Shown here in pieces: positions 1-64,000 of a DNA stretch of 64,000 bases. Within the stretch, counting starts at the first letter, position 1. Every line of letters starts with the position of its first letter. The DNA comes from Geobacillus subterraneus (GTDB lineage Bacteria > Bacillota > Bacilli > Bacillales > Anoxybacillaceae): NCBI RefSeq assembly GCF_001618685.1, contig NZ_CP014342.1, positions 1,116,001 through 1,180,000 of the forward strand. Direction: 5' to 3'. The position numbers and the translations under genes were made by a program. Below the pieces are notes generated by a model. The model was not told the origin of the DNA, ran no database searches, and worked only from the letters and a program-made list of their open reading frames with translations.

Positions 1-241
1 CGGTCGATAACGGGAAGTAGACCACATGATACAACGAAGGGGACAACGATTCCTTCCACGCCCGAAGGGCGAACGTCTTGCCCGCCCCCGGCTCTCCGAT
101 CAACAGCCCGATCCCCCGGGTTCGTTTCACGTACTCCAGCGCCCGCAACGCTTCCTGAAATGACGCCCCTTGATACGCCTCGGACGGGTCTGTTTCTTTC
201 GCAAACGGCTCCCGCGAAAGGGAGTAAAACGATTTATACAC
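1..241 (-). CDS. ExeA/TniB-like AAA+ ATPase of a transposition module (5' part only)
   Basis: The gene runs off the left edge, so only about the first 80 residues are visible. A GTG start at 239-241 overlaps the stop of the upstream transposase gene, which indicates translational coupling. The protein begins MYKSFYSLSREPF, a typical opening for ExeA/GspA-family AAA proteins. A Walker A motif GEPGAGKT lies at residues 49-56. ATPases of this kind accompany rve-type transposases (TniB, MuB and IstB are the analogues) and bind target DNA or activate the transposase. Walker B and the rest of the domain are outside the window, so it cannot be judged whether the gene is intact. Confidence 0.8.
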   Translation of the reverse strand, partial: MYKSFYSLSREPFAKETDPSEAYQGASFQEALRALEYVKRTRGIGLLIGEPGAGKTFALRAWKESLSPSLYHVVYFPLST

Positions 242-1484
242 CGTGTTCTCCCTCCTTCGCCGGAATCGCCGCAAACGGGGACCGATGGCGCTTTACATAG
301 GCGTTGTCCTCCATACGCACCCGAATGGCTTCCGCCACCCGTTTGCCCTCTTCGTACACATAGACGCCTCGTTCGTCATAGCGGAGCTCAATCGATTGCC
401 CAATGAACCGAGGCGGCACTTCGTATAGCTGCTTATTCAGGGTGATCGTGCCATCGGTTTTCACCTTGCGGTGTTCCCGTTTCAGAAAAATCGCGTCCAG
501 CCAATCGATGTCTTCGATCCACATCACCTGTTCCACCTGAGACTGAAACACCTCATGCGGCGTTTTCCCATCAAGCGAGGCGTGAGGTTTTCGATGATAC
601 TCTTCTTCAAGCCACTTCCAAAAACGCTCGTTCAACTCATCAAGCGACTTCGGCGGATTCAGCTCCAACAGCGGATAAAACCGTGTCTGTACGGTGCGGA
701 AGAACCGTTCGATTTTCCCTTTGCTTTGCGGGTCATACGGCTGAGTGTGGATGAGCGTAATCCCCATCTCGGCGCACGCATACTGCAGCACCTCGGACCG
801 ATCAATGTTCCCGTTGTCCGAGTAAATGCGTTTCGGCTTCCCGCAACGAAGCACCGCTTCCTTTGTGACGATCCGCAGCCCGTCAAATTTCTCCGAAGGG
901 AAAAATTGGGCGTACGGCACCAACCGCGAGCAGTCATCGATATACGCGATCAAAAACGTTTTCTGGGCTTTCCCATGGACGCGAATCGTGGGTCCATGGG
1001 ATAAGTCCCCTTGCCATAACTCATTGATCTGGTCATACGCAAAGCGTTTTCGCTCTGGCATCGGCAAGATTTCTTTCCCCACCAGGTTGTGTTTTTTCAA
1101 CAGTCGGTATATAGTAAAGTATGAGAGGGTGGTGGGAATGTCCCCCTGCTTGGTGAGTTGTTCGTAGAATAGGGTCACGGGCATGGTGGGATGTTCCTTC
1201 CTCAATGCTAGAATATGATCCTCATCATCGGGGGACAGACGTCTGGAGCGGCCGCGGTCCGAACGGCGCTTCGGCTTCAAGGCGTCGAAGCCCCCTTTTT
1301 TGTATCGGGCGCACCAATCCAGAATCGTCTTCGCCGCAATGGGTTTGTCCCCTTGATGAGGAATCGAATGCACTCGCCCGCCCACCTCATTCAAATACGC
1401 CTTGGGCTCCACCTGGCCATTCACCAACGGAGCGATCAGCCCGTACCGAAACAGCGCGATGTCGTGTCTCATCGATTCATCCAT
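234..1484 (-). CDS. DDE (rve-type) transposase with N-terminal helix-turn-helix
   Basis: The 416-residue product has an N-terminal HTH region (about 1-130, with an Arg/Lys-rich stretch at 60-82) followed by an rve integrase core. The candidate DDE triad is D160 (in WQGDLSHG), D223 (in YSDNGN) and E259 (in SKGKIERFF), and a beta-barrel-like C-terminal domain follows. A GGAGGAG ribosome site sits just upstream of the ATG at 1484. The gene overlaps the AAA+ ATPase downstream. Upstream is the DUF6431 gene on the same strand, so the three probably form one mobile unit. The reading frame looks intact. It resembles the transposases of IS21/Mu/Tn7-like two-component systems more than single-gene IS elements; exact family assignment is uncertain. 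Confidence 0.85.
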   Translation of the reverse strand: MDESMRHDIALFRYGLIAPLVNGQVEPKAYLNEVGGRVHSIPHQGDKPIAAKTILDWCARYKKGGFDALKPKRRSDRGRSRRLSPDDEDHILALRKEHPTMPVTLFYEQLTKQGDIPTTLSYFTIYRLLKKHNLVGKEILPMPERKRFAYDQINELWQGDLSHGPTIRVHGKAQKTFLIAYIDDCSRLVPYAQFFPSEKFDGLRIVTKEAVLRCGKPKRIYSDNGNIDRSEVLQYACAEMGITLIHTQPYDPQSKGKIERFFRTVQTRFYPLLELNPPKSLDELNERFWKWLEEEYHRKPHASLDGKTPHEVFQSQVEQVMWIEDIDWLDAIFLKREHRKVKTDGTITLNKQLYEVPPRFIGQSIELRYDERGVYVYEEGKRVAEAIRVRMEDNAYVKRHRSPFAAIPAKEGEHGV

Positions 1485-1625
1485 CCGGATCTCCTCCCTG
1501 TCTCCCTGTGATGTTGGACCGTTCCAGTCCCTCTGCCTCCTATCTTACGAAACGGCTCGAGATTCGTCGAGAGGAAGGGTTTGTGGGAACATCAACCATC
1601 TCCATTTCTGGTGTTAAGTAGAAAA

Positions 1626-2188
1626 TCAGGAAGTAATTTGATCCGCAAACGGATGCCACCTCTCGTTTGTCCACAGGTCTTGGATGATCGAGCCCACCCC
1701 CCGTCCCTCCAAGGTCTGCATCCACCAAACCGCCCGTTCTGTTCTTGCGTTCCCTACAGGGCCGATGATCCCCCACCTTCTCGCCGCCGCGTGATGCAAG
1801 CGAGAGAGATTCCGTAAAAATCGTCGGACATAAAACAAGATGACCTCCTTGGTGGGAAAAACAACCTGTTTGGTCTTCGCTCCTTGCCTTGGCGTTTCGA
1901 ACCATGCTTTGACCGCTTGCCAAATAACCGATCGTGTATATTGAACATACGGGAGGAGAAAAGAAGGCAGCACACTCACGGTTTTGCGACACTCTCGCGA
2001 GCGTATCGTGCGATCCAAAGGTGATACTCCCCCTCTGCCGTCAACGCATAGCGTTGGTAGTATCCGTGACGATGCAAGGGGCGGCGGGATGGACAGTGGG
2101 GGCATTGGTTCACGTCGGGAAAATCGTTCCCTTTCCCACGATCCGTATACGTTTGAATGTCAATGCCAAAGTCGTGAAACTGGATCAC
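1626..2188 (-). pseudogene. DUF6431-type zinc-ribbon protein gene, frameshifted
   Basis: Two overlapping minus-strand frames together encode one protein of about 190 residues. The first (from a GTG at 2188) carries QCPHCPSRRPLHRHGYYQR, half of a zinc ribbon, and ends prematurely. The second, entered near 1990-2010, resumes with ECRKTVSVLPSFLLPY and continues to 1626. The break falls exactly where the second Cys pair of the ribbon should be. This layout is that of DUF6431 proteins, which I recall as common neighbours of transposases in Bacillaceae; no function is established. Its position directly upstream of the transposase and ATPase suggests an accessory DNA-binding subunit of the element, now inactive unless the shift is programmed. 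Confidence 0.65.
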
Positions 2189-2253
2189 ACTTCCTTCCCC
2201 CTCTCCTTGAAACGAATGGAAATCTTCGTCCGAAACAATTCACAAAAAAATTA

Positions 2254-2299
2254 GCACATTCCTTCAGAAAAGGGGAGAGGGCTTTCTGAAAGAATGTGC
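2254..2299. other. 17-bp inverted repeat (hairpin) upstream of the DUF6431 gene
   Basis: Arms 2254-2270 and 2283-2299 pair over 17 bp with one mismatch around a 12-nt loop and are flanked by A-runs. It could be a bidirectional terminator or a structural end of the transposition module to its left. Confidence 0.6.
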
Positions 2300-2344
2300 A
2301 AAAAAATGGGTGTTTTGTGCTGAAATAAAATGATAATTTACAAC

Positions 2345-2467
2345 TATATAGGTTGTAATAAAGAAATTCCGACCTCCATGTCCGTCTTTACTTTATCACC
2401 TAACAAGCTGGCACGGTGGCAAGAAGAGCGAACAATGCCATGTAAAACAAAATTGCAACTTATATAG
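2345..2467 (-). repeat. 123-bp MITE-like repeat, copy 1
   Basis: This segment is the exact reverse complement of 13555-13677 over all 123 bp. Its two ends are themselves imperfect inverted repeats (TATATAGGTTGTAAT against TATATAAGTTGCAAT, 13 of 15 matching), and both ends carry TA-rich tips. It has no coding capacity. These features fit a miniature inverted-repeat transposable element that duplicates TA on insertion. Confidence 0.75.
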
Positions 2468-2760
2468 ACCGAAAAAGATAATGAAAGTTCATGGTGTGGC
2501 AGAAGCATCGTTCTTTCCCTCCATTTCTCCTTCGTCCTGCCTTCATAATAAAACAGCTTGTCGACTTTGTTGACAAGATGAGCCGACTTAATAAACTGAC
2601 GTTTTTTGTTATATCTAATTGTACTTTAATTATTTTCTCGTACAACGCTGCTTGTACGTATTCAACTAGTTCATATATTGATATACACTGAACGTTTTCT
2701 TGACACTTGAGGTAAACCGATTAAGTAAAATGAGTCATTTTTATTATTTTGTTACTCCTT

Positions 2761-2793
2761 CTACATAACTTCTGCAAATTTATTTATTAAAAT
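2761..2793 (+). promoter_or_regulatory. Island promoter box A (upstream of lgt)
   Basis: A 21-bp box (CTACATAAC then TTCTGCAAATTT, 2761-2781) is followed after exactly 6 bp by TAAAAT (2788-2793). The same arrangement precedes four other genes of the island. No good -35 hexamer is present, so the box probably binds an activator in place of one. It would drive the small pseudogene and lgt. Confidence 0.65.
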
Positions 2794-2836
2794 ACATTCA
2801 TCAAATTATTAAGAACTATTGATTCAGGAGGATTGT

Positions 2837-3120
2837 ATGAAAACTGTAAGAGTCAAAAGTCTAACAGAAGAAGTACAGGAATTAAATCAATCATTTAGCC
2901 GCTAAACTCAATATATTAGTAAATAACTTTGTCAATGGGGTTAGAATAGAATGACAAGGAAAAGCAAGTTTTTCAAATCGTAAATCGTCTTAGAGCGAGA
3001 GGCATACCAGCAGAAATTACGAAATCAAGATTAGCTATATTAGCTTATATGTTAGAAAATTCAGAGAAAAAGAATGGAAAGGAGACTTTAGTAAGTAAAT
3101 GGAAACCATTAAACCTCTAA
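2837..3120 (+). pseudogene. Small unknown gene broken by two frameshifts, overlapping the lgt start
   Basis: An ATG at 2837 has a strong ribosome site (AGGAGGATT) but the frame stops after 22 codons. Continuing in successive frames gives coherent protein-like sequence: first AAKLNILVNNFVNGVRIE, then KEKQVFQIVNRLRARGIPA, ending at a stop at 3118-3120 inside the lgt reading frame. Joined, these would make a protein of about 95 residues, charged and without membrane segments. I do not recognise the family. The strong ribosome site and the shared promoter suggest the intact ancestor was co-expressed with lgt. Confidence 0.45.
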
Positions 3121-3905
3121 ATCCAATTGCACTGGAATTAGGTCCTTTAAGTATTCATTGGTACGGAATTATTATTGGTACAGGGCTCTTGTTAGGATTG
3201 TATATTGCTACTAATGAAGCAGTAAAAAGGGGATTACAAAAAGAGGTATTTACCGACCTTGTATTATGGGCTGTCCCTATAGCTTTGATATGTGCCAGAA
3301 TTTATTATGTCATCTTTAATTGGTCGTATTATTCGCAACACCCCAATGAGATTATAGCTATATGGAAAGGCGGAATCGCCATTCACGGGGCTTTAATAGG
3401 TGCTATTGTCACAACTGTCGTTTTTGCAAAGAAAAAGAATTTGAGTTTTTGGAAATTGGCAGATATCGCAGCACCAAGCATTATACTGGGGCAAGCAATT
3501 GGACGTTGGGGAAACTTTATGAATCAGGAAGCACATGGAGGACCCGTTTCAAGAGAGTTTTTAGAAAGCCTTCACCTACCCGATTTTATCATTAATCAAA
3601 TGTACATTGAAGGAAGTTATTATCATCCAACATTTTTGTATGAGTCTCTATGGGACTTGATAGGGTTTCTGATTTTATTGATATTACAACGTTTAAACTT
3701 AAAACGTGGAGAAGTATTCTTGACTTATGTTATATGGTATTCGATTGGTAGATTCTTTATTGAAGGGATGAGAACAGATAGTTTAATGCTAACAGACAAT
3801 TTAAAAATGGCTCAAGTTTTATCTGTTGTTTTAGTGATTACAAGCACAGTTCTTATATTATACAGACGAACTAGAAAAGGTTTGACGGCTAGGTATAAAG
3901 ATTAG
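3099..3905 (+). CDS. lgt: Prolipoprotein diacylglyceryl transferase (accessory copy)
   Basis: Lgt transfers diacylglycerol from phosphatidylglycerol to the lipobox cysteine of prolipoproteins at the cytoplasmic membrane. The 268-residue product has about seven membrane segments, the catalytic-region His in AIHGALIG (H96) and the family signature [13 protein letters not shown] at 135-147, so it looks active. An AAGGAG site lies 13 bp upstream of the ATG. In Bacillaceae the housekeeping lgt normally sits beside hprK, so this AT-rich copy next to metal-resistance genes is probably a second, acquired one. Two lipoproteins of the same island (10717 and 15853) are obvious substrates. A promoter of the shared island type precedes it and a terminator follows. 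Confidence 0.93.
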
Positions 3906-3920
3906 ATTAAACTGTTTTTT

Positions 3921-3953
3921 AGGCTATCGAAAAAAGATCGATAGCCTCTTTTT
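3921..3953 (+). terminator. Rho-independent terminator after lgt
   Basis: GGCTATCG pairs with CGATAGCC around an A-rich loop and is followed by a T-run. Confidence 0.85.
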
Positions 3954-4056
3954 AATCCTGTGTATCTAATTAATAAAAAACTTGTAGCCAAAAATCCTGT
4001 CTGTGATAAGCTAAACAAATACTTGCTCTTGCCGCTAACACACTATGTTTTAATTT

Positions 4057-5305
4057 CACGAGTGTTGATTATCCAAAATTATACATACGCCTTCCATAAA
4101 TTTGGGCATACTCAAACAAAGCAGCGGCCATCCCGGATTTCCAATCGAGAGGAAGCTGCCCAGAGAAAAAACGGCGAACAAACGAAATGAAGGAAAGAGA
4201 GACGTTCGTCCGTTTTTTGGTTTGATCATACAGCCATCGCAGCAACACATACGCAATGAACGCCCCAAACAGCTGATTGTATACCGCATTTTCCGTCGTG
4301 CCAAACAAGGTTGGGACATTCAGATATTGCTTTACCCAGCGGAAAAAGACTTCAACGGTCCAACGTTGTTGGTACATGTCGGCAATGGTTTCCGCAGACG
4401 CATGGAAGAGATTCGTCACGACCCGAATGTCGCGGCCATTTGCATCTCGAAAGATCACCACCCGGTGACGCTTGGTGGAGCGGCATTGTTTCGTCCCCAA
4501 CTGGCACGTGAAGTCGGCTTGAACCGATGAGGATGTGCTGGAAAGGCGTTTCAAGCTTTTTTTCTGATGAAGTTCGATGTTGTCCTTCATTCGAATGACA
4601 AAGAGCTGATGCTGCTCCACAAATCGATCGAGGCGTTCGATTTTGACATACGCCCGGTCTTCCACCAGCACTTGTTGAGCGTTCGTCAACTGTTCTCCCA
4701 CTGGGCCATCATGACGCAGTCCGATGGTTTCCACCACGTCTGCCGGCAGCGAGGATTCCGGCGAATACGCGACGTGCAGCTTCACTCCGGCGCGTTCGCC
4801 GTGATACGGCGCCCATGGCAGGCGGTTTTTCCCGACCGTGACGGTCGTCGAATCCACCACCCGAAGCGGTTTGGGAAACCGAAGCGAACGGCGGGTTTGG
4901 CGGTTGCACTTGGAAATGATCAACGCCAACAAGCGTTTCATGATGTCATAGGGAACTTCTTTCGCTTTCTTGGATACTGTGGAATAATGGAATCGCGGCA
5001 ATCCATACAGAGGCCCCACATCGGCTCCGTGGCGAAAGCTTTTCCATTGATGCATGGCGGCCAGCAGGAAGAAGTGAATCCACTCGCGCAACGTAAAGGT
5101 TCGAGACGAATCACGATACCCAACCGCTTCGGCAATCAGTTGAATCTCTTCATCCGAAACAAGTTTTTGCATCAAATTCGGGAGTGTGGTATGCTTGTTC
5201 ATAGAGAGCACCTCCTGGGTTTGTTTGTGTCGCTACTCACATTCTACAGGAAAGGTGCTCTTTTTTCTATACCCTTTGGATTTTATTGGATAATCAACAC
5301 GCCTG
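4057..5305 (-). mobile_element. IS4-family element (IS5377-like), copy 1
   Basis: The 1249-bp element is bounded by inverted repeats with the common core GTGTTGATTATCCAA (4062-4076 and 5286-5300). It carries a single transposase. Copy 2 at 12300-13548 has the same length, orientation and near-identical sequence. The flanks here (TTTTAATTT on the left, ATATAATAT on the right) do not form a target duplication, unlike copy 2. The right end abuts the leader of the tnpB gene, whose own element left end is missing, so copy 1 probably marks a deletion or recombination junction. The name IS5377 is from memory of the protein and should be checked. Confidence 0.85.
4069..5202 (-). CDS. IS4-family transposase, copy 1
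   Basis: The product is about 377 residues from the ATG at 5202, chosen because AGGAGGTG lies six bases upstream. The IS4 DDE motifs are visible: D in RVVDSTTVTVG, D in VLVEDRAYVK, and the YREK-type signature with E in YQQRWTVEVFFRWVKQYL. A DUF4372-like N-terminal region precedes the catalytic core. It differs from copy 2 at only a few residues, for example W/L in TLREW/LIHFF, I/T in VVETI/TGLRH, V/F in RAYV/FKIE and G/A in QLFG/AAFI. Nothing suggests it is inactive. Confidence 0.92.
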   Translation of the reverse strand: MNKHTTLPNLMQKLVSDEEIQLIAEAVGYRDSSRTFTLREWIHFFLLAAMHQWKSFRHGADVGPLYGLPRFHYSTVSKKAKEVPYDIMKRLLALIISKCNRQTRRSLRFPKPLRVVDSTTVTVGKNRLPWAPYHGERAGVKLHVAYSPESSLPADVVETIGLRHDGPVGEQLTNAQQVLVEDRAYVKIERLDRFVEQHQLFVIRMKDNIELHQKKSLKRLSSTSSSVQADFTCQLGTKQCRSTKRHRVVIFRDANGRDIRVVTNLFHASAETIADMYQQRWTVEVFFRWVKQYLNVPTLFGTTENAVYNQLFGAFIAYVLLRWLYDQTKKRTNVSLSFISFVRRFFSGQLPLDWKSGMAAALFEYAQIYGRRMYNFG

Positions 5306-5339
5306 ATATAATATATTTAGTGAAAGAGAGGTGAGACAA

Positions 5340-6458
5340 ATGGACATGACGTTAACAGCCAAAATCAAAATTTACCCAACAGCGGAACAAGCAGAAGTAT
5401 TGAAAGCCACCCTTTCCGCTTATCGACAAGCGTGCAACGCTGTGTCTGTTGTGATTTTTGACACAAAAGTGCTTGCACAAGCCAAGTTACACGACATGAC
5501 CTATCGTCTACTTCGATCAAACTACGCGTTGCGTTCGCAAATGGCGCAATCTGTGATTAAAACGGTGATCGCTAGATACCGTTCCCTAAAAAGCAATGGT
5601 CATGAATGGACATTGGTTCGCTTTAAAAAACCTGAATATGATCTCGTTTGGAATCGAGATTATTCGCTTGTTCAAGGATTATTTTCTGTCAATACACTAG
5701 AAGGACGGATTAAAGTGCCGTTCGAACCAAAAGGCATGGAACAATATTTTGATGGCTCATGGACGTTTGGTACAGCCAAACTCGTCTATAAGCATAACCA
5801 ATTCTTTTTGCACATCCCTATGACCAAAACGATTCCAACCGTAGATGAACACAACATTCGCCAAGTGGTCGGTGTCGATGTAGGGGTTAACTTTCTTGCA
5901 GTAGCTTATGATTCGCAAGGGAAAACCACCTTTTTTAACGGACGAAAAATCAAGCATATGCGTGCGAAGTACAAACGAATGCGAAAAACCCTCCAACAAA
6001 AAGGGACGGCTTCTGCGCGTCGGAAGTTGAAAACAATCGGACAACGAGAAAACCGTTGGATGACGGATGTGAACCATACGATCACGAAGGCACTCGTTCG
6101 TCAATATGGAGAACGTACCCTTTTTGTATTAGAAGATTTAACAGGCATTCGTGAAAAAACAGAACGTGTACGTATCCATGACCGATATGAAACCGTATCG
6201 TGGGCTTTTTATCAGTTCCGTCACATGTTAGAGTATAAGGCACGTTTGCATGGGGCAAAAGTGATGGTGGTTGCTCCGCATTACACCTCTTTGACATGTC
6301 CAAAGTGCGGGCATACGGAAAAAGCCAATCGAAAGAAACGTACACACACCTTTTGTTGCCGAACATGTGGATACACCTCAAACGATGACCGCATTGGTGC
6401 CATGAACCTTCAACGAAAAGGAATAGAGTACATCGTTGAAGGAACGACACAGGCATGA
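5340..6458 (+). CDS. tnpB: TnpB (IS200/IS605 type) RNA-guided nuclease
   Basis: The 372-residue product carries the complete RuvC-like active site: D180 in GVDVGVN, E265 in LEDLTGI and D350 in NDDRIGAMN. A four-Cys zinc finger (CPKC at 320-323 and CRTC at 340-343) and an N-terminal OrfB HTH region are also present, so it is likely catalytically intact. TnpB cuts DNA using a guide RNA (omegaRNA) made from the element's right end. No tnpA transposase is nearby, and the element's left end has been removed by the adjacent IS4 copy. The start at 5340 is preferred over the in-frame GTG at 5331 because GAGAGG lies eight bases upstream. A structured right-end segment follows directly. Confidence 0.92.
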   Translation: MDMTLTAKIKIYPTAEQAEVLKATLSAYRQACNAVSVVIFDTKVLAQAKLHDMTYRLLRSNYALRSQMAQSVIKTVIARYRSLKSNGHEWTLVRFKKPEYDLVWNRDYSLVQGLFSVNTLEGRIKVPFEPKGMEQYFDGSWTFGTAKLVYKHNQFFLHIPMTKTIPTVDEHNIRQVVGVDVGVNFLAVAYDSQGKTTFFNGRKIKHMRAKYKRMRKTLQQKGTASARRKLKTIGQRENRWMTDVNHTITKALVRQYGERTLFVLEDLTGIREKTERVRIHDRYETVSWAFYQFRHMLEYKARLHGAKVMVVAPHYTSLTCPKCGHTEKANRKKRTHTFCCRTCGYTSNDDRIGAMNLQRKGIEYIVEGTTQA

Positions 6459-6465
6459 CCTGCGC

Positions 6466-6590
6466 CGTTGGGTAGTCGTCAACCTGCCCCTGATGCAACC
6501 CCAAGTCAAGGAAGGAGGACGAAGTCCGCTCGTACTTCTGGGGAGTTGCAAGCCCCCACTTCAAGCGTTAGCTAAGTGGGGGAAGTTGAC
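6466..6590 (+). ncRNA. Putative omegaRNA / right end of the tnpB element
   Basis: This GC-rich 125-bp segment directly follows tnpB. It contains pairing arms such as AGCCCCCACTT with AAGTGGGGG and ends in GTTGAC. It is repeated with only about four mismatches at 9476-9600 on the other strand. TnpB omegaRNAs derive from exactly this place, with the guide taken from the flank beyond the end, here starting TGGTTACTGG. The RNA itself is inferred. Confidence 0.65.
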
Positions 6591-6744
6591 TGGTTACTGG
6601 TCAACAAGAAGCATGAAGCGAAACGACAGTCCACTATGGAGCCGTGTGCGGCGTCGACAAATCAAAACCGTGATGAAAACAATCATCTTTTTTACAGTTA
6701 AATGCGTTCATCAGGATTCAGGTGTCACCTAATTTTCTGAATTT

Positions 6745-6777
6745 CTCCATAGAATCTACATATTTTATTTTTAACAT
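6745..6777 (+). promoter_or_regulatory. Island promoter box upstream of the P-type ATPase
   Basis: CTCCATAGA then ATCTACATATTT (6745-6765) matches the island box at 17 of 21 positions and is followed after 6 bp by TAACAT (6772-6777), the same geometry as the other four sites. Confidence 0.5.
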
Positions 6778-6822
6778 GATCATAATAAAGAAAGAAAATT
6801 TGTTCACGGAGGGGAATTTATT

Positions 6823-9030
6823 ATGAAGAGGAATAAACATATTTCTAGCACCCATAACAAAAATCATCACCATGACCACCATCATCATGATCATGGTCAT
6901 CATCACGCTCACCATCAAGAGAAACATTCATGTCATCACGAATCCAACACTTTCAGTTCTAGCTCGATACACTCGGATACCTCACATCAAACAGAAGAGA
7001 GAGAAAAACACGAAGATGATGAACATGAACAATTGTATCGAAAACTAATGAAAAAATGGTGGTTTGCCGGAATATTGTCGGTTCCTATTATATTGGTATC
7101 TTATCCAGATTTTTTTCCAATCATAAGAGATTTGTTGCCTATGGGAAGCAGTCAACTCTGGTTTAGCAGACTGCTCATGGCAGTAGTAGCCTTAATTGTG
7201 ATGATTTATAGCGGAAGCCAGTTTTTCATTGGGGCATGGGAAGGATTAAAACAACGTTCAGCCAATATGCATACACTGATTGCCATCGGGATCAGTGCGG
7301 CATGGATTTATTCGGTTGTCGCCTTGCTTTGGCCGGACTTATTTCCAGATCCATCGATGGCGGAAGTGTATTACGATGTTTCAACGGTTGTCACGGCGTT
7401 AGTTGTATTAGGAATGGCGATGGAAGAAAAAGCGAAGGGCAAATCATCTGAAGCGATTAAAAGACTCATTGGTTTACAACCTAAGACGGCTCGGGTGTTA
7501 AAAGAAGGAGTCGAAACAGAAATTCCTATATCGCGAATTCAGATCGGGGATATCGTTGTTGTACGGCCCGGTGAAAAGATACCGGTGGACGGGATGATTC
7601 TTGACGGAAGTTCAACTGTTGATGAATCGATGTTGACCGGCGAATCGTTGCCTGTACAGAAAGTTCAAGGAGACGAAGTATTTGGCGGCACGATGAATAA
7701 AACAGGGAGCTTTACATTTCAGGTGACAAAGTCACCGGATGATACCGCATTATCTAATATCATCAACATGGTGAAGCAAGCTCAAGGCTCCCGTATCCCT
7801 GTTCAACGAATTGTTGATAAAGTTTCTGCGATTTTTACTCCGAGTGTAATCATTTTAGCTATCATTGGGTACTTAATTTGGTTTAATTTCGGTCCTTCAC
7901 CTTCAAGTATGTATGCTCTAATTGTTTTAGTGACGACGCTCATTATTGCCTGTCCTTGTGCATTAGGAATGGCCACTCCTATGTCTTTAACAACCGGGAT
8001 AGGCAAAGGAGCGGAAAACGGGATTCTCATCCGTTCCGGCGAAGCGCTGCAAATCGCCCAGAAATTAACGACCATCGTTTTAGATAAGACGGGGACGATC
8101 ACCATGGGCAAACCTTCATTAACCGATGTGATCGCCGTTGGTTCCCTCAAAGAAAAAGAATTAATTTATTTCGCAGCAACGCTCGAACAAGGATCGGAAC
8201 ATCCGTTAGCAGGTGCAATACTTGAAGCAGCTAAAGAGAAAAATATATTGCTGGGAAAAACCGAGAATTTTGAAGCTATACCGGGGCATGGCGTGCAAGG
8301 ATGGATTGATGGCCACCATGTTCTATTCGGAAACTTAAAACTCATGAAGAAAGGCAACATTGCAACAGAAGCCTATATACAACATGCCGAAAGATTGGCG
8401 GACGAAGGAAAAACACCTATGTTTTTGGCGGTTGATGGAAAACCGGAAGGAGTCATCTCCGTAGCGGATGCGGTGAAACAAGATTCTTTAGAGGCAATTA
8501 CGGCAATGAAAAACATCGGATTAGAGGTGATCATGGTTACGGGGGATAATGAGCGAACGGCGCGTGCAATCGCGAAAAAAGTAGGGATTACCAATGTCAT
8601 CTCCGATGTGCTTCCGCAGAATAAAGCAGAAATTGTCCGGAAACTGCAAGCAGATGGAAAAAAAGTAGCGATGGTGGGAGACGGAATCAATGATGCCCCG
8701 GCACTTACGCAGGCAGATATTGGAATGGCAATTGGAACCGGTACGGATGTAGCGATTGAAGCGAGTGATATTACCCTTGTTAAAGGAAGTTTAAAATCGG
8801 TAGTGCAGGCGATTCAAATTAGTCGGGCAACGATGAGAAATGTATATCAAAATTTATTTGGTGCGTTCATTTATAATACACTAGGCATCCCAATCGCTCT
8901 TGGCGCGCTCTATCCATTGACCGGTTCATTATTGTCTCCGCTTGTAGCCGCAGCGGCAATGGCGTTTAGCTCTGTTACAGTTGTGGCAAACGCCAATCGC
9001 CTGAAACGTTTTAAACCAAAGGAGGTATGA
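6823..9030 (+). CDS. His-rich P1B-type copper-transporting ATPase (CopB-like length, Cu+ motifs)
   Basis: This membrane pump uses ATP to export a soft metal ion, most likely Cu+. The 735-residue protein starts with a His-rich tail (about 20 His in residues 5-46) in place of a CxxC heavy-metal domain. Visible motifs are TGES (272-275), CPC in the sixth membrane helix (377-379), DKTGT with the phosphorylated D421, the HP dipeptide (460-461) and GDGIND (619-624). The last helices carry YN and MxxSS, which with CPC define the Cu+ (P1B-1) class. His-rich N-termini are more typical of CopB/CPH pumps, so it is a mosaic. It has an AGGGG ribosome site and a stop followed three bases later by the cupredoxin start. 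Confidence 0.93.
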
Positions 9031-9033
9031 TTG

Positions 9034-9414
9034 ATGGATATGACTCAAATGATCGTTAATGTGAGTGGGCTGCTCCTTATTGTTTTCGTTGCTTGGTTTT
9101 TCTGGGGGCCTAAAAAGGGCGGATACAAAGCTACCTTCACCCCATCTGGATATCAAGAAGCAGAAATAATCGTCAAAGGTGGCTATACTCCACACATTGT
9201 TATAGTAAAAAAAGGAAAGCCGGTGAAGTTTCAATTTATTCGCAAAGAGGAAAACTCTTGTTCGGAAATGGTTGTATTTCCTGAATTCAATAAAAGTGCG
9301 GCTCTCCCTGTTGGGGAAAAGGTGACGGTTGAATTTCTGCCAAAAGAAAGCGGAGAATATTCGTTTCAATGTCAAATGGGGATGTATCGCGGGAAAGTAG
9401 TTGTCCAGGATTAA
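9034..9414 (+). CDS. Membrane-anchored cupredoxin-like protein
   Basis: One N-terminal membrane helix (about residues 5-25) is followed by a compact beta-rich domain of the cupredoxin (EfeO/plastocyanin-like) type. Possible copper ligands are H in YTPHIV, C in ENSCSEM and the C and Met of FQCQMGMY. The domain would sit outside the membrane and could accept copper from, or oxidise it near, the P-type ATPase encoded just upstream. AAAGGAGG lies seven bases before the ATG at 9034, within the end of the ATPase gene, so the two genes are almost certainly co-translated. Length is 126 residues. A direct role in copper handling is inferred from domain and context. Confidence 0.85.
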   Translation: MDMTQMIVNVSGLLLIVFVAWFFWGPKKGGYKATFTPSGYQEAEIIVKGGYTPHIVIVKKGKPVKFQFIRKEENSCSEMVVFPEFNKSAALPVGEKVTVEFLPKESGEYSFQCQMGMYRGKVVVQD

Positions 9415-9475
9415 AAGATGACATAGTGGTTTTTTCATAAAAGCTGTAAACTAAGCGGAAGAGGAGAGAGACGGA

Positions 9476-9600
9476 GTCAACTACCCCCACTTAGCTAACG
9501 CTTGAAGCGGGGGCTTGCAACTCCCCAGAAGTGCGAACGGACTTCGTCCTCCTTCCTTGACTTGGGGTTGCATCAGGGGCAGGTTGACGACTACCCAACG
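9476..9600 (-). ncRNA. Solitary omegaRNA-like right end without its own tnpB
   Basis: This is the reverse-strand repeat of 6466-6590 (about 121 of 125 bases identical). If transcribed it would carry a different guide, beginning TCCGTCTCTC, and could serve the TnpB encoded 3 kb away. Expression is not shown. Confidence 0.5.
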
Positions 9601-9868
9601 ACATAGGTCATGCCTATATCGCTACCGAGTGGCTCGGCATGTCTGTAGGCAGTACTTGACTTCCACGCACAACAGACGGATGTACGATCGATGTTTTACG
9701 GTTGCAACGTTTCCTGCAACCAACTCCCTACATCGAGTAACGGGGATTGGAGTGCCTTGATTCAACGGTTTTCTCCACATTCTTATTCTATCATATACAA
9801 AAGAAAGGAGGAAGGGCGATTCCTCCCCGACTTTCGCTCTCGCTTAGAAGTCGGGGTCTCCTCGCCAA
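9476..9868 (-). mobile_element. Internally deleted IS200/IS605-type element (right end plus left-end hairpin)
   Basis: Reading on the minus strand, the left end at about 9868 has a hairpin CCCCGACTT/AAGTCGGGG inside an outer GGCGA/TCGCC pair. This organisation matches the left end at 18010-18066. The right end (9476-9600) is nearly identical to the segment following tnpB at 6466-6590. Between them only a 51-codon open frame (start near 9777, MWRKPLNQGTPIPV) remains, which I do not recognise; no tnpA or tnpB core is present. It is a non-autonomous palindrome-associated derivative. Confidence 0.75.
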
Positions 9869-9870
9869 AG

Positions 9871-10065
9871 ATGATGAATTGGGCTAATCTTTTAATATTG
9901 TTACTATGTCCTTTAATGATGCTATTTTGTATGAGAGGACATAAGCATCATAAACATCATGATCATCATTCTTCTGATCATCATTCCATCAAGGAATTAC
10001 AGGATCAGATTACAAAATTACAGACAGACAATGAACGATTAAAGGAACAATTAAAAAGTAGATGA
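9871..10065 (+). CDS. Small His-rich membrane protein (DUF2933-like)
   Basis: The 64-residue product has one membrane helix (about 4-20, with LCPLMMLFC). A cluster of ten His follows (HKHHKHHDHHSSDHH, residues 24-38), and a short coiled coil ends the protein (KELQDQITKLQTDNERLKEQ). The His cluster suggests metal binding. Small proteins of this DUF2933 type are frequent near copper genes. The IS200/IS605 derivative ends immediately before the ATG, so the native ribosome site and promoter have been replaced and no good Shine-Dalgarno sequence is visible. Expression may therefore be poor. A strong hairpin follows the gene. Confidence 0.75.
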   Translation: MMNWANLLILLLCPLMMLFCMRGHKHHKHHDHHSSDHHSIKELQDQITKLQTDNERLKEQLKSR

Positions 10066-10073
10066 GTGGTGAG

Positions 10074-10111
10074 AAGTGTGTACTAAAAGTGCTCGCTTTT
10101 AGTACACACTT
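10074..10111 (+). terminator. Strong 16-bp hairpin after the His-rich small gene
   Basis: AAGTGTGTACTAAAAG pairs perfectly with CTTTTAGTACACACTT around a 6-nt loop. The following T-run is short, so this is a terminator or mRNA-stabilising hairpin. Confidence 0.7.
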
Positions 10112-10183
10112 GGCTTTTATGTTTAAGTTTTACATACAACTAAGTGGAATAGCATACAAAAATATGTTGGAGAAAGGTGGTTG

Positions 10184-10573
10184 ATGAAAGTGTTTCATTA
10201 TACGGTTGAAGTACAAAAGGAAATGAATGAAACGATGGAAATATTGGAGGAGAGTTTAAAAAGAGAAGGATTCGGAGTTTTGTGGAAATTTAGCGTCACG
10301 GAAAAGCTTCAAGAAAAAGGATTCGATTTTCAAACACCGTTTGTGATTTTGGAAGTATGCAATCCTCAAGAGGCAGCGCGTGTACTTTCTGAAAATTTAT
10401 TGGCAGGTTATTTTTTGCCATGCAAAATCGTGGTGTATAAAGAAAATGAAACGACAAAAATTGGGATGCCAAAACCAACCATGTTGATCAGCATGATGAA
10501 TAATGAACAATTGGAACACTTAGCCGAGGATATTGAAAAAAGATTGATATCCTGCATCAATGAGTGTAAATAA
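10184..10573 (+). CDS. DUF302 domain protein
   Basis: A cytosolic protein of 129 residues covers the whole DUF302 fold (FHYTVEVQKEMNE at the start; the core around TPFVILEVCNPQEAARVL). DUF302 proteins form small alpha/beta dimers of unproved function and often occur with copper or sulfur genes; the family is uncharacterised biochemically. Cys at ILEVCNP and LPCKIVV, plus CINEC near the end, could bind metal, but this is speculation. AAAGGTGG lies just upstream; the ATG at 10184 is preferred to the TTG before it. It appears monocistronic, between two hairpins. Confidence 0.8.
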   Translation: MKVFHYTVEVQKEMNETMEILEESLKREGFGVLWKFSVTEKLQEKGFDFQTPFVILEVCNPQEAARVLSENLLAGYFLPCKIVVYKENETTKIGMPKPTMLISMMNNEQLEHLAEDIEKRLISCINECK

Positions 10574-10604
10574 AATAAAGTGAAAATCACATTGTTTTTT
10601 GATA

Positions 10605-10634
10605 AAAAGCCTTTTATTAGGCTTTTTTTTTTTT
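10605..10634 (+). terminator. Terminator after the DUF302 gene
   Basis: AAAAGCC/GGCTTTT stem followed by an uninterrupted T-run of about ten bases. Confidence 0.85.
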
Positions 10635-10716
10635 ATGGAATTTGGGAAAAGTTTAAAAGTAATAACAAATGGGGATAAATACAATAAAGAAAAGATTCTT
10701 TCAGGGAGGATTACAT

Positions 10717-12018
10717 ATGATCAGTAAATTACTTAGGGGAGCGCTAGTAGCTGTGCTACCTGTCTTTATCATTACTGGATGTAACAATCAAAACAATGAC
10801 CATAATCAGATGAATCATGATTCGAAAGAAATGGATCATGCAAATATGAATCATGAAGATATGGATATGTCCTCCAATGATAAAGACAAAGGTAACAAAA
10901 CAAATGAAATGGAGTTCGCGAAGCCGCCAAACTCATTCAACCGTTTAGCAAGCCAAAACATGATCGTAACAGCGACGAAAAACGTTACTCGTATCAACAC
11001 GGATGATCCTATTGAGTTATCCGTCATGGTTTCACAAACGGTTTGGCCTGCCACTCATAAAGAAAACCAGCCCGGCGGAATTATTTTAGTGCCCGTTGAA
11101 AGTTGGCAAATCGCATTGGCAAGTGTAGACTTAATTCATCATCCGAGCAACGGCCCTGTTTTATTTACAAAAGATCAGAAAATACCAGATGCCGTCTTAA
11201 AGGAAATAAACCGCCTTCAGCCTTTAGGCACAGCTGACGGTACGCAAATTATGGTGATGGGAAATCTTGGTAAAAGTGAACTAGATAAATTAAAGAATTT
11301 TAAGCTGAAACAAATTAGTGAAACAGATCCAGCTGCGTTTGCGAAAGAAATTGACCAATTTTACAGCGACATTGCCGGCAAGACCCCGCAAAGCGTGATG
11401 ATTGGTTCTTTGGAAGATAAGGCAAAATTGTACACTCTTATAGCTGCCAATTGGATTGCCCACATGGAAGAACCGTTGTTGTATGTTACGGCAAATGACA
11501 TTCCGCAACCAACGAAAGAGGCGTTACAGCAAAGAAAAGGAAAAGCAAATATATACCTTTTAGGTCCCGAATCAGTAATCTCTAAAGAAGTGGAAAACGA
11601 ACTAAAATCATTTGGCACTGTTGTCCGAATCGCAGGCGATACACCGGTGCAACAATCCGTTTCTTTTGCTACTTATAAAGATGAAAAAACAAAATTTGGC
11701 TGGGGGCTAAATAATCCGGGGCATGGCGTATCATTTATTTCAACGAAAACCCCTGAATTAGCGATTGCAGCTGCGCCATTTTCTCATCTAGGAAAGCACG
11801 CACCTTTAATATGGCTAGAGAATGGAGCATTAACGACGGATGTATATGAATTTTTAGCTCGTTTAAAACCAACTTTTACTGTTGAGCCAACAGAGGGACC
11901 GTATAACCATGCATTTTTATCTGGTACATTCCGTTCCATCTCTTATCAAACACAAGGAATCATCGATGAAAAGCTCGAAATTATTCCCGCAACCGGAGAA
12001 GGACATGCAGGGCATTAG
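10717..12018 (+). CDS. Met/His-rich lipoprotein with cell-wall-binding-repeat-like domain
   Basis: A type II signal peptide (MISKLLRGALVAVLPVF) ends in the lipobox ITGC, so the mature protein would be a membrane lipoprotein. Next is a linker of about 40 residues rich in Met, His, Asp and Asn (NHDSKEMDHANMNHEDMDM), a likely copper-binding tether. The remaining 330 residues have repeated alpha/beta units resembling the CW_binding_2 fold (for example MIGSLEDKAKLYTLIAAN and GTVVRIAGDTPVQQSV). The start at 10717 has AGGAGG nine bases upstream; the longer frame from 10669 would bury the signal peptide. The island's own Lgt could modify it. A strong terminator follows. The role in copper binding is inferred from composition. 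Confidence 0.8.
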   Translation: MISKLLRGALVAVLPVFIITGCNNQNNDHNQMNHDSKEMDHANMNHEDMDMSSNDKDKGNKTNEMEFAKPPNSFNRLASQNMIVTATKNVTRINTDDPIELSVMVSQTVWPATHKENQPGGIILVPVESWQIALASVDLIHHPSNGPVLFTKDQKIPDAVLKEINRLQPLGTADGTQIMVMGNLGKSELDKLKNFKLKQISETDPAAFAKEIDQFYSDIAGKTPQSVMIGSLEDKAKLYTLIAANWIAHMEEPLLYVTANDIPQPTKEALQQRKGKANIYLLGPESVISKEVENELKSFGTVVRIAGDTPVQQSVSFATYKDEKTKFGWGLNNPGHGVSFISTKTPELAIAAAPFSHLGKHAPLIWLENGALTTDVYEFLARLKPTFTVEPTEGPYNHAFLSGTFRSISYQTQGIIDEKLEIIPATGEGHAGH

Positions 12019-12041
12019 AAGCACGTAAATCTATATACGCA

Positions 12042-12077
12042 AAACAGCTTGCAAGCCGAGCAAGCTGTTTTTTTTAT
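12042..12077 (+). terminator. Terminator after the Met/His-rich lipoprotein
   Basis: AACAGCTTGC pairs with GCAAGCTGTT and is followed by a T-run. The 220 bp from here to the IS4 copy contain no gene I can recognise. Confidence 0.88.
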
Positions 12078-12299
12078 TTTTGAAACTTGTGGTGTTAATA
12101 TGATGATGCAAACATATGGCATTCAACTAACATCAAAGGTTCTTGAATTATTCGCATATCATCACATACAACTTCTACAAGCTAATTTGTAATGATTCAT
12201 GTTGTTTAAGAAACATGTAAGCAACAAAGTATGATTATGATGACAGAGCCATTAGGCCATTAGAAATTCTAATCGATTTTTGAAAATATCTAATTACTA

Positions 12300-13548
12300 C
12301 ACGAGTGTTGATTATCCAAAATTATACATACGCCTTCCATAAATTTGGGCATACTCAAACAAAGCAGCGGCCATCCCGGATTTCCAATCGAGAGGAAGCT
12401 GCCCAGAGAAAAAACGGCGAACGAACGAAATGAAGGAAAGAGAGACGTTCGTCTGTTTTTTGGTTTGATCATACAGCCATCGCAGCAACACATACGCGAT
12501 GAACGCCGCAAACAGTTGGTTGTATACCGCATTTTCCGTCGTGCCAAACAAGGTCGGGACATTCAGATATTGCTTCACCCAACGGAAAAAGACTTCAACG
12601 GTCCAACGTTGTTGGTACATGTCGGCAATGGTTTCCGCAGACGCATGGAAGAGGTTCGTCACGACCCGAATGTCGCGGCCATTTGCATCTCGAAAGATCA
12701 CTACCCGGTGACGCTTGGTCGATCGGCATTGTTTCGTCCCCAACTGGCACGTGAAGTCGGCTTGAACCGATGAAGATGTGCTGGAAAGGCGTTTCAAGCT
12801 TTTTTTCTGATGAAGTTCGATGTTGTCCTTCATTCGAATGACAAAGAGCTGATGCTGCTCCACAAATCGATCGAGGCGTTCGATTTTGAAATACGCCCGG
12901 TCTTCCACCAGCACTTGTTGAGCGTTCGTCAACTGTTCTCCCACTGGGCCATCGTGACGCAGTCCGGTCGTTTCCACCACGTCTGCCGGCAGCGAGGATT
13001 CCGGCGAATACGCGACGTGCAGCTTCACTCCGGCGCGTTCGCCGTGATACGGCGCCCATGGGAGGCGGTTTTTCCCGACCGTGACGGTCGTCGAATCCAC
13101 CACCCGAAGCGGTTTGGGAAACCGAAGCGAACGGCGGGTTTGGCGGTTGCACTTGGAAATGATCAACGCCAACAAGCGTTTCATGATGTCATAGGGAACT
13201 TCTTTCGCTTTCTTGGATACAGTTGAATAATGGAATCGCGGCAATCCATACAGAGGCCCCACATCGGCTCCGTGGCGAAAGCTTTTCCATTGATGCATGG
13301 CGGCCAGCAGGAAGAAGTGAATCAACTCGCGCAACGTAAAGGTTCGAGACGAATCACGATACCCAACCGCTTCGGCAATCAGTTGAATCTCTTCATCCGA
13401 AACAAGTTTTTGCATCAAATTCGGGAGTGTGGTATGCTTGTTCATAGAGAGCACCTCCTGGGTTTGTTTGTGTCGTTACTCACATTCTACAGGAAAGGTG
13501 CTCTTTTTTCTATACCCTTTGGATTTTATTGGATAATCAACACGCCTG
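12300..13548 (-). mobile_element. IS4-family element (IS5377-like), copy 2, with 9-bp target duplication
   Basis: Same 1249-bp length, ends and orientation as copy 1. It is flanked by the direct repeat TAATTACTA (12291-12299 and 13549-13557), which fits the 9-12 bp duplications of IS4. The right-hand duplication overlaps the first three bases of MITE copy 2, so the IS inserted at the tip of an already resident MITE. Confidence 0.9.
12312..13445 (-). CDS. IS4-family transposase, copy 2
   Basis: This is a near-identical duplicate of the copy 1 transposase (377 residues from the ATG at 13445, AGGAGGTG upstream). The D, D and YREK-type E motifs are all present and the frame is open. The clear target duplication around this copy indicates a simple insertion, so it probably represents a functional element. 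Confidence 0.92.
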   Translation of the reverse strand: MNKHTTLPNLMQKLVSDEEIQLIAEAVGYRDSSRTFTLRELIHFFLLAAMHQWKSFRHGADVGPLYGLPRFHYSTVSKKAKEVPYDIMKRLLALIISKCNRQTRRSLRFPKPLRVVDSTTVTVGKNRLPWAPYHGERAGVKLHVAYSPESSLPADVVETTGLRHDGPVGEQLTNAQQVLVEDRAYFKIERLDRFVEQHQLFVIRMKDNIELHQKKSLKRLSSTSSSVQADFTCQLGTKQCRSTKRHRVVIFRDANGRDIRVVTNLFHASAETIADMYQQRWTVEVFFRWVKQYLNVPTLFGTTENAVYNQLFAAFIAYVLLRWLYDQTKKQTNVSLSFISFVRRFFSGQLPLDWKSGMAAALFEYAQIYGRRMYNFG

Positions 13549-13554
13549 TAATTA

Positions 13555-13677
13555 CTATATAAGTTGCAATTTTGTTTTACATGGCATTGTTCGCTCTTCT
13601 TGCCACCGTGCCAGCTTGTTAGGTGATAAAGTAAAGACGGACATGGAGGTCGGAATTTCTTTATTACAACCTATATA
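13555..13677 (+). repeat. 123-bp MITE-like repeat, copy 2
   Basis: Perfect inverted copy of 2345-2467. It ends CAACCTATATA and is followed by ATGATAATT; the same nonamer occurs at 2330-2338 just outside copy 1. The copies face each other across 11 kb. Confidence 0.75.
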
Positions 13678-13772
13678 ATGATAATTCGCGACAAAAATTT
13701 GTAAATGTTTATGAACACTTTCTCCATAATTCTCCTTTATTCTAAAACCAGAAAAGGATGGAGGTGTTGAAA

Positions 13773-14039
13773 ATGAAAAAACTTATTTCAGGTTTGTTCG
13801 TCCTTGTTTCAGCTTTTGTATTAGCTACAGCTGTTTTTGCAGCAAATAAAAATGATAATAATGATTGGAAAGAAATGTTGCCAATGATGAAACAAATGCA
13901 TCCAAATTTATCAGAGGAACAATTACAAAAAATGTATGAACAGTGTCGAAATACTAAAAATATGGATCAAATGATGGAACATATGATGAATAATAGCAAA
14001 ACGAATCAACAAATGATGAAACAAGGATATATGATGTAA
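13773..14039 (+). CDS. Small secreted Met-rich protein
   Basis: The 88-residue product has a Sec signal peptide (MKKLISGLFVLVSAFVLATAVFA, cleavage likely after AVFA). The mature part is short, with 14 Met in about 64 residues and motifs such as MLPMMKQMHPN and MDQMMEHMMNN. Such Met clusters bind Cu+ or act as methionine sinks outside the cell. A single Cys lies in YEQCRN. GGAGGTG precedes the ATG at 13773. MITE copy 2 lies just upstream and may have displaced part of the promoter; a weak match to the island box (TTCTCCATAATT followed after 6 bp by TATTCT) is present around 13724. Function is inferred from composition and context. Confidence 0.75.
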   Translation: MKKLISGLFVLVSAFVLATAVFAANKNDNNDWKEMLPMMKQMHPNLSEEQLQKMYEQCRNTKNMDQMMEHMMNNSKTNQQMMKQGYMM

Positions 14040-14052
14040 AGATCAGTTATTG

Positions 14053-14086
14053 AAACACTGTAGGCTTAAAACTACAGTGTTTTTTT
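14053..14086 (+). terminator. Terminator after the Met-rich gene
   Basis: AAACACTGTAG pairs with CTACAGTGTTT and a T-run follows. Confidence 0.88.
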
Positions 14087-14147
14087 CGTCCGCCTATTGT
14101 TGTATGATATTTGCAAGGCAATATTCGTGTGTATTTTTCACTGTAAA

Positions 14148-14180
14148 ATCCATCGATTCTGCAAATTTATGTTGTAAAAT
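14148..14180 (+). promoter_or_regulatory. Island promoter box B (upstream of the sensor kinase)
   Basis: ATCCATCGA then TTCTGCAAATTT (14148-14168) is followed after 6 bp by TAAAAT (14175-14180). It matches the best box (15779) at 18 of 21 positions. Confidence 0.65.
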
Positions 14181-14233
14181 AAAAAGCGCTCTACATAAAA
14201 GCAATAATGAGCTCTTATAAGGAAGGGACAAAA

Positions 14234-15121
14234 GTGCGAAAAATTTCGTTTAAGTTAGGGCTATTATTTTTTGTCTTTGTGTTAGGAATCGAAACGGTTT
14301 TATTTGCGTCGTTATATGTGACACTCGTTAACGCTAGAATTAATGAAGAATTTGAGCAGCTGTTAGCGAGAGGGAACAATCACCGTGATGTATTGGAAAA
14401 AAGCTATCACCCTTCTACGTTAGAACATGTCACCATGATGGAGTCGGAAGCGGAGACCGACGTCGTTATTACCAATGACAAGGGGAAGATACTATATTTT
14501 TCAGATCATATTTTACCATTTGCTAAAAGAGTAATAAAAAAATCAAATAAAAACATTCCCTATGGCGGAATGATTGTGCAAAAAAATTGGCAAAGAGAGT
14601 CGTATATTTCGACAGTAAGCCCGATTCGGATTGACGGCAAGAGCAAAGGATATGTGTACATGTTTCAGCATACGGCTTCCATTCAAAACATGATTGATAG
14701 GCTAAAACATCATTTTCTAGTCGTGGGCATTCTTTCCGTCTTTTTGACCATTATGACGATTGCTTTTTTATCAAGAGTCATTACGATTCCGCTCATTCGG
14801 ATGAAACAAGCGACCGAAAAACTGAGCAAGGGGGACTTTTCTGTCCGCCTGCAAGTAAAAGGAGAAGATGAGTTGGCACAGTTAGGAAAAGCGATTCAAA
14901 CATTGGCAAAGGATTTAGAATACTTAAAAAAAGAAAGAAACGAATTTCTCGCTAGTATTTCTCATGAACTTCGTACTCCGCTCACGTATGTCAAAGGATA
15001 TGCGGACATCGCGAGAAGGCCAACTATCGAGGAGGAAGAAAGAGCGAAATATTTGTCCATTATTTATGAAGAAGCAGAGCATATGCAAAAGTTAGTGAAA
15101 GACTTGTCGTTTGGGGTGTAG
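14234..15121 (+). pseudogene. Sensor histidine kinase, truncated before the ATPase domain
   Basis: The coded part (295 residues from a GTG at 14234 with AAGGAAGGG upstream) has a first membrane helix (about 8-30), an extracytoplasmic sensor region (about 31-160), a second helix, a HAMP domain and the dimerisation/phospho-acceptor box SISHELRTPLTYVKGYADIA. It stops 40 residues later at LVKDLSFGV, with no HATPase domain (N, G1, F and G2 boxes absent). No response regulator lies beside it. It is therefore a remnant of a two-component pair whose regulator and kinase core were deleted, probably in one event, before the TVP38 gene. It cannot autophosphorylate. It may be the former sensor for the island promoters; that link is inference. 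Confidence 0.85.
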
Positions 15122-15151
15122 GATATAAATGGGGGGATAAGGTAAAAAGAA

Positions 15152-15733
15152 ATGGAAGAGAAGCTCATTACATTGTTTCATACATATGAAAGCGTTGCTT
15201 ATCTCATTAGTATTGCGATCAATATTGTGATCAGTATTTTAGGCGTTGTACCGAGCGTATTTCTCACTGCAGCTAACTTGGCGGTATTCGGTTTTTGGAA
15301 AGGCACCTTTTTATCGTTTGTAGGGGAAGCTGTTGGGGCGATTGTTTCTTTCGTTTTATATCGAAAAGGATTTCACAAACTTTCGGAAACGAAATGGTTT
15401 TCCTATCCGAAAGTGAAACGTTTGCTTGAGGCAGAAGGGGTAGAAGCCTTTTCGCTTGTTTTGTCTTTGCGTCTTCTTCCTTTTGTTCCGTCGGGACTTG
15501 TGACGTTTGTGGCAGCGATCGGACACACCTCCTTACTGATCTTTATCATTGCCAGCTCGCTTGGAAAGCTGCCAGCACTTTTGTTAGAGGCATATTCGGT
15601 TTATCAAGTGATGAATTGGACATGGCAAGGGAAAGTGATATCGACATTTTTGTCTATTTTTTTACTCCTATTTACTTGGAAAAAAATCAATCGAAAAAAG
15701 GCTCGAGCTAACAAAATTGAAAGGGATTTATGA
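15152..15733 (+). CDS. TVP38/TMEM64 (VTT domain) membrane protein
   Basis: The 193-residue integral membrane protein has the VTT/DedA-like layout: hydrophobic segments at about 15-50, 60-75, 115-140 and 165-185, and the conserved re-entrant region FVGEAVGAIVSFVLYRKG with the later FVPSGLVTF. VTT proteins are lipid scramblase-like; bacterial members are broadly linked to envelope homeostasis. GGGGGATAAGG lies upstream of the ATG. It starts 31 bp after the broken kinase gene and may share its promoter. Substrate is unknown. The gene is intact. Confidence 0.85.
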   Translation: MEEKLITLFHTYESVAYLISIAINIVISILGVVPSVFLTAANLAVFGFWKGTFLSFVGEAVGAIVSFVLYRKGFHKLSETKWFSYPKVKRLLEAEGVEAFSLVLSLRLLPFVPSGLVTFVAAIGHTSLLIFIIASSLGKLPALLLEAYSVYQVMNWTWQGKVISTFLSIFLLLFTWKKINRKKARANKIERDL

Positions 15734-15778
15734 AGAGTGACAAAGAAGTTGTTAATATCATATCCAGAGAGAAACAAA

Positions 15779-15811
15779 CTCCATAAATTCTGCAAATTTT
15801 TCTGCTATAAA
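15779..15811 (+). promoter_or_regulatory. Island promoter box C (best match, upstream of the propeller lipoprotein)
   Basis: CTCCATAAA then TTCTGCAAATTT (15779-15799) is followed after 6 bp by TATAAA (15806-15811). This copy equals the consensus of the five sites. Confidence 0.7.
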
Positions 15812-15852
15812 ATATACTATGTCTACTTAATACACGAAAAGGAGTATCAGCA

Positions 15853-16833
15853 ATGAAAAAAATGACGAAAGCGATAATGATTACATCGGCTATTCTTCTT
15901 CTAAGCGCTTGTTCATCATCCAATGAAAAAAAACAGGCCTTTATTACAAGCAAAGAACAAGCAAAATCGAACGTATCTGTTACCAATAATCCTTTCTTTC
16001 AAGAAAAAAAAGAAGGAAAGATCGAGCATTTACATGGAATCGGTTATGCAGGCAACCAAAATGCGATTTACTTTGCTACACATGAGGGGTTACTCGTTTA
16101 CCAAAACAATAAGTGGTATGAAACGACTTCGTATAAACATGATTATATGGGCTTTTCTGCCACAGACGACGGCTTTTATTCATCAGGGCATCCGGAAGAA
16201 GGTTCATCTTTAGGAAATCCACTTGGTCTTGTGAAAAGTTTTGATAATGGACAAACATTGATGAATTTAGGATTTTATAAAGAATCTGATTTTCATTATA
16301 TGACAGTTGGCTATAAAAGCCATACCATTTATGTTGTGAACCAAGAAGAAAATAAAACGCTCGGACAAGGGGTATTTTACAGTAAAGACGACGGCAAAAC
16401 GTGGTCGCCAAGTCAATTGAACGGCCTGCCGCAAACGGCAGCGGGAACGATTGCTGCCCATCCAACGGACGAAAATATGGTCGGAATTAGTACATCGGAA
16501 GGAATTTTTGTTTCGAGAGATAATGGGAATACGTTTGAACGGTTTACTCGAAAAATCAATACGACGACGTTTGCGTTCCAAGAAAAATTCATTGTATTTG
16601 CAGCTGTAGAGAACGATAAACCTATCCTAATCAAACAATCATTAGACACAAAACAAGAGGAAGTTCTTTCTGTTCCTACGCTCGATGAAAAAGACCATAT
16701 CATGTATATGGCCTCTAATCCGAAAAATGAGAAGGAAATTGTGATCGCCACCATGAACGGGGATATTTTCATGACAAAAAATAACGGTGAAAGCTGGACA
16801 AGGATAGCATCGAAAGGGAAAATAAATTTTTAA
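15853..16833 (+). CDS. BNR/VPS10-like beta-propeller lipoprotein (F510_1955 type)
   Basis: A lipoprotein signal peptide (MKKMTKAIMITSAILLLSAC) precedes about 300 residues with repeated BNR-type turns such as SKDDGKTW, SRDNGNTF and TKNNGESW, typical of a sialidase/photosystem-stability-factor-like propeller. The opening EHLHGIGYAGN and the overall plan fit the family named F510_1955 glycosylhydrolase; I know of no demonstrated glycosidase activity. It would be anchored outside the membrane. It has its own island-type promoter and is followed by a terminator, so it is monocistronic. Its constant company with metal and redox genes suggests an envelope role, which is inference. Confidence 0.82.
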   Translation: MKKMTKAIMITSAILLLSACSSSNEKKQAFITSKEQAKSNVSVTNNPFFQEKKEGKIEHLHGIGYAGNQNAIYFATHEGLLVYQNNKWYETTSYKHDYMGFSATDDGFYSSGHPEEGSSLGNPLGLVKSFDNGQTLMNLGFYKESDFHYMTVGYKSHTIYVVNQEENKTLGQGVFYSKDDGKTWSPSQLNGLPQTAAGTIAAHPTDENMVGISTSEGIFVSRDNGNTFERFTRKINTTTFAFQEKFIVFAAVENDKPILIKQSLDTKQEEVLSVPTLDEKDHIMYMASNPKNEKEIVIATMNGDIFMTKNNGESWTRIASKGKINF

Positions 16834-16834
16834 T

Positions 16835-16861
16835 AAAAGACATGCGGAGGCATGTCTTTTT
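16835..16861 (+). terminator. Terminator after the propeller lipoprotein
   Basis: AAAAGACATGC pairs with GCATGTCTTTT around GGAG, with a final T-run. Confidence 0.85.
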
Positions 16862-16876
16862 GCTTAAAATATACCA

Positions 16877-16909
16877 CTCCACAATTTCTGCAAAATTCAT
16901 TGCTACAAT
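16877..16909 (+). promoter_or_regulatory. Island promoter box D (upstream of the CcdA-like gene)
   Basis: CTCCACAAT then TTCTGCAAAATT (16877-16897) is followed after 6 bp by TACAAT (16904-16909). It matches box C at 18 of 21 positions. Confidence 0.65.
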
Positions 16910-16944
16910 ATAGACATCAGATAGAGAAGAAGGTGAGAAGAAGG

Positions 16945-17673
16945 GTGTATTCGTTCTTGAGTCAAATCAGTAACTTTCTAAGTCAACCGTTTCTTAATAT
17001 GGCAAATAGCATGACAGCGATTCCTATTTTGTCAGCCTTTCTTCTTGGCATCGTGGGAGCGATGGCTCCGTGTCAACTCACTAGTAATTTAGGAGCGATC
17101 ACATTATACAGTAATCAGTCTTTGCAAAAAGGAATGGCTTGGAAAGAGTTGCTTTTATTTATTTTCGGTAAAATCGTTGCTTTTTCCGGTTTAGGCTTGA
17201 TTGTCTGGCTCATGGGGAAAGAGATTCAAAGTACGCTAACATTGTATTTTCCGTGGTTAAGAAAGCTCGTTGGTCCCATTCTCATTCTTGTAGGCTTATA
17301 TTTGTTAGGGCTTTTTAAAATGTATTGGAACGTTACCTTGTTCAAAGTGCCTGAGAGATGGCGAAAAGGAAAAATCGGTTCGTTTTTCATGGGATTTGGC
17401 TTTTCATTAGCTTTTTGTCCAACGATGTTTGTGCTGTTTTTTGTCACTCTCATGCCTCTCGTCTATTCAACGTCTTATGGGGTACTATTACCGAGCATCT
17501 TTGCCGTTGGAACTTCTGTACCTGTTATTTTCTTTATCTTTATCCTTTGGTACTTAGGATTTAGCGGCACTGTAATGAAAAAAGGAAGACAAGTAGGGGG
17601 GATTGTTCAAAAAGCAGCCGGAATCGTGATGGTTTTACTTGGTATATTAGATACGATCACTTATTGGTTTTAA
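16945..17673 (+). CDS. CcdA/DsbD-like (or SafE/UreH-type) membrane protein
   Basis: A polytopic protein of about 242 residues has six membrane segments arranged as two repeats. Each repeat carries the key proline-flanked cysteine: GAMAPCQLTSN in the first half and LAFCPTMFVLFF in the second. This paired Cys pattern is that of CcdA/DsbD-beta, which passes reducing equivalents across the membrane to thiol proteins; copper-transport relatives of the same superfamily also exist. The GTG at 16945 is preferred: the longer frame from 16852 begins inside the preceding terminator and spans the promoter. It forms an operon with the SHOCT gene 24 bp downstream. A role in reducing envelope Cys or copper is inferred. 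Confidence 0.82.
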   Translation: MYSFLSQISNFLSQPFLNMANSMTAIPILSAFLLGIVGAMAPCQLTSNLGAITLYSNQSLQKGMAWKELLLFIFGKIVAFSGLGLIVWLMGKEIQSTLTLYFPWLRKLVGPILILVGLYLLGLFKMYWNVTLFKVPERWRKGKIGSFFMGFGFSLAFCPTMFVLFFVTLMPLVYSTSYGVLLPSIFAVGTSVPVIFFIFILWYLGFSGTVMKKGRQVGGIVQKAAGIVMVLLGILDTITYWF

Positions 17674-17697
17674 AGTTAGGAAAAGGAGGGAAACTCA

Positions 17698-17895
17698 ATG
17701 ATGTTTGGCGGTTCTTTCATGATGGTTGGGATCATGTTATTTTGGGTTGTATTAATCGCCGTTGGTTTTTATCTCTTATATCGTTTTATCAATGATCGTA
17801 AAGAAGAACTCTCTCCGATAGAAATATTGAAAGTACGATTAGCCAAAGGAGAGATCTCTTTAGATGAATTTGAACAGCTATCCAAAAAATTGTAG
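17698..17895 (+). CDS. Small SHOCT-domain membrane protein
   Basis: A 65-residue protein with one membrane helix (about 5-28) and a C-terminal SHOCT motif (DPIEILK-type: SPIEILKVRLAKGEISLDEF). SHOCT proteins of this build are common beside copper exporters and may act as small membrane partners; function is unknown. AAAAGGAGGG lies upstream of the ATG. It is the last gene of the CcdA-like operon and is followed by a terminator. Confidence 0.85.
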   Translation: MMFGGSFMMVGIMLFWVVLIAVGFYLLYRFINDRKEELSPIEILKVRLAKGEISLDEFEQLSKKL

Positions 17896-17964
17896 TCGTT
17901 ATATTGTATACAGGAGATGCGATTTACCATTGCTCCCCCCTTTTTTCATTTCATATAGATGAAG

Positions 17965-17999
17965 GAAGTTGTTGATTGCATTGTCAACAACTTCTTTTT
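17965..17999 (+). terminator. Terminator closing the metal/redox island
   Basis: GAAGTTGTTGA pairs with TCAACAACTTC, followed by a T-run. Confidence 0.88.
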
Positions 18000-18009
18000 A
18001 TCTTAATTA

Positions 18010-18066
18010 GGCGAGAAGACTCCCACTTCAACAAAGCGAAGCGGAGTAAGTGGGAGATGAATCGCC
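18010..18066 (+). other. Left-end hairpin of a second IS200/IS605-type element
   Basis: CTCCCACTT pairs with AAGTGGGAG (inner stem) inside GGCGA/TCGCC (outer stem). The arrangement is the same as the left end near 9820-9868 and is the single-strand substrate typical of IS200/IS605 TnpA. Confidence 0.75.
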
Positions 18067-18140
18067 TTAACTATATTTTGCTGAAAATAGGATAGATTCA
18101 GTAAAATATAGTATAATATAGTTAGATGGGAGGTGAAAAA

Positions 18141-19072
18141 ATGTATTTTTGTATCAAACAACAGCTAAATGGTTTGACCAAAGAAGAATACTTGACTCTT
18201 CGAGAACTGTGCCATATTGCCAAGAACATGTACAACGTCGGATTGTACAATGTCAGACAATACTATTTTGAACACAAGGAATTTCTTAATTATGAGAAAA
18301 ACGATCATCTTGCAAAAACTAACGAAAACTATAAGCTGTTAAACAGCAACATGGCACAGCAAATTTTAAAAAAGGTCAATGAAGCCTTTAAATCTTTCTT
18401 TGGTTTAATCAGTCTTGCCAAACAAGGAAAATATGACCACAAGGCTATCAGTATTCCAAAATATCTTAAAAAAGATGGCTTTCATTCACTGATCATTGGC
18501 CAGATTCGTATAGACGGCAACAAATTTACGATACCGTATTCTCGCCTATTTAAAAAGACTCACAAGCCTATCACGATAACGATTCCGCCTGTGTTACTGG
18601 ACAAAAAGATTAAGCAGATTGAAATCATTCCTAAGCATCATGCCAGGTTCTTTGAGATTCAGTACAAATATGAAATGCCTGAAGATCAAAGAGAATTAAA
18701 TGACCAAAAAGCACTGGCAATTGATTTAGGATTAAACAATCTTGCCACTTGTGTCACATCAGACGGCAGATCATTCATCATTGATGGGCGGAGATTAAAA
18801 AGTATAAATCAATGGTTTAACAAAGAAAATGCCAGACTTCAAAGCATAAAAGATAAGCAAAAAATCAAAGGCACCACTCGTAAACAGGCTTTGCTTGCTA
18901 TGAATCGCAATAATAAAGTGAATGATTATATCAACAAGACTTGCCGTTACATCATTAACTACTGTATTGAAAATCAAATTGGCAAACTTGTCATTGGCTA
19001 TGCGGAAACATTACAACGCAATATTAATCTAGGAAAAAAGACAAATCAAAACTTTGTCAATATTCCTCTCGG
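18141..19072 (+). pseudogene. tnpB: TnpB, 3'-truncated by an IS66 element
   Basis: From an ATG with GGGAGGTG upstream, about 311 residues of a TnpB are encoded: the N-terminal OrfB region, the first RuvC motif ([12 protein letters not shown]) and the second (LVIGYAETLQRN). The frame then runs into the IS66 end and stops. The zinc finger and third RuvC motif (D...N) are missing, and they do not reappear on the far side of the IS66 element at 20687 onward. The nuclease must be inactive, and its right-end RNA is also lost. It is a different TnpB lineage from the one at 5340. Confidence 0.88.
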
Positions 19073-19100
19073 GTAACTATTCACCCCAGTGCTAGTGTAT

Positions 19101-19148
19101 AAAAAAGCCCAGCACAAATAGGGCATTTCGGTCATAGAAAATGCCCTA
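19101..19148 (-). terminator. Hairpin at the end of the IS66 transposase gene
   Basis: AGGGCATTT pairs with AAATGCCCT beside the stop codon; reading on the minus strand a GGGCTTTTTT tract follows. Confidence 0.65.
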
Positions 19149-20594
19149 GGTAGCGGAAAGAACTCGATCGATCGTTTCGCCTGCCAACAGAAGACATAAC
19201 GAATCCCACACGTTTTTTTCGTGTTTCGTCAGTGTGGAAACGATGCTTCTTGCGATGCAAAACGACTGCGCGAATGTTTCTTCGCGAAACGTACCCGAAA
19301 TGTTCTCTTTGACTTTGACCATGCGAAGATCGCGTTCGGCTTGGTTGTTATCAAAGGGAACATGTACTTCACGTAAGAAACGCAGCGCTTCTTCCTTTCG
19401 TTTTTGAAGGCGTCGAACAAAAGCGAGTGCTTTTTTCGGAAGAGGCGTCATCGTTTCTAATCGGTGTTGTGCTCTTTCTAGGATGCGATCATACACTCGT
19501 TCCCACCGTCTCGCTTCTTCTTCGGAAAGTGCACCGTGATGGGCTTCGACGGCTTGCTTGGCGGCTAACAGAAACGTGGTCATGCGCATCGCCCACGTAT
19601 GCCCCTGTTCGATGAATCCTTTTAACTCACGCAAATGGTGGGCATGACAAAGGGCATGGGTGGCATGTGTGTATTTCGGATACGTACCGAACGCATCGTG
19701 CATCATCGTCCCTTCATATCGGGGAAGAATCCCGATATCATCGGTCGCTTTTTTTCCACGAGAAGCGTGAGGAGCCAAGTATGTATATCTCGATGTACAC
19801 GCGACATGCACCCATGCGAGTTTCCCATTGATGCGCAAACTCGTTTCATCGACATGCAGGATGTTGGATTCAAGTAAGGCGTCTTCGATGATGTCCATAT
19901 TTGATTCCAGCGCTTCGCGTCCTCGTTTCACCATATTGGCAAGGGTTCCTGTACTAATCGAGTGTTGATATAACGCTTCGATTGTATCACTTAAACGCTT
20001 GTACGGGATCAATTGGATATGATGTAAATAAACAACGAGCGCCGTGAGCCGTGGACCGTATTGCACATGATTCGTGACATGGGATGGGAATTCGGCTTGT
20101 TGCACGCATCGACAATGTGGACACGATTTCACTTCACGTTCATGTTGTGTCACCTCGATCGCCACAGGAGGGACATCAAACACTTGACGGATATCGACTT
20201 TGAACGGTTTGACTTCACGCAAAGAAGCTCCACATCCTTGACACGTATGCACACGGTGGACGACACGATGATGTGGATGTTCCACTTGACGGAGCGTCTT
20301 CCCCTCATGTCCCTCTTGCCCACCAGGCTTTTTGCCAGACGGCTCGCGGGAGGAACGCTTTTTCTCAAAACGGTCAGAAGATGGGGGCAAATGGCTATTG
20401 GAGCTGTTTTTTTTCGTGCGTGCTTCCAGCTCTTGAACACGGTACTTCAGTTGTTCATTTTCTTTGCGTAGTTGTTTGTTTTCGTGACGCAAATGTTCAT
20501 TTTCTTGAATGAGTTGATGAATGAGCTGTTTTTGTTGTTGAACTTTGCCGATTAAGCTCTCAACTGTAAATACAGCTTGTTGTACCGTCAACAT
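19146..20594 (-). CDS. IS66-family transposase (ISBst12 subgroup)
   Basis: The product is about 482 residues from the ATG at 20594, chosen because AAGGAGGTG lies six bases upstream. An N-terminal coiled coil (QLIQENEHLRHENKQLRKENEQL) is followed by the conserved NSSNSHLPPSSD box, a zinc-finger region (CQGCG and CPHC) and the DDE core: D in LHVDETSLRI, D in MMHDAFGTY and E in NNQAERDLR. The frame is intact and the gene probably functional. Confidence 0.93.
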   Translation of the reverse strand: MLTVQQAVFTVESLIGKVQQQKQLIHQLIQENEHLRHENKQLRKENEQLKYRVQELEARTKKNSSNSHLPPSSDRFEKKRSSREPSGKKPGGQEGHEGKTLRQVEHPHHRVVHRVHTCQGCGASLREVKPFKVDIRQVFDVPPVAIEVTQHEREVKSCPHCRCVQQAEFPSHVTNHVQYGPRLTALVVYLHHIQLIPYKRLSDTIEALYQHSISTGTLANMVKRGREALESNMDIIEDALLESNILHVDETSLRINGKLAWVHVACTSRYTYLAPHASRGKKATDDIGILPRYEGTMMHDAFGTYPKYTHATHALCHAHHLRELKGFIEQGHTWAMRMTTFLLAAKQAVEAHHGALSEEEARRWERVYDRILERAQHRLETMTPLPKKALAFVRRLQKRKEEALRFLREVHVPFDNNQAERDLRMVKVKENISGTFREETFAQSFCIARSIVSTLTKHEKNVWDSLCLLLAGETIDRVLSAT

Positions 20595-20855
20595 GCGATT
20601 CACCTCCTTGTCTATCAATATTCACATCATAGACAAGAAAAGAAGAAAATATTCAGCTCACTTTATGATGTGGCTGAATAGTTACCAGGCAACAAAGACG
20701 CGACACCTAATATATTTCCTGCTTTTTTCTTGTCTAACACTACAAAACCCCCCTCTGTTGATAATAACTTTTTGAATTATAGCCATTCGTTAATTCAACA
20801 AGAAACCACCTTCGATTTCCAACATTATACATTATTTAAAGACCGGAGTAAAGTT

Positions 20856-21853
20856 AAGTCCATATAATTGTGTAAAAAGGGAAATAGAAAAAGAGCCATG
20901 TTGCTTCCCCTTTGGTAGAATAAATAGTGGACCAAAAACACCAAACATAAGGAGGAATGCAACCATGGCTCAATATCATATTACCCTAAATGATGAACTT
21001 TTGCACGGGTGATTCACCAGAGATGAGGGATTAGTGAAGCTGCTGGAACAAGCCTTAAACCAAATCCTCGAGGCGCAAGTGGAAGAACAGCTGGGGGCTC
21101 GCTGTTATGAACGAACGGAAGAACGAAAAGGTTATCGAAACGGTTCGTATCCACGCCAGCTGACGACCCGGGCGGGACGGTTGACCTTGCGCGTTCCACG
21201 AACAAGAGATGGAGAGTTCTCTACGGAACTGTTCCAACGGTATCAACGGAGCGAACAAGCACTGGTACTGGCACTCATGGAAATGGTGGTAAACGGGGTG
21301 TCTACTCGAAAAATCACCCAAATCACAGAGGAGTTGTGCGGCACCTCGTTTTCCAAATCCATGGTTTCCTCGCTGTGCAAGGGGCTGGATCCGATTATTC
21401 AAGACTGGAATTACCGTTCCCTTCATGAACACGTGTATCCGTTTGTACTGGTGGATGCGATTTATACGAAAGTCCGGGAAGATGGACGGGTACGTTCCAG
21501 AGCCGTGTTGATCGAAATCGATGAAAAATGGATGTCAGGGCGCAAATACTTGGATATGGCTGAATATTGGCAGTGGCGGAAAATGAAAAAGCAAGAAGCT
21601 CGATTGGTGAATCAGGAAGATTCGGAAATGAAAAGAGTGGGATAACCCCTTCGCTGTGTCAAGGAGAACGTGGAATACCGGAGCGAAGCGAGGATATGCC
21701 GCGAAAACTCCTTGACACACCTGTTCCTTGACAACATGATCATTTGTCCGGAAAGGCGACCGGCAGGGAGACTTGCCGGACTTACCTACCATACGTCAAG
21801 TCATCAGGTCCATGTTGTCTATCAAAGGGGAATTTACACAATCATTTGGACTT
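20856..21853 (+). mobile_element. IS256-family element, internally deleted
   Basis: Terminal inverted repeats AAGTCCATATAATTGTGTAA (20856-) and its partner ending at 21853 match at most positions over about 21 bp. The roughly 1.0-kb length is about 0.3 kb short of a normal IS256 element, matching the loss of the middle of the transposase. A 12-bp inverted repeat (TGTGTCAAGGAG / CTCCTTGACACA) lies between gene and right end. No target duplication is evident. Confidence 0.75.
20965..21645 (+). pseudogene. IS256-family transposase, nonsense and in-frame internal deletion
   Basis: From ATG 20965 (GGAGGAATG upstream) the reading frame gives MAQYHITLNDELLHG and then meets TGA at 21010-21012. After the stop it continues in frame as an IS256/Mutator transposase through the first catalytic Asp (FVLVDAIYTKVREDG). 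At RAVLIEIDEK it jumps directly to a C-terminal tail (WMSGRKYLDMAEYWQWRKM). The second Asp, the CQTH-type region and the catalytic Glu are gone. Both lesions make it inactive; the intact ends could still be moved by a related transposase. Confidence 0.85.
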
Positions 21854-21854
21854 G

Positions 21855-22010
21855 ACCGACCGCTGTTGCAGAGAACATGACTGTTGCTACGGATTAACAG
21901 GACAAGATTGGCCAAATGATGGTTGTGACGCAATATTATGTAGTTGTGTATATGCTGTTGATCCTTACGGGGTTGCATCAATGGCAATTCAAGCTGTTAT
22001 GTGCATTTAA
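21855..22010 (+). pseudogene. 3' remnant of a phospholipase A2-like gene
   Basis: Starting exactly at the right end of the IS256 derivative, an open frame reads LTDRCCREHDCCYGLTGQ and ends CDAILCSCVYAVDPYGVASM..CI. CCREHDCC fits the secreted PLA2 active-site pattern C-C-x-x-H-x-x-C, with the Asp next to the catalytic His and further paired Cys. The upstream half with the signal peptide and calcium loop is missing, and I cannot find it left of the IS. A terminator follows. It is probably a decayed secreted lipase or toxin gene interrupted by the IS. Confidence 0.55.
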
Positions 22011-22055
22011 TTCAAACATGTTTGATTCGTCTATATCTTCCATTCGTGGATAAGA

Positions 22056-22114
22056 AGCAAAAAAGCGGAGTGTCTATTGTTTATGTAAATAGGCATTCCG
22101 CTTTTCTTGTTTTT
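22056..22114 (+). terminator. Terminator after the PLA2-like remnant
   Basis: AAAGCGGAGTG.CTATT pairs with AATAGGCATTCCGCTTT, followed by T-rich sequence. Confidence 0.8.
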
Positions 22115-22148
22115 TATAAGAGAAAGTTGCTCTTCATGAAGTTTGTTC

Positions 22149-22631
22149 TTAAATTGTGGATTTACCCCACAATCCATTTATCAATATTACATATAAAGTA
22201 GGGACTATAGATGCAAGTAACATGAAAATAGGGAAAAGTTTGTAATAAGACTTTAAAAGGCGAATGGATTTAATGTAAAAATAGAGCGCTACAACTAATG
22301 CAGTATAATATGCTGGGAAGAATACCCAAGGATTAAGTTTATCTTGATGAAACCCGATTGTCCAACCAACCCCAATAACCAATAGTAATAAGTTAAAGCC
22401 AACAACGGATAAAGCAGCCCATTTTAAATCGCCTTTCGTCTTAAATACACTCGTTATGGCGATGCCTAATGTAATAAGGATTAACGCCATTAAAATAGAT
22501 TTGTATATATCAGGATGATCATGCATTATTTCCACCATTCCAATGATCCAATATAAGATAGTAACCGCACAGCTGCACAAACTAATTACTATCCAACTTA
22601 TCTTCTTGATTTTAACCACTCCCTTTAGCAT
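22149..22631 (-). CDS. Unknown integral membrane protein
   Basis: I do not recognise this protein. About 160 residues contain four to five hydrophobic segments (for example SWIVISLCSCAVTILYWIIG, SILMALILITLGIAITSVF, LSVVGFNLLLLVIGVGWTIG and LFPIFMLLASIVPTLYVILI) separated by short polar loops. The upstream sequence is very AT-rich and the start is uncertain: the ATG at 22631 has no clear ribosome site, whereas AAAGGGAGTGG occurs a few codons later. It lies between the PLA2 remnant and a gene-poor stretch, so it is part of the accessory zone. Confidence 0.55.
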   Translation of the reverse strand: MLKGVVKIKKISWIVISLCSCAVTILYWIIGMVEIMHDHPDIYKSILMALILITLGIAITSVFKTKGDLKWAALSVVGFNLLLLVIGVGWTIGFHQDKLNPWVFFPAYYTALVVALYFYIKSIRLLKSYYKLFPIFMLLASIVPTLYVILINGLWGKSTI

Positions 22632-22659
22632 ATTACATAAATTAATTTTTTGGTTCAAA

Positions 22660-23350
22660 ATATATTATATGTAAAAATAAGTTAATTAACAATAATAAAT
22701 CCTAACAACCATATAATTGTCCTAATTAGTGAAGGATAACAAAAATTATGTAATAAGTTCTGTTGTAAGTTTGCACATCTTTTCAGTAACATACATAAAA
22801 TCTGAAGAGGCTCTTTGTTGGGATCCGCTACCTTAAACGTTCTTCTGCAGCTATTCGAACGATTTTTTCATCGATTTGCCCTTTTCATTAAGTATTCGTA
22901 AAGGGGTAAGTAGTAGCGAGCGTATTGATTACCCTAGGATATCCTTGGAATTATAAAGCGATTACCTCCATCGCTGCTAGGGTGAATATCGGGATCTTCG
23001 TTTCGGCCATCTTCATTATATGTTTGACACATTTATTCAGTTCCTCTAAGGTCAGCGCTTTTATTTGATACCACCATAATAATTCGTTAGTTCAATGGCC
23101 GATGTTGGTTGAACTTCAGTCACGTTTTTGGTTAATATCAACGTATATATGTTTGCCGATACATTCGGCAGTTGAACATAAAATTAGGGATTTTCTGCGA
23201 GTAGCATTGTATGCTGTGGATATTAGACCATATCAGATATGAGGAGAAAAGTGTTTCTGATGTTTGGGAAACAGGATCAACCACCATTATCTAATGATCA
23301 AAGTTACACACGTTCTTTTCATCGTCAAGGGACCGCTTCGCTTATAAATT
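22660..23350. other. Gene-poor, decayed stretch
   Basis: No intact gene is visible. One short minus-strand segment (about 23089 down to a stop at 22951) reads like protein (WWYQIKALTLEELNKCVKHI, then MAETKIPIFTLAAMEVIAL) but has no start and I cannot name it. The rest is AT-rich with no obvious repeat. Confidence 0.5.
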
Positions 23351-23365
23351 AAACATCACAGGCTA

Positions 23366-23908
23366 TTAAAAAACTTGATCACCAAGGAGACAGAAGATGC
23401 TGTTCTTCTGTACATCGATGAAACCCATATCCGCTCTTACCATGTCTTGCAGTCCACATGGTCAGAAGTCGGCCGCCAAAAACAAGTGCCGACGTTCGGC
23501 CATCATGCCCACGCATCGCGGTTTGGCGCGGTCAACATCCACGATGGCGAAACGGTGCTTCATCAAACGACTGCTGCCAATGCCGCGACGTTCTTGAATT
23601 TCTTGAGAATGCTCAAAGAGCGCTATCCAGACCGTCTCATCGTCTTGGTGTTGGATCACGCCCGCATTCACCATGCCAACATGGTCAAGGAGTTTTTGCG
23701 GGAAGAAGGGCAGTGTTTTCACTTTCTTTCCCTTCCTCCCTATTCGCCACAGCTGAACCCGATCGAACGCTTGTGGAAATGGCTGAAAGACACCGTGATC
23801 GCCAATGTGTTTCACAAACATCGAAACGATATCGTCCAGACCTTTGTTTTTGCGTGTTACCCGCCGTATGTACATGCCTACATTACAAACGATATTCTGC
23901 TATTTTAA
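23366..23908 (+). pseudogene. IS630-family transposase, 5'-truncated
   Basis: The frame encodes the DDE_3 catalytic half of an IS630/Tc1-like transposase: D in LLYIDETHIRSYHVLQ, D in VLVLDHARIHHANM and E in SPQLNPIERLWKWLKD. About 150 residues of N-terminal HTH domain that should precede it are absent; upstream DNA is unrelated and AT-rich. The last residues (YITNDILLF) may also be altered. Codon use is GC-richer than the flanking DNA. It cannot act alone. Confidence 0.85.
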
Positions 23909-24065
23909 AAGTTTAAATTATTAATTCGTGTGTCTATGAAATTCGGCGTTTTTTTAGGATCCACATCGCGAAATCTTTGATATAACAGCACTTTGGCCAG
24001 TTTCATTTGCCTGAAATGGCCTTAAAACTGTCGAACTCGGGAACCAAATGGTAAGAAAAAGAAAC

Positions 24066-24117
24066 AGAGGATGTCCTCAAAAGGTCGGTTTAACGACCTT
24101 TCGAGACAGCCTCCTTC
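24066..24117 (-). terminator. Terminator of the fnr gene
   Basis: AAAGGTCG pairs with CGACCTTT, extended by GAGG/CCTC arms; on the minus strand it is followed by a T-rich tract. Confidence 0.75.
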
Positions 24118-24139
24118 TTTTTTTCGCCGCACTTGCCCG

Positions 24140-24823
24140 TCAGTCAATGCTGCACAGCTCGGGCGGGCAGCCTTCGCAGGCGATCTCATCGCGCAAGTAT
24201 TGCAAATGGTGAACGCGAATTTTTCCTTTTTGCACGGAGATGACGCCTTTTTTCCGCAAGTCGCCGAGCATGCGGTTGACGACTTCGCGGGCGGTGCCGC
24301 AAAAGTTGGCAAGCTCTTGGTTCGTAAGAGGCAGGTCGATCAAAATGCCGTCTTCTTTCATCACGCCGTAGCTGTTGCAAAGGCGGATGAGCGTGGAATA
24401 GAGCGCCCCTTTTTTGCCATGTAAAATCAAATCGCGGAATTTCGTTTGCGTTTTGCGGAAATGGAGGCTCATCCATTTCATAAACTCAATCGCCAGTTTC
24501 GGGTTGTTGGCGAGCTCTTGTTCGAGCCTTTCGCGCGGAATGGCGGAAACGACGCCGTCTTCCAGCACTTTCGCCGTCAACATGTAGCGGGCGCCGGGGC
24601 AAAAGAGCGTCAGCTCGCCGATCAAATCGCCTTGGCTGCAAATGCGCAGCGTCAGCTCCTGCCCATCCATATTCGTCTTGCTAATTTGAATTTTGCCTGA
24701 TTGAATATAGTAAAGTTCGTCTGCTTTTTCCCCTTCTTGAAACAAGTACGTTCCTTTTTTGACCGAAATCGTGCGGTAAATCGCTGCCAGCAACTCCCGC
24801 AGTTCTACAGATACATGATCCAT
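24140..24823 (-). CDS. fnr: Crp/Fnr-family regulator with C-terminal Fe-S ligands
   Basis: The 227-residue protein has an effector beta-barrel (about 15-110), a long dimer helix and a winged HTH (NQELANFCGTAREVVNRML, 168-186). The C-terminal end carries C216, C219 and C224 in the spacing CX2CX4C. B. subtilis Fnr binds its [4Fe-4S] cluster with exactly such a C-terminal cluster, unlike E. coli Fnr where the Cys are N-terminal, so this is an oxygen-sensing regulator of anaerobic genes. A promoter with TTGACT and TAAAAT at 16-bp spacing lies upstream. It is divergent from argC and followed by a terminator. It marks the start of GC-rich core chromosome. Confidence 0.88.
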   Translation of the reverse strand: MDHVSVELRELLAAIYRTISVKKGTYLFQEGEKADELYYIQSGKIQISKTNMDGQELTLRICSQGDLIGELTLFCPGARYMLTAKVLEDGVVSAIPRERLEQELANNPKLAIEFMKWMSLHFRKTQTKFRDLILHGKKGALYSTLIRLCNSYGVMKEDGILIDLPLTNQELANFCGTAREVVNRMLGDLRKKGVISVQKGKIRVHHLQYLRDEIACEGCPPELCSID

Positions 24824-24856
24824 CCCATCACAACCTTCTATATATCGTTATAAAAG

Positions 24857-24884
24857 ATTTTACAGTAAAAAAAAGGGAAGTCAA
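24857..24884 (-). promoter_or_regulatory. fnr promoter
   Basis: On the minus strand, -35 TTGACT (24879-24884) and -10 TAAAAT (24857-24862) are 16 bp apart. Between it and the arg promoter I see no further gene. Confidence 0.65.
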
Positions 24885-25050
24885 TATAAGGACAGTGGAA
24901 ATATTGAAAAAATGTTGAACGTTTCGTTCGAACAACCGTCCGCTCTTTTCAATAATGGGGGCCGTGCCAACTGACGGGCATATCCATCTCGCAATTCCGC
25001 TGCGGAGCCCTTCCTTTTCCGATCCTTTAAGCGGGAAAAGGAGAAAAATT

Positions 25051-25103
25051 CCATAAAAATTATTAAATATACATTTGATTTTATTTTTATACAGTATTAT
25101 AAT
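25051..25103 (+). promoter_or_regulatory. argC promoter with overlapping ARG boxes
   Basis: -35 TTGATT (25075-25080) and -10 TATAAT (25098-25103) are 17 bp apart. Two ATAAAAAT-centred ARG-box-like sites overlap them: CCATAAAAATTATTAA (25051-25066) and, on the minus strand, CTGTATAAAAAT (25083-25094). This placement would let ArgR/AhrC-arginine block the polymerase. Confidence 0.75.
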
Positions 25104-25140
25104 GAGAACTACATGAGGCATACGGGTGAGGGGGAACGTC

Positions 25141-26175
25141 ATGAAAGTGGCAATCATCGGGGCGACGGGGTACAGCGGCGCGGAGTTGTTCCGCTTGTTG
25201 CACGGGCATCCGCATGTGAGCCGCTGCGACGTTTTCTCGTCGTCGCAGGACGGGGTTCATGTATCGGAAAGTTTCCCGCACGTCGGTTCGGTCGATGGTG
25301 CGGTGTTGCATAAACTTGAAATCGAGGCGCTTTCCCGTTACGATGCGGTCTTTTTCGCCACGCCGCCCGGGGTGTCGGGGGAGTGGGCGCCGGCGCTCGT
25401 GGATCGGGGAGTGAAAGTGATCGATTTATCGGGCGATTTCCGGTTGAAAGACGGCGCGGTGTACGCACAATGGTATGGGCGCGAGGCGGCGCCATCTGCG
25501 TATTTAGAGCGGGCGGTGTACGGATTGACCGAGTGGAACCGCGAGGCGGTGCGCGGAGCCGTGCTCCTATCCAATCCGGGCTGCTATCCGACAGCGACGC
25601 TGCTTGGCTTGGCGCCGCTTGTCAAAGAAGGATTAATTAAGGAAGACTCGATCATCGTGGACGCCAAATCGGGCGTATCGGGCGCGGGGCGGAAAGCAGG
25701 GCTTGGGACGCATTTTTCCGAAGTGAACGAAAACGTGAAAATTTATAAAGTGAACGTCCATCAGCACATTCCGGAAATTGAGCAAACGCTGCAAACGTGG
25801 AATGAAGCGATGGAGCCGATTACGTTCAGCACCCATTTGATTCCGATGACACGGGGCATTATGGCGACGATCTATGCGAAGGCGAAACAACCGATTTCGC
25901 CAAACGACTTGGTAGATTTATATAAAACAAGTTATGAAGGTTCGCCGTTTATCCGCGTTCGCAAGGCCGGGCAATTTCCGGCGACGAAAGAAGTGTACGG
26001 CTCAAATTATTGCGACATCGGCCTCGCCTACGATGAACGGACGGGACGGGTGACGGTCGTGTCGGTGATCGATAACTTAATGAAAGGTGCTGCCGGGCAG
26101 GCGGTGCAAAACTTCAATTTGATAATGGGGTGGGATGAGGCAGCGGGCCTCCGATCCTTGCCGATCTATCCGTGA
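25141..26175 (+). CDS. argC: N-acetyl-gamma-glutamyl-phosphate reductase
   Basis: ArgC makes N-acetylglutamate semialdehyde from N-acetylglutamyl phosphate with NADPH, step three of arginine synthesis. The 344-residue product has the Rossmann motif GATGYSGAELFRLL at the N-terminus and the catalytic Cys in LLSNPGCYPTAT; His in VHQHIPEIEQ belongs to the active site. The ATG at 25141 has GAGGGGG upstream; a longer frame from 25126 lacks one. It is the first gene of the arg/car operon, and argJ begins 16 bp after its stop. Confidence 0.96.
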   Translation: MKVAIIGATGYSGAELFRLLHGHPHVSRCDVFSSSQDGVHVSESFPHVGSVDGAVLHKLEIEALSRYDAVFFATPPGVSGEWAPALVDRGVKVIDLSGDFRLKDGAVYAQWYGREAAPSAYLERAVYGLTEWNREAVRGAVLLSNPGCYPTATLLGLAPLVKEGLIKEDSIIVDAKSGVSGAGRKAGLGTHFSEVNENVKIYKVNVHQHIPEIEQTLQTWNEAMEPITFSTHLIPMTRGIMATIYAKAKQPISPNDLVDLYKTSYEGSPFIRVRKAGQFPATKEVYGSNYCDIGLAYDERTGRVTVVSVIDNLMKGAAGQAVQNFNLIMGWDEAAGLRSLPIYP

Positions 26176-26191
26176 GGGAAGGGGAAAAACG

Positions 26192-27424
26192 ATGACGATC
26201 ACAAAACAAACGGGGCAAGTAACGGCGGTCGCCGATGGAACGGTCGTCACGCCGAAAGGATTTCAAGCGGCCGGGGTGAATGCCGGGCTGCGCTATTCGA
26301 AAAAAGATTTAGGGGTTATTCTATGCGACGTGCCAGCTTCAGCCGCCGCTGTGTATACCCAAAGCCATTTCCAGGCGGCGCCGCTCAAAGTGACGCAGGC
26401 GAGCCTCGCTGTAGAACAAAAATTGCAGGCGGTCATCGTCAACAGCGCGTGCGCGAACGCCTGCACCGGTGCGCAAGGGCTCAAGGACGCCTATGAAATG
26501 CGCGAGCTGTGCGCGAAACAGTTTGGCCTGGCGCTGCACCATGTGGCCGTCGCTTCAACGGGCGTGATCGGGGAATATTTGCCGATGGAGAAAATTCGCG
26601 CGGGCATCGAAAAGCTTGTTCCAGGGGCGACGATGGCGGATGCTGAAGCGTTTCAAACGGCGATTTTAACGACGGATACGGTGATGAAGCGCGCCTGTTA
26701 CCAAACGACCGTCGATGGGAAAACGGTCACCGTCGGCGGGGCGGCGAAAGGATCGGGGATGATTCATCCGAACATGGCGACGATGCTTGCGTTCATTACG
26801 ACCGATGCCAACATTTCTTCGGCGGTGCTGCATGATGCGCTCCGGTCGATTACCGATGTATCGTTCAATCAAATTACCGTCGATGGCGATACGTCGACAA
26901 ACGATATGGTCGTCGTCATGGCGAGCGGCTTGGCCGGAAACGATGAACTGACGCCGGATCATCCGGAGTGGGAACACTTTTATGAGGCGTTGCGGAAAAC
27001 GTGCGAAGACTTGGCGAAACAGATCGCAAAAGACGGCGAAGGGGCGACGAAGCTCATTGAAGTGCGCGTGCGCGGCGCGAAAACGGACGATGAGGCGAAA
27101 AAAGTCGCGAAGCAAATCGTTGGCTCCAACTTAGTGAAAACGGCTGTTTACGGCGCAGACGCCAACTGGGGGCGGATCATCGGCGCGATCGGTTATTCGG
27201 ATGCCGACGTGAACCCGGACAACGTTGATGTCGCCATCGGGCCGATCGTGATGCTGAAAGGAAGTGAGCCGCAGCCGTTCTCGGAGGAGGAAGCGGCCGC
27301 CTACTTGCAAAATGAAATGATCGTCATCGATGTCGATCTTCATATCGGCGATGGCTTTGGGATTGCTTGGGGCTGCGACTTGACGTACGATTATGTAAAA
27401 ATTAATGCCAGCTACCGGACGTAA
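26192..27424 (+). CDS. argJ: Bifunctional ornithine acetyltransferase / N-acetylglutamate synthase
   Basis: ArgJ recycles the acetyl group from N-acetylornithine to glutamate; the thermophilic Bacillus enzyme is also known to use acetyl-CoA. The 410-residue precursor contains the self-cleavage region KGSGMIHPNMATMLAF, where the peptide bond before the Thr of ATML is cut and that Thr becomes the nucleophile. The start at 26192 follows AGGGAAGGGG; the longer frame from 26135 lies within argC. It lies between argC and argB with 12 bp to the latter. Confidence 0.96.
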   Translation: MTITKQTGQVTAVADGTVVTPKGFQAAGVNAGLRYSKKDLGVILCDVPASAAAVYTQSHFQAAPLKVTQASLAVEQKLQAVIVNSACANACTGAQGLKDAYEMRELCAKQFGLALHHVAVASTGVIGEYLPMEKIRAGIEKLVPGATMADAEAFQTAILTTDTVMKRACYQTTVDGKTVTVGGAAKGSGMIHPNMATMLAFITTDANISSAVLHDALRSITDVSFNQITVDGDTSTNDMVVVMASGLAGNDELTPDHPEWEHFYEALRKTCEDLAKQIAKDGEGATKLIEVRVRGAKTDDEAKKVAKQIVGSNLVKTAVYGADANWGRIIGAIGYSDADVNPDNVDVAIGPIVMLKGSEPQPFSEEEAAAYLQNEMIVIDVDLHIGDGFGIAWGCDLTYDYVKINASYRT

Positions 27425-27436
27425 GGAGAGAGAAAG

Positions 27437-28213
27437 ATGAACAAAACGGTCGTCATCAAATGCGGCGGCAGCGTGCTTGATGAGCTGTCCCCTGCCTTTT
27501 TTGCCAGCGTCAGAACGATGCGGGAACAAGGGATGGATGTCGTCATCGTCCACGGCGGCGGGCCGGAAATCGGGCAAATGTTGAAAAAACTGGCGGTGCC
27601 GAGCGAGTTTGTCAACGGCTTGCGGAAAACGACGAAAGAGGTGCTTGCCGTTGTGGAAATGGTGCTCTCCGGCAAAGTGAACAAACAGCTTGTCGCGATG
27701 CTCAGGCAGCACGGTTTGCCCGCGGTCGGTGTTTCCGGCGTGGACGGGGGGCTGCTCGAAGCTGAACCGATTGACTTTGCTAAACTTGGCTATGTCGGCC
27801 GTGTGAAAACCGTTCGTTCCCAGCTGTTGCGCACGCTGCTTGCGGCGGGCTACATCCCGGTCATTTCCCCGCTTGGCATCGATCAAAACGGGCAAACATA
27901 CAACATTAACGCCGACACGGCGGCTGGGGCGGTCGCAGCGGCCATCGGCGCCAGCCAGCTCGCGTTTGTGACGAACGTGCCCGGCATTTTGCGAGACGGC
28001 GCGCTCGTGGCCGAGGCGACGGCGGAAACGATTGAACGACTGATCGAAGACGGCGTCATCACGGGCGGGATGATTCCGAAAGTGAAAGCAGCGCTCTCCG
28101 CCTTGTCCGATGCGCTGCCCGAGGTGATGATCGTCAGCGGCAAAACGACGTTTTACCAGAACGGAACATGGCACGGCACAACGATTCGCAAAGAAGTGGG
28201 GGTATATTTATGA
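27437..28213 (+). CDS. argB: N-acetylglutamate kinase
   Basis: ArgB phosphorylates N-acetylglutamate, step two of the pathway. The 258-residue protein shows the amino-acid-kinase motifs: K in [11 protein letters not shown], the glycine loop [10 protein letters not shown], the [12 protein letters not shown] segment and the terminal [11 protein letters not shown]. It lacks the N-terminal helix of arginine-sensitive hexameric NAGKs, which suggests a dimeric enzyme insensitive to feedback. AAGGAGAG precedes the ATG. Its stop overlaps the argD start (ATGA). Confidence 0.96.
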
Positions 28214-29370
28214 GCGCGCTGTTTCCGACATACAACCGTTGGAAGATCGCCGTCCAAGCCGCGGAAGGGACGGTTGTGACCGATGTGAATGGAAAACAAT
28301 ATCTCGACTTTGTCTCCGGCATTGCCGTCTGCAATCTCGGCCATCGCCATCCGCACGTCCAAAAGGTGATTGAAAAGCAGCTGAATCAATATTGGCACGT
28401 ATCGAACTTGTTTACGATTCCCATTCAAGAAGAGGTCGCGTCCTTGCTTGTCGCCCACAGCGCCGGCGACTGCGTCTTTTTCTGCAATAGCGGAGCCGAG
28501 GCGAACGAAGCGGCGCTGAAGCTGGCGCGCAAACATACTGGGAGACACAAAGTCATTACGTTCCGCCAGTCGTTTCACGGCCGCACGTTCGCGACGATGG
28601 CGGCGACCGGGCAGGAGAAAGTGCATAGCGGTTTTGGTCCGCTGCTTCCGGAATTCATTCACTTGCCGCTGAATGATGTCGACGCTCTCAAGCAGGCAAT
28701 GAACGAAGAAGTGGCCGCGGTGATGCTTGAGGTCGTCCAAGGGGAAGGCGGCGTCCGCCCGGTGGATCCGGCGTTTTTGCAAATAGCGTCGGAGCTGTGT
28801 CAACAGCACGGGGCGCTTTTGATCATCGACGAAGTGCAAACCGGCATCGGACGGACCGGGAAGCCGTTTGCGTACCAGCACTTTGATGTGGAGCCGGACA
28901 TCATCACCGCAGCGAAAGGGCTTGGAAGCGGCATTCCGGTTGGGGCGATGATCGGCAAAGCGTTTTTGAAAGAGTCGTTTGGACCTGGGGTGCACGGGTC
29001 GACGTTTGGCGGCAACCCGATCGCGATGGCCGCCGCCAAGGCGACGCTTGAAGTTGTGTTTGATCCGGCGTTTTTGCAAGATGTGCAGGAGAAAGGCCGC
29101 TATTTGCTTGCACGCCTCCATAACGCGCTCGCTTCGCTTGACATCGTCAAGGACGTGCGCGGGCTCGGGTTGCTGGTCGGAATCGAGTGCCAAACGGACG
29201 TCGCACCGCTGTTGCCATTGATTCACGAAAACGGCTTGCTCGTCCTTTCGGCGGGGCCGAACGTGATCCGCCTGTTGCCGCCGCTTGTCGTGACGAAAGC
29301 GGAAATCGATGAAGCGGTGGACATTTTGATAAACGTGTTGAACAACGCCAACGCCTCAGCCGTCTTGTAA
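28210..29370 (+). CDS. argD: Acetylornithine aminotransferase
   Basis: A PLP enzyme that aminates N-acetylglutamate semialdehyde with glutamate to N-acetylornithine. The 386-residue product has class III aminotransferase signatures: [17 protein letters not shown], the Asp of [14 protein letters not shown], and the PLP lysine in [15 protein letters not shown]. The ATG at 28210 overlaps the argB stop by four bases, which supports this start over the in-frame upstream ATG at 28168. An 88-bp gap with an ARG-box-like site separates it from carA. Confidence 0.95.
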
Positions 29371-29404
29371 ACGGACGGCCGACGGCTTAATTTTTATTCC
29401 TGTT

Positions 29405-29422
29405 CATGCATAAAAATTCTTG
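29405..29422 (+). promoter_or_regulatory. ARG-box-like site before carA
   Basis: CATGCATAAAAATTCTTG matches the B. subtilis ARG box (CATGAATAAAAATKCAAK, from memory) at 15 of 18 positions. It suggests a second arginine-controlled point inside the cluster. Confidence 0.6.
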
Positions 29423-29458
29423 AACGGTTATAAAAACTCAAACGATGAGGTGGCGCCA

Positions 29459-30523
29459 ATGAAAGCGTACTTGCATGTGGCGAGCGGAAAAACGTTCAGC
29501 GGCGAGCTCGCCGCTCCGCTTGAAGAAAAGGTGAGCGGGGAGATCGTTTTTTTCACCGGCATGACCGGTTATCAAGAAGTGTTGACCGACCCGTCGTATA
29601 AAAACCAAATCATCGTTTTTACGTACCCGCTGATCGGCAATTATGGCATTAATGAAGACGATTTTGAAAGCAAGCGGCCGCACGTCGAAGCGGTCGTCGT
29701 CTACGAAGCGAGCGGCACAGGATTTCATTACGGGGCGAAATACAGCTTGGCAGAATACTTGCAGCATTGGAACATTCCGCTTCTCACGCATGTGGACACG
29801 CGCGCCCTTGTGAAAGAAATCCGCACCGCTGGGACGATGATGGCGGAATTAAGTTTGTCGCCGATTTCAGCCGTTGGAGGCGAGGAAGTAGTATTTCCCG
29901 TGCGTGCGGTGTCAACGAAAACGATCGAAACATACGGCGAAGGCGGCCCGCATTTGGTGCTCGTCGATTTCGGCTATAAAAAATCGATTTTGCAGTCGCT
30001 TCTTGCGCGCGGCTGCCGGGTGACGGTTGTGCCGCATGATACGGCGCCGGAAGCGATTGACGCGCTGAAACCGGACGGGCTTGTCCTCTCGAACGGCCCG
30101 GGCGATCCGAAACAGTTACGCCATCAGCTTCCCGCTATCCGTCAGCTGATCGACCGGTATCCGACGCTTGCGATTTGCCTTGGCCATCAGCTCGTTGCCT
30201 TGGCGTACGGGGCGGATACGGAAAAACTCCGCTTCGGGCATCGCGGCGCCAATCAACCGGTGTGGGACGCGGTGAAACAAAACGTGATGATGACATCGCA
30301 AAACCATAGTTATGTCGTCAAAGAAGGCAGTTTGGTGGGCAAACCGTTTGACATTCGTTTCATCAACGTCAACGACGGTTCGGTCGAGGGCATCGTCCAT
30401 CGCCATAAACCGATTTTGTCGGTGCAATATCACCCGGAGGCGCATCCGGGGCCGCACGATACCGGCTATATTTTCGACGAATTTTTGCAAACCGTGTTCA
30501 AGGGAGAGAACGTGTATGCCTAA
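29459..30523 (+). CDS. carA: Carbamoyl phosphate synthase small subunit (arginine type)
   Basis: CarA hydrolyses glutamine and channels ammonia to CarB. The 354-residue protein has an N-terminal CPSase domain (TGYQEVLTDPSY) and a class I glutamine amidotransferase with catalytic Cys in LAICLGHQL and His/Glu in QYHPEAHPGP. Clustering with arg genes marks this as the arginine-dedicated CPSase rather than the pyrimidine one. The start at 29459 has GATGAGGTGG upstream. Its end overlaps carB by eight bases. Confidence 0.95.
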   Translation: MKAYLHVASGKTFSGELAAPLEEKVSGEIVFFTGMTGYQEVLTDPSYKNQIIVFTYPLIGNYGINEDDFESKRPHVEAVVVYEASGTGFHYGAKYSLAEYLQHWNIPLLTHVDTRALVKEIRTAGTMMAELSLSPISAVGGEEVVFPVRAVSTKTIETYGEGGPHLVLVDFGYKKSILQSLLARGCRVTVVPHDTAPEAIDALKPDGLVLSNGPGDPKQLRHQLPAIRQLIDRYPTLAICLGHQLVALAYGADTEKLRFGHRGANQPVWDAVKQNVMMTSQNHSYVVKEGSLVGKPFDIRFINVNDGSVEGIVHRHKPILSVQYHPEAHPGPHDTGYIFDEFLQTVFKGENVYA

Positions 30524-33500
30524 AGATTCTTCGCTTCAGTCGATTCTCCTGATCGGGTCGGGGCCGATCGTCATCGGCCAGGCCGCCGAGTTTGATTATT
30601 CCGGCACACAAGCGTGCATCGCCTTAAAGGAAGAAGGATATCGCGTCATTTTAGTGAACAACAATCCGGCGACGATCATGACCGATGAAGTTCATGCCGA
30701 TGCCGTGTATTTTGAACCGCTCACCGTCGATGCGGTCGAAGCGATTATTGCCAAAGAACGCCCGGACGGGCTGCTCGCCACGTTCGGCGGCCAGACAGGG
30801 CTCAACTTGGCGTTTCAGCTGCATGAAGCCGGCGTGCTTGAAAAGTATGGGGTGAGACTGCTCGGAACACCGATTGAAGCGATTAAGCGCGGGGAGGACC
30901 GCGAAGCGTTCCGCGCGTTAATGCACGAGCTTGGCGAACCGGTGCCGGAAAGCGAAATTGTTACAAGCGTCGAGGAAGCGGTCGCGTTCGCCGAACAAAT
31001 CGGTTTTCCGATCATTATTCGTCCTGCGTATACGCTCGGCGGGACGGGCGGCGGCATTGCCGAAAACATGGAGCAGTTTCTCGCGCTCGTAGAAAAAGGA
31101 TTGAACGAAAGCCCGATTCATCAATGTTTGATCGAACGGAGCGTCGCCGGATTTAAGGAAATTGAATATGAAGTGATGCGCGACCAATCGAATACGTGCA
31201 TCACGGTTTGCAATATGGAAAACGTCGATCCAGTCGGCATCCACACGGGCGATTCGATCGTCGTCGCACCGTCGCAGACGTTGACCGATGAGGAGTACCA
31301 AATGCTCCGTTCGTCGGCGGTGAAGATCATTTCCGCCTTAGGGATCATCGGCGGCTGCAACATTCAGTTCGCCCTTGACCCGAACAGCAAACAATATTAC
31401 TTGATTGAAGTCAACCCGCGTGTCAGCCGCTCGTCAGCGCTGGCGTCCAAGGCGACCGGCTACCCGATCGCCCGCATTGCGGCGAAGCTCGCGGTCGGCT
31501 ATACGCTTGCGGAACTCGTCAACCCGGTGACGAAAACGACGTACGCCAGCTTTGAACCGGCCTTGGACTATGTCGTCGTCAAGTTTCCGCGCTTGCCGTT
31601 TGACAAGTTTCCGCATGCGGATCGGAAACTCGGCACGCAAATGAAGGCGACCGGGGAAGTGATGGCGATCGACCGCAACATGGAGCGGGCGTTTCAAAAA
31701 GCGGTGCAGTCGCTCGAAGGCAAAAACAACGGACTGTTGTTGCCGGAGCTTTCGGTGAAAACGAATGATGAGCTGAAACAGCTGCTTGTCGACAAAGACG
31801 ACCGCCGCTTTTTCGCGATTTTGGAACTGCTCCGCCGCGGGGTGGCGGTTGAAGCCATTCACGAATGGACGAAAATCGACCGCTTTTTCCTTTGCTCGTT
31901 CGAGCGGCTTGTCGCCCTTGAAAAACAGGCAGCGGCTGCAACGTTGGACACGATTGAGGAGCAAACGTTCCGTTTCTTGAAAGAAAAAGGATGTAGCGAC
32001 GCCTTTTTAGCTGAAACGTGGGGCGTGACGGAGCTTGACGTGCGCAACAAGCGGAAGGAACTTGGCATCGTGCCGTCATACAAAATGGTCGACACGTGCG
32101 CGGCCGAATTTCATTCAGAAACGGATTATTACTACTCGACTTATTTCGGCGAAGACGAGCGAAAACAACCGAGCGGCAAAGAGAAAGTGCTGATCATTGG
32201 AGCCGGACCGATCCGCATCGGCCAAGGCATTGAGTTCGACTACAGCTCTGTTCATAGCGTGTTCGCCTTGCAAAAAGAGGGCTATGAAACGGTGATGATC
32301 AACAACAATCCGGAAACGGTGAGCACCGACTTTGCCGTCGCCGACCGTCTGTACTTTGAACCGCTGACGCTTGAGAGCGTCCTCGATGTTATCGAAGCGG
32401 AACAAATCAAGCATGTCATCGTTCAATTTGGCGGTCAGACGGCGATCAATTTGGTCAAAGGGCTTGAAGAAGCCGGCGTGCCGCTGTTGGGCGTCACGTA
32501 CGATATGATTGACCAGCTCGAGGACCGCGATCGTTTTTACCAGTTGCTTGAGGAGCTTGACATCCCGCACGTACCGGGCTTGATGGCGAACAACGCCGAG
32601 GAGCTCGCCGCCAAAGCGGCTGAGATCGGCTGCCCGGTGCTGCTTCGTCCGTCGTATGTCATCGGGGGCCGCGGCATGTTTATCGTCCATAGCGAGGCGC
32701 AGCTCGCTGCTTTGATCGAGCAAGGCGAGTTGACCTATCCGATTTTGATTGATGCGTATTTGGACGGGAAAGAGGCAGAAGCGGACATCGTGACGGATGG
32801 AACAGACATCGTGCTGCCGGTCATCATTGAACACGTCGAAAAAGCCGGCGTCCACTCCGGTGACAGCTATGCTTGGCTGCCGGCGCAGACGCTCACAGAC
32901 GAAGAAAAAGCGAAAATCATCGACTATGCGGGCCGGATTGCGAAAAAACTCGGCTTTAAAGGAATTATGAACATTCAATACGTCATTGCGGACGGCAATG
33001 TATATGTCCTGGAAGTGAACCCGCGCGCGAGCCGGACGGTGCCGATCGTCAGCAAAACGACCGGCGTGCCGCTGGCGCAAATTGCGACAAAATTATTGCT
33101 TGGGAAATCGCTTGTCGACATCGTGGACGAAAAAGCGCGCGGCTTGGCGGTCATGCCGTACGCCGTGTTAAAGTATCCGGTCTTTTCGACCCATAAGCTG
33201 CCGGGGGTTGACCCGGTGGTTGGGCCAGAGATGAAATCGACCGGCGAAGGCATCAGCATCGCCGCAACGAAGGAGGAAGCGGCGTATAAAGCGTTTTATC
33301 CGTATTTGCAAAAGAAAGCGAACGCGAACGAGGTCTATGTCATTGGCAACATCGACGCCGAGCTGGAGGCGGAGATGACGGCGAAACAGCTGACCATCGT
33401 CGCTGATGTCCCGTTTTCCGATTGGGTGAAGCGCGACACGGCGCTCGCGGTGATCGACTTGGGCAAAGAGGAAGGCGAAGCGAACAAACGAATGACTGCG

Positions 33501-33644
33501 TTGTCCCGACAATTGCTCGTCTTCACGGAACGTGAGACATTGAAGCTCTTCTTGCAGGCGCTCGATGTCGATCATCTTGATGTGCAGCCGATCCATGGCT
33601 GGTTGGAAAAGAAAAAACAGGCAGAACAGGCGGTGATCGCATGA
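30516..33644 (+). CDS. carB: Carbamoyl phosphate synthase large subunit
   Basis: CarB makes carbamoyl phosphate from bicarbonate, ammonia and two ATP. The 1042-residue protein has two homologous halves, each with an ATP-grasp domain: the first has [20 protein letters not shown] and [14 protein letters not shown], the second [20 protein letters not shown] and [16 protein letters not shown] short MGS-like C-terminal domain ends the protein; it is slightly shorter than the 1070 residues of pyrimidine-type enzymes, as usual for arginine-type CarB. The ATG at 30516 lies inside the end of carA and the stop overlaps the argF start (ATGA). Confidence 0.95.
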
Positions 33645-34579
33645 ATGCAGTGATGTCATTAAAAGGGAGAGATTTTTTAACGCTTCTTGATTTCTCGACA
33701 GAAGAAATTTTGGACTTGCTGGCGTTAGCAACTGATTTAAAAGCGAAACAAAAAGCCGGTGTATCGTATACGCCGCTTTCCGGGAAAACAATGGCGATGA
33801 TTTTTGAAAAGCCGTCAACGCGCACGCGCGTGTCGTTTGAAGTCGGCATGATTCAGCTTGGCGGCCAGGCGATGTATTTAAACGGAAACGATTTGCAGCT
33901 TGGCCGCGGCGAAACGATCGCCGATACGGCCCGCGTCTTGTCGCAATACGTCGATGTCATTATGATTCGCACATTTGCCCATCAAAAAGTCGAGGAGTTG
34001 GCCGAATATGCGTCCGTTCCGGTCATCAACGGCCTGACGGACGACGATCATCCGTGCCAGGCGTTGGCGGATTTGCTGACGATTTATGAAGTGAAGAAAA
34101 CGTTCCAAGGCGTCAAGCTCGCCTATGTCGGCGACGGGAACAACGTCGCCAACGCCTTGCTTGTGGCCGCGGCGAAAGTCGGCATGGATGTCGCCATCGC
34201 CTGTCCGCCGGGCTATGAGCCAAGGAAAGAATATGTCGAGGCGGCGTGCCGGATCGGTGAACAGACAGGCGCCGCCGTCACGGTGACGCACGACCCGCTT
34301 GTGGCGGTGGCGGGGGCGGATGCGATTTATACGGATGTCTGGACGAGCATGGGCCAAGAAAGCGAAAGTGCTGAGCGGCTACAAGTGTTTCAGCCGTATC
34401 AAGTCAACGAAGAGCTCGTCAAAGCGGCAAAACCGGATTATCTCTTTTTGCATTGTCTGCCGGCCCACCGCGGCGAAGAAGTGACGGCCGGCGTCATGGA
34501 CGGTCCGAACTCGGTCGTCTTTGAGCAGGCCGGCAACCGGCTTCATGCGCAAAAAGCGATTTTGTTGTCCGTTTTATAG
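33641..34579 (+). CDS. argF: Ornithine carbamoyltransferase
   Basis: ArgF joins ornithine and carbamoyl phosphate to citrulline. The 312-residue protein contains the carbamoyl-phosphate loop [14 protein letters not shown], the [11 protein letters not shown] motif, and the ornithine-site Cys in [13 protein letters not shown]. Translation is coupled to carB through a four-base overlap. It closes the operon and is followed by a terminator. Confidence 0.96.
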
Positions 34580-34586
34580 CAAAGGG

Positions 34587-34615
34587 GGAATTCCCGTTTC
34601 GGGAGTTCCTTTTTC
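34587..34615 (+). terminator. Terminator of the arg/car operon
   Basis: GGAATTCCC pairs with GGGAGTTCC around GTTTC and is followed by a T-run. Confidence 0.82.
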
Positions 34616-34763
34616 ACTTTGAAAAGGATTTCGAGGGGAGAGCTCCTTTTCGTTGTGAACAGCTTGGCGTTCCGTTTGCGATCTTCCATCATTTTCCTTC
34701 TTATGAACAGCGATGAAACCGGGCATGATAACAAATGCAATCGAAGCAAGGGGGATGAAACAA

Positions 34764-34943
34764 ATGGGCCAACCGCGCCATTTCAAACCAGGCGATAAAG
34801 CGCCGAACAACGGCGTGTATATTGAAATCGGCGAAACGGGAGACAATGTAAAGCACCCGAAAAAGCTGAAACTGAAAGCCGGCGATACGTTTCCAGAAAC
34901 GTCGAACCATAACCGGCATTGGACGTATTTGCGCAAACCGTGA
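34764..34943 (+). CDS. yjzC: YjzC-family small protein
   Basis: A 59-residue basic protein ([20 protein letters not shown]...WTYLRKP) of the YjzC family, function unknown. The position between argF and a clp gene matches that of yjzC in Bacillus. The ATG at 34764 has AAGGGGG about nine bases upstream; an earlier in-frame ATG at 34755 lies within that spacing. Confidence 0.85.
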
Positions 34944-34984
34944 AGCAGAACAAAAGCCATTCCAAGCATGGAGTGGCTTTTCAT

Positions 34985-35013
34985 TTGCCGTGCGCTTTGC
35001 GATCCGCTATAAT
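34985..35013 (+). promoter_or_regulatory. clpB promoter
   Basis: -35 TTGCCG (34985-34990) and -10 TATAAT (35008-35013), 17 bp apart. Confidence 0.7.
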
Positions 35014-35020
35014 GATTTAT

Positions 35021-35037
35021 GGTCAAAGAAGGTCAAA
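35021..35037 (+). promoter_or_regulatory. CtsR operator of clpB
   Basis: GGTCAAAGAAGGTCAAA is a perfect tandem heptad with 3-bp spacing, the consensus CtsR site. It lies between the -10 box and the ribosome site, where bound CtsR would block transcription at normal temperature. Confidence 0.9.
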
Positions 35038-35050
35038 TGGAGGGGACGGC

Positions 35051-37639
35051 ATGGACGCAAGCCGTTTGACGGAAAAACTGCAAGAGGCGCTTATGGCGGC
35101 GCAGTCGATCGCCAAAGAGCGGCATCATCAACAGCTTGATGTCGAACATCTTCTGCTGGCGCTCCTCGAGCAAGAAGATGGCTTGGCGCCGCGGCTGTTT
35201 GCCCTTTGCGGCGCCGACCGCGCTCAGGCGATCCGCTGGCTGCAAGACCGGCTTCGCCAAAAGCCGGAAGTGCACGGAGCGGGAGAGGGACAGATGTACG
35301 TTGCGCCTGCCTTGGCGCGGCTGCTTGAGGAGGCGGAAAACGAAGCGAAGCGAATGCAAGATGAGTACATATCGGTCGAACATGTGCTGCTCGCGCTGTC
35401 TCATGGCGCCGAGCCGGTTGCCCGGCAACTGGCATCGTTTGGCTTGACAGAGGAAGCACTGGTAGAAGCCGTGAGAAAGGTAAGGGGGAATCAACGCGTG
35501 ACGAGTCCACATCCGGAAGCAACCTATGAAGCGTTGGCCAAATACGGGCGCGATCTTGTCGCCGAGGCGAAGGCGGGAAAAATCGACCCGGTCATCGGCC
35601 GCGACAGCGAAATTCGCCGCGTCATCCGCATTTTGTCGCGGAAGACGAAAAACAACCCGGTGCTGATCGGTGAGCCGGGCGTTGGGAAGACCGCTATTGT
35701 CGAGGGGCTCGCCCAGCGCATCGTGCGCAAAGACGTCCCGGACGGGTTGAAAGACAAAACGATTTTCGCTCTTGACATGAGCGCGCTCGTCGCCGGAGCG
35801 AAGTTTCGCGGTGAGTTTGAAGAGCGGCTGAGGGCTGTATTGAACGAAATTAAAAAAAGCGAGGGCCGCATCATCTTGTTTATCGACGAGCTGCACACGA
35901 TCGTTGGCGCCGGCCGGGCCGAAGGGGCGATCGACGCCGGCAATATGTTAAAGCCAATGCTCGCCCGCGGCGAGCTGCGCTGCATCGGGGCGACGACGCT
36001 TGATGAGTACCGACAATACATCGAAAAAGACCCAGCGCTCGAACGCCGCTTCCAGCAAGTGCTCGTCCAAGAGCCGACCGTCGAGGATACGATTTCGATC
36101 TTGCGCGGATTGAAAGAGCGATACGAAGTGCACCATGGCGTGAAAATTCACGACCGGGCGCTCGTCGCGGCCGCGGTGTTGTCCGACCGCTACATCTCGG
36201 ATCGCTTTTTGCCTGACAAAGCGATCGATCTCGTTGATGAGGCGTGCGCAACGATCCGGACGGAAATGGAATCAATGCCGTCCGAGCTTGATGAAGTGAT
36301 GCGCCGCGTCATGCAGCTGGAAATTGAAGAGGCGGCGTTAAGCAAAGAGACGGATGAAGCGAGCCGCGAGCGGCTGGCGGCATTGCAAAAAGAACTCGCT
36401 GACTTGCGCGAAAAAGCGAATGCCATGAAAGCGCAATGGCAACAAGAGAAAGAGGCGCTTGACCGTGTCCGCCGCGTGCGCGAGGAACTTGAGCGGGCGA
36501 AGCGTGAGCTCGAGGACGCGGAAAACGACTACGATTTAAACAGGGCGGCCGAGCTGCGTCATGGACGGATCCCGCAGCTTGAGAAGCAGCTCAGGCAGCT
36601 CGAGCAAGAAATCAGCGAGCAACGGGAAGGAAAATTGCTGCGCGAGGAAGTGACGGAAGAAGAGATTGCCGAAATCGTGTCGCGCTGGACAGGCATTCCG
36701 CTCACCCGCCTTGTCGAAGGGGAGCGGGAAAAGCTGCTGCGGCTTCATGAATGGCTCCATAAGCGAGTCATCGGCCAAGACGAAGCGGTGGAGCTCGTCG
36801 CCGACGCCATCTTGCGGGCGCGGGCCGGGATGAAAGACCCGAACCGTCCGATCGGCTCGTTTTTGTTCCTTGGACCGACCGGCGTCGGCAAAACGGAGCT
36901 GGCCAAAGCGCTGGCCGAGGCGCTGTTTGACAGCGAGGAGCAGCTCATTCGCCTCGATATGTCCGAATACATGGAAAAACATGCTGTCTCCCGTTTGATC
37001 GGGGCGCCGCCCGGCTATGTCGGCTATGAGGAAGGCGGCCAGCTGACCGAGGCAGTGCGGCGCAAGCCGTATTCCGTTCTATTGTTCGATGAAATCGAAA
37101 AAGCTCATCCGGACGTGTTCAACATCCTGCTGCAGCTGCTCGATGACGGACGGCTCACCGACTCGCACGGGCGGACGGTCGATTTTAAAAACACAGTCGT
37201 CATTATGACATCGAACATCGGCTCGCCGCTGTTATTGGAACACAAAGACGGCGACATCGATGAACAGACGCGCAGCCAAGTGTTTGACCAATTGCGCGCC
37301 CATTTCCGCCCAGAATTTTTAAACCGGATCGACGATATCGTCTTATTTAAGCCATTGTCGATGAATGAGGTGAAAGGCATCATCGAAAAGTTCGCCCGCG
37401 AGCTGTCGGCCCGTTTGGCCGATCGGCATATCGAACTCGTGCTGACCGAAGCGGCGAAGCAATACATCGCCGAAGCGGGCTTCGATCCGGTCTACGGCGC
37501 CCGCCCCTTAAAGCGGTTTATGCAAAAGCAGATCGAAACGCCGCTTGCGAAAGAGCTGATCGCTGGGCGGGTGAAAGATTACAGCACCGTCACGGTCGAT
37601 GCCGAAAACGGCCGGCTTGTCATTCGCCCGTCAGCATGA
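35051..37639 (+). CDS. clpB: ATP-dependent chaperone ClpB
   Basis: This hexameric disaggregase solubilises heat-aggregated proteins together with DnaK. The 862-residue protein has an N-terminal Clp_N repeat domain, AAA domain 1 (Walker [10 protein letters not shown], about residue 210), a long coiled-coil middle domain (about 410-525, [20 protein letters not shown]), which distinguishes ClpB from ClpC, and AAA domain 2 ([10 protein letters not shown], about 610). The start at 35051 follows ATGGAGGGGA. B. subtilis itself lacks ClpB, so this gene is typical of thermophilic relatives. A CtsR site directly upstream indicates heat-shock control. Confidence 0.93.
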
Positions 37640-37850
37640 AACGAGTCGAAGAGGCGGGGGATAGCCGGGGGAAGAGACGCGCTTCTTGCTGGCAGCGTCA
37701 AACGTTTTTATGCCCCCATAAAGCCCATCCCATTGAGCATTGTGGGGCACGTGGCCGGCTGCAGAAAACACCAACCTACACCCATCAAGATGGAATCCCT
37801 CCTCGACTTACGCCTATATACGTGTTGGAATGGGGCTTCTCGATGACAAA

Positions 37851-37885
37851 AACAACGCCTTGGGACTTTCAACCCAAGGCGTTGT
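37851..37885 (-). terminator. Terminator between clpB and yjzD (minus-strand T-run)
   Basis: ACGCCTTGGG pairs with CCCAAGGCGT; the T-run lies on the minus-strand side. The 210 bp between clpB and this hairpin show nothing else. Confidence 0.75.
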
Positions 37886-37901
37886 CTTATGAGGAGAATG
37901 A

Positions 37902-38090
37902 TCAATGGCGATGATCCCCAGCCGGCTCGTCCGGAATCAAAGCGGCGACGACAAGGACTAAAACGGTCACGATCACGCCGAGCAAGGCGCCGGTTGTGAA
38001 GTTGTAGCCGATGCCTTGCATCGAGCCCATGACGTACGTCGCCATTTGCACAAGCAAAAACGTCCAAAAAAACGTCCAAAACAAGCGCAT
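37902..38090 (-). CDS. yjzD: YjzD-like (DUF2929) membrane protein
   Basis: A 62-residue protein with two membrane helices (about 3-22 and 30-52: LLGVIVTVLVLVVAALIP) and an acidic/His tail. The sequence MRLFWTFFWTFLLVQMATYVMGSM fits DUF2929/YjzD, and the position downstream of yjzC is conserved in Bacillus. Function is unknown. GGAGGAAATGGG precedes the ATG. Confidence 0.75.
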   Translation of the reverse strand: MRLFWTFFWTFLLVQMATYVMGSMQGIGYNFTTGALLGVIVTVLVLVVAALIPDEPAGDHRH

Positions 38091-38233
38091 CCCATTTCCT
38101 CCTATCTTCGCATCATTCCTTTTCCTATCATATCATAATTTGCTCGTTTAGGCATATACCCGGGCGTTTTTTTCTGCCCGGCATATCGTATACTGTACAA
38201 TTATGTATCGTCAAACAAGGGTGAATGGAAACG

Positions 38234-38965
38234 ATGGCAGGACAACGACGGTTTTTCCAACTCGATGAACAATGGTGCATCGTTCACGTGCCGGAGCGCC
38301 CAAACGGGTTTGCCCTTTTTTTAATGGGCGATGGCGACCATTTCGTGAATGAACAGACGAGTTTTTGGCTCGAGCATCCGAGACGGCGCCAGTGGCTGGA
38401 CGAGTGGCTTGAACAAGGGTACACGGTGTTTTCATCTCATTTGTACGGCCGGCATTGGGGAAGCCCGAAGGCGGTCCGGCTGGCGCGCCAACTCATCTAC
38501 TCGGTATTGAAAAGCGAGATCGTCAACCGACGCATCTATATCGTCGCCGAAGGAATGGGCGCGCTCGTCGCCCTGCAGTTGCTTGGCGTCATGCCGAGGC
38601 AAATCCGCGCCGTCGCCATGCTCAACCCTTGCCTTGATGTGCGCGCCCAGCTTGAACACGAGCGGGGCCACCCATTCGTGTATCGGCGGATGGTAAAAGA
38701 AATCGCCCTCGCTTACGGATTGAAGGAAGAGGAAGTGCCGGAGGGTGTCCCGTCTCTTTTCCTTAGCCCGCACGATGTCCCGGTGATGATTTGGCAGCTC
38801 GCCGGCGTGAGCGAATACCCGTCCGCATTGCATAGCCGGAAGTACGAACAATGGATGAAAACAACCAACCACCGGGTGCGCATCGTCTACCAGCTGCCGG
38901 AAAAGCGGCGCCAGCTTGCTTGGCAGATCGGGCAATTTTTTCGCCAATATAACGAACTCCCGTAA
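38234..38965 (+). CDS. Alpha/beta-hydrolase-like protein (YjaU-type position)
   Basis: About 243 residues resemble a small alpha/beta-hydrolase fold: a possible nucleophile elbow is degenerate (IVAEGMGALVALQLLG, with Glu in place of the usual Ser), followed by LNPCLDVRAQL and a C-terminal His (TTNHRVRIVYQL). The missing Ser suggests a non-catalytic or altered function. The start at 38234 is preferred because AAGGGTG lies ten bases upstream; the ATG at 38225 is too close to it. In B. subtilis this place is occupied by yjaU, but orthology is not established here. Confidence 0.6.
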   Translation: MAGQRRFFQLDEQWCIVHVPERPNGFALFLMGDGDHFVNEQTSFWLEHPRRRQWLDEWLEQGYTVFSSHLYGRHWGSPKAVRLARQLIYSVLKSEIVNRRIYIVAEGMGALVALQLLGVMPRQIRAVAMLNPCLDVRAQLEHERGHPFVYRRMVKEIALAYGLKEEEVPEGVPSLFLSPHDVPVMIWQLAGVSEYPSALHSRKYEQWMKTTNHRVRIVYQLPEKRRQLAWQIGQFFRQYNELP

Positions 38966-39000
38966 AGAGCGAAGGCAGACGCATGAGGTTGTTGCGTCTG

Positions 39001-39249
39001 CTATTTTTTCAATCCATCGATGAGCGAGGAGATTTTTTTGATGAGCGGTTTCAGCTGCTGCAACGAGTCCGTCAGCGTACCGACGTTTTCGACGAGTTTC
39101 ATCAAATCAATGTTTGGCAGCGGGAGCGGCTCCGTTTTTGTTTGTTCGTCCCGCTGGCCGGTCCGTTTTGGAGGAAAGGGGCCGAACATGAGGTGGGAGA
39201 AGCGGTCGCGCTCTTCACGGCTTTGCCGGGATGATGGGACGTTCGCCAT
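39001..39249 (-). CDS. Hypothetical protein with amphipathic C-terminus
   Basis: The 82-residue product is polar and basic in its first half (SSRQSREERDRFSHLMFGPF) and has an amphipathic helical C-terminal half (DLMKLVENVGTLTDSLQQLK..). I do not recognise the family. GAGGACTG lies a few bases before the ATG at 39249, so it is likely a real gene, convergent with the hydrolase-like gene. Confidence 0.55.
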   Translation of the reverse strand: MANVPSSRQSREERDRFSHLMFGPFPPKRTGQRDEQTKTEPLPLPNIDLMKLVENVGTLTDSLQQLKPLIKKISSLIDGLKK

Positions 39250-39412
39250 AAAATCAGTCCTCCTTTTTTCCTCATCGTTTGCTTGTCATTGTATTGTATG
39301 GCGGAGGTAAAACGTTGGTTTGGACAAATGCCTTCGGGCGGGAAGAAAGCAATAGGATTCCGGCCGGGAAGGCGCGCTTTTGCTATTGCGCATATGCGCT
39401 CTTTCCGTTAAA

Positions 39413-39431
39413 ATTAGTACCAAGTAATAAT
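39413..39431 (+). promoter_or_regulatory. FapR operator of fabHF
   Basis: ATTAGTACCAAGTAATAAT matches the FapR consensus (ATTAGTACCTAGTCTTAAT, from memory) at 16 of 19 positions. FapR with malonyl-CoA adjusts fatty-acid synthesis genes. Confidence 0.75.
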
Positions 39432-39523
39432 AATTGGTTATGTGGACTGATTGTACGTTGACAATTGTGCTGTACTTGGGAGGCTTTTCGGTTATTTTGG
39501 AAGAAAAAAAGGAGATGAATGGT

Positions 39524-40456
39524 ATGGGAGCAGGAATTATCGGGGTCGGCCGCTATGTGCCGGAAAAGGTGTTGACCAACGCCGACTTGGAGAAAATGAT
39601 GGATACATCAGACGAATGGATTCGGACGCGCACTGGGATTGAGGAACGCCGCATTGCGGCAGATGACATCGATACGTCCGATATGGCGTATTTTGCTGCC
39701 GAAAAGGCGCTTGCGGATGCCGGTGTCGAGGCGAAAGACATCGATCTCATTGTCGTTGCTACCGTAACGCCAGACCGTTCCTTTCCATCAGTTGCTTGCA
39801 TGCTGCAAGAGCGGCTTGGGGCTGTCAACGCCGCGGCAATGGATCTCAGCGCCGCCTGCTCCGGATTTATGTACGGAATGGTCACGGCTGCCCAATTTAT
39901 TGACACGGGGGTTTACAAGTATATATTAGTAGTGGGGGCCGATAAGCTGTCAAAAATCACCGATTGGACAGACCGCAATACGGCGGTGTTGTTTGGCGAT
40001 GGAGCCGGTGCGGTTGTCATGGGCCCAGTGTCGCCAGGGCGGGGCATTTTATCATTTGAATTGGGCGCTGACGGAACAGGAGGAAAACATTTATACAAAG
40101 ACGAATATATCGTGATGAACGGCCGGGAAGTGTTCAAGTTCGCCGTCCGGCAGATGGGAGAGTCAAGTGTGCGGGTGCTTGAAAAAGCGGGGCTGACAAA
40201 AGAGGATGTCGATTTTCTCATTCCCCATCAAGCGAACATCCGTATTGTGGAGGCGGCGAGACAGCGGCTCGAGCTGCCGGAGGAAAAAATCTCGACAACG
40301 ATTCGCCGCTATGGAAACACATCCGCGGCCTCCATTCCGATTTCGCTCGTGGAGGAGCTGGAGGCAGGAAACATTCGCGACGGTGATCTCATCGTCATGG
40401 TCGGGTTCGGCGGCGGGCTGACATGGGGCGCGATCGCCTTGCGTTGGGGCCGTTGA
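39524..40456 (+). CDS. fabH: Beta-ketoacyl-ACP synthase III
   Basis: FabH starts fatty-acid synthesis by condensing a short acyl-CoA with malonyl-ACP; Bacillus enzymes prefer branched primers. The 310-residue protein has the Cys-His-Asn triad: C in [12 protein letters not shown] in [10 protein letters not shown] and N in [10 protein letters not shown]. The start at 39524 has AAAGGAG nine bases upstream. fabF follows 50 bp later, and a FapR site lies about 90 bp upstream of the start codon. Confidence 0.95.
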
Positions 40457-40506
40457 TGTTCTGTATCCCAACATCATTATCCAGAATAAAGGAGAGGCAG
40501 AGGAAT

Positions 40507-41748
40507 ATGGAAAAAAGACGAGTCGTCGTGACCGGAATAGGCGCCGTCACCCCGCTGGGGAATGACGCAGAAACGACGTGGAAAAACATTGTCGCCGGCC
40601 AGTCCGGCATCGACATTGTCACCCGCGTCAATCCAGATGATTTTCCAGCGAAAGTGGCGGCAGAAGTGAAAGATTTTGATCCGTCGTTGTTTATGGACCG
40701 CCGCGAAGCGCGGAAGATGGACCGGTTTACGCAATACGCCGTGGCGGCGGCGCTCATGGCGGTGAAAGATGCGAATTTGGAAATCGGTGAGCATAACGCC
40801 GAGCGGGTCGGTGTTTGGATCGGCTCTGGCATCGGCGGTATGGAGACGTTTGAGCAGCAGTTTGAAATTTTCCAGCAGCGCGGCTATCGCCGGGTGAGCC
40901 CGTTTTTCGTGCCGATGATGATTCCGGATATGGCTGCGGGGCAAGTCTCAATCATCCTTGGGGCGAAAGGAATGAATTCATGCACGGTCACCGCTTGCGC
41001 GACGGGCGCAAACTCGATCGGCGACGCGTTTCGGGTCATTCAGCGCGGCGATGCGGATGTGATGATCGCGGGGGGAACGGAGGCGCCGATTACGAAAATG
41101 TCGTTTGCCGGCTTTTGCGCGAATACGGCCCTTTCGACCAATCCGGATCCGAAAACGGCAAGCCGCCCGTTTGATAAAAACCGTGATGGCTTTGTCATGG
41201 GGGAAGGGGCAGGCATTATCGTGCTTGAAGAGCTGGAGCATGCGTTGCGCCGCGGGGCGAAAATTTACGCGGAAATTGTCGGCTACGGCGCGACGGCTGA
41301 CGCATATCATATCACTGCACCGGCGCCGGGCGGTGAAGGCGGCGTGCGGGCGATGCGACTGGCGCTGCAGGATGCCGGCTTGCAGCCGGAGGACATCGAC
41401 TACATTAACGCCCACGGCACAAGCACGGAGTACAATGACAAATATGAGACGATCGCCATTAAAGAAGTGTTTGGCGACCATGCCTATAAGCTTGCGATCA
41501 GTTCTACAAAATCGATGACCGGTCACCTGCTTGGCGCAACCGGCGCGGTGGAAGCCATTTTCTCTGTGTTGGCGATCCGCGATGGTGTCATTCCACCGAC
41601 CATCAACTATGAAACGCCGGATCCGGAATGCGACTTGGACTATGTGCCGAACGAAGCCCGCCGGCAGACTGTGCGCGCAGTGTTAAGCAATTCGTTTGGA
41701 TTTGGCGGCCATAACGCGACATTGATTTTCAAAGCGTATGCGCAATAG
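40507..41748 (+). CDS. fabF: Beta-ketoacyl-ACP synthase II
   Basis: FabF elongates acyl-ACP chains. The 413-residue protein has the Cys-His-His triad: C in [13 protein letters not shown] in [11 protein letters not shown] and H in [21 protein letters not shown] precedes the ATG at 40507; the longer frame from 40423 overlaps fabH. The gene forms an operon with fabH and ends at a terminator. It is the target class of cerulenin. Confidence 0.96.
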
Positions 41749-41787
41749 ATAGCAATGAAGGCCATTAGCCTCGGCCGGACGAACCCG

Positions 41788-41836
41788 GCCCCGTTGGAAG
41801 ACGGGCGCCGGGCTTCACTCCGGACGGGGCTTTTTT
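41788..41836 (+). terminator. Terminator after fabF
   Basis: GCCCCGT pairs with ACGGGGC across an internal CCGG-rich hairpin, followed by six T. Confidence 0.78.
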
Positions 41837-41889
41837 CGTTCACCGTCCCGGTTGCCTTGACATAAGGTAGCAAAAAGGGAGGGAAGACG

Positions 41890-42681
41890 ATGGGACTGGC
41901 TCCAACTGATCGTTGGCTTGAACAAGATGAAGGCGATCCGCTCCGTGTTTGCGCCCGGCTGGCGCCGTTTTTTGCCGATGCACCAGCGCGCGCCATTCAT
42001 CGTTATTTATGCTTATATGGCATGTATCGAAGCGCCCGGCAGGCCGTTCGCCTTTTGCCGGAGATGAAGGCAAAAGGCCTTTGGGAGCGGCTTGCCCGCT
42101 TATATGACGAACAGCGGGTGAGATGGAAAGGGCCTGACGTTCCGGTGTTTTTGCTGCCGGCCGATGATGAAAACCGGAAACTTTTGCGCGAGTTTCGCGG
42201 AAAAGGAGGAGTGGCGTTTGCCGATAAGCTCGTTTTCTTTTTGCTGCCCGATCATCGCGACGAGGAGGTCGCGGCATTGGTGGCGCATGAGTACAACCAT
42301 GTTTGCCGGCTGAAGCAGCTGCCGTATGGCGGCAAAGAGGCGACGCTGTTAGATGCGGTGATTATGGAAGGGCTGGCAGAACATGCGGTCGCTGAAACAG
42401 TCGGACCGGAACAATGCGCCGACTGGACGTCGTATTATACTGACAGGGAGATCGAGCGGTTTTGGCGCCGCTACATCGCCCCCAATCAAGATGCCGCTGT
42501 TTCGCACCCACTCAGCTCCCGCATTTTATACGGCCTTGGGTGGTATCCGAACATGGGCGGCTATGCAGTCGGTTATGCCATCGTCCGCCGCTGTTTGGAG
42601 CGGGGGTATTCATTGGCTCAATTGATGGCGATGGAGGCGAAACAAATGGTTGCTTTAGCCGGTCTGGACAGCCGCGGGTAA
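41890..42681 (+). CDS. yjaZ: YjaZ-like DUF2268 putative zinc protease
   Basis: A 263-residue protein with the zincin motif HEYNH (H133, E134, H137) and a downstream Glu in IMEGLAEH, the expected third zinc ligand. This is the DUF2268 (predicted Zn-dependent protease) family, which includes B. subtilis YjaZ at the same place after fabF. No signal peptide is seen, so it is presumably cytosolic. GGGAGGG precedes the ATG. Its substrate is unknown. Confidence 0.85.
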   Translation: MGLAPTDRWLEQDEGDPLRVCARLAPFFADAPARAIHRYLCLYGMYRSARQAVRLLPEMKAKGLWERLARLYDEQRVRWKGPDVPVFLLPADDENRKLLREFRGKGGVAFADKLVFFLLPDHRDEEVAALVAHEYNHVCRLKQLPYGGKEATLLDAVIMEGLAEHAVAETVGPEQCADWTSYYTDREIERFWRRYIAPNQDAAVSHPLSSRILYGLGWYPNMGGYAVGYAIVRRCLERGYSLAQLMAMEAKQMVALAGLDSRG

Positions 42682-42774
42682 GGCGGGATGGACCAGGGGC
42701 GATGATAGGCATCTTGTCCACCGAACAGGCATATACGTAAAGAAAGGACGTGGACAAGAAGGAAGGGAAGCCCG

Positions 42775-42981
42775 ATGGTCCGCCTGTTTTTTTATTTGGT
42801 CGGCTTTGGTTTTTCGGTCGTCGGCGGCATGATGATGATCGTCTATTTAAACATCATCACCCCGGAGCACGGGTTTGGTGAATACGCTGCTTATATCGCG
42901 ACAAGGGCGGAATGTTATTTATTGCCGCTCGGCTTGTTGCTTATGTGGGCGAGCTTGTCGTTTCCAAGCCGTGGCTCATAG
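42775..42981 (+). CDS. Small two-helix membrane protein, unknown
   Basis: The 68-residue product has two membrane segments (about 2-27: LFFYLVGFGFSVVGGMMMIV, and 46-62: CYLLPLGLLLMWASLSF) linked by an acidic loop. I do not recognise a named family. GGAAGGGAAG lies just upstream of the ATG, and codon use is like the neighbours, so it is likely expressed. Confidence 0.65.
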   Translation: MVRLFFYLVGFGFSVVGGMMMIVYLNIITPEHGFGEYAAYIATRAECYLLPLGLLLMWASLSFPSRGS

Positions 42982-43066
42982 TGGGGAAAAGAGGGCGAAA
43001 TGGAATAAAATTCTGCCCCTCTGCCTATACTGATGGACAAACACGTCTGGAAGTGAGGGGTATCAC

Positions 43067-43807
43067 ATGCTTTACCTGCACGACATTTGGGTGAACTGGT
43101 TTGAAGGTGAAGAGAACGGGTACAACGTCTGCCATTTTCACGAATGGCGCAAAGACGACCAAATTGAGTTGCTTGACCAAGTACCGCTGTTAAAAGTGTC
43201 CCCGGCTCTATTCCAATATATTGAAAACAGTTTATCCGACCTTCCGAAGCCGCTTTTGGACGATGTGTACCAAAAAGCCTATGTCCGCAAAAACCATGAA
43301 CGGATTCAGCTCGATTATTGTTTCGTTGTGACCGACGGAGCTGGCATTTTGGCCGTCGATACGATCGGCTATCATATTCCGATCCGCAAAAGCCGCCTCA
43401 TTCCGCGGCAAGAGCAGCTTGTGTACGAGATGGCCGCCGAGACGGAAGAGCGGGCCTACCCGCTGCCGAAGTACGAAAAAGAGTACCACATTTTGTCGCC
43501 GGCGCCGGAGTTGATGTGCGGATTGACACGGAAAGAGCGGCAGTTGAAACAGCTGTTGTTTATGGCGCTTGACCAGCTGCATTCAACGAAAAACAGCGCC
43601 GAGGTGCGCTACTGGTATACAGAATGGGCCCCGGAAAAGTACGCAGATATTCAAAAAATGTCGTTTGAGGAAGCGTGGGAACGGCTGTACGAAGAAACGA
43701 AACACGGCTGGTCTGCACGGCACGAGCAGCTATGTGAAAACTTAATTAAAGGCCAGCCGTTTTTCGAAAAGCTTTGGGAAATGGAGCAAGAGCCGAAAGT
43801 GAATTAA
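43067..43807 (+). CDS. yjbA: YjbA-like DUF3603 protein
   Basis: A soluble 246-residue protein ([27 protein letters not shown]..) of the DUF3603/YjbA family, function unknown. The order yjbA, trpS (opposite strand), opp operon is that of B. subtilis, which supports the name. GTGAGGGG lies upstream of the ATG. It is convergent with trpS. Confidence 0.88.
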
Positions 43808-43857
43808 AAAACGGGCCAGGGCGCTATGCGCCCGCCCGTTTTTTGTATGGCGCCTTC

Positions 43858-44847
<990 letters not shown>

Positions 44848-44864
44848 TCACTCCCTCAAGCCAA

Positions 44865-45137
44865 AAATAAAAAAGGCCCTGCCAGCCCTCTGATAGGGAC
44901 GGTAGGACCGCGGTGCCACCCTACTTATTGCGCGGAAAAGCGCAATCGCTCAGCCCATGCTTTGCGCATGGCCCCCTGTAACGCGGGGAACGTCCTCGCC
45001 TACTGCGTCGCCGGTTCGGCGGGAAGCTCGAAAGCCCATTCCATATGGCTAGCCGCTTGTTCGCACCTTCCACAAGCTCTCTGAAGGCATCGCCATATGT
45101 ACTTTTCTTTCTCATCGCTCGGTCTATTCTAAACTTG
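44865..45137 (-). promoter_or_regulatory. T-box riboswitch leader of trpS
   Basis: On the minus strand the leader contains the T-box sequence AGGGTGGCACCGCGGTCC (44905-44922). A large stem I upstream includes GAATGGGCT, in which UGG could be the Trp specifier. A terminator follows (44870-44908): GGTCCT/AGGGCC and CCGTCCCT/AGGGCTGG stems with a T-run. Binding of uncharged tRNA-Trp would favour the antiterminator. Confidence 0.93.
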
Positions 45138-45143
45138 CCTTAT

Positions 45144-45172
45144 ATTATACGGAAAACATTCAGCTGTTGCAA
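45144..45172 (-). promoter_or_regulatory. trpS promoter
   Basis: On the minus strand -35 TTGCAA (45167-45172) and -10 TATAAT (45144-45149) are 17 bp apart. It begins directly at the stop codon of the DUF3899 gene. Confidence 0.8.
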
Positions 45173-45174
45173 CC

Positions 45175-45549
45175 TTATTGCACGGCATATCCGGCGGCGA
45201 TCATCGCGAGAAACAAAAGGAGTCCGGCAAAAAGGAGCGGGTACGTGATGGCGAAACGCCGCGGACCGGGCTGTTCCTCCGATTCATGTTCTGCTGCCGC
45301 TTCCTCAAGATACCGCTCCACCCTCGTGCTGCTTCTGCGCAATCGGCGAAACCCGTATGCAAATCCGCTGAAAAACCCGCGTTCATAAACAAACAAAAGC
45401 CCGCCAGCCGAAAGCGGCACAAGAGAGAGCAAAAAGGTGGTGTTAATAAAGGCAACCGCCGTCCATGCCCCTTGCCAGAAAACGATAAGCGCACTGGCCG
45501 CCAGCATAGCGGCCACCATCCACCCTGTTCGAACGGCGATCCGTTTCAT
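45175..45549 (-). CDS. DUF3899 membrane protein
   Basis: The 124-residue product has three membrane segments (about 8-28, 33-55 and a C-terminal one, LLFAGLLLFLAMIAAGYAV) and a charged cytosolic loop (RLRRSSTRVERYLEEAAAEHE). It fits the DUF3899 family of unknown function. The start at 45549 is chosen because GGGAGAG lies just upstream; the longer frame from 45672 starts in AT-rich non-coding sequence. Confidence 0.75.
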   Translation of the reverse strand: MKRIAVRTGWMVAAMLAASALIVFWQGAWTAVAFINTTFLLSLVPLSAGGLLFVYERGFFSGFAYGFRRLRRSSTRVERYLEEAAAEHESEEQPGPRRFAITYPLLFAGLLLFLAMIAAGYAVQ

Positions 45550-45710
45550 TTTGTCTCTCCCGCCTTTCCAATTCGTTGTTTTTATTTTAACATATGTAAG
45601 AGGAAGGATTGTCAATGTTATTAACAACGTTATATCAGAAAATTTGTATTCATCTTGGAAACAGAGGAACAATTTGCTTTACAATAGGGATGAGGGGCGA
45701 AAAACCTATG

Positions 45711-45727
45711 TTGTAAGCGTTTTCTAA
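45711..45727 (+). promoter_or_regulatory. Possible cre (CcpA) site upstream of oppA
   Basis: TTGTAAGCGTTTTCTAA resembles the catabolite-responsive element (TGWAARCGNTNNCW-type). The 417-bp gap between the DUF3899 gene and oppA otherwise holds promoter elements and a hairpin. Confidence 0.45.
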
Positions 45728-45855
45728 TATATTGACAGAAATTTTTTATTTACAACAGCGTCAAAAGTCGGTAAAATGCAGATGTAAATACAAGCCGATC
45801 TTCCTGTCTGTTTTAAGTAATTAGAAATTTTTTATTTAACAAAATAAAAAAATCC

Positions 45856-45930
45856 TTTTCAAATATACTAATACAGGATATAATAAGCGATGTAAGTGCA
45901 ATCTTCTGAAATCAAATCATTCAGAAGATT
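45856..45930 (+). promoter_or_regulatory. oppA promoter region and leader hairpin
   Basis: A -10 TATAAT (45879-45884) with a weak -35 TTTTCA 17 bp upstream is followed by the inverted repeat AATCTTCTGA/TCAGAAGATT (45900-45930) before the ribosome site. Confidence 0.6.
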
Positions 45931-45966
45931 TGCAATACGCTACATAAATTTTAAGGGGGGTTTTTA

Positions 45967-46813
45967 GTGAAGAAGCGATTTTCTTTATTCCTCGCTCTTC
46001 TTCTGGCGCTGTCGACGTTCCTTGCAGCGTGCGGCGGAGGCGGGGACGATAATGCCCAAGGCGGCGAAAAGCCAGCCGAGAAGAAAGAGCAAGTATTGAA
46101 CTTGCTTGAAACATCAGAGATTCCATCGCTTGATCCGGCGCTCGCTACGGACCAAGTATCGTTCATCGTTTTGAACAACGTCATGGAAGGTCTTTACCGT
46201 TTAGGGAAAGACAATAAGCCTGTGCCAGGGGTAGCGGAAAGCTACACGGTAAGCGAAGACGGCAAAACGTATACGTTTAAGCTTCGTCAAGATGCGAAAT
46301 GGTCAAACGGCGATCCGGTGACGGCGCACGACTTCGTGTTCGCATGGAGACGAGTGCTTGACCCGAAAACGAAAGCGGAGTATGCGTACATTATGTACGA
46401 CATTAAAAATGCTGCAGCAGTCAATACGGGCAAATTGCCAGTTGACCAGCTCGGCGTCAAAGCTCTCGATAATTACACGCTCCAAGTCGAGCTTGAAAAC
46501 CCGATTCCGTATTTCATCAGCTTGACGGTATTCGGTACGTTCATGCCGCAAAACGAAAAATTCGTTAAAGCCCAAGGCGACAAATACGGTTTGGAAGCCA
46601 ATACGACGCTGTACAACGGCCCGTTCGTCTTAAGCGAATGGAAGCATGAGCAAGGCTGGACGTATGCGAAAAACCCGAACTACTGGGATAAAGATACGGT
46701 CAAGCTGGAAAAAATCAACGTCAAAGTCGTAAAAGAGACCGCAACAATGGTAAACCTTTACGACACGAAAAAAGCGGATCGCGTTATCCTAAGTGCGGAG
46801 TTTGTTGATAAAT
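45967..46813 (+). pseudogene. oppA: oppA 5' part, interrupted by ISL3 (oligopeptide-binding lipoprotein)
   Basis: OppA captures peptides outside the membrane for the Opp ABC importer. The GTG start follows AAGGGGGG. A lipoprotein signal peptide with lipobox LAAC precedes a type 5 solute-binding domain (PSLDPALATDQVS, WSNGDPVTAHDFVFAWRR). At codon 283 the frame enters the IS and stops after LFTTSCT. Joining 45967-46813 to 48147-48940, leaving out the IS and one target repeat, restores a frame of 546 residues reading EFVDKYKNDKNF at the junction. The fragment lacks half of the binding domain and should be non-functional. Confidence 0.93.
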
Positions 46814-48138
46814 GGCTCTTCACCACAAGTTGTACTTGATCATTTAAGGTAGGTGTGCATAGAGGGTACAAAAAATGCGAATTTTCCTGTATGGTAAAGG
46901 TGACCAAACCAAACCATGGAGGGAAATTCGCATGTACTCTCAGTTTATCAAAGAACTCATCGATTTACCAGATGTTTTGATTCAAAAGGTGCGAAAAGAA
47001 GGGGAACGTTGGATTTTCGAACTTTCTCTACCCGAACAATGCCCGTTATGTCCTGTCTGCTTGAAGCGCACGATCAAAATGACAGACAAAAAGAAGCAAT
47101 GGATGCATGGCTATGCTCAGCGAATCGGAATTTTTTGGATCGAACTTCCTGTCGAGCGCAGACGTTGTAGCACGTGTGGCGTGACGTTCAGCACGTCGTA
47201 TCCAGCCATCTCTCCTCGAAGTGTGGCGACGGATGCTTTTCAGCGATGGGTCGCGCAATCTTGCATCGGAACATCCATTCAGGCGGTGGCTCGTATGCTC
47301 AAGCTTCCTTACACGACCGTTGAACGATGGTTTTATACCCATGCCCCTTCCTTCCTATCGAATGACGTCCAACCAAAGGCGGTTTGTGTCGATGAGTTTG
47401 CTTTTCGAAAAGGGCACGACTATGGAGTGGCGATCATGGATGCCGAAACGGGAGAAGTGTATGCCATGGAAGCAGGAAAGAACGAGGAAGCCATTGGGCG
47501 TGCATTGGCTCATGTGTCTCGTTCCGTTCAGTATGTCGTGAGTGACTTGGCTCCAGCGATGAAAAAAGCGATTCAACGGGTTTGCCCAGAGGCGACACAT
47601 GTCGTCGACTATTTCCATGTCATTCAGCTGTTTACCGATGCTTTAGAACGTTGTCGCAAATATTTGGGCAAAGGAGGCAAGAAACACGGAAATGTTCGTT
47701 ACGTTTGCCGTTTATTGAGCCAATGCCCAGAGAAATTGACGGAGGAAGAACGTCAAATCATACGAGAATGGTGTAATGAAAGCGATTACTTAAAGTCTGT
47801 TTACCAATCGCTCCAACATGTTCGCTATGTGTTCAAAAGCAAAGATGAGCAACAGGCGAAACGACGCTTGAAGGCTTGGATTCATCGGTATTTGTTTTGT
47901 CCTTGTTCCGTTGTTCGTGCCATCGCAAAATCACTCGTCAAACGAACAGACGAAATGATATCGTGCATTTTATCCCATTATTCGAATGGGAAGATGGAGG
48001 GAACGAATAACAAGATCAAGCTGATGAAACGTCGGGGATACGGATACCGAAATATCCAGCGTTTTGCACTGCGGGTTCGGCTGGAAACAGCTAACATACT
48101 TTCATGACAGGTGCAAGTACATCTTTTGGTGATGAACC
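46814..48138 (+). mobile_element. ISL3-family element inserted in oppA
   Basis: The 1325-bp element has terminal inverted repeats of about 25 bp (GGCTCTTCACCACAAG at the left; the right end reversed reads GGTTCATCACCAAAAG). It is flanked by a perfect 8-bp direct repeat TGATAAAT (46806-46813 and 48139-48146), the ISL3 duplication length. It has the same orientation as oppA and intact ends, so the insertion looks recent. Confidence 0.95.
46932..48107 (+). CDS. ISL3-family transposase
   Basis: The product is about 391 residues from the ATG at 46932, chosen because GGAGGG lies eight bases upstream. An N-terminal zinc ribbon (CPLCPVC and CSTCG) and HTH precede the catalytic DDE_Tnp_ISL3 core with D in VCVDEFAFRKGHDYG, D in YVVSDLAPAMKKA and E in GKMEGTNNKIKLMKRRGYGYRN. 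The frame is intact. Confidence 0.94.
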   Translation: MYSQFIKELIDLPDVLIQKVRKEGERWIFELSLPEQCPLCPVCLKRTIKMTDKKKQWMHGYAQRIGIFWIELPVERRRCSTCGVTFSTSYPAISPRSVATDAFQRWVAQSCIGTSIQAVARMLKLPYTTVERWFYTHAPSFLSNDVQPKAVCVDEFAFRKGHDYGVAIMDAETGEVYAMEAGKNEEAIGRALAHVSRSVQYVVSDLAPAMKKAIQRVCPEATHVVDYFHVIQLFTDALERCRKYLGKGGKKHGNVRYVCRLLSQCPEKLTEEERQIIREWCNESDYLKSVYQSLQHVRYVFKSKDEQQAKRRLKAWIHRYLFCPCSVVRAIAKSLVKRTDEMISCILSHYSNGKMEGTNNKIKLMKRRGYGYRNIQRFALRVRLETANILS

Positions 48139-48146
48139 TGATAAAT

Positions 48147-48940
48147 ATAAAAACGACAAAAATTTCCACACGTATCTTGAACCATCGATTTTCTGGCTGC
48201 GCATGAACACGAAGAAAGAACCGTTGAACAACGTCAACGCTCGCAAAGCGATCGCGATGGCTATCGATAAAGAGGCGATGGTGAACACGTTGTTCAACAA
48301 CGGCTCGGTTGTGGCCAACTATGCGGTTCCGAAAGACTTCGTCACCGGTCCGGACGGCAAAGACTTCCGTGACGCTAACGGCGATTTAGTGTCGTACAAT
48401 GTGGACGAAGCGAAAAAATTGTGGGAGCAAGCGAAAAAAGAGCTTGGCAAAGATAAATTCACTATTGAATTGTTAAACTATGACGACGACGTCGCGAAGA
48501 AAGTCGGCGAATACTTAAAAGAACAGCTTGAAAAGAACTTGCCTGGCCTTACGGTCAACATTAAACAACAGCCGTTCAAACAAAAACTTGAGCTAGAAAG
48601 CAATATGCAGTATGAACTATCCTTCTCTGGCTGGGGTCCGGACTATCAAGACCCGATGACGTTCCTTGATCTGTGGACGACAAATAACCCGCACAACCAA
48701 ACGGGCTGGTCGAATGCTGAATATGACAAGCTGATTAAAGATGCGAAAACGACGCTGCTTGGCGACTTGCAAGCCCGTTGGGACGCAATGTTGAAAGCAG
48801 AAAAAATCCTCTTTGAAGAAATGCCAATTGCTCCGCTGTATCAACGCGGCCGTGCGTATTTGCAACGTGAATACGTAAAAGACATTGTTATTCATTCATT
48901 TGGTGGAGATTATAGCTATAAATGGGCGTATATCGAGTAA
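48147..48940 (+). pseudogene. oppA: oppA 3' part
   Basis: This is the C-terminal half of the OppA binding protein: ARKAIAMAIDKEAMVNTLFN, YELSFSGWGPDYQDPMTF and the end DYSYKWAYIE. No ribosome site precedes an early start, so it is unlikely to be translated on its own; it would also lack the signal peptide. Codon use matches the opp genes. Confidence 0.93.
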
Positions 48941-48961
48941 CCGTTCTCTAGGAGGTGCGGA

Positions 48962-48995
48962 GGAGAGTATATGCAAGGGCATATACTCTCCTTTT
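48962..48995 (+). terminator. Hairpin between oppA and oppB
   Basis: GGAGAGTATATGC pairs with GCATATACTCTCC, followed by TTTT. Such a partial terminator commonly lowers permease expression relative to the binding protein. Confidence 0.8.
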
Positions 48996-49081
48996 GCCTG
49001 CCAAGGCGAAAAATGTCGAAAAAACTTGAAGATTGAAATACCATTGGTATTAAACAGGAAATAAACAGAGGAGGTGCAGCC

Positions 49082-50011
49082 ATGGCGCGGTATACGATTC
49101 AGCGGCTCGTATATATGGTGATTACGCTGTTTATTATTGCGACCGTGACGTTCTTTTTGATGAAGCTGTTGCCCGGTTCGCCGCTGCAAAACCAAGAAAA
49201 ATTGACCCCAGAGCAGCGAGCCATCATTTTGAAAGAATATGGGCTCGACAAACCAGTGCCTGTCCAATACGTTCAATATTTAGGCAACTTGTTAAAAGGA
49301 GATTTGGGTGTTTCGTTCCAGTATGACAACCGGCCGGTAACAGAGTTGATCGGCGACCGGATCGGCCCGTCGGCCCAGCTTGGGTTCCAGGCGATCGTCT
49401 TGGGCACGCTCGTCGGTTTAGTGCTCGGCATTTTGGCGGCTATTCGCCATAACAGTTGGGGAGATTATACAGCCACGGTCATTGCAGTCATCGGGATTTC
49501 CGTTCCGTCGTTCGTGTTGGCCGGATTTCTGCAGTATTTCATCGGTGTTAAACTGCAATGGCTGCCGGTCGCGTTTTGGGAAGGGTTTAAGTATACGATT
49601 ATGCCGACGTTGGCGCTGTCTGTCGGCGTCATTGCCAACACCGCCCGCTTTATGCGTACGGAAATGCTTGAGGTGCTGTCATCCGATTATATTTTAACAG
49701 CCCGCGCGAAAGGGATTAGCAATGCGGGGGTCATCATCAAGCATGCGATCCGCAACTCGCTCATTCCAGTTATCACAATTCTCGGACCGATGGCGGTCAA
49801 CTTAATGACGGGAACGCTCGTCATCGAGAAAATTTTTGCCGTTCCCGGTCTCGGCGAGCAGTTTGTCCGTTCGATCGAGCTGAACGACTACCCTGTCATT
49901 ATGGGCACTACGTTGTTTTATTCGGCGTTATTGATTTTTGTCATTTTTATCGTTGATATTCTCTATGGGATTGTCGACCCACGCATTCGTTTAGCGGGAG
50001 GGAAAAAATGA
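49082..50011 (+). CDS. oppB: Oligopeptide ABC transporter permease
   Basis: OppB is one of the two membrane subunits of the peptide importer. The 309-residue protein has six membrane helices, an N-terminal OppB-type segment (MARYTIQRLVYMVITLFIIA) and the EAA loop EVLSSDYILTARAKGISNAG that docks with the ATPases. GGAGGTGCAGCC precedes the ATG. Its stop overlaps the oppC start by four bases. Expression may be reduced by the ISL3 element upstream (polarity), though the oppA promoter faces the same way. Confidence 0.95.
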   Translation: MARYTIQRLVYMVITLFIIATVTFFLMKLLPGSPLQNQEKLTPEQRAIILKEYGLDKPVPVQYVQYLGNLLKGDLGVSFQYDNRPVTELIGDRIGPSAQLGFQAIVLGTLVGLVLGILAAIRHNSWGDYTATVIAVIGISVPSFVLAGFLQYFIGVKLQWLPVAFWEGFKYTIMPTLALSVGVIANTARFMRTEMLEVLSSDYILTARAKGISNAGVIIKHAIRNSLIPVITILGPMAVNLMTGTLVIEKIFAVPGLGEQFVRSIELNDYPVIMGTTLFYSALLIFVIFIVDILYGIVDPRIRLAGGKK

Positions 50012-51030
50012 TGGCGAAACAACAATACGACCAGCTTTCACCGGAATGGTTTCAGCCCGCCCCGCCGAACGTCGGCGAGCAGGAAAAAATCAGCCGCCCA
50101 AGTTTGACGTTTTGGCATGACGCTTGGCTTCGCCTGCGCGAAAACAAAGCGGCGATTGCCGGGCTGACCATGATTATCATTTTAGCGTTATTGGCGATTT
50201 TTGCCCCAATGGCAAGTGAACGTTCCTATAAAGAGCAAAACTTAAGCCATGCGAAACTGCCGCCCAAAGTTCCGGTGTTGGAGCATATTAGCTGGCTGAA
50301 TTTAGACGGGAAGGACGCCAATGGCGTTGATGTATATAAACAGCGCGGCGTGAAAGAGTACTATTGGTTTGGCACCGACGATTTAGGCCGCGACCTGTGG
50401 GTGAGAACATGGTATGGCACGCGCATCTCGCTGTACATCGGTTTGTTGGCCGCGTTGATCGATTTGTTCATCGGCATTGCCTATGGCGGCATTTCCGGCT
50501 ATTATGGCGGCCGGGTCGACAATGTGATGCAGCGGATCATCGAAATTTTAAACGGGATTCCGTATTTGATCGTCGTCATTTTATTTATCTTAATTTTTGA
50601 GCCGGGGATTATTTCGATCACGCTGGCGATGGTCATCACCGGCTGGACGACGATGGCGCGCATTGTCCGCGGGCAAATATTGAAGCTAAAAAATATGGAA
50701 TATGTGCTGGCCGCACGGACGCTCGGGGCGTCTAATTCACGGCTTATTTTTAAACATTTAATCCCGAACGTGATGGGGCCGATCATTATTACGACCATGT
50801 TTACGATTCCTACGGCGATTTTTACCGAGGCGTTTTTAAGTTTTATCGGTCTTGGCATCCGTCCGCCGGAAGCGTCGCTCGGTTCGCTCGTCAGCGAGGG
50901 ATTTAAGTCGATTCAGACATATCCGCATTTGATTATTATCCCATCGATTGTCATCAGCTTGCTCATTTTAAGCTTTAACTTAGTGGCCGACGGGCTGCGC
51001 GATGCGCTCGACCCGAAAATGCGCAAATAA
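50008..51030 (+). CDS. oppC: Oligopeptide ABC transporter permease
   Basis: OppC is the second permease subunit. The 340-residue protein has an OppC N-terminal extension, a first helix (AAIAGLTMIIILALLAIFAP), an extracytoplasmic segment with GTDDLGRDLWVR typical of OppC, and the EAA loop EYVLAARTLGASNSRLIFKH. It starts ATGATG overlapping oppB; either ATG is possible. Confidence 0.95.
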   Translation: MMAKQQYDQLSPEWFQPAPPNVGEQEKISRPSLTFWHDAWLRLRENKAAIAGLTMIIILALLAIFAPMASERSYKEQNLSHAKLPPKVPVLEHISWLNLDGKDANGVDVYKQRGVKEYYWFGTDDLGRDLWVRTWYGTRISLYIGLLAALIDLFIGIAYGGISGYYGGRVDNVMQRIIEILNGIPYLIVVILFILIFEPGIISITLAMVITGWTTMARIVRGQILKLKNMEYVLAARTLGASNSRLIFKHLIPNVMGPIIITTMFTIPTAIFTEAFLSFIGLGIRPPEASLGSLVSEGFKSIQTYPHLIIIPSIVISLLILSFNLVADGLRDALDPKMRK

Positions 51031-51051
51031 CGGACGGAAGGGGTGAAACCG

Positions 51052-52113
51052 ATGGAGAAAATTTTGCAGGTGAACGATTTGCATATTTCCTTTGACATCC
51101 ACGCCGGTGAAGTGCAGGCGGTTCGCGGCGTCACGTTCGACTTGTATAAGGGAGAAACGCTGGCGATCGTCGGCGAGTCGGGGTCTGGGAAATCCGTGAC
51201 ATCCAAGGCGTTGATGCGCCTGTTGCCGACGCCGCCGAGCCGAATCAAGCAAGGGGAAATTTTATTTGAAGGAAAAGACTTGACCAAGCTGTCGGAGAAA
51301 GACATGCAATCGATCCGCGGGGCGAAAATTTCGATGATTTTCCAAGATCCGATGACGTCGCTCAACCCGACGATGACGATCGGAAAGCAAATTATGGAAT
51401 CGATTTTAAAACATCAAAAGCTGTCGAAAGAGGAAGCGCGCAAACGGGCGATTGAACTATTGCAGCTGGTCGGCATTAAAAACGCCGAGCTGCGCATGAA
51501 GCAATACCCGCACCAATTTTCCGGCGGAATGCGCCAGCGTGTTGTCATCGCCATCGCCTTGGCGTGCAATCCGAAAATTTTGATCGCCGATGAACCGACG
51601 ACCGCGCTGGATGTGACGATTCAGGCGCAAATTTTGGAGCTCATGAAAGACATTCAGAAAAAGCTCGGCATGTCGATTATTTTCATCACCCATGATTTAG
51701 GGGTTGTCGCCAACATGGCCGATCGAGTGGCGGTGATGTATGCCGGGAAAATCGTGGAGATCGGCACGGTGGATGAAATTTTTTACAATCCGAAACATCC
51801 GTACACGTGGGGATTGCTCGCCTCGATGCCGAGCCTTGATCATAAAGATACGGAGCTGTATTCGATCCCGGGCTCGCCGCCGGATTTGTTAAATCCGCCA
51901 AAAGGCGATGCGTTTGCGCCGCGCAATCCGTATGCGCTCAAAATCGACTATGAGCTCGAGCCGCCGATGTTCCAAGTGTCTGATACGCACTATGCGGCGA
52001 CATGGCTGTTGCATGAAAAGGCACCGAAAGTGGAACCGCCGGCGATCGTGCGCGAACGGATGAAACGGTTTGCTGACATCGTCGCCCGGAAAGGAGGGAA
52101 GCCGCGTGGCTAA
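51052..52113 (+). CDS. oppD: Oligopeptide ABC transporter ATPase
   Basis: The 353-residue cytosolic ATPase carries Walker [11 protein letters not shown]-loop, signature FSGGMRQRV, Walker [13 protein letters not shown] and H-loop IFITHDLG. The C-terminal oligo_HPY extension ([21 protein letters not shown]) is specific to peptide importers; unlike many relatives no four-Cys Fe-S motif is evident at this end. GAAGGGGTG precedes the ATG at 51052. It overlaps oppF by eight bases. Confidence 0.95.
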
Positions 52114-53041
52114 GCAAAAGCTGCTTGAAGTGAAAAACTTAAAACAATACTTCCCGGCCGGCCGCGGCGAGGTCGTCAAAGCGGTCGACGGCGTCACCTT
52201 TGACATTTATAAAGGGGAAACGTTCGGCCTTGTCGGCGAGTCGGGCTGCGGCAAGTCGACAACGGGGCGGACGATCATTCGGCTGTATGAGGCGACAGAC
52301 GGAGAAGTACTGTTTAACGGCGTTAACGTACACGGCAAAAAATCAAAAAAAGAGCTGAAAGAGTTAAACCGAAAAATGCAAATGATTTTCCAAGATCCGT
52401 ATGCGTCGCTCAATCCGCGGATGACGGTCGCCGACATTATCGCTGAGGGCATTGACATCCACGGATTGGCGAAAACGAAAGAGGAGCGGATGCAGCGCGT
52501 CTATGAGCTGCTTGAGACGGTCGGGTTGAACCGCGAGCATGCGAGCCGCTATCCGCATGAGTTTTCCGGCGGGCAACGCCAGCGGATCGGCATCGCCCGG
52601 GCGCTCGCCGTCGAACCGGAATTCATCATCGCCGATGAGCCGATCTCGGCGCTGGACGTTTCCATTCAGGCGCAAGTCGTCAACTTGCTGAAGCGCCTGC
52701 AGCGTGAAAAAGGGTTGACGTACTTGTTTATTGCCCATGACTTGTCGATGGTCAAATACATCAGCGACCGGATCGGCGTCATGTATTTCGGGAAAATGGT
52801 CGAGCTCGCTGAATCGGAAGAGCTGTACCGCAATCCGATCCATCCGTATACAAAGGCATTGCTCTCCGCTATTCCGCTTCCAGATCCGGAAACGGAGCGG
52901 ACGCGCAAGCGGATCGTCTACGACCCGGCGCAGCACGGCTATAAAGACGGGGAAGAGCTCGAATTTCGCGAAATTACACCGGGTCATTTCGTGCTTTGTT
53001 CAGAAGAGGAGTATAAGCAATACCGGGCGATGTATGCCTAA
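52106..53041 (+). CDS. oppF: Oligopeptide ABC transporter ATPase
   Basis: The 311-residue partner ATPase of OppD has Walker [10 protein letters not shown], signature [10 protein letters not shown], Walker [13 protein letters not shown] and H-loop LFIAHDLS. The GTG start at 52106 lies within the end of oppD, after GGAGGG, and is preferred to the ATG-less longer frame. It closes the operon. Confidence 0.95.
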
Positions 53042-53158
53042 ACAGCCTGCTTGGCGGAAGGAATCGTTCCGGTGGGCATGGACAGCGCCGTCTCTTCACC
53101 GACGCTCAATGCGAACGGAGAAGCAGACGGCGCGATGTCATGCGTCCATTTCCGGGCG

Positions 53159-53341
53159 TTATTTTTTTCCTCCGACGAAATTCCACCCTTGTTGGATGCG
53201 GCGGGAAGCCTCAACATGCTTCTCTCTCTTATTTCGGCCGAATAGCCGTTCTCCAATCGTGTTGCCTATGCTCCCCATCAAGGCGGTGATGCCGACGATC
53301 AATGCTGAAGCAATGACAAAGTCAACGAAATAGCCGGCCAT
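53159..53341 (-). CDS. Small membrane protein, unknown
   Basis: A 60-residue product with one hydrophobic segment (about 2-30: YFVDFVIASALIVGITALMG) and a basic C-terminus (ERLFGRNKREKHVEASRRIQ). AGGGGAGGAAG lies just upstream of the ATG at 53341, which supports translation. I do not recognise a family. The overlapping longer minus-strand frame 53038-53256 is judged spurious. Confidence 0.6.
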   Translation of the reverse strand: MAGYFVDFVIASALIVGITALMGSIGNTIGERLFGRNKREKHVEASRRIQQGWNFVGGKK

Positions 53342-53513
53342 AGTTCTTCCTCCCCTTTTTCTCTTCTACTTTGATTGTAGAGGATTTTCCTCCCTATTGA
53401 AAGAGGGAACGAAGAAAATTGCATTAATCGTTGAAAAACTATATCTTTCTCCACTGATTTATTGTATAATATATCATGTTAAAGTCATTTCAATTTGCAA
53501 ATGATTAACAAGA

Positions 53514-53628
53514 CGGCCGACCGCCCGGCAGGTGGGATAGGCCGTATCGCTATGCCGCCAAGCGTGTGAAAGCAGGCATAGTTGCATGAGCCCGTCAGCT
53601 CACGGGCACGGAAGCAAGGGATTCCTTG
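53514..53628 (+). ncRNA. Possible structured leader of spx
   Basis: Between a TATAAT (53466-53471) and the spx start lie four successive short stems: ACGGCC/GGCCGT (53514, 53540), TATGCC/GGCATA (53551, 53575), GCCCGT/ACGGGC (53590, 53602) and CAAGG/CCTTG (53615, 53624). TGAGC/GCTCA can form instead of the third stem. It matches no riboswitch class I can name. Confidence 0.45.
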
Positions 53629-53646
53629 TAAAAAGGAGTGATCAAA

Positions 53647-54045
53647 ATGGTCAAGCTATACACATCACCGAGTTGCACGTCGTGCCGGAAGGCGAAGGCG
53701 TGGCTCGAGAAGCATGATATTCCTTATGTTGAACGCAATATTTTCTCCGAGCCGCTGACGGTCGAGGAGATTAAAGAAATTTTACGGATGACGGAAACGG
53801 GGACGGATGAAATCATTTCGACCCGCTCGAAAGTGTTCCAAAAGCTGAACATTAACCTTGAATCTTTACCGCTGCAAGATTTGTACGAGCTTATTCAAAA
53901 AAATCCGGGCATTTTGCGCCGGCCGATCATCATCGATGAAAAGCGGCTTCAAGTCGGTTATAACGAAGATGAAATCCGCCGCTTCCTGCCGCGCAAAGTG
54001 CGGGCGTATCAGCTCCGCGAAGCGCAGCGGTTAGTGAACGGGTGA
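53647..54045 (+). CDS. spxA: Transcriptional regulator Spx
   Basis: Spx binds the RNA polymerase alpha subunit and redirects transcription under disulfide stress. The 132-residue ArsC-fold protein has the redox switch C10-T-S-C13 ([15 protein letters not shown]) and the RPI-type motif [25 protein letters not shown]. Spx is degraded by ClpXP with the adaptor SpxH, encoded at 61067-61960 here. AAAGGAGTG precedes the ATG at 53647; the in-frame GTG at 53638 is part of that site. Confidence 0.95.
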
Positions 54046-54047
54046 TC

Positions 54048-54085
54048 AAAAAACTTCTACATGGCACGCCATGTAGAAGTTTTTT
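54048..54085. terminator. Bidirectional terminator between spx and the TerC gene
   Basis: AAAAAACTTCTACATGG pairs with CCATGTAGAAGTTTTTT, giving T-runs on both strands for the two convergent genes. Confidence 0.92.
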
Positions 54086-54097
54086 ATCAGCGTCCGG

Positions 54098-54766
54098 TCA
54101 GTGCCATTTGACAGTGCGCGCCCGGCGGTTGGCCGCAAAGCCGAGCACAACGGCAAGAATGGCCGCTGAGAGCGGGAAGAGGAGTTCCCAACGCGGATCA
54201 TAAAACGGGCGCAGCTGTTCTTCGGCGGCGATCATTTTTCCGGCGGTGTAAGCCAATAAGGCACCGCCGATATAAATGAGAAACGGGAACCGTTCCATGG
54301 CATAAAGAATGATTTTGCTGCCTACAATGATGATAGGAACGGAGCAGAGAAAGCCGAAGACGACAAGCCCGATATGGCCTTGGGCCGCCCCGGCGATGGC
54401 GATGACGTTGTCCATGCCCATGACGATATCGGCGGCAACGATCGTCCGCACCGCTTTCCAGAGCGATGGTTCCGCCTTAATCGTGGCCGGTTTTTCGTCT
54501 TTTTGCCCAATCAGCTTCAAGGCGATCCAAAAGAGGATGAGGCCGCCGGCAAGCTGCAAAAACGGAACAGTCAACAGCCACACAACGGCCGCCGTCAATA
54601 AAATACGGACGGCGATCGCCAGCGCCGTACCGAGGACGATGGCGATGTTCCGCTTCTGTTCCGGCAAATTGCGGCTCGCTAACGCAATGACAACCGCATT
54701 GTCCCCGCCGAGAATGACATCGATGCCGATGATTAATAAGATCGAGACGATATATTCATCCACCAT
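54098..54766 (-). CDS. yjbE: TerC-family membrane protein (YjbE-like)
   Basis: The 222-residue protein has seven membrane helices and the TerC metal-site Asp clusters IDVILGGDNAVVIALA (first repeat) and ADIVMGMDNVIAIAGA (second). TerC proteins in Bacillus act in manganese export or delivery of manganese to secreted enzymes. Position after spx corresponds to B. subtilis yjbE. It is convergent with spx and shares its terminator. Confidence 0.88.
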   Translation of the reverse strand: MVDEYIVSILLIIGIDVILGGDNAVVIALASRNLPEQKRNIAIVLGTALAIAVRILLTAAVVWLLTVPFLQLAGGLILFWIALKLIGQKDEKPATIKAEPSLWKAVRTIVAADIVMGMDNVIAIAGAAQGHIGLVVFGFLCSVPIIIVGSKIILYAMERFPFLIYIGGALLAYTAGKMIAAEEQLRPFYDPRWELLFPLSAAILAVVLGFAANRRARTVKWH

Positions 54767-54982
54767 AGGCGTCCCTCATTCCGTCCGTGTTCATCACCAT
54801 TATAGTAGGGCATGGCCGGTTTCATAACCAATTTTTAAAAACGCGTTTTTTTATTTCCCTTCCTTCGCTTTTTATCATAAAATATAAAGTACAAGATATA
54901 AGTTTTCATTAATAAAGAGAATGTCTAGGGGCACGATCCCTTCCCTTTTTTATTTCTTTGTTTAGAAGGGAGAGTTGAGAAG

Positions 54983-55663
54983 ATGGAAATTGAACGCATC
55001 AATGATCATACGGTAAAATTTTATATTTCGTATGTTGATATAGAGGAGCGCGGTTTTGACCGTGAAGAGATCTGGTACAATCGGGAACGGAGCGAGGAAC
55101 TGTTTTGGGAAATGATGGATGAAGTCCATGGTGAAAGCGATTTTTCGCTCGACGGCCCGCTTTGGATTCAAGTGCAGGCGTTGGAAAAAGGGCTTGAAGT
55201 TGTCGTGACGAAAGCGCAGTTGTCCAAGGACGGGAGCAAGCTTGAGCTGCCGCTTCCGGAAGAAAGATGGCGCGAGTTCTCGGTGTCGGCCGATGAGAAG
55301 ATCGAATCGCTGTTTGGCCACCATTTCCATTTTGGCCGAAGCGATGCCGCCGAAGGCAGCGGGGAGCAGGACGTCCTCCAGTTTGTCATTTCGTTTAAAG
55401 ATATCGAGGACGTGATCTCCTTGGCGCATCGCGCGGACTTTTCCAGCTTGTCGAACCGCCTGTTCCAGTTTGAAGGGCGCTACTATTTGTTTGTCGAATT
55501 TGACGAACAATATAGCGAGCATGAAGTAGACAATATGCTCAGCCTCCTTCTGGAATACGGAAACGATTCGCAGCTGACGATTTACCGTCTGGAAGAATAC
55601 GGGATTGAAATTATGGGCGACAACGCGCTCGAAACAGTAAAAGGATATTTTCCAGCCCCATAA
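54983..55663 (+). CDS. mecA: Adaptor protein MecA
   Basis: MecA delivers substrates such as ComK to the ClpC-ClpP protease and helps assemble ClpC. The 226-residue protein has the N-terminal substrate-binding domain (MEIERINDHTVKFYISYVDIE), an acidic linker and the C-terminal ClpC-binding domain (FSSLSNRLFQFEGRYYLFVEF). GGGAGAG lies upstream. Its location after spx is conserved in Bacillus. Confidence 0.94.
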   Translation: MEIERINDHTVKFYISYVDIEERGFDREEIWYNRERSEELFWEMMDEVHGESDFSLDGPLWIQVQALEKGLEVVVTKAQLSKDGSKLELPLPEERWREFSVSADEKIESLFGHHFHFGRSDAAEGSGEQDVLQFVISFKDIEDVISLAHRADFSSLSNRLFQFEGRYYLFVEFDEQYSEHEVDNMLSLLLEYGNDSQLTIYRLEEYGIEIMGDNALETVKGYFPAP

Positions 55664-55674
55664 CGTTTCCATTT

Positions 55675-55707
55675 CGCCGATTTCGCTGCCAGAAATCGGC
55701 GTTTTCT
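55675..55707 (+). terminator. Terminator after mecA
   Basis: CGCCGATTTC pairs with GAAATCGGCG, followed by TTTTCTT. Confidence 0.85.
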
Positions 55708-55758
55708 TCGTTAGAAAGGGAAGGGCAGTCATCATGAAAAGCAGGTGGAGGGGTTTCG

Positions 55759-57267
55759 TTGAGAAACGCGTCTAGGGTGGCGATTCTCGTTGTTCTTGTC
55801 GGCGTGCTGCTGGCATTGACGCACGATTATTGGGGAGGGAAGCTGCTCGGCATTTTCAGTGTGCTCATCTCGTGCTCGGTCGTCTTTATCGCGTTTGTCA
55901 TTTCACTCGAGAACCGAAAACCATCGCAAACGATCGCCTGGCTGGCAGTGTTAGGCAGCTTTCCGTTTGTTGGGTTTTTGTTTTATTTATTGTTTGGGCG
56001 CAACTATTGGCAACAGCGGCGCTTTAAAAAGAAGGCGGAATCTGATGAGGCGGTGTTGCTGAAGTTTCAAGAGCCGTCGCCGATCGCCATAGAGCGGCTG
56101 CCGATGGCACCCCATCAGCGCCCGCTGTTGCATCTCGCCTATCGCATCGGCCAACATCCGGTTTCATTGGCGTCGCAGACGGCGGTGTTGACGAATGGCG
56201 AAGAGACGTTTGCCGCGATTTTTAACGAGCTGGAAAAAGCGGAGCACCATATCCATTTGGAATACTATATCGTCCGCCATGATGGAATCGGCCAAAAACT
56301 GAAGCATGTCCTGATGGAAAAGGCGCGCCAAGGCGTGCGCGTTCGTTTTTTGTATGATGCCGTCGGCAGCTGGAAGCTGTCGAGCGCCTACATTGAAGAG
56401 CTGCGCGCGGCTGGGGTGGAGATGATTCCGTTTTCGCCGGTGCGTCTGCCGTTTTTGAGCAACCAAATCAACTTCCGCAACCACCGGAAAATCATTGTCA
56501 TCGACGGGGGCGTCGGTTTTGTCGGCGGATTGAACATCGGGGATGAATATTTAGGGAAAGACGAGTATTTTGGATTTTGGCGCGATACCCATTTGTTGAT
56601 TCGGGGAGAGGCCGTCCGGACGCTGCAACTCATTTTCTTGCAAGACTGGTATTATATGACGGGTGAACGGTGGTTGACGCCGGAATATTTATCACCGCCG
56701 CTCATTGTCGAAGAAGGCCAGGGCGGGGTGCAGCTCATCGCCGGCGGTCCGGACCAAAAGTGGGAAGTGATTAAACAGTTGTATTTTGCCATGATTACAT
56801 CGGCGAAACGGTCGATTTGGGTCGCCTCGCCGTACTTTGTGCCAGATGAAGACATTTTAACGGCGCTGAAAGTAGCGGCGCTAAGCGGCATTGACGTCCG
56901 TCTGCTGGCACCGAAGCGCCCGGACAAAAAAATCGTCTTTTACGCCTCGCGTTCGTATTTCCCAGAACTGCTGGAAGCCGGGGTGAAAATTTACGAGTAC
57001 GAAAAAGGGTTTTTGCACAGCAAGGTGATCGTCGTCGATGGCGAGCTCGCTTCGATCGGCACCGCAAACATGGATATGCGCAGCTTTCATTTAAACTTTG
57101 AAGTGAACGCATTTTTGTATTATACGGACAGCACAAACAAACTTGTGCGCGACTTTTTGGAAGATTTCCGCCATGCTTCCCTCATTGATTATGAGCAATT
57201 CCAGCAGCGTCCATTCCGGGTGCGGATCGTTGAATCGGTCTCTCGCCTGCTGTCGCCGCTGTTGTAG
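55759..57267 (+). CDS. cls: Cardiolipin synthase
   Basis: Cls joins two phosphatidylglycerol molecules to cardiolipin at the membrane. The 502-residue protein has two N-terminal membrane helices (about 8-24 and 30-48, then 60-78) and two phospholipase D HKD motifs: HRKIIVIDGGVGFVGG (about 244) and HSKVIVVDGELASIGTAN (about 420). The start is TTG at 55759 after GGTGGAGGGG. It lies between mecA and coiA and is followed by a terminator. Confidence 0.92.
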   Translation: MRNASRVAILVVLVGVLLALTHDYWGGKLLGIFSVLISCSVVFIAFVISLENRKPSQTIAWLAVLGSFPFVGFLFYLLFGRNYWQQRRFKKKAESDEAVLLKFQEPSPIAIERLPMAPHQRPLLHLAYRIGQHPVSLASQTAVLTNGEETFAAIFNELEKAEHHIHLEYYIVRHDGIGQKLKHVLMEKARQGVRVRFLYDAVGSWKLSSAYIEELRAAGVEMIPFSPVRLPFLSNQINFRNHRKIIVIDGGVGFVGGLNIGDEYLGKDEYFGFWRDTHLLIRGEAVRTLQLIFLQDWYYMTGERWLTPEYLSPPLIVEEGQGGVQLIAGGPDQKWEVIKQLYFAMITSAKRSIWVASPYFVPDEDILTALKVAALSGIDVRLLAPKRPDKKIVFYASRSYFPELLEAGVKIYEYEKGFLHSKVIVVDGELASIGTANMDMRSFHLNFEVNAFLYYTDSTNKLVRDFLEDFRHASLIDYEQFQQRPFRVRIVESVSRLLSPLL

Positions 57268-57294
57268 AACCGTGTTTTTGATCGCCTCTGATGC

Positions 57295-57321
57295 AAGCCC
57301 GCCGATTCGGCGGGCTTTTTT
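57295..57321 (+). terminator. Terminator after cls
   Basis: AAGCCCGCCG pairs with CGGCGGGCTT around ATT, with a T-run. Confidence 0.9.
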
Positions 57322-57436
57322 ATTGACACGGCTAAAGTCGGCAGGAAAATGAGGGGCGTTTGTCGAAACGATAGGCGGACGAAGACAGAAGGGATGTCTT
57401 CGAAAGGACAGCAACAAACAAAAGGGAGGGAGCATC

Positions 57437-58726
57437 TTGTTTGTCGCCATTTCAGCCGATGGCCGGCCCATTTCGCTCGCTGGGGCGGAAAGGTGGAGCC
57501 CGGAGCGGCTTGTGGAATTGAGGAACGATGAACCGTTTTTTTGTCCGGCTTGCCGGAAGGAGGTTGTGCTGCGGTCCGGCCGCCATCGTCTGCCGCATTT
57601 CGCCCATCGGAAAGGGACGGTCTGTCCGTTCGAGCATGAACCGGAGTCGGAGCGGCATTTAACCGGAAAGCGCGATTTGTTCGCATGGCTCGTCCGCCAA
57701 GGGGTCGAAGCGAAGCTTGAGCCATATTTGACCGCCATCGGGCAGCGTCCTGATGTGTTATTCCGCTATGGCCCCCATCTGTATGCCCTCGAATACCAAT
57801 GTTCCCCGATCGATGAATCGCTGTTTTGCGAACGCAATGACGGCTACCGTCGCCTCGGCATCCGGCCGCTTTGGGTGTTAGGGGCGCATCACTTGCGGCG
57901 CTCGCCGAAACGCCCGAATGAAGTGTCGCTCTCCCGCTTTCAATGGCTGTTTGCCCGCCGTGTTCCGTTTTCCGTTGCCCCTCATGTATGGTACTATAGT
58001 CCGGAAACGAAGCGTTTTATCTTTCTTTCTCGACCGTTGCCGCTGTCGGTGCGCCGCACGTTGGCCACCATCGATTCGCTCCCGCTTTCCTCGCTGTCGT
58101 TCGCCGCTTTGACTGCCGCCCATCCGCAGCCGCTTCCGCCGACATTTTGGGAACAATGGCTTGAAGGGAAAAAACAATGGCGCCGCACGTTCCCGCTTTA
58201 TCCGAATAAGGCGGTGCGCCGCATTTGCGCCGATTTTTATCAAGCCGGCATCGTCCCGTCGCTATTTCCGACTGAAGCCGGCTGGCCATTGCTGCGTGGC
58301 TATTTATGGGAGACGGCCCCATTCATTTGGCAAACATACGTCCTTCTGCCGCTCCTTCGCCAGCAGGGAAAGCCGCTGCCGCTGGCAGCGCTCTTTCGGT
58401 GGATCGATGGGAAAATCCGCACCGGGCGGCTCGCGCCGCGCCGCCTGCCGCTTGTCGGTCAGGACACTTACCGGCAGGCCGTCCGCGAATATTTACATTG
58501 GTTACGTTTGCTCGGCTATCTCCGCTGCGAGAGAGGGAGTGGGGTTTGCTTGGCCAAGCCGCTGTCGTTTCCAGCGACGGTCGAGGATGTCATCCGCCAA
58601 GACGCCGCTCTTCTTGAGCAAATTCACCGGACGCCGGCGCTGGCGACATATCGGGTGACGCTCGAATTTGGAACTGAAGGGAAAAATGAGCAAAAAACAG
58701 GAAAAGAGGGGGAAAATAGTGAATAA
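57437..58726 (+). CDS. coiA: Competence protein CoiA
   Basis: CoiA is needed for recombination of incoming DNA in competent cells. The 429-residue protein has the N-terminal zinc-finger-like region (FFCPACRKEVVLRSGRHRLPHFAH) and a nuclease-like core (RPDVLFRYGPHLYALEYQCSPI, a PD-(D/E)xK-type D..ExQ arrangement). The start is TTG at 57437 after AAAGGGAGGG. pepF follows 36 bp downstream, as in B. subtilis. Confidence 0.9.
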   Translation: MFVAISADGRPISLAGAERWSPERLVELRNDEPFFCPACRKEVVLRSGRHRLPHFAHRKGTVCPFEHEPESERHLTGKRDLFAWLVRQGVEAKLEPYLTAIGQRPDVLFRYGPHLYALEYQCSPIDESLFCERNDGYRRLGIRPLWVLGAHHLRRSPKRPNEVSLSRFQWLFARRVPFSVAPHVWYYSPETKRFIFLSRPLPLSVRRTLATIDSLPLSSLSFAALTAAHPQPLPPTFWEQWLEGKKQWRRTFPLYPNKAVRRICADFYQAGIVPSLFPTEAGWPLLRGYLWETAPFIWQTYVLLPLLRQQGKPLPLAALFRWIDGKIRTGRLAPRRLPLVGQDTYRQAVREYLHWLRLLGYLRCERGSGVCLAKPLSFPATVEDVIRQDAALLEQIHRTPALATYRVTLEFGTEGKNEQKTGKEGENSE

Positions 58727-58761
58727 TAATTCCTGTATCGATTGTTTAAGGAGGGACTATA

Positions 58762-60582
58762 GTGGTGGAAGAGAACAAGGCAACGAAATCGCTTCCGTCC
58801 CGGAGCGAAATCCCTGTCGAGGAAACGTGGCGGCTCGAGGACATTTTCCCGACCGATGACGCTTGGGAACAGGAGTTTCAGCAAGTGAAGGCGATGATTC
58901 CGAAGATCAGCGAATACAAAGGGCGGCTTGGCGAATCGCCGGAAGTGATGTATGAAGCGCTGCAATACCAAGATGAAGTGTCGATGCGCCTCGGCAAGCT
59001 GTATACATACGCCCATATGCGCTATGACCAAGACACGACGAACGCGTTTTACCAAGGGATCAACGACCGGGCGAAAAGCTTGTACAGCGAAGCGTCGAGC
59101 GCGATGGCGTTTATCGTGCCGGAAATTTTGGACATTGATGAAGCGGTGTTGCGTTCGTTTTTGGAGCAATACGAACCGCTCAGGCTGTATCAACACGCGC
59201 TAGATGAAATTACGCGCCAGCGCCCGCACGTCTTGTCAGCTGAAGAAGAAGCGCTGCTGGCACAGGCGGCTGAGGTCATGCAGGCGACATCATCGACATT
59301 CAGTGCGTTAAACAACGCTGACTTAACGTTCCCGACGATCCGCGACGAAAATGGGGATGAGGTGGAAGTGACGCACGGCCGGTTTATCCGCTTTTTGGAA
59401 AGCACCGACCGCCGCGTCCGCCGCGATGCGTTTCATGCGGTATACCATACGTACGAGAAGTTTCAGAATACGTTTGCCAACACGCTTGCGGGCACGGTGA
59501 AAAAAGACAACTTTTTCGCCCGTGTCCGCCGCTACAGCTCAGCGCGGGAAGCGGCATTGGATGCGAACAAGATTCCAGAGAGCGTCTATGATAATTTGAT
59601 TGCCACGATTCACGAGCACTTGCCGTTGTTGCACCGGTATGTGCGGCTGCGCAAAAACGTGCTTGGGCTCGACGAACTGCATATGTACGACTTATACACC
59701 CCGCTCGTGCAAGATGTAAAAATGGAAGTGACCTACGGCGAAGCGAAGCAATATATGCTTGACGGGCTGGCGCCGCTTGGCGAGGAATATGTAGCAATCA
59801 TCAAGGAAGGGCTTGAGAACCGTTGGGTCGATGTGCGCGAAAATAGAGGAAAGCGAAGCGGAGCCTATTCATCAGGGGCGTACGGCACGCATCCGTACAT
59901 TTTGCTGAACTGGCAAGACAACGTAAACAACTTATTTACGCTCGTGCATGAGTTCGGTCACTCGGTCCATAGCTACTATACGCGCAAAACACAGCCGTAT
60001 CCGTACGCCCATTATTCGATTTTTGTTGCTGAAGTGGCGTCGACATGCAATGAGGCGCTGTTGAACGATCATTTGTTGAAAACGATCGATGATGAGAAAA
60101 AACGGCTATACTTGTTGAACCATTATCTTGAAGGGTTCCGCGGCACCGTCTTCCGGCAGACGATGTTTGCCGAGTTCGAGCATTTGATCCATCTGAAAGC
60201 GCAGGAGGGGGAAGCGCTGACGGCAAAGACGCTCACGTCGCTCTATTATGACTTGAACAAAAAGTATTTCGGCGAGGATATGGTGGTTGATGAAGAAATT
60301 GGCCTTGAATGGGCGCGCATCCCGCATTTTTATTACAACTATTACGTGTATCAGTATGCGACCGGCTTCAGTGCAGCGACGGCGCTCAGCAAGCAGATTT
60401 TAGAGGAAGGCGAGCCGGCGGTGAAACGGTATATCGACTTTTTAAAAGCCGGCAGCTCCGATTATCCGATCGAGGTGTTGAAAAAAGCGGGCGTCGATAT
60501 GACAAGCGCCGAACCGATCCGCCAAGCGTGCCAAGTGTTTGCGGAGAAATTGGAAGAAATGGAACGCTTGCTTGGAAAGTAA
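58762..60582 (+). CDS. pepF: Oligoendopeptidase F
   Basis: PepF is a cytosolic M3 zinc metallopeptidase that degrades peptides of roughly 7-17 residues; overproduction in B. subtilis inhibits sporulation through PhrA processing. The 606-residue protein has the zinc motif HEFGH (H396, E397, H400) and the third ligand Glu in AEVASTCNEAL. The start is GTG at 58762 or the next codon, after AAGGAGG. With oppA broken, substrate supply from imported peptides would be lower (inference). Confidence 0.95.
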   Translation: MVEENKATKSLPSRSEIPVEETWRLEDIFPTDDAWEQEFQQVKAMIPKISEYKGRLGESPEVMYEALQYQDEVSMRLGKLYTYAHMRYDQDTTNAFYQGINDRAKSLYSEASSAMAFIVPEILDIDEAVLRSFLEQYEPLRLYQHALDEITRQRPHVLSAEEEALLAQAAEVMQATSSTFSALNNADLTFPTIRDENGDEVEVTHGRFIRFLESTDRRVRRDAFHAVYHTYEKFQNTFANTLAGTVKKDNFFARVRRYSSAREAALDANKIPESVYDNLIATIHEHLPLLHRYVRLRKNVLGLDELHMYDLYTPLVQDVKMEVTYGEAKQYMLDGLAPLGEEYVAIIKEGLENRWVDVRENRGKRSGAYSSGAYGTHPYILLNWQDNVNNLFTLVHEFGHSVHSYYTRKTQPYPYAHYSIFVAEVASTCNEALLNDHLLKTIDDEKKRLYLLNHYLEGFRGTVFRQTMFAEFEHLIHLKAQEGEALTAKTLTSLYYDLNKKYFGEDMVVDEEIGLEWARIPHFYYNYYVYQYATGFSAATALSKQILEEGEPAVKRYIDFLKAGSSDYPIEVLKKAGVDMTSAEPIRQACQVFAEKLEEMERLLGK

Positions 60583-60595
60583 AACGGATGCGGCG

Positions 60596-60793
60596 TTATA
60601 GCCACATCCGTTTGGACGGAAACCCCTTAAACTGGTGGCGGCGATTCCAGGCTGCCACCAGCCCAAGCAACGAGAAAAACAAAAGCGGCATCGTCACCCA
60701 AAGCGGGATCAGCTGCATAAGCCCTAAAAGGTTGAGGAAAAACGAAGCGACGGCGGCCGCAATCCAAAGGAATAAACCGATTCGTCTTCTCAT
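60596..60793 (-). CDS. Small two-helix membrane protein
   Basis: A 65-residue product with two membrane helices (about 6-27: GLFLWIAAAVASFFLNLLGLM, and 30-47: PLWVTMPLLFFSLLGLVAAW) and basic ends. AAAGGAGGCGGC lies upstream of the ATG at 60793. I do not recognise a family. It is convergent with pepF. Confidence 0.65.
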   Translation of the reverse strand: MRRRIGLFLWIAAAVASFFLNLLGLMQLIPLWVTMPLLFFSLLGLVAAWNRRHQFKGFPSKRMWL

Positions 60794-61028
60794 CAACGCC
60801 GCCTCCTTTTCGTCTGCTTTTAGTTGAATATATGTACATGGCCTGCGTAATCATGACAGGTGCCAAAGGTGAGGCGAATTATGACAATAATGTGAACAAA
60901 CGAGCAAACGGGTTGTCAACGGGTGTGGCTGTTTGTTAAGATAAAGATGTGAACGGAAGACAAAACTGATACCCCTTTGTTTGACCGTGAACAATTTCTC
61001 CCATCCCCTTTGTTGTCTTGACAACAAG

Positions 61029-61059
61029 AAGAAAGCCCGGCGTCAGCCGGGCTTTCTTC
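61029..61059 (-). terminator. Terminator of the spxH operon
   Basis: GAAAGCCCGGC pairs with GCCGGGCTTTC, with a T-rich minus-strand tail. The 230 bp between here and the small membrane gene hold no gene I can see. Confidence 0.85.
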
Positions 61060-61066
61060 TTGTTTT

Positions 61067-61960
61067 CTAAGGCAGGGCGTCTTCAATATAGCGCCAAAAC
61101 GTTCCGTGTTTGACAGGCACCCGCTCTACTTTTTGCTTCAGCTGCAGCTTTTTCAGTTCCGTTTCCGCTTCCTGGATGGTCCAATTGTACACAACGGCAA
61201 CTTCTTTCGAGGCGACGAATTTAAAATGGCTTAAAAATGACTCGAGCGGAGGAGGAGGGGACGGCTCGGGATGGAAGCCAAGCATTTCAGCGATTAGTTC
61301 GACGTAAATATCATACGGATAGCATCCGGAAATTTTAATGCCTTCGTCTTCAATGTTTTCATTAAACAACACGAGTGTCGGCGTTTCGTCGACATCCATT
61401 TCCGAGGTGATTTTGACATCACACTGAAGCGCTTTTGCGGCCCCTGGCGAATGCATGTCGCGCAGGAATTCATCGACATCCAGCCCGGCTTCGGCGGCGC
61501 ATTCCGCCAGTACAGCCAAGTCAGCGACGTTTTGTTTTTCGAGAAACAGCTGTTCTTGCAGCTTGCGCAAAAAGCGAAGGCCGGCTCGTTTTCCTTGCAT
61601 TTCTGCCGCTTTAATGGCGAGTGATGGGGCAAACGGGCTCGAGACCGGGTTCTCAAGCCAGACGCTTCCGTCGCATGACATGCCAGAACGATTGGCTGTC
61701 CATTCCCACGCCTTCGCCATCGCTTCCGGTTTCGCTCCTTTGCGCGTGTTCCATGTCGCCCATTTTCCGCTCAATACGTATCTTATAGTAAAAAAATGGC
61801 CGTATTCAATCGTCAGCTTTTTGATGACCGGTTCAAGCCCCCAGCATTCCGGGCATAACGGATCGATAAACAAATACAACTCAAGCGGTTTGTTCGTGTT
61901 GCCTAACGGCTGGGAGGAGGCGCAAGGCGGCGCCGCTTTCCCAGCAAACTTCTCACTCAA
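61067..61960 (-). CDS. spxH: ClpXP adaptor protein SpxH (YjbH)
   Basis: SpxH presents Spx to ClpXP for degradation in unstressed cells. The 297-residue DsbA/thioredoxin-like protein has the CxxC of the family in [14 protein letters not shown] and a His/Cys-containing N-terminal tail. Its target, Spx, is encoded 7 kb away. The start overlaps the end of the truncated haemoglobin gene, the conserved yjbI-yjbH arrangement. A terminator follows. Confidence 0.92.
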
Positions 61961-62366
61961 GGGAATGCTCCTTTCTGTCCAAATGATCCGGGGTATTGAT
62001 CATATGGTGGGCGGTGAGCACAAGACGGTGATAAAATTGTTCGCGCGCTGGCCCGGACAGGCCGATTTCATCCATGGCCGCCCGCATACAGGCAAGCCAC
62101 GCTTCTGCCCGTTTCGGTGTAATTTCGAACCGAAGATGGCGCGCCCGCATCATCGGGTGGCCATGCTCGGCGGTATAAAGCGGAGGCCCGCCCAAATATT
62201 GCGTTAAAAATTGTTTTTGCTTGCGGGCGATTTCCGTAAAATCGTCAGGGAAAAGAGGGCGCAAGTCCGGGTGTGCGGCCACGCGCCGGTAAAACGCTTC
62301 GACAAGCTTCGCCACCGTTTCCTCTCCGCCGATCGCCTCATAAAGGGTTTGCCATTGTTCTGCCAT
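61953..62366 (-). CDS. yjbI: Truncated haemoglobin (group II, YjbI)
   Basis: A 137-residue 2-over-2 globin. The proximal haem His is in [11 protein letters not shown], with the group II features W in EAWLACM and Tyr in LTQYLGG. Bacillus trHb binds oxygen tightly and has been proposed to protect SpxH or Spx against oxidation, which fits its co-transcription with spxH (overlap of eight bases). AAAGGAGCATCC lies upstream. Confidence 0.92.
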
Positions 62367-62467
62367 TGCGGATGCTCCTTTTGCTTGAAAATCATTCGTC
62401 GTCGTTTGATTGCTATTTTATCAACAGCGGACATTTATCTCAAACAAAGTGACTTGAACACCGCGAT

Positions 62468-63073
62468 TTACGAGCGGTAGCTTCGCAGCACACGCTCAAC
62501 GTATGCCTTCGTTTCCGCAAACGGCGGCACGCCGCCGTAGCGGTCGACGCGGCCTGGTCCGGCGTTGTAGGCAGCCAAGGCGAGAGCGGTGTCACCGCCA
62601 TAGCGGTCAAGAAGCTGACGCAAATAGTTTACCCCGCCGTCGATGTTCTGCGCCGGATCAAGCGGATCGTCAACGCCGAGCATTTTCGCCGTGCTCGGCA
62701 TGAGCTGCATCAACCCAAGCGCCCCGGCCCGGCTTTTGGCATCCGGGCGGAAGTTTGATTCGTGGCGAATGACGGCACGGACGAGCCGCGGATCGACATC
62801 ATATTTTTCCGCCGCAGCGGCAATGAGGGCATCAATAGAAGACGGCGCGACGGAAGCTGCCGCCGCCTGACTGTCTAATTTAGCGGCGCCGTTGCCGGCA
62901 GGGGCCGGATTCCGAAGCTCGTGGATCGTTGGTTCCGCTTGACTGCCAAGGTATTCGGCAAGGAGGCTGGAAAACAGCGATGGAACGGGCGATGGTAATA
63001 AGTTTGCGCGTCCAGGTGAGAACGTCTGCAACGCTTGCCATTCGACAAGCAATTTTAACGGTGAAACGGTCAT
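62468..63073 (-). CDS. yjbJ: Lytic transglycosylase (YjbJ-like)
   Basis: The 201-residue protein has a low-complexity N-terminal half and a C-terminal SLT/goose-lysozyme domain with the catalytic Glu in [15 protein letters not shown], followed by [10 protein letters not shown] and [10 protein letters not shown]. It cleaves peptidoglycan glycan strands. No clear signal peptide is visible, as in several Bacillus homologues, so the export route is unclear. Its start overlaps the stop of the CYTH gene. Confidence 0.88.
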
Positions 63074-63660
63074 CCTCTTTCCCCCATTTCATACTTGCGG
63101 GCGTAAAAGCGGGCGATTTTATTCGGCGCCGGGCGACGCGGGATGCCGAGCGTCCTGAGCAGGCGCAAAAACCGCTCCTCGCCCGCTTTGGCGTTGTCTG
63201 TCTCATATTCGAGTTCATAATCTTCGCTTTCTAAGTAACGGTTATGGTCAAGGCATAGCATGCCGCCTTCATATGGCCACTCGGCACGGTCCGTGACGAG
63301 GGAGCCGAAGCAACGGACAGCGCGCGGATCGACGTCCATTTCCTTAAGCAGCAACGCGACCGCCCCCCGCGGGGCCGCCCCGGCGAGCAACGCCTCCGCT
63401 TCAGACGGAGCGAGCGGTTCGTGTGTTTCTAAGAGCGATCCGTCCGCTTGCGTTTGTTTCAATGTCAAGGTGAATCGCCCCTCTTTCACCCGGATGCGCA
63501 ACGCGGCTGCCTGTTCTTTCAAGGCGAACGAAGGGGTGTCAAAGTAATGGTTTTCCTGGCGGCGGAAAGCGCCGTCATCGAGGCGGAAGGCGGAACGAAC
63601 CGCGTCAAACTCCGCTGCAGTCAACAAGTTTTTGAATTCAATTTCTACTTCTTGACGCAT
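63070..63660 (-). CDS. yjbK: CYTH-domain protein (YjbK-like)
   Basis: The 196-residue product is a CYTH/triphosphate-tunnel protein: the N-terminal EIEFK signature ([13 protein letters not shown]) and alternating acidic and basic strands ([16 protein letters not shown]). These enzymes hydrolyse or bind triphosphates with divalent metals. The start at 63660 follows AAAGGAGAAC; the longer frame to 63894 runs over the divergent gene. Confidence 0.9.
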
Positions 63661-63794
63661 GATAGTTCTCCTTTGGGCAAGGCATCGTCTCTTTCTATTA
63701 TCAGTTGTTTTTCGGCGAATATCAATTATTTCGTCTGCATAGGGTGAATATGGTAAAATAAAGGGCGGATGGTTGATGCGGAAGGAGAGAAACC

Positions 63795-64000
63795 ATGAAT
63801 AACAAAGTGACCGTTGAACGGGCGGAGCGGAAAGACGGCCGGCTTTGGCTGCATGTTGACGATGTTCCGGTTCCGCTCGCGAACGTGACGCCAAAACGCC
63901 ATATGCTCGTCGATTCGGATGGACTGGCGTTTGTGTACATTTTGGAAACGGCTGACCGCTTTCTTTACGTCATCATCCCGAGGCAGTGGTGGCCGGAGTT
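63795..64000 (+). CDS. Unknown protein, 5' end only (YjbL position)
   Basis: An ATG at 63795 with AAGGAGAG nine bases upstream opens a frame that continues past the right edge (MNNKVTVERAERKDGRLWL, then ILETADRFLYVIIPRQWW). About 68 residues are visible. It is divergent from yjbK, where B. subtilis has yjbL; I cannot confirm orthology from this fragment. Confidence 0.6.
   Translation, partial: MNNKVTVERAERKDGRLWLHVDDVPVPLANVTPKRHMLVDSDGLAFVYILETADRFLYVIIPRQWWPE

Follow-up and report, generated by a model that had tools for sequence, protein, structure and literature searches.

A promoter box shared by copper-defence genes in Geobacillus and related Bacilli is very probably the operator of an LcoRS-like two-component system

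Five promoters in a metal and redox island of Geobacillus subterraneus share a box at a fixed distance from the -10 hexamer, and the question that this raises is which regulator reads it. A reading of the window (the whole stretch of 64,000 nucleotides that was analysed) made from the sequence only had proposed an undescribed regulon of unrelated genes, controlled by one activator or by an alternative sigma factor. Our results suggest, with a probability of roughly 0.86, that the box is the operator of RR, an OmpR/PhoB-type response regulator encoded with the kinase HK in an HK-RR-VTT operon, the two forming a copper-responsive two-component system similar to LcoRS. The regulon is linked to copper, and it is wider than the sequence-only reading had it.

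All five boxes were present as claimed, matching the best copy at 17 to 21 of 21 positions (Table 1). In all five, the box is followed after exactly 6 bp by a -10-like hexamer, although the exact hexamer upstream of the propeller lipoprotein is ambiguous because the sequence there is TATAAAAT. None of these promoters has a -35 hexamer. When each site was scored with a matrix built from the others, the five ranked 5th, 5th, 4th, 1st and 5th among all window positions on both strands. The matrix from all five sites scored them at 25.7 to 31.1, versus 11.5 for the next-best window position, and no score equal to theirs occurred in 60 random sequences of 15.5 kb each with the dinucleotide frequencies of the island. 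The weaker sixth candidate before the Met-rich gene also proved real, but its position had to be shifted to a register starting at 13712 (box 13712-13731, TATTCT 13738-13743). Its first half-site is decayed, and the register was taken from a better preserved relative in G011, TCCATACTTTCTCCATACTT-N6-TATTCT; another better-kept form lies at L036:3968. Overlooked in the sequence-only reading were the repeat structure of the box, the truncation of the kinase gene, the further sites beyond the window and the 305 bp, containing remnant small ORFs, between the first -10 and lgt.

Table 1. Promoter boxes and genes of the island, in window coordinates; identities are to the best copy of the box.
Feature	Position	Strand	Evidence or remark
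Box and -10 upstream of lgt	2759..2793	+	22-bp direct repeat 2759-2780; TAAAAT 2788-2793; box at 2761, 19/21
lgt, prolipoprotein diacylglyceryl transferase	3099..3905	+	Pfam LGT 6.7e-86
Box and -10 upstream of His-rich copper-type P-type ATPase	6743..6777	+	TAACAT 6772-6777; box at 6745, 17/21
Copper-type P-type ATPase, His-rich N-terminus	6823..9030	+	Profile matches
Membrane-anchored cupredoxin	9031..9414	+	Pfam Cupredoxin_1 1.7e-19; presumed operon with P-type ATPase
Weak sixth box and -10 upstream of small Met-rich exported protein	13709..13743	+	TATTCT; 3 mismatches in genome scan
Small Met-rich exported protein	13773..14039	+	Sequence
Box and -10 upstream of kinase gene	14146..14180	+	TAAAAT 14175-14180; putative autoregulation site; box at 14148, 18/21
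Truncated sensor kinase (sensor, HAMP, HisKA only)	14207..15121	+	Pfam
VTT-domain membrane protein, third gene of HK-RR-VTT operon	15152..15733	+	Pfam VTT 2e-20
Box and -10 upstream of propeller lipoprotein	15777..15811	+	TATAAA 15806-15811; box at 15779, 21/21
Beta-propeller lipoprotein, F510_1955 family	15853..16833	+	NCBIfam 1.7e-83
Box and -10 upstream of CcdA/ArsG-like membrane protein	16875..16909	+	TACAAT 16904-16909; box at 16877, 18/21
CcdA/ArsG-like membrane protein	16945..17673	+	NCBIfam ArsG 2.7e-38, below model's cut-off

Within the box, a motif is repeated directly in tandem with a period of 11 bp, and the whole can be written as 7 + 4 + 7 + 4 (TTCTCCA-TAAA-TTCTGCA-AATT). For 64 distinct non-window sites that scored at least 16 with the matrix of the five window boxes, self-identity was 0.54 at a shift of 11 bp, versus 0.30 in shuffled sequences, and never exceeded 0.45 at the other shifts from 6 to 16 bp. 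In the window boxes the first half-site is imperfect, the halves being equal at 3 to 7 of 11 positions. The phasing was scanned in other loci with the same matrix and threshold, a -10 not being required. Among 62 distinct hold-out sites, which are not independent because many are orthologous, 55 matched TATAAT in at least four of six positions exactly 6 bp downstream of the box, versus 28 at the next best offset; TAnnnT was found at the 6-bp offset in 46 of them and in at most 8 at any other. The difference between 62 and 64 sites comes from how duplicates of the window sites were dropped. A shared regulon with fixed phasing is thus strongly supported, also on sites outside the set that defined it.

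As far as the accessible text of PMC4832192 goes, every known site of the OmpR/PhoB family is a direct repeat, and the pho box of PhoB and the mycobacterial PhoP sites resemble our box in having 7-bp motifs directly repeated across a 4-bp spacer. PhoB sites also overlap the -35 place (accessible part of PMC3348028). PhoB itself differs in motif and in signal, and RR scores below the PhoB equivalog cut-off. Since an 11-bp tandem repeat is the geometry of an OmpR/PhoB-type operator, an activator is more plausible than a sigma factor, and we infer that RR is the protein bound at this repeat. Direct recognition of the box by an alternative sigma factor, for example an ECF one, would also account for the fixed spacing and the absent -35 hexamer. 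However, the hexamers at offset 6 are ordinary TATAAT-like ones rather than a non-standard -10, the box is a direct repeat, and across genomes it goes with a response-regulator gene (see below). This half of the original proposal therefore lacks support, and we regard such a sigma factor as very improbable. The other half, one activator, gained support together with a candidate: most likely, RR acts as a PhoB-type activator and the regulator is an LcoRS-like system.

Random genome-wide occurrence of the box had been named as an outcome that would speak against a regulon, and it was not observed. In the 3.47 Mb genome, the box plus -10 pattern gave 18 matches at up to 3 mismatches, versus 1 in the reversed control, and the box alone gave 12 matches at up to 1 mismatch, versus 0. 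The sites lie mostly at copper genes. Six of the 18 are in the window (the five boxes and the sixth), the lgt site having 0 mismatches and the ATPase site 2, and four are within 9 kb upstream of it, at a copy of the Met-rich gene, a nuclease-like gene, an intact kinase gene and an NlpC/P60 gene. Another match, in L062, stands before the operon of the second intact kinase, which has csoR and a copA-like gene as neighbours. Five more are at 2,425-2,462 kb: one upstream of each of two multicopper oxidase genes, one before a CcdA-like gene, one before an asparagine-synthase-like gene and one at a place without an assigned gene; the remaining two, with 3 mismatches each, are at 111 kb and 1,778 kb. 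Eleven of the 12 box-only matches are among the 18, and one more is at 1,228 kb.

Contrary to what had been thought, the genes behind the boxes are not unrelated: copper islands contain them together again and again. Scanning 35 loci with the matrix (score of at least 12) gave 129 rows, own loci and orthologues included, of which 24 precede HK, 12 the propeller, 11 a CcdA/ArsG-like gene, 8 a multicopper oxidase, 5 a copper ATPase, 5 a nuclease-like gene, 4 lgt and 4 a thioredoxin-like gene, with fewer for other targets and 39 without a named gene. The lgt gene is preceded by the box also in L086, L084 and L087, and sites orthologous to that of the ATPase are found in L032, L034, L054 and L055. 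Further targets in genomes of the order are a CWB2 lipoprotein, YdhK and more CcdA-like genes. From the -10 to the first possible start codon there are 41-47 nt for the propeller, 17-32 for CcdA-like genes and 15-49 for the multicopper oxidase; for HK the distance is 5-55 nt in 14 of 23 rows and 162-234 nt in the other 9. The Met-rich exported protein had no Pfam match at E 0.01.

A search for an OmpR-type regulator gene beside homologous islands had been suggested, and RR is such a gene. The protein matches the MtrA, PhoB and VanR models and the BaeR, RegX3 and MtrA structures over its full length; it has the receiver domain with the phosphorylatable Asp (in VLLDIMMPEMDG) and the winged-helix DNA-binding domain that characterise the OmpR/PhoB class. 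In the window, the HK-RR copy has suffered a deletion of 1,139 bp relative to L002, L003 and L031. It starts where the HisKA domain ends and reaches the regulator gene's last codons, so that the kinase has lost its ATPase domain and nearly all of the regulator gene is gone. Two copies remain intact elsewhere in the genome, near 1,112 kb and 1,668 kb, each with its own box before the kinase. One (L061:6456-8505, with RR at 7834-8505; box L061:6389, score 22.5) lies some 20 kb upstream of the window copy, and the other, on the minus strand of L062, has its box at L062:9935 (score 30.5). With the window copy destroyed, it would fall to the intact copies to act in trans on the five window promoters. 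The L061 island shares five segments with the window island at 81-92% identity, and its losses differ from those of the window, e.g. a VTT gene fused to a remnant of the propeller. Two nearly identical transposase genes (window 4069-5211 and 12312-13454) lie on either side of the segment that begins with the ATPase and ends with the CWB2 lipoprotein, and this pair could account for the cutting and duplication of the island.

Similar promoter elements precede copper-defence genes in many Bacillus-like bacteria, and they tend to occur in genomes that have the regulator. In the 41 genomes of the family, RR of at least 69% identity is present in 36, all of which have the box at up to 2 mismatches, and the five without RR have box counts of 0, 1, 1, 1 and 1; by a hand sum, the family holds 217 matches versus 6 in the control. 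Two of the RR-less genomes, G024 and G029, keep their single site beside copper genes, and the single match in G015, a genome with 2 control matches and no matrix match, looks like chance. Across the order, with 397 genomes scanned for boxes at up to 1 mismatch and for a regulator at E 1e-75 or below (counts here and below copied by hand), the box occurs in 87 of 175 genomes with RR versus 24 of 222 without (Fisher p 6e-18, kinship ignored), and outside the family in 75 of 162 versus 22 of 218 (p 1e-15, kinship likewise ignored). The total for the order was 173 matches versus 15 in the control. In the other orders of the class (272 genomes), the box was found in 9 of 30 genomes with RR versus 18 of 242 without (p 0.0009, again ignoring kinship), with 38 matches versus 2. 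Moreover, among 76 matches listed from 49 non-family genomes with a listed regulator position, 36 are no more than 8 kb away from RR, where fewer than 1 would be expected by our estimate; this count is too low, because a second regulator of G068 lies near two more matches. Note that at the strict setting of up to 1 mismatch 88 of the 175 genomes of the order with RR have no box, which counts against the link between RR and the box.

Of the 24 genomes in the order that have a box and no RR, six were inspected. G029 holds the orphan site mentioned above; in G038 and G193 the sites lie upstream of a copper-island lipoprotein gene, that of G193 being a pattern match below the matrix threshold; and no known gene was recognised at the site in G204. 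The other two, G311 and G331, have no RR at the threshold and carry a sister regulator, RR2, which in Priestia is 44% identical to RR. RR2-HK2 systems were seen in the copper islands of L085 (15357-17476), L089 (7031-9240), L090, L091 and L107. Another possibility could be that the box is mainly the operator of RR2, or of some other OmpR-type regulator, and that its link with RR is a by-product of their linkage in copper islands. RR2 systems do have related boxes, and those of the RR2-only loci L089 and L090, from G311 and G331, include TTCTGCA in 5 of 7 matrix matches. However, at E 1e-60 this regulator family has just two members in the own genome, RR in both cases and RR2 in neither, and in many loci boxes precede the HK or RR genes themselves. 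In L107 and L091, where the local regulator is RR2, the second half of the 10 boxes is TTCTTCA in 5, TTCTCCA in 3 and TTCTGCA in none. Control mainly by RR2 or a similar regulator is thus unlikely, and RR remains our candidate. A clean split of specificity between RR and RR2 was considered and rejected: L107 and L091 fit it, and L089 and L090 contradict it.

Duplication of the island and its wealth of insertion sequences are what would be expected if the box were a non-regulatory DNA repeat carried along by such islands. G428, a genome from outside the order that has RR, offers an example of what this could look like, with nine near-identical box-like repeats (L108-L113), none upstream of copper genes, mostly without an obvious gene behind them and resembling a dispersed repeat; we rejected these nine matches as a large regulon because they do not precede copper genes, and they also count against our main reading. 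Against a mere repeat, the genes and flanks behind the sites differ, yet the spacing to the -10 is kept in several genera and on plasmids. This makes it hardly credible that the box has no regulatory role, and we return to it as the probable operator of RR.

RR and the kinase are 56% and 42% identical to LcoR and LcoS of Lactococcus, which we take to be the nearest characterised relatives of RR; among plasmid records, its closest matches are in Bacillaceae and related plasmids. Bacillus methanolicus pBM69 encodes a regulator 93% identical to RR and has six boxes scoring at least 24.8, five of them at the HK, propeller, TauE-like, multicopper oxidase and C39 genes and one with no gene assigned to it. 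According to the accessible text of PMC5152845, lcoRSABC lies on pNZ712, a strain carrying this plasmid grows in copper, and lcoRS is involved in regulating the copper-resistance genes lcoABC; that text describes no operator. As in our islands, homologous RR and HK genes lie together in a copper island, and lgt and DUF2933 genes, both also found in the own genome, adjoin LcoRS on the Lactococcus lactis plasmids pND306, pNZ712 and SK11 plasmid 3. SK11 plasmid 3 carries RR, HK, lgt (51% identical to that of the window) and DUF2933, and upstream of lgt it has TTCTGCACAAG-TTCTGCAAATTC-N6-TATAAT, the 6 bp being counted from the end of AAATTC. Box, repeat and 6-bp spacing at the lgt promoter are thus common to both, and a similar box precedes lgt on a L. 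sakei plasmid. The systems differ in gene order (RR-HK in LcoRS, HK-RR-VTT here) and in the number of sites, one in the LcoRS stretch examined versus more than a dozen in the own genome. In the lactic-acid plasmid stretches L084 and L087, which share the operator at the lgt promoter, no other promoter scored comparably, and lcoR itself had no box at the threshold used.

CsoR and CopY are one-component repressors for copper control in Gram-positive bacteria. The CopY motif TACANNTGTA is in none of the five window boxes when checked by eye; a csoR-like gene adjoins the islands of L062, L085 and L086. CopRS of Corynebacterium glutamicum is, by its description in the part of the literature accessible to us, likewise a copper-responsive two-component system. 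Among the papers listed, mostly from outside subscription journals, on lcoRS and lactococcal copper resistance, on copper islands of Geobacillus and Anoxybacillus, on copper regulons with lgt and on copper two-component systems of Geobacillus, none was seen to describe the box, and among the matches listed for TTCTGCAAA together with copper none concerned bacterial copper control by its title. Within that literature, the regulon may be called undescribed as regards its operator but not as regards its kind of regulator, which was already known. Very probably, the promoter element shared by this copper-defence cluster is the docking site of a copper-sensing regulator with a known lactococcal relative.

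How could such a regulator work? Extracytoplasmic copper would activate HK, and HK would phosphorylate RR. A head-to-tail pair of RR molecules would then occupy the 11-bp repeat TTCTnCA-NNNN-TTCTnCA, this repeat would substitute for the absent -35 hexamer, and RR would recruit the housekeeping RNA polymerase to the -10, 6 bp past the box. The targets would mostly be extracytoplasmic copper-handling proteins, with RR driving its own operon as well. The sensor domain of HK was modelled with a mean pLDDT of 86.6 (17 close sequences) as a PAS-like fold nearest to WalK receptor domains. Candidate ligand residues are kept among 18 chosen kinases, H50 in 17, H65 in 16, M69 in 15 and M143 in 18, the departures at the first three being in G428 and G437 and, for M69, in L. 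sakei; H50, H65, M69 and M143 may bind copper.

What began as a promoter motif is now a regulon that can be tested, for which a regulator and a signal are proposed. Shared control ties several poorly characterised families, namely the extra Lgt, the VTT protein, the F510_1955 propeller lipoprotein, the CWB2 and YdhK lipoproteins and the CcdA/ArsG-like proteins, to copper defence, and the motif can be used to annotate copper islands in the genomes and plasmids of Bacilli. We lean somewhat towards a broader view, in which extracytoplasmic copper defence throughout Bacilli, on dairy plasmids as well as in thermophiles, would be under one LcoRS-family system that uses a single operator of 22 bp. 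Targets of this system would include a dedicated Lgt and the redox or propeller lipoproteins, the operators would move with mobile islands, and broken islands would thereby still be served in trans. A shift of the half-site in the sister system could occur in some lineages; if true, it would be the TTCTTCA of L107 and L091, though not of L089 and L090.

Finally, some sites depart from the common pattern. A box at L081:5699 (minus strand), with a weak opposite match at 5701 (plus strand), lies between asparagine-synthase-like and C39 peptidase genes, with a multicopper oxidase gene adjoining, and related sites are present in L083 and L099. The TlpA and CcdA promoters carry a box variant with a different second half. 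Variants such as TCCATAATAAATTCATATTT are found at thioredoxin-like, CcdA and unknown-gene promoters (L031:7619, L032:11934, L083:10211 and 12398), and in these the 6-bp spacing to the -10 is mostly kept.
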